64,000 nt of DNA from Hoeflea prorocentri (GTDB taxonomy: Bacteria; Pseudomonadota; Alphaproteobacteria; Rhizobiales; Rhizobiaceae), in NCBI RefSeq assembly GCF_027944115.1, contig NZ_JAPJZI010000001.1:3596001-3660000 (forward strand), read 5' to 3'. Both the position numbers and the translations under genes were made by a program. The notes beneath the pieces were generated by a model. That model worked only from the letters and a program-made list of their open reading frames with translations. It did not search any database and was not told where the DNA came from. Positions 1-64,000 of this stretch are shown one piece after another (within the stretch, counting starts at the first letter, position 1; each line of letters opens with the position of its first letter).

Positions 1-1015
1 GTGCTTTGCCTTCAAACGCCCTCTGACGGGTCTGCGACGGCAACTCGCCGAACTGCTTGCGGTAGTAACTGGTAAACCGGCTCCAGTCCCAAAAGCTTTC
101 TTCGGCGGCGATATCGCCGATGCTCTCGTCCGCCCGCTCCGGATCGAGCAATTTATGGCGGGCATTGTGGAGGCGTACGACGCGCAGATAGGCCATAGGC
201 CCCAGGAAGGCAAAATCCGAAAAGGCCTTCTCCAGCGATCTTTGCGAACCGAGCTCCCGCGTCAGGCCAGCCCTGACCCGATCCATCAAGCCGCTATCGT
301 TGATCAGCATGGTGCGCGCGCGCTCAAAGCGCTGGAAACCGCGGGCACGATCCACAGTCGACAGGCCGTTGATCTTGAGCCATTCCAGGGTCAGCGCGGA
401 GGCGATGCCGGTCAATGCGATGTCGTCGATAACGGCGCGCCTTTCCGGATCTCTGGTACCGAGCGCGATTTCCAGCGCCGCAAACATGCGGTCACGCAGC
501 GTTTGAACCAGATTGACCGATCGAATCAGCACTCCGTTGCGGCCCAGCCCCATCAACCAGTCCGCCAGCTGCGGTTCGAGGACAAGGCTCGCAAGAAGCG
601 CATCGCGATCGACGGCAAATGCCAGCGTTATGGCATCGGGTGGTGCGACGATAGTCGTCTCCCCACCCGGCGGGGTAACGCAGAGCATGTCCTTGCTCTT
701 CAGCTTGCCATTGGTGACAAACTGCTTGGTATCGTTAAGCACCAGGCAGAAGCTGAACAAATCCTGGGGCGTTGAGAACTGCTTTTCGATGGCCTGTGAG
801 GAGAACTCCATGAAGATGGAGACACGTCCGACCATCGCACACAGAACCCGACCCTGAAATATACCCGGCGTGAGCTGCCTGTGGACGACGTTGCTCTGGT
901 CAAACAGCGAAGTCTGCATTTCGAAATCGCTCTGCGATACGTCGATGACAAAGTCGTTTGGCTCCTGCCGTGCATATTTCGGAAACCAAAGATTTGCAGT
1001 CTCCAAATTCATCAT
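1..1015 (-). CDS. AraC-family transcriptional regulator, partial (3' end off window)
   Basis: DNA-binding regulator, truncated by the window edge, with about 338 codons visible and only the extreme C-terminus missing. Reading leftwards from tandem ATGs (1015 and 1012), the protein starts MMNLETANLWFP. It has the same layout as the next gene: an N-terminal sensing domain of about 220 residues, then a C-terminal AraC helix-turn-helix ending near QFGELPSQ. Clear shared stretches with the next gene (QLTPG.F.GR, QAIEK, WSRFTSYYR-type C-terminus) make the two tandem paralogues. A G-rich stretch before the start is a weak ribosome-binding site. The effector is unknown. The nearby iron alcohol dehydrogenase is a plausible target, which is inference from position only. 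Confidence 0.85.
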   Translation of the reverse strand, partial: MMNLETANLWFPKYARQEPNDFVIDVSQSDFEMQTSLFDQSNVVHRQLTPGIFQGRVLCAMVGRVSIFMEFSSQAIEKQFSTPQDLFSFCLVLNDTKQFVTNGKLKSKDMLCVTPPGGETTIVAPPDAITLAFAVDRDALLASLVLEPQLADWLMGLGRNGVLIRSVNLVQTLRDRMFAALEIALGTRDPERRAVIDDIALTGIASALTLEWLKINGLSTVDRARGFQRFERARTMLINDSGLMDRVRAGLTRELGSQRSLEKAFSDFAFLGPMAYLRVVRLHNARHKLLDPERADESIGDIAAEESFWDWSRFTSYYRKQFGELPSQTRQRAFEGKA

Positions 1016-1081
1016 TGCCCCCGCTGCCAATTTTATGTCTCGTTGTGGTTTAAATTGGCCGCCGGCCAAGGGTGTTCGTTT

Positions 1082-2095
1082 TCATACCGCTGCTACAGAA
1101 ACCCGCTCACGTGCCCGCGATGGCAGTTCGCCGAACTGCTTGCGGTAGTAGCTCGTGAACCGGCTCCAATCCCAAAAACCTTCTTCAGCGGCCAAGTCGC
1201 CGATGCTCTCGTCGATCCGTCCCGGGTCAAGCAGCTTGCGACGGGCATTGTGCAGGCGCAACAAACGAGAATAGGCGAGCGGCCCCATGGCGACGTGTTC
1301 GGAAAAAGCCTGTTCGACCGATCGCCACGAACCGGTACCGTTTAGCAGCCGGGCCTTGTGCATATGGACACTATAAATGTCGTTCATCAGCGCGTTTCGA
1401 GCGTGATGAAAACGCTCGAAACCACGCGGGAGCTGGCGTATCGGAAGCGTATCGGACTTCAGCCATTCAAGGGAGAAGGCGGACGCGATGCTAAACAACA
1501 CCGCCTCGTCGATCACGGCGAGCTTTTGCGGTGTCGTAGCGTGCGCCACGCTTTCAAGCGCTGCCAGTGCGCCTGCGCGAATGCCTTGAACGAAGCTCCT
1601 TGATTTGATCATCTCGCCGTACTTGCCGATGGCCATGAGCCAATCCGCGACGTCGGGCAGCATGCCGGAATTCTCGAGGAACGCGTCGCGCTCAATCGTG
1701 AAGGCCAACATAGTGCCACCCGGCGGGGAAATGCAGATCGCCTCGCCGTTTGGCGGCGTCACGTAAAGCCAATCCATAGATTTGGTGATCCCATTGGCAA
1801 TGAAGGAAGAGGTCTCACGCAACCCCAGGCACATCGCAAAATGGCCCGGCGGCACATCGATATCCTTCTCGATTGCCTGGTTGCAATACTCCATGTAAAT
1901 CGCCAGGCGACCAAGATCGGCGCGAAAAAGTCGGCCCTCAAACCGACCGGGTGTCAGCTGCGTGTATTTTATGTTCAGCTCTGCCATCAGGGACGATTGG
2001 GCGTCAAAATCTCTTTGTGAGGAGTCCAGAACAAAATCGAGCGGTGCGGTATGAATTTTGTCCGGAAACCAAAACTCTGATCCATTCAAGCCCAT
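1082..2095 (-). CDS. AraC-family transcriptional regulator
   Basis: Complete 337-residue regulator. The C-terminal ~100 residues form the double helix-turn-helix of the AraC/XylS family (ARRKLLDPGRIDESIGDLA, then FWDWSRFTSYYRKQFGELPS). The N-terminal ~220 residues have no catalytic motif and resemble the sensing half of EutR/FeaR-like regulators. It is paralogous to the truncated gene immediately downstream, separated by 66 bases and on the same strand, so the pair is probably a local duplication. It diverges from the iron alcohol dehydrogenase across a 900-base spacer, the usual position for a regulator of that gene. The ligand cannot be read from the sequence. Confidence 0.88.
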   Translation of the reverse strand: MGLNGSEFWFPDKIHTAPLDFVLDSSQRDFDAQSSLMAELNIKYTQLTPGRFEGRLFRADLGRLAIYMEYCNQAIEKDIDVPPGHFAMCLGLRETSSFIANGITKSMDWLYVTPPNGEAICISPPGGTMLAFTIERDAFLENSGMLPDVADWLMAIGKYGEMIKSRSFVQGIRAGALAALESVAHATTPQKLAVIDEAVLFSIASAFSLEWLKSDTLPIRQLPRGFERFHHARNALMNDIYSVHMHKARLLNGTGSWRSVEQAFSEHVAMGPLAYSRLLRLHNARRKLLDPGRIDESIGDLAAEEGFWDWSRFTSYYRKQFGELPSRARERVSVAAV

Positions 2096-2996
2096 ATGAT
2101 TTCCCCGGAACGTTTTTGGAAATTATGAATGGAACGGCCCCTTGTGCAGGCGCGATGGCAAAATCGCCCGAGCGCGCCGCATTTGATTGATAGGGTGGTG
2201 AACAGGCGCATTGTGTGAGCGATCGCGCATAAAGCACCCTGTCGGGCGATGCCGACACAAAGGGTCATTGAAAACACCGCGGTCGGTTGCGCGCACGTCA
2301 ATGACCAACCCAAATCCGCGCCGAGTGAGAACGGCAGCACAACTAAGCCAGACAAACGTGCGTCGCGTCTGCAAGTAGGTACCGTTGGCACTGCAAGTAT
2401 GTCCCGCCCTTTCGTCTCTCCTTGCCGCACGTTAAACGCAAATTGCATACCTTGTTATGCAGTTTGCGCAAATTTTCCACGTATCGTCCACGAAATTTGT
2501 GAAATATATTCATGTTCTTACTCACACAATGCACAATATGCGTAGTCCTTTTGCGGGCTGGAAGCAGAAAATGCTGCAGCGTGTTTGTTTATCCGATGTC
2601 AAATACTAAAACCGCGCTGGGGTCTTGGTCGGCATGCCGCGCCACTTTCGGGTGCGCCGGCATGCGCCAATCACGCAAATAATGAGCTAACATTCTAAAA
2701 AAGCTTCTAAATCAGCGATTGATCAATGGCCGCATGGTTTACTTCGGGAATATGAGTTGGTCGAGTACTACCGGGCCCGCTGCAAGTAATTCCGGGTGAA
2801 ATAAACCTGACACTCAGCGTGACCCGTTTCACATCCATTCCACCGCGCTTCAAAGCGCTTGGCTCCACCTGCCACGCGCTGAAGAACCAGTCGATCGGCT
2901 TCGATCATATCGCCTTGCACATTCGGTCGCAGCGATATTGACAACACAGCGAATATCCGGCCGATATTCCCCCAGCGCGCCGAGGAGGAAACCGCC
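2096..2996. other. Long intergenic region between AraC regulator and alcohol dehydrogenase
   Basis: This is one of the longest spacers in the window (about 900 bases) and is noticeably more AT-rich than its surroundings between about 2440 and 2760. I see no convincing gene: the open frames here have no start signal and no recognisable product. A TTGACA hexamer at 2938-2943 with a GATATT-like -10 near 2963 could be the dehydrogenase promoter, but the spacing (19) is long. Binding sites for the adjacent AraC proteins would be expected here, though I found no clear repeated operator. Confidence 0.5.
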
Positions 2997-4154
2997 ATGC
3001 ATCCATTTAACTTCAATACCGCCGCCAGCATCAGATTTGGCGCGGGACTTGTTTCCCAGCTTGGTGACATGGTCAAAACAAGCATCGGTTCACGCGTTCT
3101 GCTGGTGACCGATCCAGGCATGATGGCGACCGGAATTGTCGATAAGGCCACTTATTCCCTGAAAGCATCGGGCGTGGACGTCAGCCTTTTTCAGGATGTG
3201 CAAGCGGACCCTCCGGAAAAAGTGGTCATGTCCTGCGCCGCAGCGGCAATCGAGCATGGATCTCAAGGCATCATCGGTCTCGGAGGTGGTTCCTCCCTGG
3301 ACGTGGCAAAGCTTGCCGCGCTGTTGGCGCCTGGCAACGAAACCCTGAAAGACGCTTACGGTGTCGGCAACGCCAAGGGACCACGTCTTCCGCTTGTTCT
3401 TGTTCCAACCACGTCCGGCACCGGGTCAGAAGTGACGCCGATATCGATTGTGACAACCGGAACCAATGAAAAAATGGGTGTCGTGTCGCCCGTTATCATC
3501 CCGGATATCGCCCTGCTGGATCCGGAGCTGACTCTGGGATTGCCGCCACACATTACGGCCGCCACGGGTATCGACGCGATGGTACACGCAATCGAAGCCT
3601 ACGCCTCGGCCAGCGCAAACAACAATCCTATTTCGCGCATGCTTGCCGAGAAAGCACTCGAGCTCATGGGCGCCGCTCTTTTGACCGCGGTGAAAGACGG
3701 CTCCGACATCGAAACACGTTCCGCAATGCTTTTAGGCTCGATGCTGGCCGGACAGGCGTTTTCCAATTCTCCCGTCGCAGCGGTGCACGCCCTGGCATAC
3801 CCATTGGGAGGGCATTTTCATATTCCACACGGCTTATCAAACGCGCTGGTTCTGCCGCATGTGCTGCGGTTTAACTGTGAGACCAATCCGGAACCCTATG
3901 CGGCCATTGCTCCATTTGCTTTTCCGAAACTGGCCGAGATCGGCGAACAGGGTCGCGCGCTTGCGTTCTGTGACGAGCTGCAGAAGCTCTCACAAGCCTG
4001 CGGACTGCAGCAATCCTTGCGAGAGATGAACATCCCCGAGGATGTTCTGCCGAAACTGGCAGACGATGCGATGAATCAAACGAGACTGCTCGTCAACAAT
4101 CCTCGCGAAGTCACACGTGATGATGCCTTGGCGATTTATCAGGCAGCCTATTGA
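2997..4154 (+). CDS. Iron-containing alcohol dehydrogenase
   Basis: Cytoplasmic NAD(P)-dependent, Fe(II)-dependent oxidoreductase of the FucO/AdhB family that interconverts alcohols with aldehydes or ketones. At 385 residues it has the family's usual length. The nucleotide-binding loop GLGGGSSLDVAK lies near residues 95-105 and the GTGSEVT signature near 141-147. The metal ligands can be placed at D193, H197, H264 and H278 (in GIDAMVHAIE, VHALAYPLGG and IPHGLSN). A strong GAGGAG ribosome-binding site precedes the ATG. The substrate is undetermined. Two AraC regulators lie upstream on the other strand. No aldehyde dehydrogenase or PQQ gene is nearby to narrow the pathway. Confidence 0.93.
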   Translation: MHPFNFNTAASIRFGAGLVSQLGDMVKTSIGSRVLLVTDPGMMATGIVDKATYSLKASGVDVSLFQDVQADPPEKVVMSCAAAAIEHGSQGIIGLGGGSSLDVAKLAALLAPGNETLKDAYGVGNAKGPRLPLVLVPTTSGTGSEVTPISIVTTGTNEKMGVVSPVIIPDIALLDPELTLGLPPHITAATGIDAMVHAIEAYASASANNNPISRMLAEKALELMGAALLTAVKDGSDIETRSAMLLGSMLAGQAFSNSPVAAVHALAYPLGGHFHIPHGLSNALVLPHVLRFNCETNPEPYAAIAPFAFPKLAEIGEQGRALAFCDELQKLSQACGLQQSLREMNIPEDVLPKLADDAMNQTRLLVNNPREVTRDDALAIYQAAY

Positions 4155-4208
4155 AGGAGGCCCATGCGGCGGTCGTCAGAAAAACGAACGCCCGACACAG
4201 GCCCGAAC

Positions 4209-5036
4209 CTAGGAGCACATGGCCGATATCACCACGGACGGGGCCGGCACAAGAAATCCGCCTTGCGTTTCCCGCCCGTCCGAGCGTACGCGCTGCGCCA
4301 GGTCGGCCCTGATGGCGTCACGTCTTTCGCTGCTTTGACCGCCCAGCAGCGATGCAGCGCGGACGGCTCCTTTGTCGAAAGCATCGAACAGCGCCTCTGG
4401 CGCAGAAACAAGAAGCTGGCTTGCGATCCCGGTCCCTTTGACGCCGGAAAACCCGCTACGCGTCAATATCGGCTCGGCGATTGCAATATCCGCCATCATA
4501 TGGGCATCGGGCCCGGCAGGCAGTGTCACCGAAGGGTCGCCCAGGCGTTCAACGGCATCGAACAACCAGCCGAAAGCACCGCTTGAGCCCTTCCCCCGCC
4601 AAATCGAAAACGCGATCCGTCCGCCCGGCTTCAGAACACGCGCGGCCTCCCTCAGGCCCTGCCCGGTGTCGGGAAAATGCGGCACGCCAAACCCAATTGT
4701 CACCGCGTCAAAACCGTCATCGGGAAATGTCATCGCCATGGCATCGCCCTGAACGAATGTCGCGCCGGGCGCGGATTTTTGCGCCAGTGCGATCATGGCC
4801 GGGGAGAAATCAAGTCCGGTGACAGTCGCTTTCCTGTTCAAAAGCTCAACAGCGACGACGCCGTGCCCGGTGCACAGGTCAAGCACGCCGACGCCGGGCC
4901 CGGCTTCCACGGCATCCGCCATCTGCTTCGCAGCGAGGCGCGCCGCAAAATCAAAGCCATCCGCATAGCCCTGCGCGATTTGCGGGTCTGCCCAGCCATC
5001 ATGCTCCATTTTCTCAAATGCATCGGTGTTGTTCAT
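4209..5036 (-). CDS. Class I SAM-dependent methyltransferase (UbiE/Coq5-like)
   Basis: 275-residue protein with the class I methyltransferase fold. Motif I VLDLCTGHGVVAVEL lies near residues 51-65, the acidic end of strand 2 is GLDFSPAMIALA, motif II/III is GDAMAMTFPDDGFDAVT, and the post-III segment is EAARVLKPGGRIAFSIW. It matches the Methyltransf_11/UbiE group, but nothing here identifies a quinone or other acceptor, so the substrate is open. It converges on the alcohol dehydrogenase and diverges from the GH13 phosphorylase, and it looks monocistronic. Confidence 0.85.
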   Translation of the reverse strand: MNNTDAFEKMEHDGWADPQIAQGYADGFDFAARLAAKQMADAVEAGPGVGVLDLCTGHGVVAVELLNRKATVTGLDFSPAMIALAQKSAPGATFVQGDAMAMTFPDDGFDAVTIGFGVPHFPDTGQGLREAARVLKPGGRIAFSIWRGKGSSGAFGWLFDAVERLGDPSVTLPAGPDAHMMADIAIAEPILTRSGFSGVKGTGIASQLLVSAPEALFDAFDKGAVRAASLLGGQSSERRDAIRADLAQRVRSDGRETQGGFLVPAPSVVISAMCS

Positions 5037-5157
5037 ACGCCCCTCCCAGGAGCGCAGGAGACTAGCACGGATCAGACACGGACGGACAAATCGCGCTATT
5101 CAGGCGGGGCCGAACGCATGATCCGGCAAAATCGCAATTGTCATTCCTGTCCGGCAT

Positions 5158-6933
5158 GTGCTTGTGTGGTATCGAGTAGAGTTCGAATTCCAGGCGAGAT
5201 CACCACCAGTGTTTGGCAGCGAAATAGCGCAACGCGTTGCATCCATTTATCCCGATATTGACGCCGATATCCTGGCCAGCCAGATCATCGATGCGTTCTG
5301 GCCTGAAGGGACCCATCGCCGCAAACGCGCGCGGCGGCCAGGCAACATGCTTTGGTCCCAAACCAATGCGCTGCTGATCACCTATGGAAACTCGCTGATC
5401 GACGGGCAGCACAAACCACTTGATCTGTTGCATCACTTTTTACGCAACGACCTCAAGGGCGCGATTGATGGCGTGCACATATTGCCCTTCTTTCCTTTTA
5501 CATCGGATGACGGGTTTGCCGTCTCCGACTACCGTAAGGTCAATCCGCAGCTCGGAGACTGGGTCGACATCAACCGGATTGCCGATGATTTCAAGCTGAT
5601 GTCCGATCTGGTGCTCAACCATGTCTCCAGCCAAGGGCAATGGTTCAACGCCTACAGGCAGGGAAAGGCTCCGTTTGACAGGTTTTTCTTCGAAGCATCG
5701 CCCGACCAGGACCTCAGCCAGGTTGTGCGCCCGCGCACAACGCCTTTGCTGCAGGAGGTCGAGACGGTCAACGGTCCGCGCCATGTCTGGTGCACGTTCA
5801 GCCATGACCAGATAGACCTCGATTTCCGCAACCCGGAGGTCCTGCTGGAATTCCTGCGCATCATCAGGCTGCACATCGACAATGGCGTGCAGATCATTCG
5901 GCTCGACGCCGTCGCCTTTCTCTGGAAAGAAGCAGGAACACCCTCCATTCATCTGCGGCAAACCCATGAGATCGTGAAACTTATCCGCGCATTGTGCGAT
6001 TACGCCGTTGAACCGGTTATCCTCTTGACGGAGACCAATGTTCCGAAGGCAGAGAATCTGAGCTATTTCGGCAACCGCGACGAAGCCCATGTCATTTACA
6101 ATTTCCCCCTTCCGCCGCTTATTCTCCATGCCTTGATGGCCGGGACAGCCAAACACCTTGCAACATGGCAACGCGCCATGCCGCCCGCCCCGCTCGGATG
6201 CGCCTATTTGAATTTCACGGCCAGCCATGACGGTATCGGCATGCGCCCGGCTGAGGGCCTGCTAACGCAAGGCGATCAGGCGGCCATGATCAAGACGGTG
6301 AAAAAAACCGGCGGGCTTGTTTCGATGCGGGCGCTGCCGGACGGCGGCGAAGCACCCTATGAATTAAACACGACATTCTTCGATGCCCTGACCGAGACAT
6401 TCAACGGTCCGGACAGCCATCACAGGGAGCGGTTTTTATGCTCGCAGACGATTGTGATGTCGCTTGAGGGTATTCCCGCATTCTACATACATGCGCTTTT
6501 GGCCACGCCGAATGACACCGAAGCGGTCGAAAAACGCGGCATGAACAGGGCCATCAACAGGCATCAGTGGAATTATGAGAAGCTTAGAAGCCTTTTGGAC
6601 GATCCCGACAGCCGGCAAAAAAGCATTTTGAACGCCCTGCGCGACCGGCTGCTTGTGCGCAAGAACCAACCTGCCTTTCATCCCAATGCAACCCAGTTCA
6701 CCCTGATGACGTCCGATGACCGGGTCTTCGGGCTTTGGCGGCAGAGCCTGGACCGGCAGCAATCCATATTCGCCCTGCACAATGTGAGCGCGGACACCGT
6801 CACACTACCGGCAACTGTCCTGAACCTGATTGCCGATGAGAACTGGGTCGATGTGCTGAATGGCGACGTGATTTCAGACGAAATTACGCTCAAGCCCTAT
6901 CAATGCCGCTGGATCAGCAATCAGTCTTACTGA
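5158..6933 (+). CDS. GH13_18 sucrose-phosphorylase-type enzyme, probable glucosylglycerate phosphorylase
   Basis: Alpha-retaining glycoside phosphorylase of the sucrose phosphorylase subfamily. Visible catalytic residues, numbered from the GTG at 5158, are the nucleophile D250 (IRLDAVAFLW), the acid/base E292 (LLTETN) and the transition-state aspartate D358 (SHDGIG). Known members of this subfamily split sucrose, sucrose-6-phosphate, glucosylglycerol or glucosylglycerate with phosphate. The abutting genes for synthesis of glucosyl-3-phosphoglycerate and its dephosphorylation make glucosylglycerate the most economical substrate (inference). The start is uncertain: a second in-frame GTG at 5209 gives an N-terminus (FGSEIAQRVASIYP) closer to the family pattern. 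The gene converges on the synthase and overlaps its 3' end by 7 bases. Confidence 0.85.
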   Translation: MLVWYRVEFEFQARSPPVFGSEIAQRVASIYPDIDADILASQIIDAFWPEGTHRRKRARRPGNMLWSQTNALLITYGNSLIDGQHKPLDLLHHFLRNDLKGAIDGVHILPFFPFTSDDGFAVSDYRKVNPQLGDWVDINRIADDFKLMSDLVLNHVSSQGQWFNAYRQGKAPFDRFFFEASPDQDLSQVVRPRTTPLLQEVETVNGPRHVWCTFSHDQIDLDFRNPEVLLEFLRIIRLHIDNGVQIIRLDAVAFLWKEAGTPSIHLRQTHEIVKLIRALCDYAVEPVILLTETNVPKAENLSYFGNRDEAHVIYNFPLPPLILHALMAGTAKHLATWQRAMPPAPLGCAYLNFTASHDGIGMRPAEGLLTQGDQAAMIKTVKKTGGLVSMRALPDGGEAPYELNTTFFDALTETFNGPDSHHRERFLCSQTIVMSLEGIPAFYIHALLATPNDTEAVEKRGMNRAINRHQWNYEKLRSLLDDPDSRQKSILNALRDRLLVRKNQPAFHPNATQFTLMTSDDRVFGLWRQSLDRQQSIFALHNVSADTVTLPATVLNLIADENWVDVLNGDVISDEITLKPYQCRWISNQSY

Positions 6934-8147
6934 AACTCTTCCAGGTCAGCGGCGGCGGCGGTATGCAGATCGCGGATCAGATCCTGGTCCGCAGCGTGCA
7001 CGCGGTTCCACGTGGGAATGAACGGCGTCTCATGCGGATTGTCCAGAAAGGTCTGACCGGCCCGCATGATGCTCTCGGAAAACAGTTCGATTGTGATCTC
7101 TTCGGCGTGGCGATCCAGCGTCAGACCGTTCATCTGTGCGTCGCTGTGATAAGCTTCCAGCAGATCAAGGGCGCTGCGATAGTAGGTTGCCTTGAGCGTG
7201 CGGAAAATGTTGTTTGTGAACACCGTGCCGTCGGCAGCCAGCTTGCGGAATATGGCCTTGCAGATATCTGTCGACATGCGGTTCAGGCCGGCATGGGCAT
7301 CCTGTGGGCTTAAATCCTGATGTTTATGGTCGTAGGCATCTGCGATCTCCACCTGACAGACGGCGCGGGGTGCAAGATTGCGCCAGGCTTCTGAAAGCAC
7401 GCCGATCTCGAGACCCCAATCGGAAGGGATGCGCATATCCGGCAATATGCTGGTGCGCATGGCAAATTCGCCCGACAGCGGATAACGGAAACTGCGCAGA
7501 TAATCGATGTAATCACGCTCGCCGACCACTTTTTTCAAGGCAATCAGCAATGGGCTGACAAGCAACCGCGTGACACGGCCATTGAGCTTGTTGTTGCCAA
7601 TTCGGGCGTAGTACCCCTTGGCGACCTGATAGGGAAATGTCGGATTGGCTACGGGATATATGAGCCGGGCCAGCATCTCATTCGAGTAGGTCAGGATATC
7701 GCAATCATGAATGGCCATCACGGCGCTGTCCTGGCAGCCGATCAGATAACCGATGGAAGACCACACATTCTTGCCCTTGCCCGGTTCCGTCGGTGCGAGC
7801 CCCATGGATTGAAGGCGCCCACCCACCTGCAGCATGCGGGGACTGTCGTTCCAGATAACGACATGTTTCTGATTGAGGCCCTTGAAAAAGGAGCAGGCAT
7901 GGCGGAACTGATTTTCATCCGCACGGTCCAGCCCGATGATGATCCGGTGCAGATAGGTCACCTTTGAAAGCTCGGCCAGAATGCGCGGCATCGCGTCGGT
8001 TTCAAGCTCCGAATAAAGGCATGGCAGAACAAGCGACATCTTGCGCGATAGCGCGTAACTTTCCAGTTCGGCCGTCATTTGATCCAGCGAACGGGTGCGC
8101 AAATTGTGCAGCGTTGCTATGTTGCCGTTCTGATGAAAATCAACCAT
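6927..8147 (-). CDS. gpgS: Glucosyl-3-phosphoglycerate synthase-like glycosyltransferase (GT81 type)
   Basis: 406-residue inverting-fold (GT-A) glycosyltransferase. It has the nucleotide-sugar motif region VLPCLYSELETDAM near the N-terminus, a DxD-type metal motif in IHDCDILTYS, the acceptor-side stretch RYPLSGEFAMR, and GLEIGVLSE. This arrangement is that of GpgS/MpgS enzymes, which join a glucose or mannose from a nucleotide sugar to 3-phosphoglycerate. The phosphatase gene lies only 12 bases upstream in the same operon, so the pair should make the compatible solute glucosylglycerate (or mannosylglycerate). Gluco rather than manno specificity is inferred from the phosphorylase neighbour and overall resemblance to GT81. 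Confidence 0.8.
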   Translation of the reverse strand: MVDFHQNGNIATLHNLRTRSLDQMTAELESYALSRKMSLVLPCLYSELETDAMPRILAELSKVTYLHRIIIGLDRADENQFRHACSFFKGLNQKHVVIWNDSPRMLQVGGRLQSMGLAPTEPGKGKNVWSSIGYLIGCQDSAVMAIHDCDILTYSNEMLARLIYPVANPTFPYQVAKGYYARIGNNKLNGRVTRLLVSPLLIALKKVVGERDYIDYLRSFRYPLSGEFAMRTSILPDMRIPSDWGLEIGVLSEAWRNLAPRAVCQVEIADAYDHKHQDLSPQDAHAGLNRMSTDICKAIFRKLAADGTVFTNNIFRTLKATYYRSALDLLEAYHSDAQMNGLTLDRHAEEITIELFSESIMRAGQTFLDNPHETPFIPTWNRVHAADQDLIRDLHTAAAADLEEFQ

Positions 8148-8159
8148 TCCTGTCCGGAC

Positions 8160-8933
8160 CTATTCCATTGAGAGCGTTTGCAGCAAATGTTCGATTGCCC
8201 AGGACCAGCCTCGTGGTCCCGGCAATGTGGTACGTAAGATGCGTCCGGTGTTTTCACCTTGCAAGTGCGGCAAAGGCGCATTTTGCGGATTTGAAACGAC
8301 GACACCGTAATCGGCGGCCTTCAGCATTTCCACATCGTTGGGCGCATCGCCGAGAGCGATCGTGTGCTGCGGCCTATATCTTGCCGTGATTTCCCGCATG
8401 GCATCGGCCTTTGTCCGGCCCTTTGAAAGGGTCAGGAACCGGCCGCCCTGTTGAGCCTTGATGCCCTGCTCGTTTAATGCCGCGACAAACCGGTCGCGCT
8501 CCACATCACTCCCGCCCCAGATGCCGGGTTCGGAGAAAGATCGCGCCTTGGCGCGTTCGGCCTCAGCCAATGACAAGCCGGTTTTTTCCGCGACCAGATT
8601 AACCGACATGTCACCAAAACCGAGAAACAAGCTTCTCAGGCGGTCGGGAAGGCTATCGAGATGACCCCTGACCTCCTTGTATTCATCCGCATCATGCTGC
8701 GAACGCTCCAGACCAATAATGCCCGCACCGTTTTCAACAATTGCCGGGCAAGCCTCCAACCCCATCGCCCGTTGCAGCGGTTTGATCTCGGGCACCGTCT
8801 TGCTGCTCGCAAGGACCACCATTGCGCCCATTTCGGCAAGCCGTCTAAGTGCCGGTTTGGCGTCATCCCAGGAATAGGTCTCGTGATCCAGGAGCGTGCC
8901 ATCAAGATCGGAAAATACAATGAGCCGCATCAC
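8160..8933 (-). CDS. gpgP: HAD-IIB phosphatase, glucosyl-/mannosyl-3-phosphoglycerate phosphatase type
   Basis: 257-residue Cof-type HAD hydrolase. Motif I is FSDLDGTLLD with the nucleophile and acid/base at D9 and D11, motif II is VVLASSKT, a lysine-containing segment follows (LSKGRTKADAM), and motif IV is ALGDAPNDVEML. The length and the P-E-I-K-P-L-Q/E-N-G-A-G-I segment match the mannosyl-3-phosphoglycerate phosphatase family, which removes phosphate after the synthase step. It starts with GTG (or the adjacent ATG), overlapping the stop of the cytochrome gene (GTGATG), and lies 12 bases ahead of the synthase. The three genes should be translationally linked. Confidence 0.85.
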   Translation of the reverse strand: MMRLIVFSDLDGTLLDHETYSWDDAKPALRRLAEMGAMVVLASSKTVPEIKPLQRAMGLEACPAIVENGAGIIGLERSQHDADEYKEVRGHLDSLPDRLRSLFLGFGDMSVNLVAEKTGLSLAEAERAKARSFSEPGIWGGSDVERDRFVAALNEQGIKAQQGGRFLTLSKGRTKADAMREITARYRPQHTIALGDAPNDVEMLKAADYGVVVSNPQNAPLPHLQGENTGRILRTTLPGPRGWSWAIEHLLQTLSME

Positions 8934-9250
8934 TCCAGCGACTTCAGGAACGTGATCAGATTGCTTGCCTGATCCGGGTCGAAACTGAATTGCGGCATGC
9001 TGGGGTGGCCGGTGACGATGCCCTCGACCAGCGCTTCTTCCAGAGCTTCAACCGGATAGTTTTCGTGCAGTTCACGAAAAGGCGGGGCAATGGAGAGCGG
9101 GCTTGAGCCGATTTTCTCGATGGAATGGCACTCGGCGCAATAGGTGGTCGCGAGAAGACGGCCGCGCTGCACATCGACCGCAACCTGCGCAATCGACACC
9201 TCGGCCGTAGCCACCAACGCGGCGGTTGCAAAAAGGCAATATCTGATCAT
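8930..9250 (-). CDS. Small periplasmic class I cytochrome c
   Basis: 106-residue secreted monohaem cytochrome. The ATG at 9250 gives an N-terminal signal peptide (MIRYCLFATAALVATAEVS, cleavage near AQ|V), a haem-attachment CAECH motif at residues 38-42, and a likely axial methionine in GHPSMPQF. An electron-transfer role in the periplasm follows from the family, but the partner is unknown. It is first in an operon with the glucosylglycerate phosphatase and synthase, its stop overlapping the phosphatase start. That is an odd pairing of a redox carrier with osmolyte genes. Confidence 0.88.
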   Translation of the reverse strand: MIRYCLFATAALVATAEVSIAQVAVDVQRGRLLATTYCAECHSIEKIGSSPLSIAPPFRELHENYPVEALEEALVEGIVTGHPSMPQFSFDPDQASNLITFLKSLE

Positions 9251-9414
9251 ATCAATCGAATCCCTCGTTATCGGTCCAGAATGCCACGAAACCGGCATTC
9301 GATCCAAGTACCGGAAAATCGCAAAATAGGTGACATATTTGGAATTACGGTGGCGGACTTGTCGGCTGGGCTTCTGGTCGTTACCACTATTCAGGATAAG
9401 AACCGGAGGACGAT

Positions 9415-10398
9415 ATGGCACAGTGGTATTTTGACGAAGATGGCGATCTGTCGCTGCTTGACGGAAAGACGATCGGCATTTTCGGCTATGGCAATCAGGG
9501 TCGCAGCCAGGCACTGAATATGCGCGATCAGGGCGCGACAGTCATTGTTGGCTCGCGCTCCGACTCCTCCGCCGAGCAGGCCCGGGAAGACGGGTTCGAA
9601 ACGCTGCCTCTCGGCGAAGCGGCGGCGCGGGCCAATATCCATTTCATCCTCGTTCCCGACGAGATCATGCCGCAGGTCATGGCTGAGCATATCGCGTCTG
9701 GACTTTCGGCCGGCGACACGTTGGTCTTTGCCAGCGGTTACAATATCCATTTCAACAAGATCGAACCGCGCGCCGACGTCAATGTGGTGATGATCGCGCC
9801 GCGGATGATCGGGCGCGGAGTGCGCGAGAAATTCCTCGACGGCACTGGCTATCCAAGCCTTGTCGCCGTCCACCAGGATGCAAGCGGAAACGCGCAAGAC
9901 ATTCTGATCGCGCTTTCAAAGGCGATCGGCTCGACAAAGATGGGCGTTATCGAATCGAGCTTCGAGGAAGAGACCGTTGTCGATCTCTTCGCCGAGCAAT
10001 CGGGTTATCTGCACGCGGTGCGCCGGGGTTACGAGGCCCTGACCGAAGCCGGCTGCAGCCCCGAAGCCGTCATGCTGGAACTCTATGCCTCCGGAGAGTT
10101 GCGCGAGGCGGCGGACTACATGATGGAACTCGGGCTCTTCGAACAGATGAAACTGCATTCGCGCACCAGCCAGTACGGACAGATCGTCTATGGCCGCCCC
10201 TCGCCGGGAGAAGAGGAAGCGGACAAGGAGCGCCTGCGCGAGGTGATCGCCAAGATCAAGGACGGACGCTTTGCCGCCAAGTGGACCGAGGTGCAGGAAA
10301 ACGGTTCGGCCGAACTTGAAGCGGGATACAAACAGATGCGCGAAGACCCGATGATGGTCGAGGAACGCAAGCTCTACAAGCGGCTCGGTCGATTGTAG
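9415..10398 (+). CDS. Divergent ketol-acid reductoisomerase (IlvC) homologue
   Basis: 327 residues, about the length of a class I KARI, with the Rossmann motif GIFGYGNQGRSQALN at residues 21-35 and the C-terminal knotted domain. The Mg-binding acidic residues are present (D190, E194 in VVDLFAEQ, then E222 and E228), as is the serine before QYG (S249). However, the catalytic histidine of the family motif FAHGFN is replaced by serine (S107), and the catalytic lysine of APKGPGH by arginine in APRMIGRG (R130). Four residues are missing after E194 and two are added near E228. It is therefore unlikely to be the housekeeping IlvC. A good ribosome-binding site (CGGAGGA) precedes the ATG, and a hairpin terminator follows. 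Confidence 0.8.
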   Translation: MAQWYFDEDGDLSLLDGKTIGIFGYGNQGRSQALNMRDQGATVIVGSRSDSSAEQAREDGFETLPLGEAAARANIHFILVPDEIMPQVMAEHIASGLSAGDTLVFASGYNIHFNKIEPRADVNVVMIAPRMIGRGVREKFLDGTGYPSLVAVHQDASGNAQDILIALSKAIGSTKMGVIESSFEEETVVDLFAEQSGYLHAVRRGYEALTEAGCSPEAVMLELYASGELREAADYMMELGLFEQMKLHSRTSQYGQIVYGRPSPGEEEADKERLREVIAKIKDGRFAAKWTEVQENGSAELEAGYKQMREDPMMVEERKLYKRLGRL

Positions 10399-10417
10399 CA
10401 AGCAACGATCAAGAAAA

Positions 10418-10435
10418 CGCGGCCGGGAGGCCGCG
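10418..10435 (+). terminator. Hairpin terminator after the IlvC-like gene
   Basis: Perfect 7-bp GC stem (CGCGGCC / GGCCGCG) with a GGGA loop, starting 20 bases after the stop codon. The stem is preceded by a short A-run and followed by a mixed T-rich stretch rather than a pure T tract, so termination may be partial or work in both directions against the small gene that follows on the other strand. Confidence 0.65.
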
Positions 10436-10495
10436 CTCATTTCTGCTTATTTTGCGCACCGGCGCGTGGATTCGCGTGGACGTTTTCTGCTGAGG

Positions 10496-10645
10496 CTACT
10501 GGCCATAACCATCGAAATTCCCGTACCAGCTTTCGGGCCAAAGGCCCATCCGCTGAGCGAGCCAGGCGGCAAAGAAAACGCCAAGAAAAAAGACTACAAA
10601 AAGCAGGATATGCCCAACCTTGGGCAGCTTCCTGAAGTTATGCAT
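10496..10645 (-). CDS. Small single-pass membrane protein, hypothetical
   Basis: 49 residues from the ATG at 10645. A basic N-terminus (MHNFRKLPKVG) is followed by one hydrophobic helix (HILLFVVFFLGVFFAAWLA) and a short W/Y-rich tail (LWPESWYGNFDGYGQ). The charge pattern predicts the N-terminus in the cytoplasm. An in-frame ATG at 10678 would add 11 residues. It lies alone between the IlvC-like terminator and the 3' end of the SGNH hydrolase gene. I do not recognise a family. The clean membrane-protein pattern rather than homology is the reason for calling it. Confidence 0.5.
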   Translation of the reverse strand: MHNFRKLPKVGHILLFVVFFLGVFFAAWLAQRMGLWPESWYGNFDGYGQ

Positions 10646-10715
10646 AATGATATACTGTCTTCGCGATTTGTCCCGCATTGTTCATGCCCTTGGCCGGACG
10701 CCTGCTTAACCCTGC

Positions 10716-11396
10716 TCACCCGGCATCGTCCGTTTCCCGAGCGAATATGTCCTTTACCTTAGCAGCAACGGCGCGACCGAGATCGTGATTATTTTCGGCG
10801 GTGAAGTGAATCCCGTCGCAGCCATCTGTTGTGATGACATCCCCCGCGTTCAGAAACTCGACCTTCAGGAAGTCGGCCATCGCTTCATATTGAGAGCCAA
10901 GCTCGGCTGACTTTTCGTGCGACCCGCCGAACATGCCTTGAAAATAGGGATGCGGCATGGGCGTCAGCGGCGGAGGCGCGATGACAAGGCATTTTGGCGC
11001 CGGATAAAGTGTCCCAATGCCTCCACCGCTTGTCAGCACCTGGCCAACCAGCTTCGACATGCCGTAGGCAATTTCATAGGGCGTGCGCCTGAAGAAGGAT
11101 TTGGTGTCATTGGTGCCGAGCATGATGATTACAAGATCAAGCGGCAGGTGGCTGGCCAGGGCGGACGGGAGATAGGCGCTGCCGTTGACCCTTGGTTCGT
11201 TGGGGTCGTCGGCGCTTGTCGTGCGCGCACTCAAGCCCTCTTCTATGATGGAGTACCCGTCGCCGAGACGACCGGCCATCGCACCGGTCCACCGATCCTT
11301 GAAAGGGTAACGATAGGTCGGCGCGCCTTCGACGACCGGAATCCAACCCCATGTGAGAGAATCTCCAAAGCAGAGAATGGACTTTGTGTCGGACAT
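10716..11396 (-). CDS. SGNH/GDSL-family hydrolase (arylesterase-like)
   Basis: 226-residue serine esterase-type hydrolase. Block I is CFGDSLTWG with the nucleophilic serine near residue 13, block III is MLGTNDTK, and block V is DGIHFTAENN, supplying the Asp/His pair. There is no signal peptide, so it acts in the cytoplasm. The start is set by AAGGAGGAATTC directly before ATG 11396. It is the last gene of the sugar ABC operon, 23 bases after the second permease gene. A paralogue lies at the other end of the cluster. Deacylation of an imported ester is an inference; the substrate is unknown. Confidence 0.85.
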   Translation of the reverse strand: MSDTKSILCFGDSLTWGWIPVVEGAPTYRYPFKDRWTGAMAGRLGDGYSIIEEGLSARTTSADDPNEPRVNGSAYLPSALASHLPLDLVIIMLGTNDTKSFFRRTPYEIAYGMSKLVGQVLTSGGGIGTLYPAPKCLVIAPPPLTPMPHPYFQGMFGGSHEKSAELGSQYEAMADFLKVEFLNAGDVITTDGCDGIHFTAENNHDLGRAVAAKVKDIFARETDDAG

Positions 11397-11419
11397 GAAT
11401 TCCTCCTTCAATCGAGCGA

Positions 11420-12379
11420 TTAAGACTGCGATCCGGCGGTTCTGACGCCATAGAAGATAGCAGCGGCTAATATGATGACGCCCTGAGCAACCAGCTTTCC
11501 GGGTTCTCCGATGCCGAACGTCGTCATGACGACAAACAGCAGCGCAAAAGATAAAACCCCGAAGAAGGGGCCCCAGACGCCGCCCTCGCCCCTGCCAAAG
11601 ACCACGCCGCCCAGAATCGTCGCCGCAACGGCGAGTATTGGCAGATCATGGCCAACCCTGACGCTGCCAACGGCAATGGATGCCGTTTGAACCAGGGAAG
11701 CCAGGGCAGTCATGAGGCCGGCAATGGTATGGGACAGTATGACGGTCCTTTCGACCGGCACGCCTGAAAACCGCGCAGCGACAGGGTTTGCACCGACGGA
11801 AACAACATTTCGGCCGAAGACGAAACGGGACAGGAAAATCGACATGAGTGCTGTTAGTACAATCCAGAAAACGACTGGTGCCGGAACCAACCAGACCTTG
11901 GTATTGTAGATCTCATTGAAGGTCGACGGCACGTCGCCCGGAGGCTTTCCGCTGGCCAGAAACTGCACGATTCCAACCAGGACAATGTTCACGGCAAGCG
12001 TGGCGATCACTGCCGACACGCGTCGCTTGCCGACCAGATAGCCGTTCAGCAGACCAACGGTCAAACCTGTTGCTAGGGAAAGGGCTATGAAGAAAGACAG
12101 CGAAGCGCCCGCAAACATTCCGGACGAAATATAGAAGTTAATCAGCAGCAGAACGCCCGCGCCGGAAAGATCGATCGAATTGACGCGGATGACCAGCAAT
12201 TGCCCGAGTACCAGGATGCCTAGAGGCACGACCTGTCTTATAAAAATGCCCATGATATTGACATTGAGCATGTGCGGCCGGGCGATCCACAGCAGGACCA
12301 GCAGTCCGATGAAAATGAAATATGCTGGAGGGATGCGCGAAATCCGCTTGTAGATCGGATGGTTTGTCAGCACCGCCAT
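11420..12379 (-). CDS. Sugar ABC transporter permease (RbsC-like), second of two
   Basis: 319-residue inner-membrane permease of the ribose/xylose (BPD_transp_2) class, with about eight to ten hydrophobic segments. The family stretch GILVLGQLLVIRVNSIDLSGAGV corresponds to the AxGQ...I..G.IDLS region, and GRNVVSVGANPVAARFSGVP matches the conserved GxNxxAA.xxGI loop. The ATG at 12379 lies 1 base beyond the stop of the preceding permease, so the two are translationally coupled. It works with the partner permease as a heterodimer in the four-part sugar importer. Confidence 0.88.
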   Translation of the reverse strand: MAVLTNHPIYKRISRIPPAYFIFIGLLVLLWIARPHMLNVNIMGIFIRQVVPLGILVLGQLLVIRVNSIDLSGAGVLLLINFYISSGMFAGASLSFFIALSLATGLTVGLLNGYLVGKRRVSAVIATLAVNIVLVGIVQFLASGKPPGDVPSTFNEIYNTKVWLVPAPVVFWIVLTALMSIFLSRFVFGRNVVSVGANPVAARFSGVPVERTVILSHTIAGLMTALASLVQTASIAVGSVRVGHDLPILAVAATILGGVVFGRGEGGVWGPFFGVLSFALLFVVMTTFGIGEPGKLVAQGVIILAAAIFYGVRTAGSQS

Positions 12380-12380
12380 G

Positions 12381-13343
12381 CTAAAGCCCCATCTTCTTAC
12401 GCGACTGAAGGCCGACGACGAGAAGAAGAATTGCTCCTTTAATCGCCGTTTGTACAAAGGGAGAGATATTCGCGAGATTCATGCCGTTGGCCAGCAGGGC
12501 CATAACCACGGCACCGATGATTGTCCCGTGAAGACTGCCGACACCGCCCGACAACTGAGTGCCGCCAATCGCAACCGCCGTAATTGCGTCCAACTCGAAA
12601 AGCAGGCCGACATTCGGATCACCGGAAACGATACGGCCAGCCAGAAAGATACCGGCAAGCGAAGCGAAACAGGAACAGCCGACATAGGCAAGCAGAGTGT
12701 CGCGTTTGTCGGCTACGCCGAAGTTTCGGGCCGCATCCTCCGTGCCCGAGGCAATGCCGCCGCCAATTGCAAACAAGTGCAGCCCGAAGCGTGATCCGTG
12801 GATTATTTTCCAGGCCAGCAGGATCGTCAGGACACCCCAGAAAACAGGAAGCGGAATGCCCAGAAAAGATCCGGCGACGGCATCAATCACCACCTGTGGA
12901 ACGTCACCGCCGGACACCGGACGCAGAATCCGCGTAATGCCAAGAACAATGTAAGACATGGACAGTGTCGCGATGATTGGATGGACATTCAGGCGAGTGA
13001 CCGCGATTCCATTGACCAGACCAATCAGGGCAGCGAGGATAAAGACGCCGGGGATCGAAACAATGCCGGGCGCACCGAGCGCAAGTACGGCGGTCGTAAA
13101 ACTGATGACCGAGCCGACGCTCAGATCGAGGCCGCCGACCAAAACCACCAGCATCATGCCGATGGCGGTTATGATCAACGGCATGGCCTGCGCCACGAGG
13201 TTAAGCAGATTCTCCGCTGTGAGGAATTGCCCGGTGGACAATCCAAGCCACACAACAATGGCCAAGGCGATCAAGAATGCGAAGACCCAACGGCCTTGCC
13301 GCCTGTCCTGTCCGTTAATCAATCTGATGAGTGTTGTTTTCAT
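12381..13343 (-). CDS. Sugar ABC transporter permease (RbsC-like), first of two
   Basis: About 320-residue RbsC-type permease with the hallmark segment MLVVLVGGLDLSVGSVIS and a late TAVAIGGTQLSGGVGSLHGTIIGA motif. The hydrophobicity pattern predicts a multi-pass inner-membrane protein. I chose the ATG at 13343 (MKTTLIRLINGQ); a GTG at 13373 overlapping the ATPase stop would add ten polar residues. Two different permease genes in one operon, rather than one homodimeric RbsC, is common in alphaproteobacterial sugar systems. Confidence 0.88.
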   Translation of the reverse strand: MKTTLIRLINGQDRRQGRWVFAFLIALAIVVWLGLSTGQFLTAENLLNLVAQAMPLIITAIGMMLVVLVGGLDLSVGSVISFTTAVLALGAPGIVSIPGVFILAALIGLVNGIAVTRLNVHPIIATLSMSYIVLGITRILRPVSGGDVPQVVIDAVAGSFLGIPLPVFWGVLTILLAWKIIHGSRFGLHLFAIGGGIASGTEDAARNFGVADKRDTLLAYVGCSCFASLAGIFLAGRIVSGDPNVGLLFELDAITAVAIGGTQLSGGVGSLHGTIIGAVVMALLANGMNLANISPFVQTAIKGAILLLVVGLQSRKKMGL

Positions 13344-13373
13344 GTCTGCGTTCTTTGTTGGCGAGACGGGCAC

Positions 13374-14867
13374 TTAACGGCTCAGGGCGGCGTCCAGGAT
13401 ACTGTGTTCAGTGGCCGATGCGGCCGGTAGCTCCGCGACAACGGTATTGTCATGAACCACGTAAATGCGGTCGCTCAGGCCAATGAGTTCAATCGTTTCC
13501 CGCGACAGCACGACCACCGCACCGCCCCTTTCGGCGAAGTCCCTCAATAATTTGTAGATTTCGGATTTGGCCCCGATATCGACGCCGCGCGTCGGCTCTT
13601 CAACCAGAAGGATGTCCATCTGCGCCACAAGATACCGGGCCAGAAGAACTTTCTGCTGGTTGCCGCCGGATAACGCACCGACCAACTCGGTCGGTCCCGC
13701 CGCGCGAACGGACATGCTTGCAATCATCTCCCTGACCTTGTCCCGGTAACTGTGGGCAAGGGTGAAATCCGACCTGCGGCTATGCAGACCTATTGCGATA
13801 TTGTGGCCGATGGTCAGCCTGAGAAAGAGGCCTTCGTCCTTTCTGTCTTCGGGAACAAATCCGACCCCCAACGACTGCATCTGACGAATGGCCTTCTCCG
13901 TGTTTAGCGGGAGACTGACGTTCTTGCCCTTTACGGCCACCAAGCCGGAATGAGGTTCGAACTGGCCGATAAGAGAGCGGAGGAACTTCTGCTGCCCCTG
14001 TCCTTCCAATCCCGCTATGGCGACAATTTCACCGCGACCGACGGTAATGGAAAAAGGTTGTGAATCGGTCGCAATTCTGAAATCGGTAACTTCAAGAAGC
14101 GGCTCCCCTACGGTCGCGGCACGGGGCGGAAAAAGGTCTTCCAACTCTCTGCCCACCATCATCGCGATAAGTGATGCCGGAGTCATTTCCGAAAGCGACT
14201 GCGTGGCCATCAGTTCGCCGTCTTTCAAGACGGTTACCGTGTCGCAAAGGTCAAAAATTTCGTCCATGCGATGCGAGATGTAGACAATTGCCTTACCTGA
14301 ATCGCGGAGCCGGCGGATGTGTTTGTTCAGAATTTCGACGTCAGCCGCATTGAGGGCCGCAGTGGGTTCATCGAGGATGAAGATGTCGGCATCTGCTTTG
14401 ATACCATGAGATATCTCCACGAACTGACGCTGAGCAATGCTGAGTTCGGAGACCAGCGTGTTGGGATTCAAATCCAGTCCCAACTCTGACAATGCCCTCG
14501 CGGTTTCTCCATTCATCCTCGCGTAGTCAACCGATCCAAGACGCGTAACAGGCTCGCGACCGAGAAACATGTTTTCGGCGATGGTCAGATTGGGCAGAAG
14601 GGACAATTCCTGAAAGACAGTCGATATTCCGAATTCAAGCGCCTCTTTGGGATTGGCGAAAGCAACCGCATTGCCGCTCTTGTATATCTCACCGCTGTCC
14701 GGTTGATGTACACCCGCCAGCATCTTCATCAACGTCGATTTACCAGCTCCGTTTTCACCCATCAGTGCGTGAATGGAACCCGGGTAAAGGTCAATTGAAA
14801 CATCCCGAAGCACAACGCTTCCGCCGAAGGCTTTGGAGATTCTCAACATTTCGATCAGTGGTTTCAC
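13374..14867 (-). CDS. Sugar ABC transporter ATP-binding protein (double ABC domain, RbsA/MglA type)
   Basis: 497 residues with two ABC modules, as in RbsA/XylG/MglA. The first has Walker A GENGAGKST, a signature region LSIAQRQFVEI and Walker B DIFILDEPTAAL. The second has a degenerate Walker A (GLEGQGQQKF), signature LSGGNQQKV and Walker B DILLVEEPTRGVD. The degenerate second Walker A is usual for this family. The GTG at 14867 is preceded by GGTGGAG, which favours it over the upstream ATG at 14912. It energises import by the two permeases encoded immediately downstream. Confidence 0.92.
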   Translation of the reverse strand: MKPLIEMLRISKAFGGSVVLRDVSIDLYPGSIHALMGENGAGKSTLMKMLAGVHQPDSGEIYKSGNAVAFANPKEALEFGISTVFQELSLLPNLTIAENMFLGREPVTRLGSVDYARMNGETARALSELGLDLNPNTLVSELSIAQRQFVEISHGIKADADIFILDEPTAALNAADVEILNKHIRRLRDSGKAIVYISHRMDEIFDLCDTVTVLKDGELMATQSLSEMTPASLIAMMVGRELEDLFPPRAATVGEPLLEVTDFRIATDSQPFSITVGRGEIVAIAGLEGQGQQKFLRSLIGQFEPHSGLVAVKGKNVSLPLNTEKAIRQMQSLGVGFVPEDRKDEGLFLRLTIGHNIAIGLHSRRSDFTLAHSYRDKVREMIASMSVRAAGPTELVGALSGGNQQKVLLARYLVAQMDILLVEEPTRGVDIGAKSEIYKLLRDFAERGGAVVVLSRETIELIGLSDRIYVVHDNTVVAELPAASATEHSILDAALSR

Positions 14868-14913
14868 GTTATCTCCACCACAGCGGCTGCCAATTCGGAT
14901 AGTCGTCAACACG

Positions 14914-14947
14914 TTCTGTGGGGATGTGTGGATTCATCCCCACAGAA
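14914..14947 (-). terminator. Strong intercistronic stem-loop after the sugar-binding-protein gene
   Basis: Perfect 13-bp inverted repeat (TTCTGTGGGGATG / CATCCCCACAGAA) with an 8-base loop, between the binding-protein stop and the ATPase start. It has no T tract. Such structures commonly stabilise the upstream message or attenuate read-through, so that binding protein is made in excess over the membrane components. Confidence 0.7.
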
Positions 14948-14974
14948 GTTGGTCTGACATGGTCCTGGGAGAGA

Positions 14975-16051
14975 CTAATTCCTGCCGTAGAGTTCCTGCA
15001 ATTTCTCTTCCGGCAGTTCCGTTGGCCACCAAACATTCGCCGACAGATCATCGCGATAGTATTGCCTGGTCTTGTCCAGGTCCCAGCCTTCCGGATTGTA
15101 ATCGTAGTGTTTCTTGAGTTCCTTGCCTTCAAGCAGAGCAACGGCGGCACGAACACCGGCCGCCCCCTGAGCCGGCGAATACTCAGCCGATATCGATTGA
15201 AATCCGTCCTTAATCCACTGACCGAAGAAACCGTTATTGCCTTCACCGGAGATTGGCGGGATATCTGCACCAAACTGCTTGAATACATCGACACATGCGC
15301 GTGTCATATCCGCGCCCGACGACCAGATTCCATCGACATTGGGATTGTTCAGATACAGCGTTTCACATAGCTTCTTGGTCTTGTCGTATTGCCAGTCACC
15401 ATGCTCCTCGACTAGGATCTCGATATTGGTACCTTCAAGCGACTGCAGGAGACCGTTGTATCGATTTGTGTCCTCCGGGTGTCCGGCCAGTCCGCGAAGA
15501 ACCCATATTTTGGCATCGTTTCCAACCGCATCGACAAGCCAGTCACCCATAACCTTTCCAAAGTGCTCCGCCCCACCCTGGATCTCGGTTGTAAACGAGT
15601 TGCTCTCAATGCGTCCCGTATGCAGAACGACCGGAATTCCCGCAGCCACGGCCTTCTCAATGGAAGCGTCGGCTGATGTGGATGTCACTGGCTGCACGAT
15701 AATCGCGTCCATGCCTTGCGCAATCAGATCCTCGATATCGGCAACCTGTTTCTTCTGATCAAACCCGGCGTCGAGCAAGACAAATTTCTCAATACAATCT
15801 ACGGCAGCCGCTGCGCCCTCCGATTCATGCGCAACCTGCACTGTCCAGGTGTTCGCATTGACGCCAAAATGGCTCATTCCGATTTTCCAGCCGCACGGCT
15901 TCTGAAATTTACCGGCAGGAACAACAGGATTGTCGCCCGGTCGCTCGGTTACGCCGTCCATGATTTTCACATCCTCGGCAAAGGCCGGAAAGGTCAGAGT
16001 TGTTGTGGCAAATAACACACCAGCGGTGATTGCTGTGGCTAGTTTCGTCAT
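14975..16051 (-). CDS. Periplasmic sugar-binding protein of a ribose-type ABC transporter
   Basis: 358 residues starting at the ATG at 16051, which follows a GATGGAGG ribosome-binding site. The signal peptide is MTKLATAITAGVLFATTTL..AFA, and the mature part is a type I periplasmic binding fold (Peripla_BP_4). It contains the repeated hinge patterns DIEDLIAQGMDAIIVQPVTS and GIPVVLHTGRIES found in RbsB/XylF-type proteins, and four or more cysteines are visible in the mature protein. It delivers substrate to the permease pair encoded downstream. The substrate cannot be deduced; no sugar kinase or isomerase is encoded nearby. Confidence 0.88.
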   Translation of the reverse strand: MTKLATAITAGVLFATTTLTFPAFAEDVKIMDGVTERPGDNPVVPAGKFQKPCGWKIGMSHFGVNANTWTVQVAHESEGAAAAVDCIEKFVLLDAGFDQKKQVADIEDLIAQGMDAIIVQPVTSTSADASIEKAVAAGIPVVLHTGRIESNSFTTEIQGGAEHFGKVMGDWLVDAVGNDAKIWVLRGLAGHPEDTNRYNGLLQSLEGTNIEILVEEHGDWQYDKTKKLCETLYLNNPNVDGIWSSGADMTRACVDVFKQFGADIPPISGEGNNGFFGQWIKDGFQSISAEYSPAQGAAGVRAAVALLEGKELKKHYDYNPEGWDLDKTRQYYRDDLSANVWWPTELPEEKLQELYGRN

Positions 16052-16272
16052 GGGTTTGCCTCCATCTGGATTGACAAGTTCGATCCTTACACACGCACTC
16101 CGAACGGCTTGGCTGCCGGCTTCGCAGACGATGATTCTGGAGAACAGCACCCGAGGTTTCGTTCGTATAGGCGGCGAAATTCCGCATTCTTTCGAATGCC
16201 CCACGCGCCGGAACAGCCGGAACCTTCAAGTCTTCCTCCCGACCTTCAGGAAACACAAGCAGTCATCTCATG

Positions 16273-16292
16273 TCAACATTTATTCATGTTGA
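16273..16292. promoter_or_regulatory. Inverted repeat, candidate operator of the sugar cluster
   Basis: TCAACAT-N6-ATGTTGA, a perfect 7-bp dyad with AT-rich centre. It lies in the 394-base divergent spacer (16052-16445) between the binding-protein operon and the SGNH/ROK pair. ROK repressors of the NagC/Mlc type bind AT-centred dyads, and the ROK gene is two genes away, so this is the best operator candidate. The rest of the spacer shows nothing else I can name. Confidence 0.45.
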
Positions 16293-16445
16293 ATGAATAT
16301 TTATCCTCACTTGCCTGAAGGCTGATCCAATGTCATCTTTCGCGAATGATCATCTCGGGCAACCGCAGTAAGGCAGATAAAACTCAACAGGCCATCACAG
16401 GCTAATATCTTGAATAAGAAGGATATTTCTGACAGTGGAGACAGG

Positions 16446-17096
16446 ATGAGAACAGTTCTGTGTTACGGCGACTCAAATACGCACGGACAGATACCCGGAG
16501 GCACCCCCCTGGATCGTTTTGGCCTGGATACGCGTTGGCCGGGCGTGTTGCAACGAGAATTGGGAGACGGCTGGCACGTCATTGAAGAGGGTTTGAGTGG
16601 CCGCACCACCGTTCACGACGACCCTATCGAAGGCGCGATCAAAAACGGGCGCACTTACCTCAGACCCTGCATGATGAGTCACGCGCCACTCGATGTTGTT
16701 GTTGTTATGCTCGGAACAAACGACCTGAAGGCCCGCTTTGGGCAGCCGCCGTCCGAGGTGGCTATGGGAATGGGTTGTCTTATTCATGACATCAAGGAGT
16801 TGGCGCCGGGACCCGGCGGCAATGTTCCCGAGATCATGATCGTTGCACCTCCTCCGATGCAAGACGATATCAAGGAGTGGAGTTCGATTTTCGCCGGCGC
16901 GCAGGAAAAGAGCCACAGGCTGGCCCTTGAATTTGAGATCATGGCCGACTCGCTTGAGGTGCACTATTTTGATGCAGGTTCCATTATCGAATGTGATCCT
17001 GAGGACGGGTTCCATCTAAGCGGCAACGCACACAAGGCTCTCGGCGTTTCCATGGCGCAGGAAATTGTGGCAATCGGGTGGGTCGACAATGGCTGA
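16446..17096 (+). CDS. SGNH/GDSL-family hydrolase, paralogue of the one at 10716-11396
   Basis: 216 residues. Block I is CYGDSNTHG, block III is MLGTNDLKARF, and DGFHLSGNAHKAL carries the Asp and His. The shared segments with the other hydrolase (RLGDGY/ELGDGW, then IIEEGLS.RTT..DDP) show common descent. There is no signal peptide, so it is cytoplasmic. The ATG at 16446 is preceded by GGAGACAGG and preferred over an upstream TTG. It is divergently transcribed from the sugar transporter operon and followed by the ROK regulator, so it probably belongs to the same regulon. Esterase or deacetylase activity is a family inference. Confidence 0.85.
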   Translation: MRTVLCYGDSNTHGQIPGGTPLDRFGLDTRWPGVLQRELGDGWHVIEEGLSGRTTVHDDPIEGAIKNGRTYLRPCMMSHAPLDVVVVMLGTNDLKARFGQPPSEVAMGMGCLIHDIKELAPGPGGNVPEIMIVAPPPMQDDIKEWSSIFAGAQEKSHRLALEFEIMADSLEVHYFDAGSIIECDPEDGFHLSGNAHKALGVSMAQEIVAIGWVDNG

Positions 17097-17140
17097 GATG
17101 CGGACAATAACGAGACCACATGCGGTTCAGGAGGTGTATT

Positions 17141-18241
17141 TTGCCTGATATGCGGTTCGCTCCTCCAAATCCATTGCGTATCGCTGACCGCTCCAGTGGT
17201 CTGAACTCGATCAGTGTTCGCAGTTATAACGAACGGCTTGTCCTGTCACTCTTGTTGCAGAATGACGGCATATCGCGAATGGAAATTGGCCAAAGGACAG
17301 GGCTATCTGCGCAAACTGTCTCTGTTATCGTCAGATCTCTCGAGCAAGAAGGCCTCGTCAAAAAGGGAAAAGCGCAGAAAGGCCGTGTCGGCCCACCGGC
17401 TATTCCCTTGTCGCTGAATGCGAAAGGTGCCTATTCCGTCGGCATAAGTCTGGGCCATCGGCAAACTGACGTTGTGCTGATCGATTTCGTCGGGGCTGTG
17501 AAGTTCCACACCACAATTCCCAACTCTTCCAGGACGGAAGGCAGCAACCACACGCAATTCCTGGAAACGGTCCGTGCAGCCATTCAGGCGCTTCCCAGCA
17601 ATCGCGAAAGGATTGCAGGCGTTGGATTGGCTATTCCTGAAGATCGATACGAGTTGAACCTGGCGCCTTATGGAGCCGCGGAAAGATATGAAACTCTGGG
17701 TTCCGAGATCGAGGCTGATTTAGGTGTTGAAGTCTACGTTCAAAACGACATATCGGCAGCGGCCGGCGGCGAGAGCTTATTTGGCGCAGCCAAGCCCTTG
17801 ACAGATTACCTGTTCTGCTATCTGGGGGCTCGACTTCACAATCGGCTGGTTCTCAATCACCAGATATTCAACAGCAACGCCATCCAGAGCCACGACGTCG
17901 GGCTGCTCTATCTTCAGAAACGTCTTGAGGAAAACGGCTTAGACACCAGCGCGCTTTGGGAGAGAGGCGCCCTGTGGCCAGATTTCGGAACAGTCGAGGC
18001 CGACTGGTTCGACACATGCGTTTCACAACTCGAGCAGTCCATGACCGCGCTATCTCAGTTTGTGCCTGTAACCACAATCGTACTGTCATCTTATGCGCCC
18101 AAAGATATTTGCGAGAAAATATCAAAACGGCTGGAAGACCGGATGGATGGCATTCGTGCCATTGCCGGCTCACTGGAAGTCTCCCCCAAAGCCATAGGTG
18201 CCGCGAGCCTGCCCTTCAGTTCGAAATTCATGGTGGAATGA
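17141..18241 (+). CDS. ROK-family transcriptional repressor with degenerate kinase domain
   Basis: About 366 residues. The N-terminal winged helix-turn-helix (RMEIGQRTGLSAQTVSVIVRSLEQEGLV) lies near residues 50-80, followed by a ROK-type actin-like domain. AGGAGG lies six bases before a TTG at 17141, which I take as the start; the ATG at 17150 is the alternative. The ROK sugar-kinase hallmarks are eroded: there is no clear GGT phosphate loop, no GTGIGGG stretch (here YLGARLHNRLVL) and no CxCG zinc motif. It should bind a ligand without phosphorylating it. Its position with the hydrolase, divergent from the ABC operon, makes it the likely local repressor. Confidence 0.85.
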   Translation: MPDMRFAPPNPLRIADRSSGLNSISVRSYNERLVLSLLLQNDGISRMEIGQRTGLSAQTVSVIVRSLEQEGLVKKGKAQKGRVGPPAIPLSLNAKGAYSVGISLGHRQTDVVLIDFVGAVKFHTTIPNSSRTEGSNHTQFLETVRAAIQALPSNRERIAGVGLAIPEDRYELNLAPYGAAERYETLGSEIEADLGVEVYVQNDISAAAGGESLFGAAKPLTDYLFCYLGARLHNRLVLNHQIFNSNAIQSHDVGLLYLQKRLEENGLDTSALWERGALWPDFGTVEADWFDTCVSQLEQSMTALSQFVPVTTIVLSSYAPKDICEKISKRLEDRMDGIRAIAGSLEVSPKAIGAASLPFSSKFMVE

Positions 18242-18380
18242 GACCAAATCGCCGGCAACGCCCAAGATTTCTTCCATCCGGCCCGCGTCACCTATTTCCT
18301 GCCCGACACGCCGTAAATATTCACCATCGAGGTCGCAAACGGCATTGCCCGGCCTCGGATGTGGCTGTAACAATCGGCAT

Positions 18381-18565
18381 TCGGGTTCCAGGCGGGCAAA
18401 GCCCGCCGGATTAAATGGGAACACGGTAGGGACGACCAAATGCGGGCCTGATCCGTGACTGCCCTCGCAACTGTGAGCGCGAGCCGCTTCCACTATGCCA
18501 CTGGGGAAGCCCGGGAAGGCGGAAGTCCAGGCGATGAAGCGCGAGTCAGGAGACCTGCCCGAATA
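18381..18565 (+). promoter_or_regulatory. Cobalamin (adenosylcobalamin) riboswitch
   Basis: The conserved elements occur in order: GGTTCCAGGC at the 5' side, GGGAACACGGT, GACTGCCCTCGCAACTGTGAGC, GCCACTG followed by GGGAAGGC-like sequence, and CGCGAGTCAGGAGACCTGCC at the 3' side, the B12-box region. It lies about 60 bases ahead of the CbiM-like gene. When coenzyme B12 is bound, such leaders normally shut off expression of cobalamin or cobalt uptake genes. The outer limits are approximate. Confidence 0.95.
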
Positions 18566-18627
18566 ACCTGAACAGGCGCAGCACAGCTGCGTCGGCAATG
18601 CACGAAGGGTGCAGGAAAGGAAAGACC

Positions 18628-19311
18628 ATGCATATTGAACCGGGCGTCGTTGACGGCGCCAAACTGGCCTTGAGCTACGCCACCGCCGCCGGCGCAGGCG
18701 GCCTGATGCTGAAAATGGCCTTTGACGACGTAAAGTCCAATGGAGGCGTAGCGGCGCTGGCCATACGCAGCGTGGCGACGACCGTGCTGGTCTTCAGCTT
18801 CTTTGAGATCTTCCCGCATTTCCCCGTCGGGGTTTCGGAGGTTCACTTTATTCTCGGCGCAACACTCTACCTGGTCTTCGGCGCCGGCCCGGCAGCGATC
18901 GGCCTTGCCCTCGGCCTTCTGGCGCAGGGCGTTTTCTTCGCGCCATTCGACCTGCCGCAATACGGCATGAACCTGACGACGCTGGTCTTGCCTCTCTTTG
19001 CCGTCAGCCTTCTGGCCAGGAAGATCATTCCGTCGCACACGGCTTACAAAGACGTTTCCTACAAACAGGCGCTCGCGCTTTCGACCACCTATCAGGGCGG
19101 CATCGTTGTCTGGGTCGCCTTCTGGGCTTTCTACGGCGGCGGCTTCGGAGCGGAGAACCTGGCGCAGATCGGAACCTTCGGTATCGCCTATATGAGCGTG
19201 ATCATCCTTGAGCCGGTGCTTGACCTTGGCATTCTCGCCATCGCCAAGAACTGGGATAATCTGAAGGACAGCCGGCTTTTCAACCGACGTCTCTACAGCG
19301 CTCACGCCTGA
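18628..19311 (+). CDS. CbiM-like cobalt/cobalamin-related ECF transport membrane protein (solitary)
   Basis: 227-residue multi-pass membrane protein beginning MHIEPGVVDG, the N-terminal motif of CbiM/NikM substrate-capture components, where the N-terminal Met-His and a later His bind Co(II). About six to seven hydrophobic helices follow. The ATG at 18628 has AGGAAAGG upstream. The gene is directly under a cobalamin riboswitch, supporting cobalt supply for B12. No CbiN, CbiQ or CbiO gene follows; the next gene is unrelated. Either energising subunits are encoded elsewhere or it works alone. Confidence 0.85.
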   Translation: MHIEPGVVDGAKLALSYATAAGAGGLMLKMAFDDVKSNGGVAALAIRSVATTVLVFSFFEIFPHFPVGVSEVHFILGATLYLVFGAGPAAIGLALGLLAQGVFFAPFDLPQYGMNLTTLVLPLFAVSLLARKIIPSHTAYKDVSYKQALALSTTYQGGIVVWVAFWAFYGGGFGAENLAQIGTFGIAYMSVIILEPVLDLGILAIAKNWDNLKDSRLFNRRLYSAHA

Positions 19312-19325
19312 TCCTCCATACAACC

Positions 19326-19352
19326 GGCTTCCGGAGCCTTGTCCCGGAAGCC
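19326..19352 (+). terminator. Stem-loop after cbiM-like gene
   Basis: Perfect 9-bp inverted repeat GGCTTCCGG / CCGGAAGCC with a 9-base loop, 14 bases after the stop codon. No T tract follows, so it may be a Rho-assisted or weak terminator. Confidence 0.5.
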
Positions 19353-19406
19353 ACCGAATGCCTGAAATCAAGGGCGCTTGCCATTATTCGCACATGCGGG
19401 CTTAAT

Positions 19407-20636
19407 ATGAACCGGCGACTCAACCGGCGGTTCGTCACAGGCTCGACCTTCCGCCTCATCGACCGGAGGGACGTTCTGCGCGGTCCATTTCGCATCCTGC
19501 TTGCAGCACTCTCGATCGGCTTTGTTTCCTCCGCAGACAGCCGGGCGGAAACCGGCGTTCATTCAGACCGGATCGTTCTCGGCCAATCGGCGGCCTTCAA
19601 CGGCCCGGCCGCCTCGCTCGGAACCGCGTTCCGGGACGGACTGAACGCCGCCTTCAAAGCGGTCAACCGGTCGGGCGGCATTCATGGCCGACATATCCGG
19701 CTTATCGGGTATGATGACGGCTATGAGCCGGAACAGGCAATCGCCAACACGAAAAAGCTGATCGACGACGACGCGGTCTTCGCACTGATCGGAGAGGTCG
19801 GCACGCCGACATCGCGCGCCGCCCACCCGCTTTCGGAGAAGGCGGGCATTCCCTTCGTTGCGCCCTTTACCGGCGCCTCGTTCCTGCGTGATCCCGCCCT
19901 TATCACTGCCATCAACCTGCGCGCCTCCTACGCTCAGGAGGCTGAAGCGCTGATCGGATATCTGACCGGTAGCGAGCATATGAGCCGCATCGCCGTCCTC
20001 TACCAGGACGACACGTTCGGGCGGGTCGGGCTGAATGGGGTGCGCGAGGCGCTGAAGCGGCGGGATATGGCGCCGGTTTCGGAAGAAACGTTCCGGCGCA
20101 ACACTACCGCCGTCAAGCGCGCGCTGCTTTCTATCCGCCGTTCACAACCGGAAGCCGTCATCATTGTCGGGCCATACGAGCCCGCCGCTGTATTCATCAA
20201 GACGGCTGCACAAATCGGCTTCGAGCCGACATTCGCGGCGCTGTCTTTTGTCGGCAGCAAGGCGCTGGCCGCGGAACTCCATCCGAATGATCATGCGGTC
20301 GTCGTTTCGCAAGTCGTACCGCTGTTTGACGACCGTACCCTCCCCCTTGCCAAAAACTTCCTCGACGCGCTGACTGCAGCCAATCCGCAGGCCGAGGCAG
20401 GTTTTGTCACGCTTGAAGGTTATATCGCCGGAAGGCTGGTTGCCGAGGCGCTGCGCCGGCTCGGACCGCAGCCGACACGAAGCGCTTTTCTCGATCTCTT
20501 CAAATCGCCTGCCACATTCGACATAGATGGCATGGTTCTGGAATTCGGCCCAGGTGACAATCAGGGCTCCGACCGCGTCTTCCTGACGGCGATCGGCGAA
20601 GACGGCAGCTTTGTCGCCCTGGATGCCGGATTATGA
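19407..20636 (+). CDS. Periplasmic type I binding protein (LivK-like), probable sensor partner of the adjacent cyclase
   Basis: 409 residues with a long basic N-terminus (the true start may be later, e.g. nearer LRGPFRILLAALSIGFVSS, the hydrophobic export signal). The mature domain is a Leu/Ile/Val-binding-protein fold: IVLGQSAAFNGPAASLG, GGIHGRHIRLIGYDDGYEP, then IAVLYQDDTFGRVGLNGV. No permease or ATPase gene is near. Instead its last four bases overlap the start of a membrane adenylate cyclase (ATGA). By analogy with TorT/TorS or LuxP/LuxQ pairs it probably reports a periplasmic ligand to that cyclase (inference). Confidence 0.85.
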   Translation: MNRRLNRRFVTGSTFRLIDRRDVLRGPFRILLAALSIGFVSSADSRAETGVHSDRIVLGQSAAFNGPAASLGTAFRDGLNAAFKAVNRSGGIHGRHIRLIGYDDGYEPEQAIANTKKLIDDDAVFALIGEVGTPTSRAAHPLSEKAGIPFVAPFTGASFLRDPALITAINLRASYAQEAEALIGYLTGSEHMSRIAVLYQDDTFGRVGLNGVREALKRRDMAPVSEETFRRNTTAVKRALLSIRRSQPEAVIIVGPYEPAAVFIKTAAQIGFEPTFAALSFVGSKALAAELHPNDHAVVVSQVVPLFDDRTLPLAKNFLDALTAANPQAEAGFVTLEGYIAGRLVAEALRRLGPQPTRSAFLDLFKSPATFDIDGMVLEFGPGDNQGSDRVFLTAIGEDGSFVALDAGL

Positions 20637-23149
20637 GTGACAATGCCGGGACAACGGATGCGCTTGCCGGTATGCCGGCGACGCGCTTCGGCATAAAGCC
20701 GCAACTCTCCCTCGCGTTTATCGCTATGACAGCGATGACTGCCCTTGTGGGCGCTGTCGCCTGGCTGATCTTTGAGCAGATCGAGCACACGGTTGTCGAG
20801 ATAACCGAACACAGTATTCCTGAAATCACTCTGGCAACACAAATCGCCGATGTCGGAGCCGATATCACGGCCTTCGCGCCGACGATCACCGCCAGCCGAA
20901 CACAGAACGAGCGCGTACGGCGGCGCGACAGGCTGGACGGTGACGGTTCCCGCCTGCGCGATCTCGTCAGCCAATGGACGCATGAGCAGGTCGCTCTCTC
21001 TGCTGCCGCGCGCCTGTCGGAAGCGGCGGACAATATCGCCCGGCAGATCGAAATTGCCGACCGGGCCGTGGAGGACCAGCTCAACCGGGCGGCATCCATC
21101 AACGAACGCAGCGCCGTTCTCGACAAGACCCACACCGCCCTTCTCGACGCATTGGAACCGTTGATAGACGACGCCGTCTTCGAGGTTGTGATCGAGGGTG
21201 AGCAGAGCGCCACCGGCGGGTCGGGCAGCAATGGACAGGACCTGTCGGAACTGATCGACACGGGCGTGATGTCGCTTCTGCATCTCCTGACGCTGCAGGC
21301 GGACGGCAATCTGGCGGTTGGTATTTTGCGGGAGGTGGCCGACACATCCGATCTCGCTCTTCTGACGCCCATGGCGGAGCGGTTTCGCGCCGTTTCCGAG
21401 CGGCTTGAGAGGACCCTTCCCCTCGTTCCCGCAACCATTGACCGAACGGTATTGCAGCAAAACATATCAATCCTGACGGGATCCGGCCTTGGGACAGACA
21501 ATATCTTCGAGCTCAAGCGCACTCAGTTGCAGCAGGCCGAGACGGCGCAAGCCGCACTTGGCGACATACGCATTCAGTCGGCGGCCATTTCGTCTGCAGT
21601 GGCGGAGCTCGTACAGGCCGCGGAGGATGAAAGCCGGCAGACCGCAGCAAGGGCGCGGGACATTATCGGCGGCGGGCACACCGCTATCGCCGCGATCTCG
21701 GTGGCAAGCGTCGGCTTTGCAATCCTGATGCTCATCCTCTTTGTCGGACCGCGGCTGGTGCGCCCGATCGAGCAAACCACAAACACCATGTCGAGGCTTG
21801 CCGCCGGCGACACGGATGTTGCCATTCCGGGCCTTGAGCGGCGTGACGAGATTGGCCGGATGGCCCGGGCGCTGGAAGTCTTCCGCGATATCACAATCGA
21901 GGTTCAAGAGTCGAACCTGCGCGAGATCGAGACCGCAAGGCGGCGTCTCCACGATGCCATCGAGAGCATATCGGAAGGGTTTTCGCTCTATAACGGCGAG
22001 GACCAGCTTGTCGTCTGCAACGACAAATATGGCGAGCTGGTGCATCCCGAAATCGCCGACCGCGTTGAGCCGGGCATGACGTTCGAAGAGATCGTACGCA
22101 TGTCGCTTGATGAGGGATTGATCGAGGAGGCGCGGGGCCGTGAAGAGGAGTGGCTGCGCGAGCGCCTTGCCGTGCATCGCAATCCCGGCCAACCGCATCT
22201 GATGAAACGGTCGAACGGCATGTGGATCATGGTCAGCGAGCGCCAGACCGCCGAGGGCGGGATTGTCGCCGTTTATTCCGACATCACCGAGCTGAAGGAG
22301 CGGGAAAACGAACTGGCGGCCAAGTCCAAGGCGCTCGAAGATCTATCCGGGCAATTGTCGAAATATCTGTCGCCGCAGATCTACCAGTCGATCTTCTCCG
22401 GCCAGCAGGCCGCAACTGTTGCCAGCGAACGCAAAAAGCTCACCGTCTTCTTCTCCGACCTTGAAGGCTTTACCGAAAAGGCCGACCGGATGGAGGCCGA
22501 AGACCTGTCAAATCTTCTCAACGAATATCTGACGGAAATGTCGCAGATCGCGCTGGAGCACGGTGCGACCATCGACAAATATGTCGGGGATGCGGTGATT
22601 GCCTTTTTCGGCGACCCGGTCTCGCGCGGGCTGCGTGAAGACGCTCTCGCCTGCGTGCGCATGGCCATCGCCATGCAGAAACGGCTTGAGGAACTGGCGC
22701 CGAAATGGGCCGCCTCCGGTCTTTCCGAGCAGCTGCAATGCCGTATGGGCATCTCGACCGGCTATTGCACGGTGGGCAATTTCGGCAGCGAGGACCGCAT
22801 GGACTACACCATCATCGGCAGTCCGGTGAACCTTGCATCGCGGCTGGAGACCGCGGCGATGCCGGGCTCGATCCTGATCTCGGCGGAAACGCGCAACCTG
22901 GTGCACCAGGATATCCCGTGCCGGGAACACGAAACACTGGAAATCAAAGGCTTCGCCTACCCCGTCAAATCCTATCTGGCGCTTTTCGATGATGCGGAGG
23001 GTACCGACTATATCAGCGAGCGGAGCGACAATCTGACCATTGATGTTGATCTGGAAGCCATGACCGCATCCGAACGCAAAAAGGCGACGGAGGTGCTTGA
23101 AAAGATCGTCAACAAGCTGAAGGACGGCGATCACGACGAAAGACCATGA
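20633..23149 (+). CDS. Membrane adenylate cyclase with periplasmic sensor, HAMP and PAS-like region (class III)
   Basis: 838 residues. A first TM helix (about 23-46) is followed by a largely helical periplasmic region to about 340, a second TM helix (about 347-370), a HAMP domain (RLVRPIEQTTNTMSRLAAGDTDVAI), a PAS-like segment (RLHDAIESISEGFSLYN), a coiled coil and a C-terminal class III catalytic domain (about 600-780). Both metal aspartates are visible (FFSDLEGF; KYVGDAVIAFF), as are the adenine-selecting Lys (IDKYVGD) and Thr (DYTIIG) and the transition-state Asn/Arg (VNLASRLE), so it should make cAMP. It is coupled to the upstream binding-protein gene by a 4-base overlap. Confidence 0.9.
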   Translation: MSDNAGTTDALAGMPATRFGIKPQLSLAFIAMTAMTALVGAVAWLIFEQIEHTVVEITEHSIPEITLATQIADVGADITAFAPTITASRTQNERVRRRDRLDGDGSRLRDLVSQWTHEQVALSAAARLSEAADNIARQIEIADRAVEDQLNRAASINERSAVLDKTHTALLDALEPLIDDAVFEVVIEGEQSATGGSGSNGQDLSELIDTGVMSLLHLLTLQADGNLAVGILREVADTSDLALLTPMAERFRAVSERLERTLPLVPATIDRTVLQQNISILTGSGLGTDNIFELKRTQLQQAETAQAALGDIRIQSAAISSAVAELVQAAEDESRQTAARARDIIGGGHTAIAAISVASVGFAILMLILFVGPRLVRPIEQTTNTMSRLAAGDTDVAIPGLERRDEIGRMARALEVFRDITIEVQESNLREIETARRRLHDAIESISEGFSLYNGEDQLVVCNDKYGELVHPEIADRVEPGMTFEEIVRMSLDEGLIEEARGREEEWLRERLAVHRNPGQPHLMKRSNGMWIMVSERQTAEGGIVAVYSDITELKERENELAAKSKALEDLSGQLSKYLSPQIYQSIFSGQQAATVASERKKLTVFFSDLEGFTEKADRMEAEDLSNLLNEYLTEMSQIALEHGATIDKYVGDAVIAFFGDPVSRGLREDALACVRMAIAMQKRLEELAPKWAASGLSEQLQCRMGISTGYCTVGNFGSEDRMDYTIIGSPVNLASRLETAAMPGSILISAETRNLVHQDIPCREHETLEIKGFAYPVKSYLALFDDAEGTDYISERSDNLTIDVDLEAMTASERKKATEVLEKIVNKLKDGDHDERP

Positions 23150-23226
23150 ACACACGAACGCAAATTGCGGTCCTTGAGCGGTTCGGTTAGCCTGACCGCG
23201 GCAAACAACAGGAGAAAATCAGGACA

Positions 23227-25107
23227 TTGAGCGGGCCCGTCAAAATCGGCAGGCGCGAGGTGCGGTCCGGCCTGCTTGGCGGGCTGGCAGCGCTTCTTGT
23301 TGCGCTGCTGCTATGGGCCGCGCCGCCGTCAGTCCGGGAGCGGCTGAACCAGCCTGCGGCCGACGCCATCGCTGGGTTCTGGCCGGCATCGTCAACCGAC
23401 CGGATCGTGGTTGTCGATATCGACAGCGCCAGCCTGAGGGATTTCGATGGCAGGCGTTTGTCTCGACGCCGTCTTGCCGATCTGTTCGAGGCCATCGATG
23501 GGCTCGACCCGGCGGTGGTTGCTATCGATCTGGTTCTGGAGCCGCCGTGCTCGCAGTTCGATCCCGATGTCGCACGCCTGCAGGCAGCCCTGGCAGCCCG
23601 CCCGGCAACAATGGGCTTCCTGCTGTCGAGCGACCCGTCTGCCGAGCCGTCGCAGAAAAGCCCGGTCGCCGTCAGCCCGGATGTACGATTGCCGCAAGCC
23701 TGGACAGCGGCGGGCGCCGAAACCACCTGCGCGCGTCTTGTCGAGGCGGCATCGGGTCTCTCGTCCGCTTCGCTTGCCGGCGGTTTCGATGCCAGGATCC
23801 GCACCGCCCCGGCGGTGGTGGCGGTCGGCAACCAGCCCTTCCCGTCCCTTGGCGTCGATGCGCTGCGCCTCGCTATGCGCACCGGCGCGCTCATCCTTTT
23901 TGGCGACCCTCCGATGCTGCGTGTCGGTGACCTTACCGCGCGCCTCGACAGTGCCGGCGATGTCCGGCTGCGCCACTCATCGTCGGCGCAACAGAATGCC
24001 CGTACGATAGTGGCAGCCGACATATTGAGCGGCGAGCATCCGCCCGACATCCTTTCAGGCAAGATTGTCTTTGTCGGCTCGAGCGCCGCTGAACTGGGCG
24101 GCCTTCGCCCTGTTCCCGGCGATCCGGTCAAACCGTCCGTGCAGATACAGGCCGACCTTGCCACCAATCTTCTGCTCGGCAACAGCCCGGTGATACCGGC
24201 GTGGGGCGATAGTGCTTCGCTCGGCGCCGCCATTGTGATCGGAATCGGTCTGGCTTTTCTCGGCGCCATGACACGGCCGCTCGCAGCGGCCGGCTTCACG
24301 CTCGCAGCCGTTGCGGGCTGGCTGGGCTTGTACAGTTTTCTCTATCACGGCGCGCACCTGATGCTCGATCCGGTCGTACCGGCCCTTTCGATGATTGTCG
24401 GCGCCATCGTTGCCAGCACCGCTCAGTTCTCGGCGGTCAGGCGGGCTGAATCCGTCATTCGCCAGCGCTTTGAACAAAGGCTGCCGGGCGCGGTGGTCAA
24501 GAAGCTCGTCGCCGAACCCGATCTTTTGAAGCTGAAGGGCGAGCAGCGTGTCGCCACCTCGATGTTTACCGATGTGGAAGGCTTCACCACAACGACCGAA
24601 CGCGTCAGCCCGCAGGATATGATCCAGCTTCTCGACCGGTATTTCGAAGGGTTGACGGGCATAATCATCGGCTATGGCGGGATGATCGACAAAACCATCG
24701 GCGACGGCATCCATGCGCTGTTCAATGCGCCCGTCGATCTGGAAAACCATGAAGAGGCGGCGCTGTCGTGCGCGCGCGACATCCTTGCTTTCTCGGAGGA
24801 ATTTCGTTCAGAAGGTTTCGCCAAGGAAGCGAGCTTCGGCCGCACCCGCATCGGGATTGAAACAGGCGATGTGGTGCTGGGCGATGTCGGGGTTGCGGAC
24901 CGCGTCGACTACACGGCCTTCGGCTCGTCGGTGAATACGGCCGCCCGGCTTCAAGATGCCAACAAACGTTTCGGAACGTCGATCCTGCTTGGCCCGGGCG
25001 TACGAAAGAGCCTCACGGGAGACTTTGAGGATATGGGCGAGATCGAGTTGCGCGGGATCGGAACGATCCATGCCTACGGCATACGCCTGAAACCCGACAA
25101 CGCCTAA
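23227..25107 (+). CDS. CHASE2-domain adenylate cyclase (class III)
   Basis: 626 residues starting at a TTG. An N-terminal TM helix precedes an extracytoplasmic CHASE2 domain (IVVVDIDSASLRDF ... VVAIDLVLE ... GKIVFVGSSAAELGG) to about residue 315. Three C-terminal TM helices (about 325-400) follow, then a cytoplasmic cyclase domain. The catalytic residues are intact: FTDVEGF and IGDGIHALF for metals, the Lys in IDKTIGD and Thr in VDYTAFG for adenine, and VNTAARL for catalysis. It lies 77 bases after the first cyclase and overlaps the FecR gene tail-to-tail by four bases. The stimulus is unknown. Confidence 0.9.
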   Translation: MSGPVKIGRREVRSGLLGGLAALLVALLLWAAPPSVRERLNQPAADAIAGFWPASSTDRIVVVDIDSASLRDFDGRRLSRRRLADLFEAIDGLDPAVVAIDLVLEPPCSQFDPDVARLQAALAARPATMGFLLSSDPSAEPSQKSPVAVSPDVRLPQAWTAAGAETTCARLVEAASGLSSASLAGGFDARIRTAPAVVAVGNQPFPSLGVDALRLAMRTGALILFGDPPMLRVGDLTARLDSAGDVRLRHSSSAQQNARTIVAADILSGEHPPDILSGKIVFVGSSAAELGGLRPVPGDPVKPSVQIQADLATNLLLGNSPVIPAWGDSASLGAAIVIGIGLAFLGAMTRPLAAAGFTLAAVAGWLGLYSFLYHGAHLMLDPVVPALSMIVGAIVASTAQFSAVRRAESVIRQRFEQRLPGAVVKKLVAEPDLLKLKGEQRVATSMFTDVEGFTTTTERVSPQDMIQLLDRYFEGLTGIIIGYGGMIDKTIGDGIHALFNAPVDLENHEEAALSCARDILAFSEEFRSEGFAKEASFGRTRIGIETGDVVLGDVGVADRVDYTAFGSSVNTAARLQDANKRFGTSILLGPGVRKSLTGDFEDMGEIELRGIGTIHAYGIRLKPDNA

Positions 25108-25736
25108 CGCGGCTCCACGCTGGCAAAAGCACTCGCGATACGTTCATCCGACCAGCGGATGATGTCGGACGCCGGCGCACCGGGGGCTGGAATATCAACT
25201 CCGTCGCCGGACGAAAGGAGTTGCGTTGCGCCTGCAGCCGTCACGCTCAGCGCGCCGCGCTCGACAAAAACGCCAAACACGCCATTGCTCGGACCGGCAA
25301 AGAACCGTGTTCCACGCACGCCGAGCTGGCCGAACACCGTGCGGATGGTCGTTGCTGTCTTGGGCGCGCTTTCGGGCCGGTCGAAAACCATCGCGCCATT
25401 GGAAAGGTCGAACGTGCCGCCAATATCGAGAAGATATTCATCGATGAGCAATTCCGCATCCTCGCCAAGCCGCATATCCGTTTCATCGCCTAAGCGCATC
25501 GCAAGGAAGCTCTGATTGCCGGTCTTGATCAGATCGCGAACCATAACGTCTGCGCCGATGCGCAGGGCAACGGGCTCCTTGCCACGCTCCGCAGTCGCTT
25601 CTCCTGTCAGCGCGGTGACCTCGCCGATTGCATCAGCGGCCAACAGGCGGGACGGCAGCAACATGCCTGATACCGCGACGGAAAGTCCGGCAAGGACGCG
25701 CCGGCGGTTCGGATGTCCAGCAAAAAGGCTACGCAT
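25104..25736 (-). CDS. FecR-domain periplasmic protein
   Basis: 210 residues. A Tat-like signal (NRRRVLAGLSVAVSGML) precedes a FecR domain: GEVTALTGEATAERG, an IGADVMVRDLIKTGNQSFLAMRLGD stretch, and VFGQLGVRGTRFFAG. No transmembrane or anti-sigma segment is present, so it is not a classical FecR regulator but a free periplasmic domain protein. I chose ATG 25736 because GGAG lies just before it; ATG 25748 is the alternative. It converges on the CHASE2 cyclase gene, overlapping its stop, which suggests a shared periplasmic role (inference). Confidence 0.82.
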   Translation of the reverse strand: MRSLFAGHPNRRRVLAGLSVAVSGMLLPSRLLAADAIGEVTALTGEATAERGKEPVALRIGADVMVRDLIKTGNQSFLAMRLGDETDMRLGEDAELLIDEYLLDIGGTFDLSNGAMVFDRPESAPKTATTIRTVFGQLGVRGTRFFAGPSNGVFGVFVERGALSVTAAGATQLLSSGDGVDIPAPGAPASDIIRWSDERIASAFASVEPR

Positions 25737-25804
25737 GTTCTCTCCCATCAGGGTTCAGTACTGCTAGAGATATGCATCATTGTGTGCGGTTTTAAGGCCA
25801 TACT

Positions 25805-26992
25805 CTAGAGTCCAAGAATGGATGTGGTTATCACAAAGTACATCAGCAACCCCGTCGTATCGACGATCGTCGTCAGCGCCGGGCCCGCCATCACCGCCGG
25901 ATCCTGACGGATCGTCAGCGCAAAAAGCGGCAAAACGGCACCGATCAGGGCGGAGGTAATCACCTGTATGGCGATAGCGACTCCGATGGCAAATGCGATT
26001 GTGTTGAGCGTCAGCCCGGTTGGAACATCGGCGCTGTTGGAAATGAACATCACCTTCAGCCAGGCAAAGGCAAACAGCATTGCCGCCAGCATCATCGCCA
26101 CCCTGATTTCCCGTCCGAGCACCCGAAACCCGCTCGCCACGGTCACCCGGCCCATCGCAATGGATCGGATCAGGAGGCCCGATGTCTGGGTGCCGACATT
26201 GCCGCCCGTATCGGCGACCATCGGCATATAGAGCGCCAGGATCACCAGCGCATCGAGCGCATTTTCATAGACATGGACCACGTAACCGGCAAGCAAACCG
26301 ACAATAGCAAGGCTGAGTATCCAGGGAGCGCGGCGCAGGAAATCGCGCCAGATGGGCACGCTGAAATAGTCCGCCTGCGTCTCGCCGGTCACGGCGGCAA
26401 ACCGCTCCATATCCTCCGATGCCTCTTCCTCAAGCCGCGCCGACGCGTCCGCATGGGAAACAATCCCGATCAAACGGCCTGCGGCATCGACCACGGGCAG
26501 GACAGACAGCCCGCTTTGCGAGACGCTGCGGGCGGCAACCTCGGCAGGCATGTCGACATTGAGCGCATCAACCGCCTTTGCCATGATATCGCGGACAACT
26601 GCCTCCCTGGGAGCCGAAAGCAGCTCCCGCAACCCCACGCGCCCGATGAGACGACGATCACCATCAACGACGAAAGCAACGTAAATCGTTTCCGCCTCGT
26701 CCTCGGCAACAAGTTGCCGCACGGCGTCTCTGCAAAGCGTATCGGGCTCGACATCGGCATAACGCGAATTCATGAGGCCGCCGGCAACCTCCTCCGAATA
26801 GTCGGCCAAGCGGCCGATCTCGGAGCGCCGGTCGGCCGCGATCTTAGCGCGGACCGCCCCGCGCCGTGCGGCAGGCAGTTTCCTCAGCAATCTTGCCGCC
26901 TCATCCGGTTGGAGCGTTTCAAGGCGGTTGATGAGGTCCTCGTCGGCGAGCCCTGCCAGTGCCTTCTTTTCCAGTCTGGTATGCGTATCCAT
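25805..26992 (-). CDS. mgtE: Magnesium transporter MgtE
   Basis: 395-residue inner-membrane Mg2+ channel. The N-terminal superhelical domain (LQPDEAARLLRKLPAARRGAV, then EEVAGGLMNSRYADVEPDT) covers about 1-85, followed by two CBS domains (about 90-210) and five TM helices. The pore signature PMVADTGGNVGTQTSGL carries the cytoplasmic Mg-site region. The N-domain is shorter than in Thermus MgtE (which totals about 450 residues). It appears monocistronic. I see no Mg riboswitch upstream. Confidence 0.92.
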   Translation of the reverse strand: MDTHTRLEKKALAGLADEDLINRLETLQPDEAARLLRKLPAARRGAVRAKIAADRRSEIGRLADYSEEVAGGLMNSRYADVEPDTLCRDAVRQLVAEDEAETIYVAFVVDGDRRLIGRVGLRELLSAPREAVVRDIMAKAVDALNVDMPAEVAARSVSQSGLSVLPVVDAAGRLIGIVSHADASARLEEEASEDMERFAAVTGETQADYFSVPIWRDFLRRAPWILSLAIVGLLAGYVVHVYENALDALVILALYMPMVADTGGNVGTQTSGLLIRSIAMGRVTVASGFRVLGREIRVAMMLAAMLFAFAWLKVMFISNSADVPTGLTLNTIAFAIGVAIAIQVITSALIGAVLPLFALTIRQDPAVMAGPALTTIVDTTGLLMYFVITTSILGL

Positions 26993-27212
26993 GGGATTTC
27001 CAACCGGTTGCGATGATTTGTCAGGACGTTAGCAGAGCGCTTTGATCCCCGTAAGACAGGCCTGCACGACGGCGCCGTTATAGGCTGGCGCAGGGCTTTG
27101 GACAAACGGCTGGCAAGATGAATGCCGGCTTAACGCGGAGTTCAAAATTGGTTCAGAGCGGGTTTGCCATGTTAGGGTCGTCATCAACACTTCAACCCGA
27201 CGGGGGAACGTT

Positions 27213-27644
27213 ATGAAAACCGCATTGATCGCAGCAGTCGCACTGGCAACCATCGCAGGAAACGCTCAAGCGCTGGATCTCCAGCAGGGCGGCCAGCCGA
27301 AGCTTAAAGTCACCAAACTGCAGATGGGCATCAAATCACCGGCCACGAATACCTGCCCGGCCGATGCAAAGCTGACGGCCTGGGTGTTTACCAACAAGGC
27401 TGGCTCCGTGCCGATCTACATCGCACGCAATGGCGGCAATGTTGCCGGGCCTTACATGGTCGAAACCAAGGCAACCGGTAATGGCAAGTTTATGGGCACC
27501 TATTCGCGCACACTGTCGATCCATCAGCCGATCGATGCGCAGTACCGGGCATCCGCGCCGAATTTCGGCCAGCTCAGCAATTGGGTCCCGCTCAAGGCAA
27601 GCTGCAAGATCGGTCTCGGCGGCAATGAAGTGCTGCAGAACTGA
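27213..27644 (+). CDS. Small secreted protein, unknown function
   Basis: 143 residues with a clear signal peptide (MKTALIAAVALATIAGNAQA, cleavage before LDLQQGG). The mature 123-residue protein contains two cysteines (NTCPADAK and ASCKIG) that could form a disulphide, and beta-rich alternation (KLTAWVFTNKAGSVPIYIARNGG). I do not recognise a family. It has a good start context and its own T-tract terminator, so it is a genuine monocistronic gene. Function cannot be assigned. Confidence 0.8.
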   Translation: MKTALIAAVALATIAGNAQALDLQQGGQPKLKVTKLQMGIKSPATNTCPADAKLTAWVFTNKAGSVPIYIARNGGNVAGPYMVETKATGNGKFMGTYSRTLSIHQPIDAQYRASAPNFGQLSNWVPLKASCKIGLGGNEVLQN

Positions 27645-27669
27645 GATCGCCCGATCATTCGGCAAAAGG

Positions 27670-27693
27670 CCCCGCTTCTTGCGGGGTTTTTTT
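27670..27693 (+). terminator. Rho-independent terminator
   Basis: Stem CCCCGC / GCGGGG with a TTCTT loop followed by seven T residues, 25 bases after the secreted-protein stop. The A-rich left flank (AAAAGG) lets it act also for the methyltransferase gene converging from the right, whose stop is at 27696. Confidence 0.92.
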
Positions 27694-27695
27694 GT

Positions 27696-28523
27696 TTATG
27701 CGGGTTCGCTTGAAAACCAAACGTTCTTGAAGCTGGCGACGGCCGTTTTATCAGGCTGCTCCTTGCTGGTGCGACGGATGGAGCGCACCGACCAGATCGT
27801 GTCACGACCCGGTAGCTGCGCGCCCTCCCCGACGTCGCTTGCGTCCTGACAGGGAATGAACCCGACCGGCATAAAGGGCTCGGTATTCAATCGGCCGCCC
27901 CGCGCACGCACCAGAAGCGCCACGCCCCAGCCTTCCCATGGACACCAGGGCAGGATCATCCGCCCGCCATCCTTAAAGGCGTCGAGCCAATTGAGGGGCG
28001 GTTCCACCACACCCGCATTCACATAGATCACATCGGAGGGTGACAGTGATGCCACCACCGCGTTGTCCGCCCTCACGGAAACATTCTCATATCCGCGGAG
28101 GTTTTCCGCCGCGGCACGCGCCAGATGTTGCTCAATCTCAATGGCGTCAACATGCCCGCCGGGCGAAACCAGCCGCGCGAGAATTGCCGAATAATAACCC
28201 GTTCCAGCACCAATATGCGTGACCAAGTCTCCGGCCTTCGGATCGGCGCGGACAATCCAGCGCGCATGCAAATACGGCTCGCCATTATTGATCCTGAGAG
28301 ATTCATCGAGCGATATCAGCACGTTCCGGTAGAGACATCGCGGATCGTCGACCAGCGGATCGCTTTGCCGCCCGATTGCCACGATCCGCCAGGGCGGCGG
28401 CCCCAAAAAAGCCTCCCGCGGGACCGCACGAACAGCCGCTTCGAAACGCGGATCGTCGGCGCCGCCCGCGGCGGCCATCATACGGGCAAAGGAATCGCGT
28501 TCCTGTTGCAGATCATCTGCCAT
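27696..28523 (-). CDS. Pcm-like (protein-L-isoaspartate) methyltransferase family protein
   Basis: 275-residue SAM methyltransferase. An N-terminal helical part (DPRFEAAVRAVPREAFLGP) matches the substrate-side segment of protein-isoaspartate methyltransferases. Motif I is VTHIGAGTGYYSAILARL, followed by VDAIEIEQHLARAAAENL and SPSDVIYVNAGVVEPPLNWLDAFKDGGRMILPW. The usual C-terminus of Pcm is replaced by about 70 extra residues, so activity on isoaspartate is not assured. It is transcribed towards the shared terminator and lies downstream of the TetR gene on the same strand with a 67-base gap. Confidence 0.78.
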   Translation of the reverse strand: MADDLQQERDSFARMMAAAGGADDPRFEAAVRAVPREAFLGPPPWRIVAIGRQSDPLVDDPRCLYRNVLISLDESLRINNGEPYLHARWIVRADPKAGDLVTHIGAGTGYYSAILARLVSPGGHVDAIEIEQHLARAAAENLRGYENVSVRADNAVVASLSPSDVIYVNAGVVEPPLNWLDAFKDGGRMILPWCPWEGWGVALLVRARGGRLNTEPFMPVGFIPCQDASDVGEGAQLPGRDTIWSVRSIRRTSKEQPDKTAVASFKNVWFSSEPA

Positions 28524-28590
28524 GGCTTAATCCTGTGCTTGCTGAACATGCACCACCGTGCCCCGGCAATAAGCCGAGCGTGTGGCGGCG

Positions 28591-29232
28591 TCACACCTGA
28601 TCGCGCACCAGGAGATGGGCATTCATGATATCGGCGAACCGATCCATCATGCGATTGAGATAGGCCGGATCGGAAACAAAGCGCTCATGCATCAACAGCC
28701 CGCGCAGGAAGGTGCGACAGATGCTCCACAAAAGCGCGGCGTCGTCCTCGTCGGCGCCGGATCCGCGATAAAGTTCGCTGACGGCCGCAGCGCTCTCGGC
28801 ATCCCAGGCCAGCAGGTCTTCGCACAGAACGTTGTACAAATCCCTGTCCGTACGGCATGCCACGAGAATTTCCACGAAGGCCCGGCCCTCAGGCGTGTTG
28901 ACGATGTCGTTCCAGGATCCGGTCAGCAGGTCGTCGGCGGCAACCGGGCGGCTTTCGCCGTCATCCCTGACCGCATGGACCGGCCGCATTGCGGCATGCA
29001 GCAGGCGCATGCAGGTCTCTGCGACAAGCGCCTGCTTGGTCGGAAAATGATGGGTCAACGCGCCGCGTGAGACGCTGGCACGCTCCTGTATCCTGTTTAT
29101 CGAGATTTCGGCATATCCACACTCGTCCAGACACGCGACGACGGCCGAACAGATGCGCCGCTTCATCGCTTCGGCTTTCATCTGCTTCTTCGTGACCTTG
29201 ACCGGCCGATCCTCCACCGCTGTTTGTGGCAT
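28591..29232 (-). CDS. TetR-family repressor, likely regulator of the AtuA-type operon
   Basis: 213 residues from ATG 29232, preceded by GAGGAAAG. The N-terminal helix-turn-helix (YAEISINRIQERASVSRGALTHHFPTKQALV) lies near residues 38-68, and the C-terminal ligand domain is unassigned. It is divergently transcribed from the acyl-CoA operon across a 113-base spacer that holds a promoter and a dyad, the classic TetR arrangement. By analogy with AtuR or LiuR the inducer would be an acyl-CoA intermediate of the operon (inference). Confidence 0.87.
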   Translation of the reverse strand: MPQTAVEDRPVKVTKKQMKAEAMKRRICSAVVACLDECGYAEISINRIQERASVSRGALTHHFPTKQALVAETCMRLLHAAMRPVHAVRDDGESRPVAADDLLTGSWNDIVNTPEGRAFVEILVACRTDRDLYNVLCEDLLAWDAESAAAVSELYRGSGADEDDAALLWSICRTFLRGLLMHERFVSDPAYLNRMMDRFADIMNAHLLVRDQV

Positions 29233-29274
29233 GCAGGACTTTCCTCGAAGCTGTTTGCGCGCTCTTATATCGTC

Positions 29275-29327
29275 TTGACAGGCGGCTGAGCAAGATTTTA
29301 GAAACAGAATGTTCGGTCTGTTATAAT
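29275..29327 (+). promoter_or_regulatory. Promoter and TetR-type operator of the AtuA-like operon
   Basis: TTGACA at 29275-29280 and TTTAGA at 29297-29302 are spaced by 16. A perfect dyad AACAGA-N8-TCTGTT at 29303-29322 begins directly after the -10, where a bound repressor would block initiation. A TATAAT at 29322-29327 could serve as another -10. The assignment to the divergent TetR protein is inferred from position. Confidence 0.5.
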
Positions 29328-29345
29328 GACCGGCGCGGAGGATAT

Positions 29346-31130
29346 ATGGCGAACAAGCCACTGATCATCGGCGGAGCTAGCGGTTTCTGGGGAGAAGCAC
29401 CGCATGCGACCGGACAGTTGCTGACCCATCCAGGCCTTCAGTACCTTGTCTATGACTATCTAGCCGAGATCACCATGTCGATCATGGCGCGGGCGCGTCT
29501 GAAAGACCCTTCGCTCGGGTTCGCCAACGATTTCGTCAGCGATGCGATAGCGCCCCATATCGGCGCCCTTTCAGACAGGGGCGTCAAGGTGCTTTCCAAT
29601 GCCGGCGGGGTCAATCCGGCGGCCTGTGCCGATGCGCTCCGTGCGGCGATCGACAAGGCAGGCGTTGATCTGAAAATAGCCGTTGTCGAGGGTGACGACC
29701 TGATGGACCGGGCGGAGATGTTTGCCGAGTCCCGGGAAATGTTTACCGGCGTGCCGTTTCCAGCAGCAAAGTCCGTCGCCTCGGTCAATGCCTACCTTGG
29801 AGCGCTTCCCGTCGTCGCCGCTCTCGATGCCGGCGCTGATATCGTAATTACAGGCCGCTGCGCCGACAGTGCATTGGCGCTTGCCGCCTGCATGCACCAT
29901 TTCGGCTGGTCGCCTGACGATCATGACTTGCTGGCGGCCGGTTCACTCGCAGGCCATTTATTGGAGTGCGGACCGCAGGCAACAGGTGGCAATTTCACCG
30001 ATTGGGAGCAGTCGGGCGACCTTGCCGACATCGGCTATCCGATCGCCGAGGTTGAAGCCGACGGCACGTTCGACATCGTCAAGCCGGCAGCGACAACAGG
30101 GATCGTTTCACCCGGATCGGTCGGCGAACAGATGCTTTACGAAATCGGCGATCCGCAGGGCTATGTGCTGCCGGATGTGATCTGCGATTTCTCGGAGGTG
30201 ACGCTGACGCAAACCGCAGCCGACCGGGTGCACGTTGCCGGAGTAAAAGGCCGTCCTCCGACCGGACGGCTCAAGGTGTCTGCCACCCATATGGACGGGT
30301 ACCGGGCGGGCCAGGTCCTGCAGTTCAATGGCCGCAACGCGCGTGAAAAGGCCGTTGCCTTTGTCAATGCAGCGCTGAAACGCACACGCGGGACGCTTGA
30401 AAGGCTGGGCGCGCCGGACTTTGCCGAGACATCCGTCGAACTCTTCGGCGGCGTGCCGAAAAACGGCCGTACGGAAGAAATCAGCGTAAAAGCCGCGGTG
30501 CGCCACGCGGATGCACGGGCCGTCGGTTTGTTCCTGAAGGAAATGACAGGCACGGCGCTCGCAACGCCGCCGGGGCTGCATTTTTTCACCGGCGCGGGCC
30601 GCCCGCGTCCCTCGCCTGTGGTCCGGCTTTTTTCCTTCCTGATCGACGCAGACAAAGTCCCGGTCAGTATTCATCTGGACGGGCGGGATATTGCAAGCGA
30701 TGTCGCCATTCCCGCCCGGCGTGAGGACAATGCTCCCGCCCGTCCCGCCATATCCATCTCAGAAGACGTAAATGAGCCGGTATCGTGCCGTCTCGAAGAC
30801 CTGGCGTTCGCGCGGTCGGGCGATAAGGGCGACGATGCGAATATCGGCGTCATAGCGCGCCAGCCGGAATTTCTTCCCTGGATCTGGCGGGCCCTGGATG
30901 AAGAAACCATCGCAGCGACCTTTGCGCCGAACCTTAAAGGCGGCGTTGAGCGGTTCTTTCTGCCGGGAATTCATGCCATGAATATTCTCATGCACAATGC
31001 GCTGGGCGGTGGCGGCGTTGCGAGCCTGCGCAATGATGCGCAGGCAAAGGCCTTTGCCCAGACCCTGCTGGCGCTGCCGGTGGAGCTTCCCGCGGCCCTG
31101 GCCGATCGCATTGCCAAAGAGGACCATTGA
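29346..31130 (+). CDS. AtuA-family protein (acyclic terpene utilisation, DUF1446)
   Basis: 594 residues starting at ATG 29346 after CGGAGGATAT. It matches the AtuA family throughout: IGGASGFWGEAPHA at the N-terminus, LSNAGGVNPAACADALRAA, IVITGRCADSALALA, and the C-terminal AtuA-like domain with ARSGDKGDDANIGVIAR. The biochemical role of AtuA is not settled, but it is required for geraniol/citronellol breakdown in pseudomonads. It is first in a tight five-gene operon; its stop overlaps the next start (TGATG). Confidence 0.88.
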   Translation: MANKPLIIGGASGFWGEAPHATGQLLTHPGLQYLVYDYLAEITMSIMARARLKDPSLGFANDFVSDAIAPHIGALSDRGVKVLSNAGGVNPAACADALRAAIDKAGVDLKIAVVEGDDLMDRAEMFAESREMFTGVPFPAAKSVASVNAYLGALPVVAALDAGADIVITGRCADSALALAACMHHFGWSPDDHDLLAAGSLAGHLLECGPQATGGNFTDWEQSGDLADIGYPIAEVEADGTFDIVKPAATTGIVSPGSVGEQMLYEIGDPQGYVLPDVICDFSEVTLTQTAADRVHVAGVKGRPPTGRLKVSATHMDGYRAGQVLQFNGRNAREKAVAFVNAALKRTRGTLERLGAPDFAETSVELFGGVPKNGRTEEISVKAAVRHADARAVGLFLKEMTGTALATPPGLHFFTGAGRPRPSPVVRLFSFLIDADKVPVSIHLDGRDIASDVAIPARREDNAPARPAISISEDVNEPVSCRLEDLAFARSGDKGDDANIGVIARQPEFLPWIWRALDEETIAATFAPNLKGGVERFFLPGIHAMNILMHNALGGGGVASLRNDAQAKAFAQTLLALPVELPAALADRIAKEDH

Positions 31131-32749
31131 TGGCGTTTGTCAGCAATATTGACACCGGATCGGACACCTTCAAGACAAACCGCGCTGATATGGTGGCGCT
31201 GGTCGAGCAGCTTCGCGAACTGGAAGCGCGGGCCGTTGCCCTTTCGGAACAGCGGCGCACGCGTTTTGAGGAACGCGGCCAGATCACACCGCGCGAACGG
31301 CTCGCCCGGCTGCTTGATCCGGGCATGCCGTTCGTCCAGCTTCATTCTCTTGCCGGTTATCTCGTCGACAGCTCCGATCCGGAAAAAAGCGTTCCGGGAT
31401 CGTCTCTGATCGTCGGTGTCGGATTCGTTGCAGGCGTGCGCTGCATGGTCTGGGTCGACGATAGCGGCATCAAGGCCGGCGCGATGGGCAAGATGAGCCT
31501 TCCGGCGGTTCTGTCCATTCAAGCCCTGGCGCGGCGGCACAGGCTTCCCCTGCTTCACCTTGTCGAAAGCGCCGGGGCCAATCTGATGGAATACAAGGTG
31601 GAGGGCTGGGCGCAGGGTGGCGCGTTGTTCCGCAATCTGGCGCTGCTGAGCGCCGACGGCATCCCGACTGTGACGGTGCTTCACGGCCCGTCAACGGCTG
31701 GCGGCGCTTATATGCCGGGGCTTTCCGACTATGTGATCGGGGTGCGTAACAATGGTATGGCGGCGCTCGCCGGCGCAGCGCTTGTGCACGCCGCCACCGG
31801 CGAAAAAGCGGACGATCGCGAACTTGGTGGATCGGAAATGCATGCCAGCAAGTCCGGGCTGGTGGAATATCTTGCTGACGACGATGCCCATGGCATCGCA
31901 ATCGCCCGCAATGTCGTTCGGCATCTGGACTGGAACAAACGGCTTGCCCCGACGCGCGAGCGCCGCTTCGAGGAACCGCATTACGATGCCGATGAACTCG
32001 CCGGTGTCGTTCCCTGCGATTACCGCACGCCCTATGATATGCGCGAGGTCGCGGCGCGTGTTGTCGACGGGTCGCAATTCGAGGGCTTCAAGGCGCGCTA
32101 CGGCGTTTCCACGGTGTGCCTGCAGGCCTCCATTCACGGCATCGCCTGCGGCATTATCGGCAATAACGGGCCGATCGACCCGGACGGCGCAACCAAGGCC
32201 GCGCAGTTCATCCAGCTTTGCGATCAGGCCGAGATGCCGCTCATTTTCCTTAACAATACGACCGGATATATGGTCGGCACCGAATATGAGCAGGCAGGGA
32301 TGATCAAGCACGGATCAAAGATGATCCAGGCGGTCGCCAACACGCGTGTGCCACGGATCGCCCTTTATATCGGCGCGAGTTTCGGTGCCGGAAATTACGG
32401 CATGAGCGGCGTTGCTTTCGAGCCGGATTTCCTTTTCGCATGGCCAAATGCAACGACCGGCGTGATGGGCGGCGAACAGGCAGCCGGCACGATGACGATG
32501 GTGGCGCGAATGTCGGCCAAGAGGAAGGGCGAGGAGATTGACGAGGAGGCGCTTGCCGGCCAGCACAAGATGATCGCCGCGCATTTCGACCGCCAGTCGG
32601 ATGCGTTCTATACGTCCGGCCGCTGTCTCGATCACGGCGTCATCGATCCGCGCGACACACGCAAGGTTCTTGGCTTCTGCCTCGAGACCTGCCTGGAGGC
32701 GCGCAACAGGACACTGCAGCCGAACGCCTTCGGCGTGGCACGTATGTAA
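31130..32749 (+). CDS. Acyl-CoA carboxylase carboxyltransferase (beta) subunit
   Basis: 539 residues of the methylcrotonyl-/geranyl-/propionyl-CoA carboxylase beta family. It transfers CO2 from carboxybiotin to an acyl-CoA. Both crotonase-like halves are present: VESAGANLMEY with GPSTAGGAYMPGLSDY (N-half), and GYMVGTEYEQAGMIKHG with IGASFGAGNYGMSG and MGGEQAAGTM (C-half), the last two forming the oxyanion holes. The pattern is closer to MCC/GCC beta than to PCC. It pairs with the biotin carboxylase two genes downstream. The substrate chain length cannot be decided by eye. Confidence 0.9.
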   Translation: MAFVSNIDTGSDTFKTNRADMVALVEQLRELEARAVALSEQRRTRFEERGQITPRERLARLLDPGMPFVQLHSLAGYLVDSSDPEKSVPGSSLIVGVGFVAGVRCMVWVDDSGIKAGAMGKMSLPAVLSIQALARRHRLPLLHLVESAGANLMEYKVEGWAQGGALFRNLALLSADGIPTVTVLHGPSTAGGAYMPGLSDYVIGVRNNGMAALAGAALVHAATGEKADDRELGGSEMHASKSGLVEYLADDDAHGIAIARNVVRHLDWNKRLAPTRERRFEEPHYDADELAGVVPCDYRTPYDMREVAARVVDGSQFEGFKARYGVSTVCLQASIHGIACGIIGNNGPIDPDGATKAAQFIQLCDQAEMPLIFLNNTTGYMVGTEYEQAGMIKHGSKMIQAVANTRVPRIALYIGASFGAGNYGMSGVAFEPDFLFAWPNATTGVMGGEQAAGTMTMVARMSAKRKGEEIDEEALAGQHKMIAAHFDRQSDAFYTSGRCLDHGVIDPRDTRKVLGFCLETCLEARNRTLQPNAFGVARM

Positions 32750-32757
32750 GGGCTGAG

Positions 32758-33564
32758 ATGACCGGACTTCCCGCAACAACAGCGCTCGATCTCAACCTTG
32801 ACGATGGCTGGCTGACCCTGTGGTTCAACGAACCCAAATCACGCAATCCTCTAACTGCGAAGCGCATTGATGACATTCAGGCTGTGTGCGATGCGATCAG
32901 GGACGACCGCAGCGTGCGCGGGGTCACCTTTCGCGGTCGAGGCGGGGTGTTTTGCGCAGGCGGCGACCTGAAAAGCTTCAAATCCGCCTTCCAGGGTGGC
33001 GGCGATCGTGACGACATCGTCCGTATGAGCCTTCAAGCCGCGTCACTCTTCGACAGCGTGAATACACTTCCGCAATGCACCGTCATGGCCGTCGAAGGCG
33101 CGGCGATGGCCGGCGGTTTCGGCCTTGCCTGTGTCGGCGATGTTGTCCTCGCGGACGATCAGGCCCGTTTCGCACTCACAGAGACCACCATCGGCCTTAC
33201 ACCGGCGCAGATCGCGCCGTTCGTCCTGAAGCGGCTGGGGCCGCGCGAAGGCCGCAAGCTGATGCTGCTTGCGTCCATGCTCGATGCAAAAGAAGCCGAG
33301 ACCGCTGGTCTTGTCGACATGATCGTCTCCGGGCCAGAGGACATGACCGCCGCGATTGACGGCATCAGGCAACAGGTCAGGCGCTGTGCGCCAGGGGCGG
33401 TCGCGGAAACCAAGCGTCTCATCCTGACGCTGCCGCATCTGGCGCGCAAGGATCAGGCAGAGATGGCGGCCGACAGTTTCGCCGAACGCATGATGTCTGA
33501 CGAAGCGCGCGAGGGCGTTGCGAGTTTTCTTGAAAAGCGCAAGCCGAACTGGGCGGAGGGCTGA
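32758..33564 (+). CDS. Enoyl-CoA hydratase/isomerase family protein
   Basis: 268-residue crotonase-fold enzyme. The first oxyanion-hole strand is GRGGVFCAGGDLKSF (near residues 57-71) and the second is VEGAAMAGGFGLACVGDVVLA. The acidic position found in hydratases falls in LTETTIGLTPAQIAP. Between the two carboxylase subunits it would hydrate the carboxylated enoyl-CoA, as AtuE (isohexenylglutaconyl-CoA hydratase) or LiuC does. It lies 8 bases after the beta subunit and 5 before the alpha subunit. Confidence 0.9.
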   Translation: MTGLPATTALDLNLDDGWLTLWFNEPKSRNPLTAKRIDDIQAVCDAIRDDRSVRGVTFRGRGGVFCAGGDLKSFKSAFQGGGDRDDIVRMSLQAASLFDSVNTLPQCTVMAVEGAAMAGGFGLACVGDVVLADDQARFALTETTIGLTPAQIAPFVLKRLGPREGRKLMLLASMLDAKEAETAGLVDMIVSGPEDMTAAIDGIRQQVRRCAPGAVAETKRLILTLPHLARKDQAEMAADSFAERMMSDEAREGVASFLEKRKPNWAEG

Positions 33565-33569
33565 GCACC

Positions 33570-35549
33570 GTGGCATTCGACTCGATCCTCATTGCCAATC
33601 GCGGCGAAATCGCATGCCGCATCATCCGGACCGCCCGCAGTCTGGGACTGAGAACCATAGCCGTCTATTCGGAGGCCGACCGCGGTGCTCCGCATACGGC
33701 GATGGCCGACGAGGCGGTGATGATCGGCCCGGCACCGGTGGGCGAGAGCTATCTGCGCTCCGACCGCATTATCGAAGCCGCACAGGCATCGCGTGCGGGC
33801 GCAATCCATCCAGGCTACGGGTTCCTGTCGGAAAACGAAGCCTTTGCCGAGGCCGTCGACAATGCCGGACTCGTGTTCATCGGCCCGCCGGCAAAGGCGA
33901 TCTATCTGATGGGCAACAAAGCGGAAGCGCGCCGGCGCATGATGGAAGCGGGTATTGCCTGCGTGCCTGGCTATGAGGATGAAGATCAGAGCGATGCGGC
34001 GCTGGCCGATGCAGCCGAAGAGATCGGCTACCCCGTCATGGTCAAGGCAGCAGCCGGCGGCGGTGGACGCGGCATGCGGCTTGTTCATGACGCAGCGCAG
34101 CTTGATGAAGCACTGGCGCTGGCACGGGCCGAAGCCGCAAGTGCTTTCGGCTCCGACGAACTGATCATTGAAAAGGCTGTCGAACGGCCGCGGCACGTGG
34201 AGGTTCAGATCTTTGCCGATGCCCATGGCAACGTCATTCATCTGGGCGAGCGGGATTGTTCGGTTCAAAGACGCCACCAGAAAGTGGTGGAAGAGGCGCC
34301 CTGTCCGGTGCTGACACCGCCCTTGCGAGCTGAAATGGGTGCGGCGGCCGTCCATGCCGCCAAGGCAGTCGACTACCGTGGCGCGGGCACTGTGGAGTTC
34401 CTTCTCGACGCTTCAGGCGCATTTTACTTTCTTGAGATGAATACCCGCCTTCAGGTGGAGCATCCGGTGACTGAACTGATCACCGGGCTCGATCTGGTGG
34501 CGATGCAGATTGCCGTGGCACAGGGTTCGGTCCTGCCGCTTGAGCAGTCAGACCTGAAAATGGAGGGGCATGCGATCGAAGTCCGCCTTTATGCCGAGGA
34601 TCCGGCACGCGGGTTTCTTCCGGCAACGGGTCCCGTCGATTTATGGCGTCCGGCCTCGGGTGAAGGCATACGCATCGACGCCGGCATCAGGAACGGCCAG
34701 GAGATCACACCCTATTACGACCCTATGCTTGCCAAGATCATCGCCTGGGGCGAGAACCGCGAGGTCGCACGGGCGCGGCTGCTCAGGGCCGTGGAAGAAA
34801 CGGTGCTTCTCGGCCCGGCCACGAACACCGGGTTCTTGGCCAATGTCTTGCGGCAGCCGAGCTTTGCGGATGGCGAGGCGACAACGGCATTCATTTCCGA
34901 GACTTATGGAGACGACATCCGCGGCGATATACCGAACGGTCACAATGTGGCGCTTGCGGCATCGTTGTTTCTGGAGGCCGAACGCGAGGCCGCTTTCGAA
35001 ACCGCTGCCTATATCAGCCGGTCGCAGCTTGGCTGGTCAAGCGCGCCGCTTTCACCGATCCCGCTACAACTAACCACCGAAAGCGGGACATTCGAGGTCA
35101 GTGCACTCAACCGCCGAAATGTGTGGTCCATCACAGTGGGCGATGACCTATTCGCGGTCGAGATCGCCGAGAAAGACGGACCTGCTTTGCGGGCGCGCAT
35201 CAACGGACGGACAGTCGATGCGGTCGCGGTTGTCCACGACACGCACCTTGCTTTGGCCGTGGGCCCGCAGCGTCTTTATTTTCAGCGCGCGCTGGCTGGA
35301 CAAACGGACGATATGGCAGGCGGCGGAGGCCGCGTGCTTGCGCCCATGCCGGGCCTTGTCGTCGACTTGCTCGTTTCGGAAGGCCAGCACGTGTCGAAAG
35401 GCGAGGTACTGGCCGTTCTGGAGGCGATGAAAATGCAGCATCCGATCACGGCGCCGGTGGACGGGACTGTCGAGCGCGTCGGCGCAGCGATGGGCGAACA
35501 GCTTGGTTCCGGCGATCTGATGATCGAGATCACACCGGAAGATCTCTAG
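33570..35549 (+). CDS. Biotin-dependent acyl-CoA carboxylase alpha subunit
   Basis: 659 residues, GTG start after GGAGGG. The biotin carboxylase domain (1 to about 450) has FDSILIANRGEIACRI, the ATP-grasp glycine loop VKAAAGGGGRGMRLVHD, QVEIFADAHGNVIHLGERDCS and EMNTRLQVEHPVTE. A linker (BT) domain follows, and a C-terminal biotin carrier domain has the EAMKMQHP motif with the biotinylated lysine near residue 621. It forms the holoenzyme with the carboxyltransferase in the same operon. The length matches MCC/GCC alpha subunits (about 650-665). Confidence 0.93.
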   Translation: MAFDSILIANRGEIACRIIRTARSLGLRTIAVYSEADRGAPHTAMADEAVMIGPAPVGESYLRSDRIIEAAQASRAGAIHPGYGFLSENEAFAEAVDNAGLVFIGPPAKAIYLMGNKAEARRRMMEAGIACVPGYEDEDQSDAALADAAEEIGYPVMVKAAAGGGGRGMRLVHDAAQLDEALALARAEAASAFGSDELIIEKAVERPRHVEVQIFADAHGNVIHLGERDCSVQRRHQKVVEEAPCPVLTPPLRAEMGAAAVHAAKAVDYRGAGTVEFLLDASGAFYFLEMNTRLQVEHPVTELITGLDLVAMQIAVAQGSVLPLEQSDLKMEGHAIEVRLYAEDPARGFLPATGPVDLWRPASGEGIRIDAGIRNGQEITPYYDPMLAKIIAWGENREVARARLLRAVEETVLLGPATNTGFLANVLRQPSFADGEATTAFISETYGDDIRGDIPNGHNVALAASLFLEAEREAAFETAAYISRSQLGWSSAPLSPIPLQLTTESGTFEVSALNRRNVWSITVGDDLFAVEIAEKDGPALRARINGRTVDAVAVVHDTHLALAVGPQRLYFQRALAGQTDDMAGGGGRVLAPMPGLVVDLLVSEGQHVSKGEVLAVLEAMKMQHPITAPVDGTVERVGAAMGEQLGSGDLMIEITPEDL

Positions 35550-35574
35550 AAAACACAAGCCAGGGAGTACCAGT

Positions 35575-36369
35575 ATGGAACAGGCTCGGGATTTTCTTGA
35601 TGAGAGCGAGGCGCTGGCGGCCATCCTGACCGGCCTTGCCGATGCGGATTTCGAACAGCCGACCCAGTTCAAGGGTTGGACCATCAACGACGTGCTGGTC
35701 CACCTGCATTTCTGGAACCGCGGCGCCGATCAGGCCTTGACCGACCCACCGGCCTTCGAGGCGGCGACGGGCAGGCTGATGAAGGCGCTTGCCGGATCGA
35801 GCCTGCGCGGTTTTGAAAATGGCGAGATCACCGAGCGGGGGACCGACCTGCTCAACGCCTGGCAGACGCTTTATCGCGACATGGGCGCACGCTGGGAAGC
35901 CCTCGATCCGAAACAAAGGGTCAAATGGGTCGGACCCGACATGTCGGTGCGGTCCTCCATGACCGCGCGGCAGATGGAAACCTGGGCCCATGGACAGGAG
36001 ATATTCGACCTTCTGGGTTTCAAGCGGGAAGAGCGGGACCGGATCCGCAATATCGTCGTGCTCGGCGTCAACACATTTGGCTGGGCCTTCAAGGTACGAG
36101 GCGCGCCGGTCCCGGACGAGATGCCTCATCTGACGCTGACACTGCCATCCGGAGCAACCGCCGAATATGGCGAGAGCGGCAACGCCAACAGAATTGCCGG
36201 ATCGGCTGTGGCCTTCGCACAGGTGGTCACGCAGACCCGTAACGTCGCCGATACGGACCTTTCGATCGAAGGCCCGATTGCCCGCGAATGGATGGAGAAT
36301 GCGCAGTGTTTTGCCGGGCCGCCGGAGACTCCTCCAGCGCCCGGAACGCGTTTTCGAATAGAAGCTTAG
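35575..36369 (+). CDS. TIGR03084-like/maleylpyruvate isomerase-type metal-binding protein
   Basis: 264 residues. The N-terminal half is a DinB-like four-helix bundle (FKGWTINDVLVHLHFWNRGAD, then TARQMETWAHGQEIFDLLG) whose conserved histidines would hold a divalent metal. The C-terminal half resembles the wHTH-less tail of TIGR03084 proteins. Members of this superfamily include thiol-dependent isomerases and hydrolases. It is the last gene of the AtuA-like operon, 25 bases after the carboxylase, so a role in processing the hydroxyacyl-CoA product is possible (inference). Confidence 0.75.
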   Translation: MEQARDFLDESEALAAILTGLADADFEQPTQFKGWTINDVLVHLHFWNRGADQALTDPPAFEAATGRLMKALAGSSLRGFENGEITERGTDLLNAWQTLYRDMGARWEALDPKQRVKWVGPDMSVRSSMTARQMETWAHGQEIFDLLGFKREERDRIRNIVVLGVNTFGWAFKVRGAPVPDEMPHLTLTLPSGATAEYGESGNANRIAGSAVAFAQVVTQTRNVADTDLSIEGPIAREWMENAQCFAGPPETPPAPGTRFRIEA

Positions 36370-36375
36370 AGCGTC

Positions 36376-37188
36376 CTACCAGAGCGGGCCGGCGCGCTCT
36401 TCTTCCTTCAAAGATTGTGAACCGAAGCTGTAGCGAAGGCCGGCAAAATAGTGATTGCTGTCGGTATCGCCGGTAAAGCCGTTGAGACCCTTTTGAAGCT
36501 GATCGTAGCGATAGCCTGCAAACATCGTGACCGGCATTGCGGTCAGCCGGTAGTTTGCCGCGGCCTCGACAAAAAGCTTGTCCCTGCGTCCACCCGCAAG
36601 CTCGACCCATTTGGCACCGCCCTCCAGGTCGAAGCGCAGATTGTCACTGGCATAGGCCCGCGCGCCGATTTTCGCAAAATAGTCTGTGCTGTCATTGGTG
36701 GGTGTGACGGACTGGCCAACGGCGGCGGCTGCAAGCAGCGTGATATTGTCGAGGAAATAAGCGCCCTCCAAACCGCCCATATAGCCGTGAAACGTGTTGC
36801 CGGTTCCGGTGACATAATCGCCATCGACAAAGACGCCGACGGCATAAACCGGGCCGCGGAGATACCCGTGCAGCGCTCCGCCCACCACATCGTGGTGAAA
36901 ACCTTCCGACGCTTCGTGGCTGTAACGCCCGTCGACCTGCAGGTTGAAACCTTCCGCCGTCGGCACATTGATCGCGCCGCGGATCGTTCCGATGTTCTGA
37001 TCGCCAAATGCGCCGTCGGTCTGCCCATAGGTGTAGACACCTTCAACGTAGCCCATGACATGCTGCTGAGGCAGAGGCGCGCCCGGCAGAGCGGGGGATA
37101 TTGCCGGCCGCCCCATATCGGCTGCCAGGGCGCTGCTGGCTATGGCCGCAAGCGCGGCCGCGCACGTCATTGTTCTGAACACTGTCAT
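36376..37188 (-). CDS. Outer-membrane beta-barrel protein
   Basis: 270 residues with a signal peptide (MTVFRTMTCAAALAAIASSALA, cleavage before ADMG). A run of amphipathic beta strands with aromatic edges follows (VMGYVEGVYTYGQ, FNLQVDGRYSHE, HYFAGLRYSFG). The end is not the usual terminal F of simple barrels: about 14 extra charged residues follow YSFG. It resembles rhizobial small porin-like surface proteins. Function is unknown. It is isolated, converging on the TIGR03084-like gene. Confidence 0.78.
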   Translation of the reverse strand: MTVFRTMTCAAALAAIASSALAADMGRPAISPALPGAPLPQQHVMGYVEGVYTYGQTDGAFGDQNIGTIRGAINVPTAEGFNLQVDGRYSHEASEGFHHDVVGGALHGYLRGPVYAVGVFVDGDYVTGTGNTFHGYMGGLEGAYFLDNITLLAAAAVGQSVTPTNDSTDYFAKIGARAYASDNLRFDLEGGAKWVELAGGRRDKLFVEAAANYRLTAMPVTMFAGYRYDQLQKGLNGFTGDTDSNHYFAGLRYSFGSQSLKEEERAGPLW

Positions 37189-37266
37189 ACCCTCAATCGA
37201 ATCCTAGATTGCGGGCAGGATAGTCAGAATTGATTAACCATACGTTGAAATGAACGGCCGGCCCGC

Positions 37267-38082
37267 TCAACGCTGTTCACCGACCAGCCCCTTTATCAAC
37301 CATTTTTGCAGAACCAGAACCACGGCGATCGGCGGCAGCATTGCCAACACGGCCAGAGCCATGCCGTAATTGGTTGCGGTTCCAAAGCGCTCTATTCCGC
37401 GCACGAGGGTAAAATACCCCTCCCCCGTCGTGGTGATCATGAGCGGCCAAAGATACTGGTTCCAGCCCTGCACGAATGTGACGGCAAACAGCGCAAGGAT
37501 CATCGGCCATGACACCGGAATGAGGACGTCGATCAGGAAGCGCGTGGGGCCGGCACCGTCGAGACGCGCCGCCTCATGAAGGCTCGCCGGAACGGATTTG
37601 AAGAACTGACGAAAGAAAAACGTACCGATCGCGGCGGCCAGCAGGGGCAGGATGAGACCGGTATAGCTGTTGAGAAGGCCCAAGGTGTGGACAACCATGA
37701 AACTCGGCAAAATGCGGGTCTCGATGGGCAGCAGCAAGCTTGCAAAAATAACCCAAAAAAGAAACGAAGCGAACCGTAATCGAAAATAAACGAGCGCGTA
37801 GGCAGAGAGGATCGACAACAGGCATTTTCCGAGTGAAAAGCCAAGCGCCAGGACCGTCGAGTTGATGGCCATGCCCCCGGCTGTGATCGTCTGGCTGAAG
37901 CCGGATTTGCGGGTCAGTACCTCGCTATAAACATTGGAGAATTCAGGTCCAAATGTGAACTGGACACCGTCACTGGAAATGACCGAATTCTGGTGCGTTG
38001 AGGTCAGAAAGATCGCCAGTACCGGAACCAGCATGAAGAGGGATCCGGCAATCAGCACAAGGTGGTCCGTCAGCTTGCGCAT
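37267..38082 (-). CDS. Orphan UgpE/MalG-type ABC permease
   Basis: 271-residue sugar-type ABC permease with six predicted TM helices and an intact EAA loop for ATPase contact (HEAARLDGAGPTRFLIDVLIPVS). It is clearly paralogous to the ugpE gene 3 kb away: DHLVLIAGSLFMLVPVL against DHAVLIGGSLFMLVPVL, and GTFFFRQFFKSVP against GTFFFRQFYKSVP. It is divergently transcribed from ugpB, with GGAGAG before the ATG. No ATPase, binding protein or partner permease accompanies it. It may swap for UgpE in the transporter or be a decaying duplicate, although the reading frame is intact. Confidence 0.87.
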   Translation of the reverse strand: MRKLTDHLVLIAGSLFMLVPVLAIFLTSTHQNSVISSDGVQFTFGPEFSNVYSEVLTRKSGFSQTITAGGMAINSTVLALGFSLGKCLLSILSAYALVYFRLRFASFLFWVIFASLLLPIETRILPSFMVVHTLGLLNSYTGLILPLLAAAIGTFFFRQFFKSVPASLHEAARLDGAGPTRFLIDVLIPVSWPMILALFAVTFVQGWNQYLWPLMITTTGEGYFTLVRGIERFGTATNYGMALAVLAMLPPIAVVLVLQKWLIKGLVGEQR

Positions 38083-38207
38083 CGGGGGCTCTCCAGCAGG
38101 TTAAAATTGGCCGGGTGCACGCAGGCGCAGTGGCCTGTCCGCGCGGCGATGGAACATTGTCCAGCCCTATCGCACATACACTACCACTTTCGTTTCCACC
38201 AAAAATC

Positions 38208-38236
38208 CTGTCATGAAACCTTCATTCTTTTGACAT
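38208..38236 (+). promoter_or_regulatory. PHO box (PhoB binding site) upstream of ugpB
   Basis: Three 7-mers spaced exactly 11 bases apart: CTGTCAT (38208), CCTTCAT (38219) and TTGACAT (38230). This matches the PhoB direct-repeat pattern CTGTCAT-N4-CTGTCAT, with the third repeat shifting to a -35-like TTGACA. It places ugpBAEC under phosphate-starvation control, as known for E. coli and rhizobial ugp operons. It could also serve the divergent orphan permease. Confidence 0.8.
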
Positions 38237-38334
38237 GTGCGTGTTACTTGCCATAGCCTAGTTTCCGGCGTCCGGGACCGGCATGGCGCATTGCCGACTC
38301 GCGGTCGTTCAGCTTAACTTTGGGGAGGCGAATC

Positions 38335-39648
38335 ATGTCAATTCGCAATTATATCGTCGGCGCCATGGCTACCGCCATGTCTGTCACAACGGCTCTTCCG
38401 GCCTTGGCTCAAACGGAAATCACATGGTGGCACGCCATGGGCGGTCAACTTGGCGAGACCGTAAATGAGATCGCTGAGAAGTTCAACGCATCACAATCGG
38501 ACTACAAGATCACTCCGGTTTTCAAGGGTACATACGAAGAAACAATGACGGCCGGCATCGCGGCATTCCGCGGTGGTGAACAGCCGAACGTCATCCAGGT
38601 GTTCGACGCGGGCGCTGCGACGCTCATCGGCGCCAAGGGCGCGGTGATCCCGGCTCAGACACTGATGAAAGACAATGGTGTCCCGTTCGACATCAATGAT
38701 TACATCTCCGGCGTCCGCTACTTTTATGCCGACACCGACGGCACAATGATCGGGATGCCTTTCAACTCCTCAACGCCGATCATGTATTACAATGAGGATG
38801 CGCTGAAGAAGGCGGGTGTCACGCCGCCGAAAACCTGGGAAGAATTCCAGTCGGTCACTGCGCCGAAACTGAAAGCCGCCGGTTACGTGCCGCTTTCCCA
38901 GTCGCACCTTCCGTGGATTTTCACCGAGAATTTCTATTCCCGGCACAATCTTGAATTCGCCACCATGGACAATGGTTATGAATCCGGCACGCCGGTCATG
39001 CTGCTGAACCAGGATCCGATCAAAGGCCACTTCGCGGCCGTGAAAGAGTGGCTGGATAACGATCTCTTTGCGTGGTACGGCACGGGCTGGACGGATAACC
39101 AGAAGCCGTTCAATGAAGGCCAGGTTGCCATGTGGCTCGGCTCTTCGGGTTCGTTCGGCGGCGTCAAGTCGGCTGCCAAGTTCCCCTTCAACGCCACCTA
39201 TCTTCCTTACTGGGAGTCGCTGACAAAGGATCCGACACAGACCTTTATCGGTGGTGCCGCGCTCTTTGCCATGGCTGGCCATTCGGAAGACGAAAACAAG
39301 GCGGTCGCCGAGTTCTTCCGCTTCCTGACCTCACCTGAAGTGCAGTACTTCTGGCACAAGGAAACGGGTTACGTGCCGATCACGACAGCTGCCTATGACC
39401 TTGCCAAAAAGGACGGTTACTACAAGGAAACACCGCAAGCCGAAGTCGGTATCAAGCAGCTTTCGCTGCCGGGCGGTGACTGGACGAAGGGCTATCGCCT
39501 CGGCTTCTACGTTCAGATCCGTGACGTGATGAACCGCGAATACGGCAAGATCTTCGCCGGCGAGAAGACGGTCGACGAAGCTTTCGAAACTATCGAGATC
39601 GAGTCGAACAAACTGCTCGAGCGTTTTGCCAGATCCATGGGCAACTAG
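38335..39648 (+). CDS. ugpB: sn-Glycerol-3-phosphate-binding periplasmic protein UgpB
   Basis: 437 residues starting at ATG 38335 behind GGGGAGGCG. A signal peptide (NYIVGAMATAMSVTTALPALA) is followed by the type II solute-binding domain. It has the UgpB traits TEITWWHAMGGQLGETVNEIAEKFN, YKITPVFKGTYEETMTA and YNEDALKKAGVTPPKTWEE. It captures glycerol-3-phosphate and glycerophosphodiesters as phosphate and carbon sources. It is first in the ugpBAEC operon behind a PHO box, with a strong hairpin between it and ugpA. Confidence 0.93.
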   Translation: MSIRNYIVGAMATAMSVTTALPALAQTEITWWHAMGGQLGETVNEIAEKFNASQSDYKITPVFKGTYEETMTAGIAAFRGGEQPNVIQVFDAGAATLIGAKGAVIPAQTLMKDNGVPFDINDYISGVRYFYADTDGTMIGMPFNSSTPIMYYNEDALKKAGVTPPKTWEEFQSVTAPKLKAAGYVPLSQSHLPWIFTENFYSRHNLEFATMDNGYESGTPVMLLNQDPIKGHFAAVKEWLDNDLFAWYGTGWTDNQKPFNEGQVAMWLGSSGSFGGVKSAAKFPFNATYLPYWESLTKDPTQTFIGGAALFAMAGHSEDENKAVAEFFRFLTSPEVQYFWHKETGYVPITTAAYDLAKKDGYYKETPQAEVGIKQLSLPGGDWTKGYRLGFYVQIRDVMNREYGKIFAGEKTVDEAFETIEIESNKLLERFARSMGN

Positions 39649-39656
39649 TTTTGATG

Positions 39657-39681
39657 ATGCGGGGCGCCATGCGCCCCGCAT
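39657..39681 (+). terminator. Intercistronic hairpin between ugpB and ugpA
   Basis: Perfect 11-bp stem ATGCGGGGCGC / GCGCCCCGCAT with a CAT loop, followed by TTTCTT, beginning 9 bases after the ugpB stop. It probably terminates part of the transcripts, giving more binding protein than membrane subunits. Confidence 0.8.
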
Positions 39682-39703
39682 TTCTTAAGAGGCAGTCCGC
39701 CGC

Positions 39704-40585
39704 ATGAACAAGTCACAATTCCGATCGCCGCTTTATCCGTATCTTCTGCTGCTTCCGCAGCTGTCTATCGTGGTGATTTTCTTCTACTGGCCGGCGGCGG
39801 AGGCCATCCGGTCTTCCTTTTACCTGGAAGATCCTTTCGGCTTCTCATCCACATTTGTGGGTTTCGATAATTTCGAAGATATGGTTTCGCGCTCCGACTA
39901 TGTCGCCTCGGCGCGGTTCACCATTATCTTCTCGGTTCTCGTCACATTCTTTTCCCTGGCAGCCGCCCTGCTACTGGCGGTTACGGCGGACCGGGTCATA
40001 AAGGGTGCGTCGACATATAAAACGCTTTTGATGTGGGTCTATGCCATTGCCCCGCCTGTTGCCGGCCTTATCGGCATCATGCTGTTCGACAATCTCGTCG
40101 GGCCGATCGCAGAGTTTTTCCGCTCGTTTGGATGGGACTTCAAACTCGGTGTGAACCGTTTCGATACGGCCTTTGCCATGATCACCGTGTCGATCTGGAA
40201 ACAGATCCCGGTCAATTTCATCTTCTTCCTGTCGGGCCTGCAGGGGATTCCAAAATCCGTTCAAGAAGCTGCCGCGATCGACTGCGCCTCGTCGACCCGG
40301 CGTTTCTGGACCATCACGTTTCCTCTGCTCGCTCCGACGGGATTCTTCCTTCTGATCATCAACATCACCTATTCGCTGTTCGATACGTTCGGCGTGATCG
40401 ACGTTGTGCTGAAAGGCGAGCCGGGCAACAACCCGGTGACCCTCGTCTACAAGGTTTTCCTCGACGGTTTCCGCGGGGGCGACCTTGGCGGATCGTCGGC
40501 CCAGTCGGTGATCCTGATGGTTCTCGTGCTCATATTGACCGTCTTTCAGTTCCGGCTGATTGAACGTCGCGTTCACTACAATTGA
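39704..40585 (+). CDS. ugpA: sn-Glycerol-3-phosphate ABC permease UgpA
   Basis: 293-residue MalF-type permease with six TM helices. The N-terminal SPLYPYLLLLPQLSIVVIFFYWPA is diagnostic of UgpA, and the EAA loop reads QEAAAIDCASSTRRFWTITFPLL. It forms the channel with UgpE. It lies 9 bases ahead of ugpE and 23 bases after the hairpin. Confidence 0.93.
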   Translation: MNKSQFRSPLYPYLLLLPQLSIVVIFFYWPAAEAIRSSFYLEDPFGFSSTFVGFDNFEDMVSRSDYVASARFTIIFSVLVTFFSLAAALLLAVTADRVIKGASTYKTLLMWVYAIAPPVAGLIGIMLFDNLVGPIAEFFRSFGWDFKLGVNRFDTAFAMITVSIWKQIPVNFIFFLSGLQGIPKSVQEAAAIDCASSTRRFWTITFPLLAPTGFFLLIINITYSLFDTFGVIDVVLKGEPGNNPVTLVYKVFLDGFRGGDLGGSSAQSVILMVLVLILTVFQFRLIERRVHYN

Positions 40586-40594
40586 GGCCCGGCG

Positions 40595-41506
40595 ATGACG
40601 ACATCCGACATCTCCGTAGAGACCACCACCACCGCCGCTGAACCCGTCGTGCACAAGCGGCGGCTGAGATTATCAACCCTTGTCGATCATGCGGTCCTGA
40701 TCGGCGGCTCGCTCTTCATGCTGGTTCCGGTGCTGATGGCTTTTCTGACGTCGAGCCACGACAGCGCCACGGTCCACAGCGGCGGTCTGCAAATGACGCT
40801 CGGCGACGATCTCGCCAAGAACTACTACAACGCCATGCTGGTCCCGGGTGGCTTCACCAAATCGGTCGACGGCATGCGGATGCTGATGAACTCGTTCATT
40901 CTCGGTATCGGCTTTGCGGTCGGCAAGATCATCATCTCGATGCTCGCAGCCTACGCGATCGTTTATTTCCGTTTCCGCTTCGCGACTTTTGCCTTCTGGC
41001 TGATCTTCACGACGCTGCTGCTTCCCCTGGAAGTGCGCATCCTGCCTTCCTATGAGATCGTTCAGGGGCTTGGCCTCTTGAACACCTATACGGGCCTGAT
41101 CGTACCGCTGATTGCATCGGCAACAGGCACGTTCTTTTTCCGCCAGTTCTATAAGTCTGTGCCGAACGAACTGATCGAGGCGGCGCGCATTGACGGAGCC
41201 GGACCCGTAAAGTTCTTTATCGACATACTGGTCCCACTGTCGAAAACCATGATCGCGGCGATCTTTATCATCATGTTCGTCTTCGGATGGAATCAGTATC
41301 TGTGGCCGACGATCATGACGACCGACGAGCGGTTCTTCACCATGGTTCGCGGCATTTCGCAGATCATGCAGGTCTTCATCGGCTCACAGATTCCCGAGTA
41401 TGGCGAGGCCATGGCGCTGGCAATCATTGCCATGCTTCCGCCGGTCGCGATTGTGGTTTTCTTTCAGCGGTGGTTCGTCAAGGGCCTGGTTGAGTCCGAC
41501 AAGTAG
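40595..41506 (+). CDS. ugpE: sn-Glycerol-3-phosphate ABC permease UgpE
   Basis: 303-residue MalG-type permease. A polar N-terminal extension of about 30 residues (TTSDISVETTTTAAEPVV) precedes the usual start of the family at about residue 33, longer than the 281 residues typical of E. coli UgpE. The EAA loop is IEAARIDGAGPVKFFIDILVPLS. It is followed immediately by ugpC, and a divergent paralogue lacking the extension lies upstream of ugpB. Confidence 0.93.
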   Translation: MTTSDISVETTTTAAEPVVHKRRLRLSTLVDHAVLIGGSLFMLVPVLMAFLTSSHDSATVHSGGLQMTLGDDLAKNYYNAMLVPGGFTKSVDGMRMLMNSFILGIGFAVGKIIISMLAAYAIVYFRFRFATFAFWLIFTTLLLPLEVRILPSYEIVQGLGLLNTYTGLIVPLIASATGTFFFRQFYKSVPNELIEAARIDGAGPVKFFIDILVPLSKTMIAAIFIIMFVFGWNQYLWPTIMTTDERFFTMVRGISQIMQVFIGSQIPEYGEAMALAIIAMLPPVAIVVFFQRWFVKGLVESDK

Positions 41507-41515
41507 GTGAATGGA

Positions 41516-42577
41516 ATGACAAAGGTCGTTATCGACAAGGTCCGCAAGGTCTATCCCAATGGAACGGAGGCGTTGTCGCCCTCCAGCATCAGCATCGATG
41601 ACGGCGAGTTCATTGTGCTTGTCGGCCCCTCGGGCTGCGGAAAATCGACCCTTCTGCGCATGATCGCAGGGTTGGAGGACATCACCGAGGGGACGATTTC
41701 GATCGGCGACCGGGTGGTCAACACGCTCGATCCGGCGGAGCGCGACATTGCCATGGTGTTCCAGAACTATGCCCTCTATCCGCACATGTCGGTCTATAAA
41801 AACATGGCCTACGGGCTGAAGAACCGTGGCATGGCCAAGGCCGATATCGACAGCGCCGTTCAGAAGGCTGCCAAGCTGCTGCATATCGAGGAGTTCCTGG
41901 AGAGAAAACCAAGCCAGCTTTCCGGTGGCCAGCGCCAGAGGGTCGCGATGGGCCGCGCCATCGTGCGTGACCCGGCGCTGTTTCTGTTCGACGAGCCGCT
42001 CTCGAACCTTGATGCCAAATTGCGCAATCAGATGCGTATTGAAATCCGCAAACTGCAACGCGAGCTCGGCGTCACTTCGATTTACGTGACGCATGATCAG
42101 ATCGAAGCCATGACCATGGCGGACCGGATCGCGGTTCTGAACACCGGAACGATCGAGCAGATCGGCACGCCGGCGCAGATCTATCACACGCCGGCCAGCA
42201 TCTTTGTCGCCAGCTTCATGGGCGCGCCGCCGATGAACATCCTTGACGGTCACTATAACGGCAATGGCGGTCTGGAAATCCGCGATCTCGGCCATGTCGC
42301 CGTCGATCACACGCCGGAGATCAAAGGCGATATCCGCGTCGGCATCCGTCCCGAAAACGTGGTTATCCACCAGGATCAGGCCGAACACTCCATTGCCATC
42401 AAGGTGGATTTTCTTGAGGAACTCGGCGCCGGGCGACTGCTGCATTCGACCATCGGCAGTACGCCATTCGTCGCGCATCTCGATAATGAGCATCCGATTG
42501 ACGGAGATACGGTGTTTGCGCACCTGCCGGCGCAATCGCTTCACCTGTTCGACGCTTCAACGGGTCGCAGGGTCTGA
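41516..42577 (+). CDS. ugpC: sn-Glycerol-3-phosphate import ATPase UgpC
   Basis: 353-residue ABC ATPase: Walker [11 protein letters not shown]-loop [14 protein letters not shown], signature [14 protein letters not shown], Walker [13 protein letters not shown], and H-loop YVTHD. A C-terminal TOBE/regulatory domain (about 235-350) follows, as in MalK. The ATG at 41516, with AGGTG upstream, is chosen over a GTG at 41507 that abuts the ugpE stop. It energises UgpAE. Confidence 0.93.
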
Positions 42578-42624
42578 ACCGTTCCCAAAAAAACCGGCAG
42601 TGCCAACACACCGCCGGGAAGAAT

Positions 42625-42646
42625 GCGCTGCATGCACATGCAGCGC
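42625..42646. terminator. Bidirectional stem-loop between ugpC and the DUF1127 gene
   Basis: Palindrome GCGCTGCATG-CA-CATGCAGCGC, 10-bp arms, in the 85-base gap between two convergent genes. No T tract, but the position and symmetry fit a shared terminator. Confidence 0.6.
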
Positions 42647-42662
42647 TTGGGGAGATGGATCT

Positions 42663-42950
42663 CTAAAGGCCTGTCCGTTGTGGCTTGCGCCAATCGCAGC
42701 GGCGCAACGCCGAGCGGGTGAGATCGAGCGACGGATCATGAAACAGCCCGCTGCGCAGGGCGTGGCGCAGATCATCTCGTGTCAGGCCGATATCCATAAG
42801 CTGCGCGTCGTCGAAGGCTTCAAGGCGGACAATCTGTCGGCGGTTTCCGATGACCCGAAGCAGCCTGGACAGGCGCTGCGCCAAGGCTTTAGGATGTAAG
42901 TGATTTCCGACAAGACTCCCGTGTCCTGCGGCTTGTCTGAGCAAGGCCAT
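42663..42950 (-). CDS. DUF1127-domain small protein
   Basis: 95 residues. The C-terminal half carries the DUF1127 pattern RLEAFDDAQLMDIGLTRDDLRHAL, preceded by a basic helix with several arginines (RLSRLLRVIGNRRQIV). AAGGGAG lies before the ATG. Short DUF1127 proteins are abundant in Rhizobiales. Some bind RNA and influence phosphate or C1 metabolism, which makes the location beside the PHO-regulated ugp operon worth noting, though no link is shown by sequence. Confidence 0.82.
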   Translation of the reverse strand: MALLRQAAGHGSLVGNHLHPKALAQRLSRLLRVIGNRRQIVRLEAFDDAQLMDIGLTRDDLRHALRSGLFHDPSLDLTRSALRRCDWRKPQRTGL

Positions 42951-42988
42951 ATCAGGCTCCCTTCAGTCCCGTCCGTGTCGCAGTCGTG

Positions 42989-43387
42989 TCAGCTGGCAGG
43001 CGCCATGGCGTAACTGACGACCTCGTATTCAATGCCCTGGTCGTCTTGGAAGTAGAACCGGCGACCGGGTTCGTAATCGGCGTGGGAGTGCGGCTCGAAG
43101 CCTGATGCGCGGACTTTTTCTTCCGCCGCATCAAGGTCGTCCACCACAACACCGATATGATTGAGGCCACCGGTCGTCACATAGCTGCTTGAACTGCCGG
43201 CCAGTCGCTTGCCCGGCGAATAGAGCGCGAGATAGCTGTTGTCGCCGCCGACATGAACAGTCCTGCCGCCGTGAATGGCTTCTCCCTGCCAACGGATATG
43301 CCAGCCAAATAGATCGCACAGCCACTTTGCCGTTTTTTCCGGATTGTCCACGGTGAGGTTGACGTGTTCCAGAGTTGCCGTTGCCAT
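42989..43387 (-). CDS. VOC/glyoxalase-superfamily protein under SoxR control
   Basis: 132 residues with two beta-alpha-beta-beta-beta units of the vicinal oxygen chelate fold: LEHVNLTVDNPEKTAKWLCDLFGW and then GLNHIGVVVDDLDAAEEKVRASGF. The family metal-ligand positions fall at H8 (LEHVNL), H76 (LNHIGV) and E121 (GIEYEV). Members are glyoxalases, dioxygenases or resistance proteins; the substrate is unknown. It diverges from soxR through a promoter with a near-perfect SoxR box, so it should be induced by redox-cycling compounds. Confidence 0.87.
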   Translation of the reverse strand: MATATLEHVNLTVDNPEKTAKWLCDLFGWHIRWQGEAIHGGRTVHVGGDNSYLALYSPGKRLAGSSSSYVTTGGLNHIGVVVDDLDAAEEKVRASGFEPHSHADYEPGRRFYFQDDQGIEYEVVSYAMAPAS

Positions 43388-43430
43388 AGCCCTGTCCTTT
43401 CAAATTCGATTATTCAGCGTTGATGTTGAC

Positions 43431-43461
43431 ATTCTAATTCCTCAAGTTAACTTTAGGTCAA
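43431..43461 (-). promoter_or_regulatory. SoxR-activated promoter with 19-base spacer
   Basis: Read on the minus strand, the -35 is TTGACC (43461-43456) and the -10 is TAGAAT (43436-43431), with a 19-base spacer containing most of the SoxR dyad CCTCAAGTTAACTTTAGG (plus strand 43440-43457). That dyad differs at one base from the soxS operator of E. coli as I recall it. The overlong spacer is the hallmark of MerR-family activation. It drives the VOC gene. Confidence 0.9.
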
Positions 43462-43492
43462 GGTATTTTTTCAACTCATTTTGGAGCATCGC

Positions 43493-43957
43493 ATGAGAGC
43501 GAGTGACAGGTTGTCGATCGGTGAGCTGGCGCGGCGGACCGGACTGGCCGTTTCGGCGATCCGCTATTATGAGGCCGAAGGTCTTTTGACAGCAGAGCGC
43601 AATGCCGGCGGCCAAAGGCGTTTCCTGCGCTCCGATATCCGGCGGCTCTCCTTCATTCTGATTGCCCAGCAGTTCGGTTTCACGCTGGAGAAAATCCGCG
43701 AACAGCTCCAGTCCCTGCCGCTGGAACGCACACCGACCAAGGCGGACTGGACAAAGATCAGCCGCAGCTTCCGCAACGAACTCGATACCCGGATCGAAAG
43801 CCTCACGCGCCTTCGGGATAATCTCGACGGCTGCATCGGCTGCGGATGCCTGTCGCTGCGAAAGTGCGCGCTTTACAATCCACAGGACAGTGCACGCGTC
43901 CATGGCAGCGGGCCGCGTTACCTGATGGGTGACGATCCGCCTAAAACCACAGGCTGA
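43493..43957 (+). CDS. soxR: Redox-sensing transcriptional activator SoxR
   Basis: 154-residue MerR-family protein. The winged helix-turn-helix RLSIGELARRTGLAVSAIRYYEAEGLL is at the N-terminus, a dimerisation helix follows, and the [2Fe-2S] cysteine motif C-x2-C-x-C-x5-C sits at C114, C117, C119 and C125 (CIGCGCLSLRKC). The ATG at 43493 has TTGGAG upstream. Oxidation of the cluster by redox-active compounds switches on the target promoter. The only target visible here is the divergent VOC gene. Confidence 0.95.
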   Translation: MRASDRLSIGELARRTGLAVSAIRYYEAEGLLTAERNAGGQRRFLRSDIRRLSFILIAQQFGFTLEKIREQLQSLPLERTPTKADWTKISRSFRNELDTRIESLTRLRDNLDGCIGCGCLSLRKCALYNPQDSARVHGSGPRYLMGDDPPKTTG

Positions 43958-44092
43958 CGCCGTTGGGTACAAGTCGCAGCAACCGACTTTGAACGGTTGC
44001 GCCGAATCATTTCGTCCTGCTAAGTGGCACGGTCGGATTGCCGGCAACGCCTTATCCATCGCCATCTGAAATGAGAGCCCGTCACCGGCCGC

Positions 44093-45583
44093 ATGACCGT
44101 CCAGATTGAACTCGGCACACAGAAAACCGGCCTGCCGGCGGAAATGGATCTGGAAGAGCTTCTGGCAACGCGTCTGCTCGTGCAGGGCAATTCCGGATCG
44201 GGCAAATCACATTTGCTGCGGCGTATCCTCGAACAAAGTGCACAATGGGTTCAGCAGGTGGTCATCGATCCCGAGGGCGATTTTGTCTCGCTTGCCGAAG
44301 AATACGGTCACGTTGTGGTCGAAGCCGACGGATCGGAGCGGGATCTGCAGATGATTGCCGCGCGGGTGCGCCAGCATCGTGTTTCGGTGATCTTCAATCT
44401 GGAGGGCCTGGACGCCGACCGGCAGATGAAGGCGGCCGGCGCGTTCATCAACGGTCTGTTCGAGGTCGCCCGCGAGATCTGGTATCCGGCGCTCGTGGTT
44501 GTCGACGAAGCGCAGCTCTTTGCGCCAACGGCGGCCGGTGAGTTCACCGAGGATGCACGGCGGGCTTCGCTCGGCGCCATGACCAATCTGATGTGCCGTG
44601 GCCGCAAACGCGGCCTTGCCGGCATTATCGCCACCCAACGCCTTGCCAAGCTGGCAAAAAATGTTGCGGCGGAAGCGTCGAACTTCCTGATGGGGCGCAC
44701 ATTCCTCGATATCGATATGGCACGCGCCAGCGACCTGCTCGGCATGGAACGCCGCCAGGCGGAGACCTTCCGCAACCTTGACCGCGGGCAGTTCGTGGCG
44801 CTCGGTCCGGCCCTCAGCCGACGGCCGGTTCAAATCGCCATCGGCGAGGTCAAAACCCGAGGCATGGGATCAAGCCCCAAACTCATGCCCCTTCCCGAGC
44901 AACCGGCCGGCCAGGATCTGCAGGACCTGCTCTACGCCTCTACCGAGGGGAACATGCCGCCGGTGGAAAAGTCCCGGCCGCGACCGGTCGACACACAAGG
45001 CGTTTTGAGACAGCTTGCCGTCAGCAGCCCGCCGGCCGATGAAGAACCGCCGGGAGAAGCGGAGGATAAACATGATGAAGCCGACATCACCGCCGCGGTC
45101 ATCGATATCCTGTCGCAGATGATGGAGGATCCAGAGGCTGCCTACCGTCCGGTTTCTCTGCTCTACCAGGATTTTCAGGTGCGTTGCCGCATTGCCCGGA
45201 TCAACCGGCCACCCGACCTGCAGGGCTTTCGGGAGCTTCTGCCAATCGCAAGAGCAGGCGGAGACGTGGCGGAGGCGGCATCGGAAGACTGGCCAAGGGC
45301 AACGCAGATCGCCTCAGGTCTGCCGGACACGATGCGGGGCGCATTCCTGCTGATTGCCAGGGCGGCCGCTCAAGGCGAGCCCTGTCCGTCCAATATGGAG
45401 ATCGCCACGGCCTACGGTACGCGCTCGCCGGGCCGGGCACGCTGGCTGATCGGATATATGGAAGAAAACGGTTTCCTGTCGTGCTCCAGCGATCTGCGCG
45501 GCAACCGGATAATCGGCCTTCCGGAGCTCGGCTGGCAGACAGCGCCAGGTCATCCGGACGGCGCGGAGGATCGCGCTTCCTGA
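44093..45583 (+). CDS. HerA/DUF87-type ATPase, unknown role
   Basis: 496 residues. The P-loop ATPase core has Walker A VQGNSGSGKSH (residues 30-40), VVIDPEGDF, Walker B PALVVVDEAQLF (132-143), and a sensor-like MTNLMCRGRKRGLAGIIATQR followed by FLMGRTFLDIDMARASDLLG, the pattern of HerA-FtsK superfamily DUF87 proteins. An acidic, proline-rich linker (about 300-335) leads to a C-terminal region of about 150 residues with no domain I can name, possibly a winged helix (CPSNMEIATAYGTRSPGRARWLIGYMEENGF). No NurA-type nuclease gene is adjacent. It stands 92 bases ahead of a cyclase gene on the same strand. Confidence 0.8.
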   Translation: MTVQIELGTQKTGLPAEMDLEELLATRLLVQGNSGSGKSHLLRRILEQSAQWVQQVVIDPEGDFVSLAEEYGHVVVEADGSERDLQMIAARVRQHRVSVIFNLEGLDADRQMKAAGAFINGLFEVAREIWYPALVVVDEAQLFAPTAAGEFTEDARRASLGAMTNLMCRGRKRGLAGIIATQRLAKLAKNVAAEASNFLMGRTFLDIDMARASDLLGMERRQAETFRNLDRGQFVALGPALSRRPVQIAIGEVKTRGMGSSPKLMPLPEQPAGQDLQDLLYASTEGNMPPVEKSRPRPVDTQGVLRQLAVSSPPADEEPPGEAEDKHDEADITAAVIDILSQMMEDPEAAYRPVSLLYQDFQVRCRIARINRPPDLQGFRELLPIARAGGDVAEAASEDWPRATQIASGLPDTMRGAFLLIARAAAQGEPCPSNMEIATAYGTRSPGRARWLIGYMEENGFLSCSSDLRGNRIIGLPELGWQTAPGHPDGAEDRAS

Positions 45584-45675
45584 CAACCTGTTGTCAGCAG
45601 GGCACAGTGATTGCTTGCAATTTGTCGGTGCAGGAACAATCTATAGCCTCTGAATGCACCAAATGAGCGAAAACA

Positions 45676-46941
45676 ATGGCTGACAGCACACTGATTAAAG
45701 GCATCGGCGAATGGCTGATCGACCAGGCTCTGAGCGAGCCTGATATCGTCGAGATGTTCGATGCTGTCTGCCAGCGGCTTTACGCGGCCGGCGTGCCGCT
45801 GGGGCGCGCACGCCTGTCCTGGCCGACCCTGCATCCGCTTTTTCAGGCCGAAACGGTTTTGTGGGAACGCGGCAAGCCTCCAGAGCTCGAGCAATTCAGG
45901 CACCAGGAAGAAGAGTCTGAGGATTATCTCGCGAGCCCGATGCATTTCATGTTCGAGCACAATGTCTATGTCCTGCGCCGCAAGCTGCAAGGACCGGACA
46001 AGCTCGTGGACTTCCCGATCCTTGAGGACCTGATCGAACAGGGCATGACGGACTATCTGACCATCGCAACGTCCTTCGACAGCACTGCCGATGAAATGCA
46101 TCAGAAATTGTTCGGCATTCTGGCGGCCTGGACGTCGGACAGGCCCGGCGGCTTTACCGAGAACGATGTTGCGGCTCTGCAGAAAATCCAGCGCCGTATG
46201 GCCGTTGCCTGCAAGGCGGCCATTCAGTCGCGCATCGCCGGCAATATCGTCGAGACTTATCTTGGCCGGCAGGCCGGCAGACAGGTGCTTGACGGCGCCA
46301 TCAAGCGCGGCGACGGCCAGCAGACGCAAGCGGTTGTATGGCTGTCGGATCTGCGCGAGTCGACGGCGCTCGCCGATACAATGGCTGCCGACGCCTATTT
46401 CGACCTGCTTAACGACTATTACGAGTGCACAGCGGGTGCGGCCATCAAACATGGCGGCGAGGTCCTCGATTTCATCGGCGATGCTGTGCTGGCGATCTTC
46501 CCATACCGAAGCGAACGGGAATTCAAACGGGCCGCCTCTGCGGCGACGAAGGCGCTGCGTGACGCGTTTTCTTTGCGTATCGACGTCAACGCGAAACGCC
46601 AGGAAAACGGCCGTGTGCCAATTCGCTTCGGCATCGGCCTCAACACCGGAACGGTCATGTTCGGCAATATCGGTGTGGAGGAACGCCTGACCTTTTCTGT
46701 GATTGGCCCGACCGTCAATGAGGTGTCGCGTATCGAAACCCTGACCAAGGCGATCAACGCAAATGCCCTGGTCACCAGGAAAATCGCTGATAGTGAACCC
46801 GGCCAATGGGAATCGACCGGCAGACATCGGCTCGCCGGTGTCTCACAGGAAATCGAGCTGTTTGCACCCAAAGGACCGGAAAAGCCGGCCGCGGCGCCGG
46901 ACCTTGATGCCGGTGATGACAAGATAACGGTCCGGCACTGA
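45676..46941 (+). CDS. Soluble class III nucleotide cyclase with N-terminal sensor domain
   Basis: 421 residues, no signal or TM segment. The N-terminal part (1 to about 205) is the domain found ahead of many rhizobial cyclases (LSEPDIVEMFDAVCQRLYAAGVPLGRARLSWPTLHPLFQAETVLW). The C-terminal catalytic domain (about 215-400) keeps both metal aspartates (WLSDLREST; FIGDAVLAIFP) and the Asn/Arg pair (VNEVSRIE). The usual adenine-selecting Lys is Asp here (VLDFIGD), and the Asp/Thr position is Ser (FSVIG), so base preference is uncertain. Confidence 0.88.
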   Translation: MADSTLIKGIGEWLIDQALSEPDIVEMFDAVCQRLYAAGVPLGRARLSWPTLHPLFQAETVLWERGKPPELEQFRHQEEESEDYLASPMHFMFEHNVYVLRRKLQGPDKLVDFPILEDLIEQGMTDYLTIATSFDSTADEMHQKLFGILAAWTSDRPGGFTENDVAALQKIQRRMAVACKAAIQSRIAGNIVETYLGRQAGRQVLDGAIKRGDGQQTQAVVWLSDLRESTALADTMAADAYFDLLNDYYECTAGAAIKHGGEVLDFIGDAVLAIFPYRSEREFKRAASAATKALRDAFSLRIDVNAKRQENGRVPIRFGIGLNTGTVMFGNIGVEERLTFSVIGPTVNEVSRIETLTKAINANALVTRKIADSEPGQWESTGRHRLAGVSQEIELFAPKGPEKPAAAPDLDAGDDKITVRH

Positions 46942-46949
46942 CCGGACCA

Positions 46950-47561
46950 TCACCTCTCAGCCAAGGCGAGACGCAGACCGAGTGCTCCGAAGGCGCCGGC
47001 AAAACCGCGCTTGAGCCAGCGCATCACAGCCGGCCTCGATATGACATGCCGGCGGGTTGCCGAGGCAAAAGCGCCGTACCCGACAAAAACAACAAAGGTG
47101 AGCGCCATGAAGATCGCGGCCAGCACCAGCATTTGCGCCGTCGCGTTTGCAGCGCCCGCGGGCACGAATTGCGGCAGGAAAGCAAGGAAGAACAGCGACA
47201 GTTTCGGATTGAGGATGTTCAACAGGAAGCCGCTGACGATGATCTTCGGCGCGGATGAAGACGACTTCTCCGGCTTCACATCAAGCGCCCCGCCCTCGCG
47301 CAAGACTCCGTAGGCCATGTAGATGAGATAGGCGACGCCCAGATATTTCACGATCTGGAATGCAAGCGCGCTGGTATGAAGCAGCGCTGCAAGGCCAACG
47401 ATGCTGGCGGCGATATGCGGCACGATGCCGAGCGTACAGCCGAACGCCGCCAGCACGCTGGCGCGCCATCCCCGTGAAAGGCCGAAGGCGAGCGTGTAAA
47501 TGACGCCCGTTCCCGGCAGCAGGATGACGATCAGCGACGTGATGAGGTATTCGAGCGACAT
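46950..47561 (-). CDS. LysE/RhtB-family amino-acid exporter
   Basis: 203 residues with six hydrophobic helices. The family N-terminus is MSLEYLITSLIVILLPGTGVIYTLAFGLSRG, followed by the GxxxxLGxxxG-type segment AAFGCTLGIVPHIAASIVGLAALL and the later LLNILNPKLSLFFLAFLPQF motif typical of RhtB-type exporters. The ATG at 47561 has ATGGAG upstream. The substrate is unknown. It converges on the cyclase gene with an 8-base gap. Confidence 0.9.
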   Translation of the reverse strand: MSLEYLITSLIVILLPGTGVIYTLAFGLSRGWRASVLAAFGCTLGIVPHIAASIVGLAALLHTSALAFQIVKYLGVAYLIYMAYGVLREGGALDVKPEKSSSSAPKIIVSGFLLNILNPKLSLFFLAFLPQFVPAGAANATAQMLVLAAIFMALTFVVFVGYGAFASATRRHVISRPAVMRWLKRGFAGAFGALGLRLALAER

Positions 47562-47677
47562 GGGCGGCTCCATAAAGATGATCTGCAGTCGAGCAAATCA
47601 GATTTGGCGAAGCCGTTCAACCGCCACCACGATCAGCGCCGTCGGGCAGGTCATACAAGACACACGGGACTGACCGG

Positions 47678-48451
47678 TCAGATGGCCAAGTACTCGTTGC
47701 GCAGATCCTCGTCATTAAGGACATCCTGCGCGATGCCGGAATAGACAACCTCACCCATATCGACGATGACCGCCTTGTCGGCAAGCTTGAGCGCGGCAAC
47801 CGCGTTCTGCTCGACGATGATCGTGGTGATGCCGAGTTCCTTGATCTGGCGAACGATCTTTTCGATTTCCTGAACGATCACGGGCGCCAGACCCTCATAG
47901 GGCTCATCGAGAAGAAGCAGCTTCACATCGCGCGCAAGGGCACGGGCAACGGCCAGCATCTGCTGCTCGCCGCCGGACAGCGTGGTGCCCATCTGGGCGC
48001 GGCGTTCGGCAAGGCGCGGGAAATGTTCGTAGATGCGTTCCAGCTCCCATCCAAGCGGCTCCGCCACCTGTGACAGCATCAGGTTTTCCTCGACTGTCAG
48101 GCCGCCGATGATGCGCCTGTCTTCCGGCACGAGTTGAACGCCCAACTGTGCGGCCTGATAGGACTGCTTGTCATGCAGGCTCTCGCCGCCGAGCCAGATC
48201 TCGCCGGTTCGCAGTTGCGGATCGTCAACACGGGCAATTGTCCTCAGCGTTGAGGTCTTGCCGGCGCCGTTGCGGCCAAGCAACGCCAGGATTTCACCCT
48301 CGTTGAGATCGAGCGAAATGCCCTGAACGATGTAGGATTCGCCGTAATAGGCGTGGATATCGCGCACGGCGAAAAACGAATCGCGCGGGTCGGGACGGGC
48401 GCTGTCGGGCTCGGCGACCTGCAGGTCGCTTGCGTCGGTTTTCTTCAGCAT
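47678..48451 (-). CDS. livF: Branched-chain amino-acid-type ABC ATPase LivF
   Basis: 257 residues: Walker A GRNGAGKTST, signature LSGGEQQMLAVARAL, and Walker B LLLLDEPYEGLAP, with the LivF-type C-terminus (GEVVYSGIAQDVLNDEDLRNEYLAI). The ATG at 48451 lies one base past the livG stop. The N-terminus carries about 25 extra polar residues before the ABC domain. Last gene of the five-gene operon; one of two ATPases powering the LivHM channel. Confidence 0.92.
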   Translation of the reverse strand: MLKKTDASDLQVAEPDSARPDPRDSFFAVRDIHAYYGESYIVQGISLDLNEGEILALLGRNGAGKTSTLRTIARVDDPQLRTGEIWLGGESLHDKQSYQAAQLGVQLVPEDRRIIGGLTVEENLMLSQVAEPLGWELERIYEHFPRLAERRAQMGTTLSGGEQQMLAVARALARDVKLLLLDEPYEGLAPVIVQEIEKIVRQIKELGITTIIVEQNAVAALKLADKAVIVDMGEVVYSGIAQDVLNDEDLRNEYLAI

Positions 48452-48452
48452 G

Positions 48453-49211
48453 TCAGTGCGCTCCACCAAGATAAGCTTCCTGTACTTTCGGGTTGCCTTT
48501 GATTTCATCCGGTGTTCCCGAAGCGATGATCCGACCCTGTGCGAGGACAGAAATGCGATCAGCCAGCGAAAACACCACATGCATGTCGTGCTCGATAATC
48601 ACCTTAGTCATACCACGCTCCTTGATGGTCTTCAAAAGGTCCACCGTGCGGTTCGTGTCGTGCCTGGACATGCCCGCCGTCGGCTCGTCGAGCAGCAGGA
48701 GTTTGGGGTGCTGGATCAGGCACATGGCAAGCTCCAGACGCCGTTTGTCACCGCGCGAAAGCGATGCGGCCTCGCGCTCCGCCATGACACCGAGCCCGAC
48801 ATCGGCAAGGGTTTTTTCTGCCTCATCTCGAACCGCTGCCTCGTGCCGCAGCTTGGCGAAAGGCCGCAATTTGAACGAGCCGTCACGGCTGGCAAAAGCC
48901 GGTATCATCACATTGTCGAGCAGGGTCAGGTCCGGGAAAATCTCAGGTGTCTGAAACACCCGCGAGACCCCGAGCTGGTTGATTTCGTCCGGCGTGTGGT
49001 TGTCGAGCACTTCGCCATTGAACACGACATGGCCGCTGTCCGGCTTGATCCGGCCGACACACACATTCAGCAATGTCGACTTGCCGGCACCGTTGGGCCC
49101 GATGATCGCGTGAGTCGTTCCTTCTTCCACGTTGAGATCAACATCGCTGAGGGCTCTTAAGCCGCCGAAGCTCTTGTGGACATCGGCCACGTGCAAAACA
49201 CTGTTTGTCAT
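48453..49211 (-). CDS. livG: Branched-chain amino-acid-type ABC ATPase LivG
   Basis: 252 residues: Walker A GPNGAGKST, signature region ASLSRGDKRRLELAMCL, Walker B LLLLDEPTAGMS, and the LivG-type end GRIIASGTPDEIKGNPKVQEAYLG. Partner of LivF. It lies 12 bases after livM and 1 base before livF. Confidence 0.93.
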   Translation of the reverse strand: MTNSVLHVADVHKSFGGLRALSDVDLNVEEGTTHAIIGPNGAGKSTLLNVCVGRIKPDSGHVVFNGEVLDNHTPDEINQLGVSRVFQTPEIFPDLTLLDNVMIPAFASRDGSFKLRPFAKLRHEAAVRDEAEKTLADVGLGVMAEREAASLSRGDKRRLELAMCLIQHPKLLLLDEPTAGMSRHDTNRTVDLLKTIKERGMTKVIIEHDMHVVFSLADRISVLAQGRIIASGTPDEIKGNPKVQEAYLGGAH

Positions 49212-49223
49212 GACGGGCTCCTC

Positions 49224-50363
49224 CTATTCGGCCGGTTGGGCTACGGCCGCGGGTTCGGACTTGTTACCGCTCCCGCCGCCAAAGCGGCGCAGAAGCAGCC
49301 TCCAGCCTTCCATGATGCCACCTGGCAGGAAGATGACGATCAACATGAACAGGACACCCAGTGTCAGGTGCCAGCCCTCGCCGACGAAGAGACCGGAAAC
49401 CGATACCGCGATCTCCTGCAGGCTCTCCGGCAGGAACGAGTAGAAATTTTCCAGCGTCGCCTTGTTGAAGGACGAAAAGATGTTCTCGAAATATTTGATG
49501 ACCCATGCACCGATCATCGGGCCGACCAGGGTTCCGACACCACCGAGAATGGTCATCAGCACGACCTCGCCCGAGGCCGTCCATTGCATGCGCTCGGCTC
49601 CAGCGAGCGGGTCGGTCACCGCCATCAGCGAGCCGGCGAGCCCGGCGAACATGCCGGAGATCACAAAGGCAGTCAGGGTGTAGGGCCGTGTGTTGAAGCC
49701 GGTATAGCCCATACGGTTCTGGTTGGACTTGATGCCGCGCAGGGTGAGGCCGAAGGGCGAGTTGAAAATCCGCCGCGTGATGAAGAAGCAGATGATCAGC
49801 ACAACCGCGCAGAAGTAAAAGCCGGAATAGCCGCTCATCGACAGTCCGAACAGCGTGGTCGAAGGCAGGCCGTCACCGGCCTCCGTCGTCAGCCGGTCGA
49901 GGATGCGCGGGTCCTGCAGCGTCAGCTGCAAGCCGGTTTCACCATTGGTGATGGGTGTCAGCACCGAATAGGCAAGACTGTAGGACATTTGCGCGAAGGC
50001 CAGAGTCAGGATGGAGAAATAAATCCCCGAACGCCGCAGGCTGACATAGCCAATGACAAGGGCGAAAAGGCCCGCAAAAGCGACGCCGAAAAAGATCGCC
50101 GGGAGGACATTCATCGTGAACAGTTTGAACGACCAGACTGCCGCGTAGGATCCGACACCGAGAAACGCCGCGTGCCCGAAGGACAGATACCCGGTCAGGC
50201 CGAACAGGATATTGAAGCCCATGGCGAAGATGGCGAAAATCGCGAACTTCTGCAGCAGGTCGGGATAGTTGGCGCCGAATGGCGTCAGCCAGATCGGCAT
50301 CAGCAGGATGACCAGCGAAAACGCCGCCAGCGCAAAAGGTTCCCTGTTGAACATCTGCTTCAT
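49224..50363 (-). CDS. livM: Branched-chain amino-acid-type ABC permease LivM
   Basis: 379-residue permease. The LivM signature [17 protein letters not shown] is near residue 58, and the ATPase-contact stretch ALRGIKSNQ-like ([26 protein letters not shown]) is near 225. Eight or more hydrophobic helices are predicted. The acidic/basic C-terminal tail contains an A/E-rich end. It partners LivH, encoded 4 bases upstream. Confidence 0.92.
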
Positions 50364-50367
50364 CGTT

Positions 50368-51393
50368 CTATTCCTCCATCACGCCTTCGCGGCCAAGAAG
50401 CCCGCGCGGCATGGTCAACAGGATAACAACCGCAACCAGATAGATGATGATCTGGTTGATGCCGGGGAAAATGCTCATGACGGCATTCATCGACGCGAAT
50501 GACTGAAGGATACCCAGCAGGAATCCGGCGAGAACCGCGCCCGGCAGCGAGCCCATGCCGCCGACCACAACGACGACAAATGACAGGACAAGGAAATCCA
50601 TGCCCATGTGGTAGTCGGGCGGCAGGATCGGCGTGTACATGACGCCGGCAAGGCCGGCGACCACCGCTGCAATACCGAATACGACCGTGAACCGCTTCTG
50701 GATATTGATGCCGAGCAGGCCGACCGTTTCGCTGTCGCGCATGCCGGCGCGCACCACCATGCCGTAGGTGGTGAACTGCAGGAAGGCGAAGACCGCGGCG
50801 ATCACCGCCGCTGCAAAGCCGAAATAGACCAGCCGCCACCAGGGATAGACGAGGCCGTCGCCCAGGCCGAGCCAGGCACCGATATCAGCGCTGCCGGCAA
50901 CAACGGCAGGTGCGGCCTGCGGGATCGGGTTGGCACCGAAATAGTGCTTGATGATTTCCTGCAGGACGATCGCCAGACCGAAGGTAACGAGGATCTGGTC
51001 CGCATGAGGCCGCTTGTAGAAATGTTTGATCAGCCCGCGTTCCATGACGATGCCGATCACCAGCATCACCGGGATTGCGACGATAATCGAGAAGGGAACC
51101 GAATAATTGACCAGGAAAGCGCCAAAATCGCCCAGCCACGCTTCAACATAAGGCGTTCTGATTTCAACCGGCGTTCCCCAGGCGGTCTTTTCGGTCGGAT
51201 GTGCGACAACCTTTTCCAGGCTGAGCAGCTTGTTGAAGGTCACCGCGCAAAATGCGCCGAGCATGAACAGCGCGCCATGGGCGAAGTTGACGACGCCAAG
51301 CGTTCCGAACACCAGCGTCAGCCCCAGCGCGATCAGCGCATAGGCGCCGCCCTTGTCGAGACCATTGAGAAATTGCAGCAGAATTGCATCCAT
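50368..51393 (-). CDS. livH: Branched-chain amino-acid-type ABC permease LivH
   Basis: 341-residue permease: [40 protein letters not shown] is the LivH N-terminus, and [34 protein letters not shown] the conserved loop. It carries an insertion of about 45 residues near 55-90 compared with the usual 300-residue LivH. It follows the binding-protein gene after a hairpin. Confidence 0.92.
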
Positions 51394-51430
51394 ATCCCTG
51401 TGCGCTCCCCTGCGCGATGCATGGTATCTT

Positions 51431-51460
51431 CCGGACCGCCGTCAAAGGACGGCGATCCGG
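51431..51460 (-). terminator. Intercistronic stem-loop between binding-protein gene and livH
   Basis: CCGGA-c-CGCCGTC / GACGGCG-a-TCCGG with an AAAG loop: 12 pairs and a single mismatch, in the 102-base gap after the binding-protein stop (reading on the minus strand). It resembles the structures in the two other ABC operons of the window. Probable attenuator or mRNA-stabilising element. Confidence 0.7.
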
Positions 51461-51495
51461 TGCGTTAGCCGCTGAGTTCAAGCAGCTTCAGTCTA

Positions 51496-52839
51496 CTAGC
51501 ACTTGCGTACGTCGGACGGTCCGAGATCACCGCCGAAGATGGACGCATCGTAGGTGACCTGGTCACGCGGTACGATCTTGACGACTTCAAGCAGGTCAAA
51601 CTGCGAGCTCGGGGCCTCGTTGCCCTTCACGACCAGAACTTCCTTGAAGCACTGGTGGTCCGCAGCGCGATAGAGCGTCGATCCGTTGCCCATGCCGTCG
51701 AACTCGAAACCTTCGAGAGCCTCGATGACTGCCGGCGGTTCAAAGGAACCGGCGCGCTCGCAAGCATCGGCGTAAAGCAGTGCCTGGACGTAGCAGGTCT
51801 GAGCAGCCTGGGACGGCGGGAAGCCGTACTCCTGACCGAAGGACTTGACGAATGCCTGCGATCCCTCGTCCTGCAGCGACCAGTTCCAGTTGGTGGTGCC
51901 GAGGATGCCCTTGATGTTTTCACCGGCGCCCTGCGCCATGAGACGGGAGAACAGCGGAACAACGATCTGGAAGTCCTTGCCGTTGACCTGTTTCTCGCGC
52001 ATGCCGAACTGAACGGCCTGGGTCAGCGAGTTGACCATGTCCTTGCCGTAGTGGTTCAGGACCAGCACGTCGGCACCGGAGTTCAGGACCGGCGTCAGGT
52101 ACTGCGAGAAGTCACCAGCGCCAAGCGGCGTGCGGACTGCATTTGCCGTCTGCCAGCCCAGGCCTTCGGTGGTGTTCTTGATCGACTCTTCCTGGGTCCA
52201 GCCCCAGTTGTAGTCAGCCGTCAGGTGATAGGCTGTGCGGTCCGTGCCGAGCTGATCGGCAAGGATCGGTCCAAGTGCCAGCCCTGACTGATAGGCGTTG
52301 AAGAAGTGGCGGAAACCGAACCGCTTCTTGTCCTTGCCCGTCGTGTCATTGGAGTGGGTCAGGCCCGCCATGAAGATCACACCCATTTCCTGGCAAAGAC
52401 CCTGCACGGCAACAGCAACACCGGACGATGATCCGCCGGTGATCATGATAGCGCCGTCCTTTTCGATCATGCGCTTGGCCGATGCGCGGGCGGCATCGGA
52501 TTTGGTTTGGGTATCGCCGGTGACGAACTCGACCTTCTTGCCAAGAATTCCGTTACCCTTGAGTGCTTTTGAAGAGAACGTGTTGAGCAGGCCACCGTCG
52601 CCTTCACCGTTCAAGTGCTTGACGGCCAGTTGATAGGCACGCAGTTCATCCGCGCCCTCATCGGCGTAAGGGCCGGATTGCGGCACGTTGAAGCCGAGCG
52701 TCACGGTGCTGCCTGTCGGCATGTTGCAGAAGCTTTCCGCATGGGCACCGCGCACGAAGCTCAGCGGAGCGGCTAGTGCCACACCCGACGCCGCACCTGC
52801 CTTGAGCAGACCACGACGTGTCATGGTTAGTTTGGACAT
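51496..52839 (-). CDS. Periplasmic amino-acid/amide-type ABC binding protein
   Basis: 447 residues from ATG 52839 (CGGGAGGAATG upstream). The Tat-type signal is TMTRRGLLKAGAASGVALAAPLSFVRGAHA, followed by a Peripla_BP_6 domain: VTLGFNVPQSGPYADEGADELRAYQLAVKHLN, GDTQTKSDAARASAKRMIEKDGAIMITGGSSS, and FMAGLTHSND. Export in a folded state is suggested by the Tat motif. It supplies the LivHMGF machinery encoded downstream. The ligand could be a branched-chain amino acid, an amide or an aromatic acid, and the sequence alone does not decide. Confidence 0.9.
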   Translation of the reverse strand: MSKLTMTRRGLLKAGAASGVALAAPLSFVRGAHAESFCNMPTGSTVTLGFNVPQSGPYADEGADELRAYQLAVKHLNGEGDGGLLNTFSSKALKGNGILGKKVEFVTGDTQTKSDAARASAKRMIEKDGAIMITGGSSSGVAVAVQGLCQEMGVIFMAGLTHSNDTTGKDKKRFGFRHFFNAYQSGLALGPILADQLGTDRTAYHLTADYNWGWTQEESIKNTTEGLGWQTANAVRTPLGAGDFSQYLTPVLNSGADVLVLNHYGKDMVNSLTQAVQFGMREKQVNGKDFQIVVPLFSRLMAQGAGENIKGILGTTNWNWSLQDEGSQAFVKSFGQEYGFPPSQAAQTCYVQALLYADACERAGSFEPPAVIEALEGFEFDGMGNGSTLYRAADHQCFKEVLVVKGNEAPSSQFDLLEVVKIVPRDQVTYDASIFGGDLGPSDVRKC

Positions 52840-52944
52840 GTCATTCCTCCCGAATGTCGCTGATCGAGCGTCCCGTTTCCTCATCACGGAACGACGCAGA
52901 TGCTAAACACGATCGGGGCGGGCGCAATAATCCATTCGGTTATA

Positions 52945-52971
52945 AGACTATAGTCTATGAGACTTTTGTCT
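52945..52971. promoter_or_regulatory. Tandem AGAC-N4-GTCT dyads
   Basis: Two inverted repeats of the same form, AGAC-TATA-GTCT (52945-52956) and AGAC-TTTT-GTCT (52960-52971), 15 bases centre to centre, in the 365-base divergent spacer (52840-53204) between the ABC binding-protein gene and hemA. A third related dyad TTTAGA-N5-TCTAAA lies at 53070-53086. They look like operators of an unidentified regulator, probably for the ABC operon. Confidence 0.5.
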
Positions 52972-53036
52972 GATGCAGTTTTACACGTACGGACAATGTG
53001 CAAACCGCCGGAACCCGAAAAAATAATGCGGGTTGC

Positions 53037-53050
53037 TTGATCGTGATCAA
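53037..53050 (+). promoter_or_regulatory. FNR/FixK-type box upstream of hemA
   Basis: TTGAT-CGTG-ATCAA, a perfect match to the anaerobox consensus TTGAT-N4-ATCAA, 155 bases before the hemA start. Control of 5-aminolevulinate synthase by FnrL or FixK-type regulators is established in several alphaproteobacteria, so oxygen-limited induction of haem synthesis is expected here. Confidence 0.8.
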
Positions 53051-53204
53051 TGATGCGTCATTTTAGCTGTTTAGAGTCCGTCTAAAGTCTGATAGGACGA
53101 TGGTGTGACCGGGTGCTTTTTCGGACTGAATCGAACAGGGATGAACGCGGAACGCCGATCGCTGACAAAGTGAAACGAATTCCGCAGGTTGGAGTAAGTT
53201 TTCC

Positions 53205-54482
53205 ATGGACTATCGGGGCATTTTTCAAGACGCAGTGGATCAGCTCCACGCGGAAAAACGCTATCGTGTGTTTGCTAATCTCGAACGAATGGTCGGCAAG
53301 TTTCCACGCGCTGTCTACCGCTCAGGCGGAACGGCAAGAGAAGTCACGGTGTGGTGCTCCAACGACTATCTCGGCATGGGCCAGAACGACATGGTGATTG
53401 ACGCCCTGTGTACGGCAGCCGGAAAGATGGGTTCGGGCGCGGGCGGAACACGCAATATATCCGGAACCAACCATCCGCTTGTCGAACTTGAACTTGAACT
53501 TGCCGATCTGCACGGCAAGGAAGCCGCGCTGGTGTTCACCTCCGGTTTCATCTCCAATGAAGCCTCGATTTCAACGATCGCGCGGCTTTTGCCCAACTGC
53601 CTCATCTTGTCGGACGAACTCAACCATTCCTCAATGATCGAGGGCGTGAAGCGTTCCGGCAGCGAAAAGAAAATATTCCGTCACAACGATCTGGATCACC
53701 TTGAAGAACTGCTGCGCGCAGCTGATCCTCAGCGCGCCAAGCTGATCGTGTTCGAATCGGTCTACTCCATGGACGGCGATATCGCCCCCATCGAGGCCAT
53801 TGCGGATCTCGCCGACAAATACAATGCGATGACCTATATCGATGAAGTCCATGCCGTCGGCATGTATGGATCACGCGGCGGCGGCATTACCGACCGTGAC
53901 GGCCTGTCCGACCGCATCGATATCATCGAGGGCACTCTGGCAAAGGCGTTCGGCGCGCTTGGCGGATATATCACCGGTTCGCGGGCCGTTATTGACGCCG
54001 TGCGCTCCTATGCACCGGGCTTCATATTCACCACCGCCTTGCCGCCGGCGATCGCGGCGGCTGCCACGGCCTCAATCCGCCATCTGAAGACATCACAGGA
54101 CGAGCGCACCGCGCATCAGCGCCAGGCCCAGGCAACAAAAGAGATTCTTTCCAGTGCCGGTTTTCCGGTGATGCCGTCGGAAACGCATATCGTGCCGCTT
54201 CTGGTGGGCGATCCGGAACTGTGCAAGATGGCGTCCGACCGCTTGCTCGACGTTCACGGCATATACATCCAGCCGATCAACTATCCGACCGTTCCGCGCG
54301 GAACGGAGCGGTTGCGGATCACGCCGAGCCCGTTCCATGACGATCAGCTTATCGGCGAGTTGTGTTCGGCGCTTACGGAAGTCTGGAATACACTCGGAAT
54401 ACCGTTTGCAACCGGTTCCGACGAAGGCACGGTGAAATCCGACCGGATCGTCAAGCTGACCGTATCGAAGGCAGGCGGCTGA
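53205..54482 (+). CDS. hemA: 5-Aminolevulinate synthase
   Basis: 425-residue PLP enzyme that condenses glycine and succinyl-CoA to 5-aminolevulinate, the first step of tetrapyrrole synthesis in alphaproteobacteria. Diagnostic segments are [42 protein letters not shown] and [13 protein letters not shown], with the PLP lysine at K247. The length fits the bacterial ALAS family. The start at 53205 gives MDYRGIF, the usual N-terminus. An FNR-type box lies in the promoter region. The CbiM-like gene elsewhere in the window is also linked to tetrapyrrole supply. Confidence 0.96.
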
Positions 54483-54496
54483 CCGCCGCCTCCCAT

Positions 54497-55663
54497 CTAG
54501 ATATTCGAGATAAAGCGCGAGAGACGGTCAGCGGCCGTCTCCACATGGTCCTGCTTGCGCAGAAAACAGGCGCGCAAAAAGGCCTCTCCGCCTTCCGCAA
54601 AGCCACATCCGGGAGCAAGACCGATCCCTGTTTCATCGACAATGCGATAGGCGGCCGCGCGGCTGTCTTCCATGCCGTCAATCGCGAAGAAGGCGTAGAA
54701 CGTCCCATCCGGCTTTGAAAGTCTCACACGATTGGTCGAAAGCAACGCGTCGCACAGGATATCGCGATTGCGCCTTGCCTGTTCCTTCAGTTCTTCGACA
54801 TAGTCGTCTCCCTGGCTTATGGCCGCCAGTGCGCCCTGCTGGGTGAACTGAGGAACGCCCGAGGTGGAAAACTGAACAAGGTTTTCAAAAACCTGCCCGA
54901 GTTCCGCCGGCGCCTTGATCCAACCGATACGCCAACCGGTCATGGACCAGTTCTTGGAAAACGTATTCACATAAATGATCCGGTCGTTCTCGTCCGCGAT
55001 ATCCAGAAAGGAGTCAGAGCGATGGCCGGAATAGAAGAAGCGCGCATAGATCTCGTCGGCGATGACCCAGATTCCGGCCTTTCGGGCCAACTCCAGAATC
55101 TGGGAGAGCTCTTCGCTGTTGGCCGTCCAGCCGGTTGGATTGGACGGGGTGTTGATGAAAAGCGCACGTGTCCTTGGCCCGATTGCCGCTGCAAGCCGGT
55201 CCATATCCAGATGCCAGCCTCCATCGGTGAAATCAAGTTGCACGCCAACCGCGCGGGTGCTCGACAATTGCAGGGCCGCCACGATATTGGGCCATGCCGG
55301 CGACAGATAGATGATTTCGTCACCGGGCGCCGCCACCGCCTCGATTGACATTCTGATAGCCAGCATGCCCGAGCCGGTCACAAAGAATGTTTCGGGGTCG
55401 GCGCCGGTGCCAAAGTGCCGGCCGTAATAATCTGCCAGCGCCTGCCGAAGCGGCGGAATACCCCGCTGCCAGGTATAAAATGTTTCGCCTGCGCGTAGCG
55501 AGCGTTCCGTCGCGTCGCAGATGAAGGCCGGTGTCGGGCGATCGCCCTCACCCACCCAAAGTGGAACGACATCCTCCCTCAGCCGGGCATGGTTGACGAC
55601 TGCAACGATCTCGCTTTCGGGCACACTGCGTGCCTGCGGACTTAATGAATCAAGAAAACTCAA
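54497..55663 (-). CDS. PLP-dependent aminotransferase (class I/II, AspC-like)
   Basis: 388-residue fold-type I aminotransferase: VPLWVGEGDRPTP at the N-terminus, the NTPSNPTGW motif, the IADEIYARFFY aspartate/tyrosine pair, the PLP lysine in NTFSKNWSMTGWRIGW, and the substrate arginine in FLRACFLRK near the C-terminus. I chose the TTG at 55663, which has CGGAG seven bases upstream and gives the family-like start LSFLDSLSPQAR; the ATG at 55693 or GTG at 55717 would add 10-18 residues. Amino-donor specificity is unknown. It converges on hemA. Confidence 0.87.
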   Translation of the reverse strand: MSFLDSLSPQARSVPESEIVAVVNHARLREDVVPLWVGEGDRPTPAFICDATERSLRAGETFYTWQRGIPPLRQALADYYGRHFGTGADPETFFVTGSGMLAIRMSIEAVAAPGDEIIYLSPAWPNIVAALQLSSTRAVGVQLDFTDGGWHLDMDRLAAAIGPRTRALFINTPSNPTGWTANSEELSQILELARKAGIWVIADEIYARFFYSGHRSDSFLDIADENDRIIYVNTFSKNWSMTGWRIGWIKAPAELGQVFENLVQFSTSGVPQFTQQGALAAISQGDDYVEELKEQARRNRDILCDALLSTNRVRLSKPDGTFYAFFAIDGMEDSRAAAYRIVDETGIGLAPGCGFAEGGEAFLRACFLRKQDHVETAADRLSRFISNI

Positions 55664-55763
55664 CTCGGATCTCCGTTTGCTGTCTGACGGCATACAGGCA
55701 GCAAACGGAAAAATCACGCGACAATCGTTTATGATCCGATCGACGCCGCTGATGCATTGTGTT

Positions 55764-56177
55764 CTATTTTTTCAGCAGATCGCGAATTTCGGTCAGAAGC
55801 TGGACGTCAGCGGGCGGCGCGGCCGGAGCGGCAGGCTTTTCTTCCTCCTTGCGCCGCATATTGTTCACGCCCTTGACCATCAGGAAAATGATCCAGGCGA
55901 GAATCAGGAAATTGAGCGCTACGGTTATGAAGTTGCCATAGGCAAGCACCGCGCCCTGCTCCCGCGCCGCATCGAGCGTGGATGCGGTCACGGCGCTCGA
56001 GAGCGGAATGAAAAAGTCGGAGAAATCGAAACCACCGAAAATCGCGCCGACCACCGGCATAATCACATCATCGGTCAGTGATTTCACGATCAGCCCGAAC
56101 GCGCCGCCAATAATGACCCCGACAGCAAGATCCATGACATTGCCCTTGGCAATGAACTCCTTGAATTCGTTCAGCAT
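55764..56177 (-). CDS. mscL: Large-conductance mechanosensitive channel MscL
   Basis: 137 residues. The N-terminal amphipathic helix and TM1 [31 protein letters not shown], a periplasmic loop, TM2 ([24 protein letters not shown]) and a charged cytoplasmic helix ([12 protein letters not shown]) all match MscL. It releases solutes on osmotic downshock. AGGGGAG precedes the ATG. Confidence 0.96.
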
Positions 56178-56418
56178 GATGACTCCCCTTTGCTTGTTGT
56201 ATTGCTGAATACTTTCATAGACCGGAGCCTAAACCGGTTTTTGCTTTGTGATAATCACTAATATTGACAGGCGGTCAGCTTCCCACAGGAGACGGCCCAG
56301 CACCGCGCCGTCCCATTAACCGTCGTCAGAACCTACAACTTTGTCCGCATTTGCCTGTGCCGTCACAGCGTTTATGCTACCTGCCACTCCGGACCGGCTC
56401 GAAAGGATCGGCAAGGCC

Positions 56419-59400
56419 ATGTTGGCAGGCTGGGTCATAGTCACCTCCGCTTTGCTCTATCTGCTGCTGTTGTTTGCTATCGCCAGCTATGGCGACAGGA
56501 AAACGGCGGCGGAACGGGGCGCCGGCACCGGCCGGCCTTTGATCTATGCACTGAGCCTTGCGGTTTACTGTACATCCTGGACCTATTTCGGCGGCGTCGG
56601 CCTTGCGGCCCAGCGCGGTTTCGAGTTCCTCGCCATCTATATCGGGCCGATCCTGATGTTCACGCTCGGCATGCCTGTGCTGCGCCGCATCGTCAATCTG
56701 GCAAAAGCGGAAAAGCTGACCTCCATTGCCGATTTTATCGCCGCGCGCTACGGCAAGAACCCGACAGTTGCGGGCATTGTTGCACTGATCGCAGTCATTG
56801 GAACGATCCCCTATATCGCCCTGCAATTGAAGGCGGTTTCCGCATCGGTGGCCATCATCATGGAAAATGCGCCATTCGAGGCGCAAACGGATTCGTTCCT
56901 GCTGAACGACATATCGCTGATCGTGGCGCTCCTGCTTGCCGGCTTTGCGGTCATATTCGGCACACGCCATACGGATGCGACCGAACACCAGAACGGGCTG
57001 ATCCTTGCGGTTGCGACGGAATCGGTCGTGAAACTCTTTGCCTTCACGGCCGTTGGGTTGTTCGCAACATTCCTGCTCTTTGACGGGCCAAGCCATCTGC
57101 TCGAGCAGGCACGCCAAAGCGCGACCGTCACCGATGCCCTGAGCTATCAGACCTCGCCTGCCCGCTGGATCGTGCTGACACTGCTTTCTGCCGTCGCCAT
57201 CGTCGTGCTGCCAAGGCAGTTTCACGTAACGGTGGTCGAAAACCGCACCGAAAGCGAGCTCAAGACCGCGGGCTACCTGTTTCCCCTTTACCTCATTGCC
57301 ATCAACCTGTTCGTTATTCCGATCGCGGTCGCCGGTCTCCTGACACTGCCGGGCGGCGGGGCGGGTGATCAATATGTCCTGCTGCTGCCGCTGGTCAACG
57401 ATCTTTCCTGGCTCTCTCTTGCGACCTTTATCGGCGGCTTTTCCGCGGCAACCGCCATGGTGATCGTGGCCTCCGTGGCCGTTGCGATCATGATCTCCAA
57501 TGACCTCGTCATGCCTGTTCTGCTTCGGCAAAATGTTATCCGACGCGACTCGGACGGCGGCGATTTCACCGGAACCCTGTTGAAGATCAGACGGACTGCG
57601 ATCGTCTGCATCCTACTGTTGGGATATGCCTACTACCGGTCGGCAAACTTTGATGGCGGGCTCGCGTCCATCGGCCTTCTTTCTTTCGCCGCCATCGCGC
57701 AGTTTGCACCGGCGCTTTTTGGCGGTCTCGTCTGGAAGGGCGCCAATGCCCGCGGCACAATCGTCGGTCTTGCCGGCGGCATGGCAGTCTGGACCTATCT
57801 CCTGTTTGTGCCGAGCCTCGGGGGTCCCGACAATTCCGATATCGCGGCAAATGTGCTGAACTTCCTGGTGCCGGGAACGGATGTCTTTGCCGGCGCGAGG
57901 GCGGACCCCTTCGTCAACAGCGTAATCCTGAGCCTCCTGGTCAATCTGGCCCTGTTTGTCATCGGATCGCTGTCGCGCCCGGCAAGGCCGCTGGAGCGCA
58001 TGCAGGCCGGCGTTTTCATTCCGCAACGTTCGATGATCAGACCGGCGCGCAATGACTGGCAGACCGGCATCACGGTCAAACAGCTCAAGCAGGCAATCAC
58101 CAAATATCTCGGGGCGGAGCGCACGGAGCGCTCCTTCCATACCTATGAGACAACACGCGGGCGCTGGCTTGAACCCAGTGCCCCCGCGGATATGGATCTG
58201 GTGCGCTATTCCGAACAATTGCTCGGAAGCGCCATCGGATCGGCGTCGGCGCGGCTTGTCCTGTCGCTGCTTTTTCAGAAAGAGGATGACACATCCTCGG
58301 ATACGGCGCGGCTGCTCGATGAAGCATCGGAGGCGCTGCAATATAACCGCGACCTGCTTCAGAGCGCACTTGGACAAATGGATCAGGGCATCACCGTGTT
58401 CGACAGGAACACCCGGTTGAGTGTGTGGAACCGCCGGTTCCGCTCACTCCTGGACCTGCCGGAATCGGTTGGCCAGGTCGGCGTTCCGCTTGAGGATATT
58501 GTCGCCATCCTGGCGAAACGCGGCGATATACGGAGCGACCAGGTCAAGAACATCATCGACAGCTTCCTGACGATGGACATTTCCTGGACGATTACCCTGG
58601 CGCAATCGGGCCGCATTATCGAAATTCGCTCCAATCCAATGCCCGATTCCGGTGTTGTGACGACCTATGCGGACATCACTGAGAGAGTGGCTTCAGCCAA
58701 GGCGCTCAAGCAGGCCAACGAAACGCTGGAGCAAAGAGTTGCCGAGCGCACGGCGGAGCTTGTGCGGGTCAATGGCGAACTGGCGCAGGCACAGTCGCAC
58801 GCAGAAGAAGCTAATATCGGCAAGACACGGTTCCTGGCGGCCGCCGGCCATGACATTCTCCAGCCGCTCAACGCCGCGCGGCTCTACTCCTCGTCACTGG
58901 TCGAGCGGCTGGGCGGCTCATCGGACCGGGAACTGGTCCAGCACATCGATTCATCACTGGAATCGGTCGAATCGATCCTCGGCGCCGTGCTGGATATCTC
59001 CCGCCTCGATACAGGCGCGATGAAACCGCAGGTTTCCAGTTTCCCGCTGAATGACCTTCTGAGGCGGATCGAAACGGATTTCGCGCCTCTGGCGGCGGAA
59101 AACAATCTCGAACTCAAGGTCATTCCGACGTCCGTGCTGGTGAGGAGCGATCCCAATCTCCTGCGGCGGCTGATCCAGAATCTTGTATCCAACGCCATCA
59201 AATACACCCGAAGCGGCCGCGTTCTTGTCGGCGTTCGTCACAGTGGCAGCAAGGCCTTCGTTCAAGTCGTCGACACCGGCATCGGCATTCCATCATCCAG
59301 TTTCGAAATGGTCTTCAGGGAATTCACCCGGCTGGACGATGGCGCCAAGACGGCATCCGGTCTGGGCCTTGGCCTGTCGATCGTCGACCGGATCGCGCGG

Positions 59401-59928
59401 GTGCTCGAACACCGGGTTCATCTGGCGTCAACGCCAGGAAGGGGCACCGATTTTCGTGTGGAAATCCCGATCGAGACAAATATCAAACGGGTTCTTCCGA
59501 CAACGCGGGCGCCAGCACCGATTCAATCGCCGGCCGCACTCGACGGGCTTCATGTGCTGTGCATCGACAATGAACCGGATATTGTGAACGGTCTCGAAAT
59601 ACTCCTGAAAGGCTGGAACTGCTCGGTCGTCAGCACAGGCTCGATCGCCGATCTGGACAGGCTTCTGGCCGACCGCAACGAGCCGCCGGATGTGATCGTT
59701 GCCGATTATCATCTCGACGACGGCAACGGCATTGAGGCTATCACGCTCATCCGCACCCACTGGAATGTGGACACCGCAGCTGTTCTGGTCACGGCCGACC
59801 GCACTCTCGATGTGCGCAACCGAGCGGAAGAGCGCTCGATTTCGATTTTCAACAAACCGTTGCGGCCGGCGGCGCTGCGCGCGTTTCTCAACCAGATCGC
59901 GGCGTCCCGCAAATCGGCCGCAGAGTAG
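56419..59928 (+). CDS. Hybrid histidine kinase with SSS-transporter domain (CrbS/MxtR-like)
   Basis: 1169 residues from ATG 56419 (MLAGWVIVTSALLYLLLLF); an upstream TTG would add 26. A sodium/solute-symporter-like membrane domain of about 13 helices spans to about residue 545. A PAS region follows (about 650-760: LGQMDQGITVFDRNTRLSVWNRRF), then HisKA with the phospho-accepting H811 (AAGHDILQPLNAARLYSS), HATPase (NLVSNAIKYTRSG, DTGIGIP, GLGLGLSIVDR) and a C-terminal receiver domain with D1096 (VIVADYHLDDG). This layout is that of CrbS/MxtR, which controls acetate or carbon-source switching. The cognate regulator gene converges 38 bases away. Confidence 0.9.
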   Translation: MLAGWVIVTSALLYLLLLFAIASYGDRKTAAERGAGTGRPLIYALSLAVYCTSWTYFGGVGLAAQRGFEFLAIYIGPILMFTLGMPVLRRIVNLAKAEKLTSIADFIAARYGKNPTVAGIVALIAVIGTIPYIALQLKAVSASVAIIMENAPFEAQTDSFLLNDISLIVALLLAGFAVIFGTRHTDATEHQNGLILAVATESVVKLFAFTAVGLFATFLLFDGPSHLLEQARQSATVTDALSYQTSPARWIVLTLLSAVAIVVLPRQFHVTVVENRTESELKTAGYLFPLYLIAINLFVIPIAVAGLLTLPGGGAGDQYVLLLPLVNDLSWLSLATFIGGFSAATAMVIVASVAVAIMISNDLVMPVLLRQNVIRRDSDGGDFTGTLLKIRRTAIVCILLLGYAYYRSANFDGGLASIGLLSFAAIAQFAPALFGGLVWKGANARGTIVGLAGGMAVWTYLLFVPSLGGPDNSDIAANVLNFLVPGTDVFAGARADPFVNSVILSLLVNLALFVIGSLSRPARPLERMQAGVFIPQRSMIRPARNDWQTGITVKQLKQAITKYLGAERTERSFHTYETTRGRWLEPSAPADMDLVRYSEQLLGSAIGSASARLVLSLLFQKEDDTSSDTARLLDEASEALQYNRDLLQSALGQMDQGITVFDRNTRLSVWNRRFRSLLDLPESVGQVGVPLEDIVAILAKRGDIRSDQVKNIIDSFLTMDISWTITLAQSGRIIEIRSNPMPDSGVVTTYADITERVASAKALKQANETLEQRVAERTAELVRVNGELAQAQSHAEEANIGKTRFLAAAGHDILQPLNAARLYSSSLVERLGGSSDRELVQHIDSSLESVESILGAVLDISRLDTGAMKPQVSSFPLNDLLRRIETDFAPLAAENNLELKVIPTSVLVRSDPNLLRRLIQNLVSNAIKYTRSGRVLVGVRHSGSKAFVQVVDTGIGIPSSSFEMVFREFTRLDDGAKTASGLGLGLSIVDRIARVLEHRVHLASTPGRGTDFRVEIPIETNIKRVLPTTRAPAPIQSPAALDGLHVLCIDNEPDIVNGLEILLKGWNCSVVSTGSIADLDRLLADRNEPPDVIVADYHLDDGNGIEAITLIRTHWNVDTAAVLVTADRTLDVRNRAEERSISIFNKPLRPAALRAFLNQIAASRKSAAE

Positions 59929-59966
59929 ACTGAACCGTGACGCTATGAACGGCCGGGACGTACCGC

Positions 59967-60632
59967 TCAGGGAACCGCGCCGGCCTCTCGATCCAGCGCG
60001 TCGGAGCCGATCCTGGAGAGTTGAATGACAGCCTGTGTCCGGCTGTCGACACCCAGTTTCTGAAGCACGGCCGATACGTGGGCCTTGATCGTCGCCTCCG
60101 ACACGTCAAGTTCGTAGGCGATCTGCTTGTTCAAAAGCCCTTCGGCCAACATGCCCAGAACCCTGCTTTGCTGGGGCGTCAGGGTCTGCAGCCGCGCGAT
60201 AAGGTCAGCAATTTCCGGATCCTGCTCGGGTCCGAGCTCGAAGTCCTTCGGTGTCCAGACATCGCCCGAGAGGATGGCAGTGATGCCATCGCGGATTTCC
60301 TCGATGCTGGCGGATTTGGAGATGAACCCCGATGCGCCGAGATCGAGCGCCCGGCGAACAGTCGTCGGATCATCCGAAGCCGACACCACCACAACGGGCA
60401 GGCTGACATATTCGGCTCTCAGTGCGATCAGACCTGACAGACCGCTCACGCCGGGCATCGTCAGATCAAGCAGCAACAGATCGGCCTCAGGGTGCTCGTT
60501 GGCCGCACTGCGCGCCGCGCTGAAATCTCCGGCTTCAACAATTTCCAGACCATCCTCAATCCCGGTTAGCGCCTGCCTCAATGCGCCGCGAAAAAGCGGG
60601 TGATCATCTGCTATGATAAATGTTCTCGACAA
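59967..60632 (-). CDS. LuxR/NarL-type response regulator (CrbR/ErdR-like)
   Basis: 221 residues from a TTG start at 60632 behind GGGAGGGGG. The receiver domain (1 to about 120) has the acidic pair IIADDHPLF, the phospho-acceptor D56 (LLLLDLTMPG) and the conserved SKSAS lysine. The C-terminal LuxR helix-turn-helix is TPQQSRVLGMLAEGLLNKQIAYELDVSEATIKAHVSAVLQKLG. It converges on the SSS-kinase gene, the usual partner of CrbR-type regulators, which activate acetyl-CoA synthetase genes in the species studied. Confidence 0.92.
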   Translation of the reverse strand: MSRTFIIADDHPLFRGALRQALTGIEDGLEIVEAGDFSAARSAANEHPEADLLLLDLTMPGVSGLSGLIALRAEYVSLPVVVVSASDDPTTVRRALDLGASGFISKSASIEEIRDGITAILSGDVWTPKDFELGPEQDPEIADLIARLQTLTPQQSRVLGMLAEGLLNKQIAYELDVSEATIKAHVSAVLQKLGVDSRTQAVIQLSRIGSDALDREAGAVP

Positions 60633-60823
60633 TTCGAACGCCCCCTCCCAGAGGCAGCCGCGTCTGGAAGGATTCGTTTCTCCCGCCCGTCCATCCCGGC
60701 CCGATCAATAACGCAGTGCATATCGCGCCGCGCCGCATAATGCTACCGGGCTTGTGGTTGGACGAAAAGAGATTTCTTTTTTGCTTAACCGGTCCGACTT
60801 GCAGATACCGACAAATGCGGGAT

Positions 60824-61057
60824 CTAAGAGGCGCGCTGGTATGAGATGAGCACTTGCGGCCGCTTGTTCCCGTCACGACAGGATGGACACAGGGAAACGC
60901 AGTTTTTCAAGCGCTCCGCTTTCTTCAGTGCCAGCCTGCTGTTCGGATATTCTCCAATATAGAGCCGGTGATATTTATCGGGTAAATTCGGGCATTGCTC
61001 AGCATGCACTTCGTACACGCCGTCCTTCAGGACTTCGTCAAGAAAATAACTCGCCAA
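60824..61057 (-). CDS. Small cysteine-containing protein, unknown
   Basis: 77 residues starting at a TTG (61057) with a strong GGAGGAA eight bases upstream. The sequence has VYEVHAEQCPNLP, a YIGEYPNSRLALKKAERL helix and a closing CVSLCPSC cluster, so four cysteines that could bind a metal or form disulphides. It lacks an export signal. An ATG at 61144 would lengthen it by 29 residues, but without a ribosome-binding site. I half-recognise the pattern (EVH..CPNLP...YLGE) from uncharacterised proteobacterial proteins and cannot name a function. Confidence 0.6.
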   Translation of the reverse strand: MASYFLDEVLKDGVYEVHAEQCPNLPDKYHRLYIGEYPNSRLALKKAERLKNCVSLCPSCRDGNKRPQVLISYQRAS

Positions 61058-61234
61058 CCGGACACTTCCTCCAATATTAGCCAGCTCTCTTGTTATAATA
61101 CCGGGAGCTTGGCCTTTTGTTACTGTCCGCCCGCTGTTGTGCATGTCGCACGGATTGCATCCCTACACTGTTTTGTTTGAACCGCCAATCAACAATCCTT
61201 TACAAGTGATCGCATCAGTAAGGCCTCTTTTGGC

Positions 61235-61672
61235 TCACGTCCTGTCCGGAATTGCTTCATCTTCATCTAATTCTTTGTTTTTACTATCAAAATCTTCGAT
61301 TATACCCAGAAAGCGGCGCATCATTTTTTCCATCATACCAAATGTTTTGTCGATCTCCTCGTCTGTGGGGAAGCTCTCACTGAGACCGGGCGTATCATTT
61401 TCAAGCGCCTTTTCCAACGCAGCGATTCGCTCCTCAAGCAGGTCAATTTCCTTTTCCAGCGCCATTCGTTCATCCGCCGCCATACGGCAGACGATCTGCC
61501 CGTCGGCCTCGGAACAGGCGGACATTTCACCGGTGAACGTATCGAGGCGGACAAAGCCGTCATCGCCCGGCAACATGACAAAGCGGTTCTCCTGGGCGCC
61601 GGCGGGCATGCACATCAACCCGATGGCAAGACCTGCCGCTCCAAGCCGTGCACCTTTAAAAAACCAGTTCAT
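61235..61672 (-). CDS. Secreted coiled-coil protein, hypothetical
   Basis: 145 residues with a signal peptide (FKGARLGAAGLAIGLMCMPAGAQ). A small N-terminal domain follows (NRFVMLPGDDGFVRLDTFTGEMSACSEADGQIVCRMA, two cysteines), then a charged helical region (ERMALEKEIDLLEERIAALEKALE) predicted as coiled coil, and an acidic tail. The pattern 'value/flag displayed with context...C.....W.C' is common in alphaproteobacterial periplasmic proteins of unknown function. Confidence 0.72.
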   Translation of the reverse strand: MNWFFKGARLGAAGLAIGLMCMPAGAQENRFVMLPGDDGFVRLDTFTGEMSACSEADGQIVCRMAADERMALEKEIDLLEERIAALEKALENDTPGLSESFPTDEEIDKTFGMMEKMMRRFLGIIEDFDSKNKELDEDEAIPDRT

Positions 61673-61792
61673 TTGGGCCTGCCCCCGGGTGTTAATTCGA
61701 CATCCACAGTGTAGTTAAGCGAGGAAGGTGCCGAAAATACGGTATATCGCGATCGGACGACCGTTACCCCGCCATATTGCATGGAGAATGAT

Positions 61793-62143
61793 GTGACGAC
61801 TGAAACAACCATTTACAAGATCGTGCCGCGAGAATTGTGGCGGCCGGCGCGGGACAAGGGGCGCTTCGATGGCGCAGCGGTCGACGTCGAAGACGGCTTC
61901 ATCCACTTTTCCACGGCGCAGCAGGTAGCACAGACAGCGGCCCTGCATTTTGGCGGCCAGGACGATCTTCTTTTGGTCGCCGTCGATGGAGCCGCGCTCG
62001 GCGATGCGCTCAAATACGAGCCGTCACGCGGCGGTGATCTGTTTCCGCATCTTTACGGCCCTCTGAACATGGAGGCTGTTGCCTGGGAAAAGGACATGCC
62101 GCTTGGCCCGGACGGCATTCATATCCTGCCCGGGCTCGAGTGA
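61793..62143 (+). CDS. DUF952-family protein
   Basis: 116 residues from GTG 61793, preceded by GGAG six bases upstream (an ATG at 61781 would contain that site). The DUF952 pattern is complete: TIYKIVPRELWRPARDKGRFDGAAVDVEDGFIHFSTAQQV, then DDLLLVAVDGAALGDALKYEPSRGGDLFPHLYGPL. Cytoplasmic; the biochemical role is not established, although the fold resembles ADP-ribosyl/glutathione-type enzymes. It lies 4 bases ahead of pyrD. Confidence 0.87.
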   Translation: MTTETTIYKIVPRELWRPARDKGRFDGAAVDVEDGFIHFSTAQQVAQTAALHFGGQDDLLLVAVDGAALGDALKYEPSRGGDLFPHLYGPLNMEAVAWEKDMPLGPDGIHILPGLE

Positions 62144-62147
62144 GCAG

Positions 62148-63242
62148 ATGGAGGCTCTTTACCCCCTTCTTCGCCATGCCCTGTTCCGGCTGGAACCGGA
62201 GGCGGCGCACCGTCTGTCCATCAAGGCCTTGAAGTCAGGCCTCATGCCGCGCCCGCCGCTTGTGCGTGATCCACGCCTTTCCGTGACCAAAGCAGGCCTG
62301 CACTTCAACAATCCTGTCGGCATCGCCGCCGGCTTCGACAAGAACGGCGAAGTGCCGGCAGCGGTTCTGCGGCTGGGTTTCGGCTTCACCGAGATCGGCT
62401 CCGTGACGCCCCGGCCACAGACCGGCAACCCCAAACCAAGGATCTTCCGGCTTCATTCGGATCGTGCCGTCATCAACAGGCTCGGCTTCAACAATGAGGG
62501 CCACTCGGCGGTGCTGCAACGGCTCATGGCACTCGGTAAAGGCCGGGCCGGGCCGATCGGCGTCAATGTCGGGGCGAACAAGAATTCGGAAGACCGCATT
62601 TCCGATTATGCGCTCGGAATCGATGTTTTCTATCAGGTCGCCGACTATTTCACCGTCAACATCTCCTCGCCCAACACACCGGGTTTGAGGGATTTGCAGG
62701 CGCGTGACAGCCTTACGGCGCTGTTGGCGGCGGTCAAAAAAGCCCGCGACGATCGCCATCGGGAGGCCGATCCCTACAAGCCGATCTTCCTGAAGATTGC
62801 GCCGGACCTGAACGAGGGCGACCTGGAAGATATTGCCGAGCTCTCTCATTCTCACACGCTGGACGGGCTTATGGTTTCGAACACGACACTTGCGCGCGAG
62901 GGGCTGAGTGCCTCGCGCCATGCCGGCGAGTCCGGCGGGGTTTCCGGGCGGCCATTGTTCGAGCGCTCGACAATAGTTCTTGCCAAGCTGCGGCGTCTTG
63001 TCGGTCCATCCATGACGCTCGTGGGCCTCGGCGGTGTAGACAGCGCGGAAACAGCGGCGGAGAAAATGCGGGCCGGCGCTGACCTTGTACAGCTCTATAC
63101 CGGCCTCATCTATGAGGGTCCAGGCATCATATCGTCAATCCTGAGCGGTCTTGTGGATGTGATGGACAGGACGGGGGCAGCGTCAGTCAACGAACTGCGC
63201 GATCTGCATCTCAACGAATGGGCGGGAAAGTCACTGAACTGA
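62148..63242 (+). CDS. pyrD: Dihydroorotate dehydrogenase (quinone), class 2
   Basis: 364 residues. The N-terminal membrane-associating helices (LYPLLRHALFRLEPEAAHRLSIKAL) define class 2, which passes electrons to ubiquinone. The FMN-barrel segments are NPVGIAAGFDKNGE, GSVTPRPQTGNPKPRIFRL, and VNISSPNTPGLRDLQ with the catalytic serine, followed by LVGLGGVDSAETAAEKMRAGADLVQLYTGLIYEGP. It makes orotate in pyrimidine synthesis. It is coupled to the DUF952 gene just upstream. Confidence 0.96.
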   Translation: MEALYPLLRHALFRLEPEAAHRLSIKALKSGLMPRPPLVRDPRLSVTKAGLHFNNPVGIAAGFDKNGEVPAAVLRLGFGFTEIGSVTPRPQTGNPKPRIFRLHSDRAVINRLGFNNEGHSAVLQRLMALGKGRAGPIGVNVGANKNSEDRISDYALGIDVFYQVADYFTVNISSPNTPGLRDLQARDSLTALLAAVKKARDDRHREADPYKPIFLKIAPDLNEGDLEDIAELSHSHTLDGLMVSNTTLAREGLSASRHAGESGGVSGRPLFERSTIVLAKLRRLVGPSMTLVGLGGVDSAETAAEKMRAGADLVQLYTGLIYEGPGIISSILSGLVDVMDRTGAASVNELRDLHLNEWAGKSLN

Positions 63243-63275
63243 TATACCGCAAGACCGGCGGAATGACGGTTCACG

Positions 63276-63548
63276 TCAGTGAAGGGTTGCTGCCGGCCGG
63301 TCAAGCATGCGGGCCACTTCCGCGACCGAACTGGTGCTCTTCAGTTTACGGATATCGAGCTCGGTGCCTGTCCGCTCTTCGATAACCATCAGCAGTGTAA
63401 GATGAACGATACTGTCCCAATCGGGAAGTTGCGCAAGCTCACAATGACAATCCACGCGCTCTACCGGCATGAGCAGGATATCTGCCACCATCTGCCGAAC
63501 CGCGCTGACGCTGTCATCCAGGTGCGTGTGTGCTGTGTTGTTCCTCAT
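63276..63548 (-). CDS. Solitary acyl carrier protein
   Basis: 90 residues from ATG 63548 (AAGGTGG upstream). The ACP fold is recognisable: SVSAVRQMVADILLMPVERVD for helix 1, then DWDSIVHLTLLMVIEERTGTEL, where the serine in DSI (S46) would carry phosphopantetheine, and a closing helix SVAEVARMLDRP. The pattern is that of stand-alone ACPs used with AMP-ligases or polysaccharide/amino-acid modification systems rather than fatty-acid AcpP. No partner gene is visible before the window ends. Confidence 0.85.
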   Translation of the reverse strand: MRNNTAHTHLDDSVSAVRQMVADILLMPVERVDCHCELAQLPDWDSIVHLTLLMVIEERTGTELDIRKLKSTSSVAEVARMLDRPAATLH

Positions 63549-63803
63549 CAAGCCCACCTTATAGCGCCAAAACCTATAAAAAATATGTACGGCAATAAAT
63601 TTTTAACAGTTTTTGCAACTCCCCAGTAAAAATTGACGGGAGCCTTTTTCCGCATATTTTATACAACATATTGAATATCAATGCTTAATTCCGCGAATTA
63701 TATCGCATTAACCAAAAAAACAACGATCACAATTTGCAATTAATTCATTGCATCCAAGCCCGTCTTGAGTCTCGAATTCGCGCCGGCATGCCCATTGCGG
63801 CGT

Positions 63804-64000
63804 TCAAAATGCCCTCTCGACGCGTTTACCGAGGATCAGGTAAAGCGTGATGCCGCGTGCGCCGAGAAAGGCCAGAAGCGCAATCCACAACCCGTGATTT
63901 CCAAGCATCGGAACCAGCAGCCACACAAGAAATCCAAACAGTGCAAGCGATGCCAGCATCATGTTGCGCATGTCATTCGACCAGGTCGCTCCGATGAAAA
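63804..64000 (-). CDS. MATE-family efflux transporter, C-terminal fragment
   Basis: Only the last 64 or so codons are in the window. The reading frame ends FIGATWSNDMRNMMLASL..., followed by a hydrophobic helix (LFGFLVWLLVPMLGNHG) and LWIALLAFLGARGITL, the C-terminal two helices of DinF-type MATE exporters. The rest lies beyond the right edge. The 255 bases between it and the ACP gene are AT-rich with no feature I can name. Confidence 0.8.
   Translation of the reverse strand, partial: FIGATWSNDMRNMMLASLALFGFLVWLLVPMLGNHGLWIALLAFLGARGITLYLILGKRVERAF

Follow-up and report, generated by a model that had tools for sequence, protein, structure and literature searches.

In TorT-TorS, through which E. 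coli senses TMAO, a periplasmic type I binding protein is paired with a receptor that carries a helical sensor fold, a second transmembrane segment (TM2) and a HAMP domain. A binding protein also signals through a membrane receptor in LuxP-LuxQ, which responds to AI-2, and in NspS-MbaA of Vibrio cholerae a binding protein controls a c-di-GMP enzyme. For class III cyclases, on the other hand, the inputs are to our knowledge mostly unknown. In its accessible part, a 2022 paper names SBP-driven c-di-GMP enzymes as a class and lists types of SBP-activated receptors, adenylate cyclases not being among those listed there (PMC9602780).

Here we describe, in a window of 64,000 nucleotides of Hoeflea prorocentri (the whole stretch of DNA that was analysed), a gene pair in which the SBP/receptor pairing already known from TorT-TorS occurs with a variant output, a predicted adenylate cyclase. 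The pair is built like TorT-TorS with a different output and therefore probably turns an outside chemical into a cAMP signal. That the binding protein (BP) and the cyclase together form a split transmembrane receptor for cAMP is, in our judgement, highly probable. Positions of the features in the window are as follows.

19407-20636, + strand: gene of the type I binding protein (Peripla_BP_6), 409 aa including an N-terminal export segment (ORF, Pfam, AlphaFold model)
20633-20636, + strand: ATGA stop/start overlap of the BP and cyclase genes (sequence; also four bases in 4/4 orthologues)
20633-23149, + strand: gene of an 838-aa membrane protein, a predicted class III adenylate cyclase that carries a TorS-like sensor (ORF, Pfam/NCBIfam, PDB)
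20717-20773, + strand: first transmembrane segment of the cyclase, residues 29-47 (hydropathy)
20774-21685, + strand: helical periplasmic domain with TorS-sensor fold, residues 48-351 (predicted model, Foldseek, profile against TorS sequences)
21686-21742, + strand: second transmembrane segment, residues 352-370 (hydropathy)
21752-21889, + strand: HAMP domain, residues 374-419 (Pfam)
21959-22306, + strand: PAS_7 domain, residues 443-558 (Pfam)
22427-22966, + strand: class III cyclase catalytic domain (Guanylate_cyc), residues 599-778 (Pfam; 3r5g by sequence)

The initial annotation had described the two genes as fused by overlap. By sequence and ORF coordinates the overlap is real, the final four bases of the BP ORF being the initial four of the cyclase ORF, but the two ORFs are separate, and the arrangement suggests coupled translation and not a fusion. 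None of six compared window neighbour genes was found in the flanks of the four orthologue pairs, and because the four-base overlap is kept in all four despite flanks that differ from the window, it is unlikely to have arisen by chance; an accidental overlap was accordingly rejected. A downstream CHASE2 cyclase was also considered as a conserved third part and rejected, its gene being absent from the four orthologue regions. The distribution of the pair is patchy, with orthologues in 3/7 other genomes of the genus, 1/29 other genomes of the family and 0/24 genomes from other families of the order.

The domain order of the cyclase (TM, a helical periplasmic domain of about 300 aa, TM, HAMP, PAS, class III cyclase) agrees, by Pfam matches, hydropathy and the predicted model, with the large helical periplasmic region, HAMP and PAS initially read from the sequence. 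The predicted model of the periplasmic domain (pLDDT 86.6) has the three-dimensional fold of the TorS sensor: all six PDB matches that Foldseek returned at E<=0.001 were TorS, and the top four came from TorS-TorT crystals, with TM-scores by target of 0.82-0.84. Furthermore, a profile of 71 sensors recovered TorS sequences (E 4.2e-12). The TorS_sensor_domain model (PF21689) matched residues 62-169 of the cyclase at a borderline level, with 24.8 bits (E 1.8e-5) against a cut-off of 27 in the protein scan and 27.5 bits, just above that cut-off, on the same frame in the genome scan. The NCBIfam model of the TorS histidine kinase (TIGR02956) aligned in order with residues 21-436 (E 7e-29), reaching 100.5 bits of its 676.5-bit cut-off, and behind the sensor only HAMP, PAS_7 and Guanylate_cyc were found. 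The cyclase is TorS-like on its input side, but it is not TorS.

In the catalytic domain the residues D609, K649, D653, T726, N733 and R737 are all present and invariant in a 12-row alignment. We take these to be the metal Asp pair (D609/D653), the adenine-selecting Lys and Thr/Asp positions (K649 and T726) and the Asn/Arg pair (N733/R737) of class III enzymes. A guanylate cyclase was rejected on account of the Lys/Thr selectivity residues, which is a weak test. A sequence search of the PDB also matched the cyclase to ANP receptor 1 (E 3.6e-9).

The LivK-type label given to the BP was confirmed by its match to Peripla_BP_6 (E 1.4e-53, Pfam protein scan). It also matches ANF_receptor (E 4.9e-14), the best PDB match of its AlphaFold model (pLDDT 86.6) is 4kv7, and in both fold and Pfam family it agrees with LivK/LivJ, the SBPs of branched-chain amino-acid transport. 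The amino-acid-like ligand that had been proposed with this label did not find support. Glu226 of LivK, which is presumably the residue that holds the ammonium group of the ligand, is aligned with Ser280 of the BP (by sequence alignment only, with the position counted by hand), and Ser280 is invariant in the 81-row BP alignment. Because of this substitution an amino-acid ligand seems doubtful, and the ligand of the BP need not be an amino acid.

Among the best 80 of 194 BP relatives, whose genes were placed by tblastn-anchored calling, a large same-strand ORF follows the BP in 79. These partners comprise 45 histidine kinases, 15 chemoreceptors, 11 cyclases, 1 SpoIIE phosphatase and 7 unclassified ORFs, so that 72/79 are typed as signalling proteins, and Pfam counts agree with the typing. 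A TorS-like region lies at the expected N-terminal place in 74/79 of them (three misplaced regions and two partners without a match are left out), and HAMP is present in 73/79. Pairing of the BP with cyclases alone is thus wrong, since kinases dominate. From the sensor side, an SBP stands immediately upstream of 9/9 TorS-type cyclases examined (8 Peripla_BP_6, 1 NMT1); neighbours were checked for matches that extend beyond the PAS and catalytic regions. In a genome sample, a receptor was found downstream of 24/29 strong BP matches and no recognised receptor adjoined the other 5/29. These surveys overlap, as L055, L056, L057 and L064 are apparently orthologue contigs of G003, G004, G001 and G026, and L105 and L125 apparently contigs of G342 and G498. 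The BP tree was built by a quick method; several of its branches are long, and its support values are SH-aLRT values alone.

Conservation of the pair across genomes, put forward by the initial annotation as a check, is seen (4/4 orthologues, 79/80 BP relatives with a partner, 9/9 TorS-type cyclases with an SBP): an SBP gene adjoins the receptor gene and is conserved with it. A BP regularly apart from the cyclase had been named as an argument against the proposal. Literally this is what was found, mostly beside kinases and chemoreceptors, yet the same sensor type accompanies those BPs, which therefore favours a receptor role over transport. Judged by the partner and sensor-side counts, the BP and the TorS-like sensor probably make up a receptor module whose outputs can be exchanged, cAMP being one of them.

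The BP could instead be an orphan ABC-transport component that lies beside the cyclase by chance, the permeases it works with being encoded elsewhere in the genome. Its fold family consists mostly of transport proteins, and in this genome 16/19 Peripla_BP_6 genes above cut-off have a BPD_transp_2 permease within 4 kb. The BP of the pair is an exception, the nearest such permease being 6.4 kb away and, by position, seemingly part of a sugar-type cluster upstream; no LivHM-type permease is thus beside it, although it may have a partner elsewhere in the genome. The search covered the BPD_transp_2 family and included a positive control, and so the absence of transporter genes that had been claimed holds for the usual partner. 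As for permeases in relatives, also named beforehand as a counter-argument, LivH/LivM-like matches do occur at L120, L123, L126 and L130 among the best 80 of 194 BP relatives, with a weak partial one at the edge of L059, and ABC clusters of other types, with binding-protein genes of their own, were seen by eye some kb from the pair in L031-L033. Against transport, BPD_transp_2 was found in 0/11 cyclase loci (stretches of at most 8 kb on either side, less at some loci) and beside 0/30 further BP matches (29 loci), the pairing outlasts the loss of synteny, and most partners among these best 80 relatives are signalling proteins. Taken together we regard an orphan transport role as improbable.

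We give the same low credence to direct sensing, by which the helical domain of the cyclase would itself perceive the ligand and the BP would act as a buffer or co-sensor, contact between the two not being required. Chemoreceptors with a similar sensor exist beside which no BP was found (L193-L197, i.e. 5/15 regions, and likewise L141, L150 and L151), so that a TorS-like sensor need not always use a BP, and the all-helical sensors NarX and NarQ appear with nitrate as ligand in the accessible part of a published list (PMC8534201). Set against this, the nearest structures are those of TorS crystallised with TorT, and the SBPs that adjoin all nine TorS-type cyclases examined belong to more than one family. 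Slightly less improbable, though still unlikely, is a cyclase that is constitutive or mainly reads cytoplasmic cues by its PAS domain, with the periplasmic side as a weak modulator; this reading overlaps with the others, and the probabilities are not meant to sum to one. The PAS_7 domain between HAMP and the catalytic domain speaks for it, whereas it speaks against it that BP, sensor and HAMP are conserved together, HAMP in most partners of the best 80 of 194 BP relatives.

Under the split receptor that we favour, the BP would close around a small periplasmic molecule, and the closed form would dock on the TorS-like helical domain of a cyclase dimer. Docking would shift the packing of the helices, and the change, travelling via TM2, HAMP and PAS, would either activate or inhibit the class III adenylate cyclase and with it the production of cAMP. 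A cyclase with its own BP makes the question of input testable, among the 20 class III cyclase domains of this genome. Moreover, one and the same BP family is paired with kinases, chemoreceptors, a phosphatase and cyclases, and these four output types therefore constitute a natural experiment on the rewiring of one input module.

Fold and gene context both lend good support to reading the pair as TorT-TorS with cAMP output, and the resemblance to TorT-TorS initially proposed is upheld by the sensor fold, the conservation of the pair and the lack of a BPD_transp_2 permease alongside. TorT-TorS differs in its hybrid kinase output, in place of which the pair has a cyclase and an extra PAS domain, and the SBPs beside two scanned TorS-type kinases (L135, L136) are Peripla_BP_1/4, whereas the BP of the pair is Peripla_BP_6. 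The likeness to LuxP-LuxQ, also proposed, holds as a functional parallel only and does not extend to the sensor, since the output there is a kinase and the accessible part of the same list gives LuxQ a double-PDC sensor (PMC8534201). NspS-MbaA and other SBP-driven c-di-GMP enzymes resemble the proposed pair in placing a second-messenger enzyme under a binding protein, with c-di-GMP and not cAMP as the messenger. By sequence, the closest solved structure to the catalytic domain is that of Pseudomonas aeruginosa CyaB (3r5g, E 1.3e-66), a cyclase whose membrane part differs from that of the pair. The natriuretic-peptide receptor guanylate cyclases of animals share with the pair a type I binding-protein fold outside and a class III cyclase inside. 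They are single polypeptides with cGMP as product and no helical adaptor, and the resemblance is likely a functional parallel and not shared descent of the architecture. With somewhat better than even confidence, we propose that split cAMP receptors exist in bacteria as a general class, in which an exchangeable periplasmic BP (from NMT1 or from one of at least two distant groups of Peripla_BP_6) would feed a TorS-type sensor joined to a class III cyclase, a two-piece counterpart of the natriuretic-peptide receptors with repeated exchange of outputs behind the same input module.

The binding protein (BP) and the membrane class III cyclase downstream of it are encoded on one strand, their genes overlapping by ATGA. 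The initial annotation had described a LivK-type protein overlapping a cyclase with a periplasmic region, HAMP and PAS, and the ORFs, the Pfam domains and the transmembrane segments placed by hydropathy at cyclase residues 29–47 and 352–370 all agree with that description. The pair and its neighbours in the window are:

18598–19311, +, CbiM-like membrane gene (cobalt uptake), preceding the pair
19407–20636, +, BP, 409 aa, Peripla_BP_6 (Pfam, E 1.4e-53)
20633–23149, +, cyclase, 838 aa, HAMP, PAS_7 and Guanylate_cyc (Pfam)
23227–25107, +, another class III cyclase, this one with a CHASE2 sensor, beginning 77 bases past the first
25104–25748, −, FecR-domain gene, convergent with the CHASE2 cyclase and overlapping it by 4 bases

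The catalytic domain of the first cyclase is closest to that of P. aeruginosa CyaB (E 1.3e-66) and carries D609, K649, D653, T726, N733 and R737, which we take to be catalytic-site residues; all six are invariant in a 12-row alignment including the window protein. The 5.0-Mb genome holds 20 Guanylate_cyc domain matches. The reported lack of transporter genes holds for BPD_transp_2 permeases, the nearest being 6.4 kb from BP, versus at most 4 kb for 16 of the 19 Peripla_BP_6 genes above cut-off in this genome. The two other exceptions have, by eye, no recognisable adjoining receptor gene.

The cyclase sensor resembles that of TorS in both sequence and predicted structure. The Pfam TorS_sensor_domain (PF21689) falls slightly under cut-off in a protein scan and slightly over it (27.5 bits) in a genome scan, the NCBIfam TorS model covers residues 21–436 (E 7e-29, with a score far under the model's own cut-off), and a sensor sequence profile alone finds TorS (4.2e-12). 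An AlphaFold model of residues 1–430, built on an alignment of 71 sensors (mean pLDDT 86.6), gave six Foldseek matches in the PDB at E≤0.001, each a TorS sensor domain, which upholds the claimed likeness to TorT–TorS. The best four are TorS–TorT complexes (3o1i, 3o1j, 3o1h), with TM-scores of 0.82–0.84 by target and 0.53–0.55 by query; PilJ follows at 4.5e-3. For the BP model (pLDDT 86.6) the closest PDB entry is 4kv7, a Rhodopirellula protein whose deposition names it a possible Leu/Ile/Val-binding protein; 3lop and 4m88 come next.

The pair is conserved across genomes. Across 61 genomes, near-full cyclase orthologues occur in its own, in three of 7 others of the genus and in one of 29 further family members, and in none of the 24 drawn from the order's remaining families. 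In all four orthologues BP (53–63% identity) stands upstream of the cyclase and again overlaps it by 4 bases, while six window genes taken from both sides of the pair have no BLAST match in the 14–18 kb fetched around the orthologues, and no CHASE2 gene was found in the four regions. The orthologous cyclases are ~150 aa longer than the window protein, the extra length lying within the sensor. In 11 long cyclases (L055–L058, L060–L062, L064, L067, L068 and L073) the extra stretch seems, from repeat scores, to be a tandem repeat of ~140 aa at residues ~170–460, with z >5 in 10 (L058, 3.2) and a score beating all 300 shuffles in nine (exceptions L058 and L067). In the window protein this unit occurs just once (z −0.1), and the protein's length match to TorS points the same way.

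Scanning species genomes with five aligned BPs yielded 194 relatives, of which the best 80 were kept. By record titles they come from Alphaproteobacteria and from MAGs assigned to Acidimicrobiia, Acidobacteria/Holophagales, Rhodothermales and other groups. A same-strand ORF of at least 200 aa follows BP in 79 of the 80 (exception L125). Domain seeds class these partners as 45 kinases, 15 chemoreceptors, 11 cyclases, one SpoIIE phosphatase and seven unclassified, of which L065, L077 and L133 end at a contig edge and L120, L123, L124 and L126 have no recognised output; Pfam finds HAMP in 73, HisKA in 46, HATPase_c in 45, TorS_sensor_domain in 43, MCPsignal in 15, Guanylate_cyc in 11 and SpoIIE in one. 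BP is thus regularly found apart from cyclases in relatives, but it stays with a TorS-like sensor: seed BLAST places such a region in 77 of 79 partners, 74 once three misplaced ones are subtracted. The gap in the 11 cyclase pairs is −4 in five and +52 to +85 in six. The SpoIIE case is from Azospirillum canadense (L080:8001–12802, +), a BP-family gene followed by a TorS-type sensor with phosphatase output. In Acidimicrobiia-kind MAGs (L120 at 9089–10987, L123, L124, L126) BP lies upstream of a 632–640-aa protein; that of L120, the one scanned, has no Pfam match, and a LivHM-like ORF is, by eye, convergent on the L120 pair.

In 385 genomes of the class (Alphaproteobacteria), a BP profile search with a limit of E≤1e-70 gave 39 matches, spread over 32 genomes. 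At E≤1e-140 a receptor follows in 24 of 29: two cyclases (one the window's), 13 chemoreceptors, seven kinases and two TorS-type proteins with unclassified output (G334, ending at a contig edge, and G568). No receptor was found after the other five (G498, G479, G588, the second match of G342, and G488, where a 627-aa downstream ORF has no seed match). Among the ten weaker matches, two (L258, L259) are directly followed by a kinase, one (L240) lies directly downstream of a BP–kinase pair, and seven have no directly adjoining receptor-type partner. Two of these seven, L261 and L264, have a separate cyclase-domain gene (weak match) ~3 kb downstream, in L261 behind another gene.

Permease queries, of BPD_transp_2 type only, recovered the clusters of L207 and the window as a positive control. 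They found none at the 11 cyclase loci among the best 80 of 194 relatives, nor at the 30 class-sample matches checked (20 of 29 strong, 10 weak); permease matches do occur elsewhere among the 80 loci, at L120, L123, L126 and L130, and L059 has a weak, partial one at its edge. In L031, L032 and L033, inspection by eye showed other-type ABC clusters some kb from the BP pair, each with binding-protein genes of its own.

From the sensor side, PF21689 gave 22 matches in 20 of 199 family genomes. Seven are cyclases (G000, the window's own genome, G001, G026, G151, G223, G168 and G095), each directly preceded by a Peripla_BP_6 gene (identified by Pfam or by close similarity to BP), one that is distant from BP in G223, G168 and G095 (24–27% identity over partial length). 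In G095 (L152:3364–8213, −) two different Peripla_BP_6 genes stand in a row upstream. The 15 non-cyclase matches have a solute-binding protein (SBP) alongside in seven (by Pfam or BLAST, some divergently transcribed; Peripla_BP_1/4, DctP, SBP_bac_11 and Peripla_BP_6), an SBP look-alike in L137 and L138, and none recognised in six by BLAST with BP and by eye. A cyclase profile run against the 385 class genomes added 15 matches reaching into the sensor, all fetched. Two are cyclases with an SBP upstream, that of G569 of the BP family with a 4-base overlap, and that of G234 (L185:721–4282, −; sensor assigned by profile match and transmembrane spacing) of the NMT1 family instead of Peripla_BP_6. 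BP adjoins seven of the 13 others and was not found beside six (five chemoreceptors, L193–L197, and one kinase). In total, an SBP is next door in all nine TorS-type cyclases examined from this side. The cyclase profile leans to BP-linked cyclases because it was built from them, a lean that PF21689 lacks; the surveys are not independent, since their genomes overlap (both profile surveys apparently drew on one sample, and L067 may come from the same organism as G151).

A BP tree, built quickly from 89 rows, has the window BP in a supported set of seven, every one a cyclase partner. Because the cyclase label requires at least two changes on supported branches (five in the whole tree) and all four outputs together require eight, the output behind BP seems to have been exchanged more than once, a count blind to gain versus loss. 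The amino-acid-like ligand proposed initially is not supported: in a sequence alignment (counted by hand) BP Ser280, invariant in 81 BPs, stands opposite Glu226 of LivK (1usg), the residue that holds the ammonium group of the ligand, and for that reason an ordinary alpha-amino acid is doubtful.

BP and the cyclase are most likely a split receptor; sequence and modelling show the predicted fold, the order of domains and the pairing, and contact, gating, product and sign are inferred. Ligand binding would close BP, the closed BP would dock onto the TorS-like helical bundle of the dimeric cyclase, and the signal would travel via TM2, HAMP and PAS to the cyclase domain. No description of an SBP-controlled adenylate cyclase was found in the titles and abstract beginnings searched, which is no proof of absence because most subscription journals fell outside the search. 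The SBP-activated proteins listed in passages of PMC9602780 are chemoreceptors, sensor kinases, diguanylate cyclases/phosphodiesterases and Ser/Thr kinases; adenylate cyclases are named in those passages only as receptor types. The pair is real and conserved, and a receptor of the TorT–TorS kind whose output is a cyclase explains it well, the modelled cyclase sensor having a predicted fold in common with TorS.
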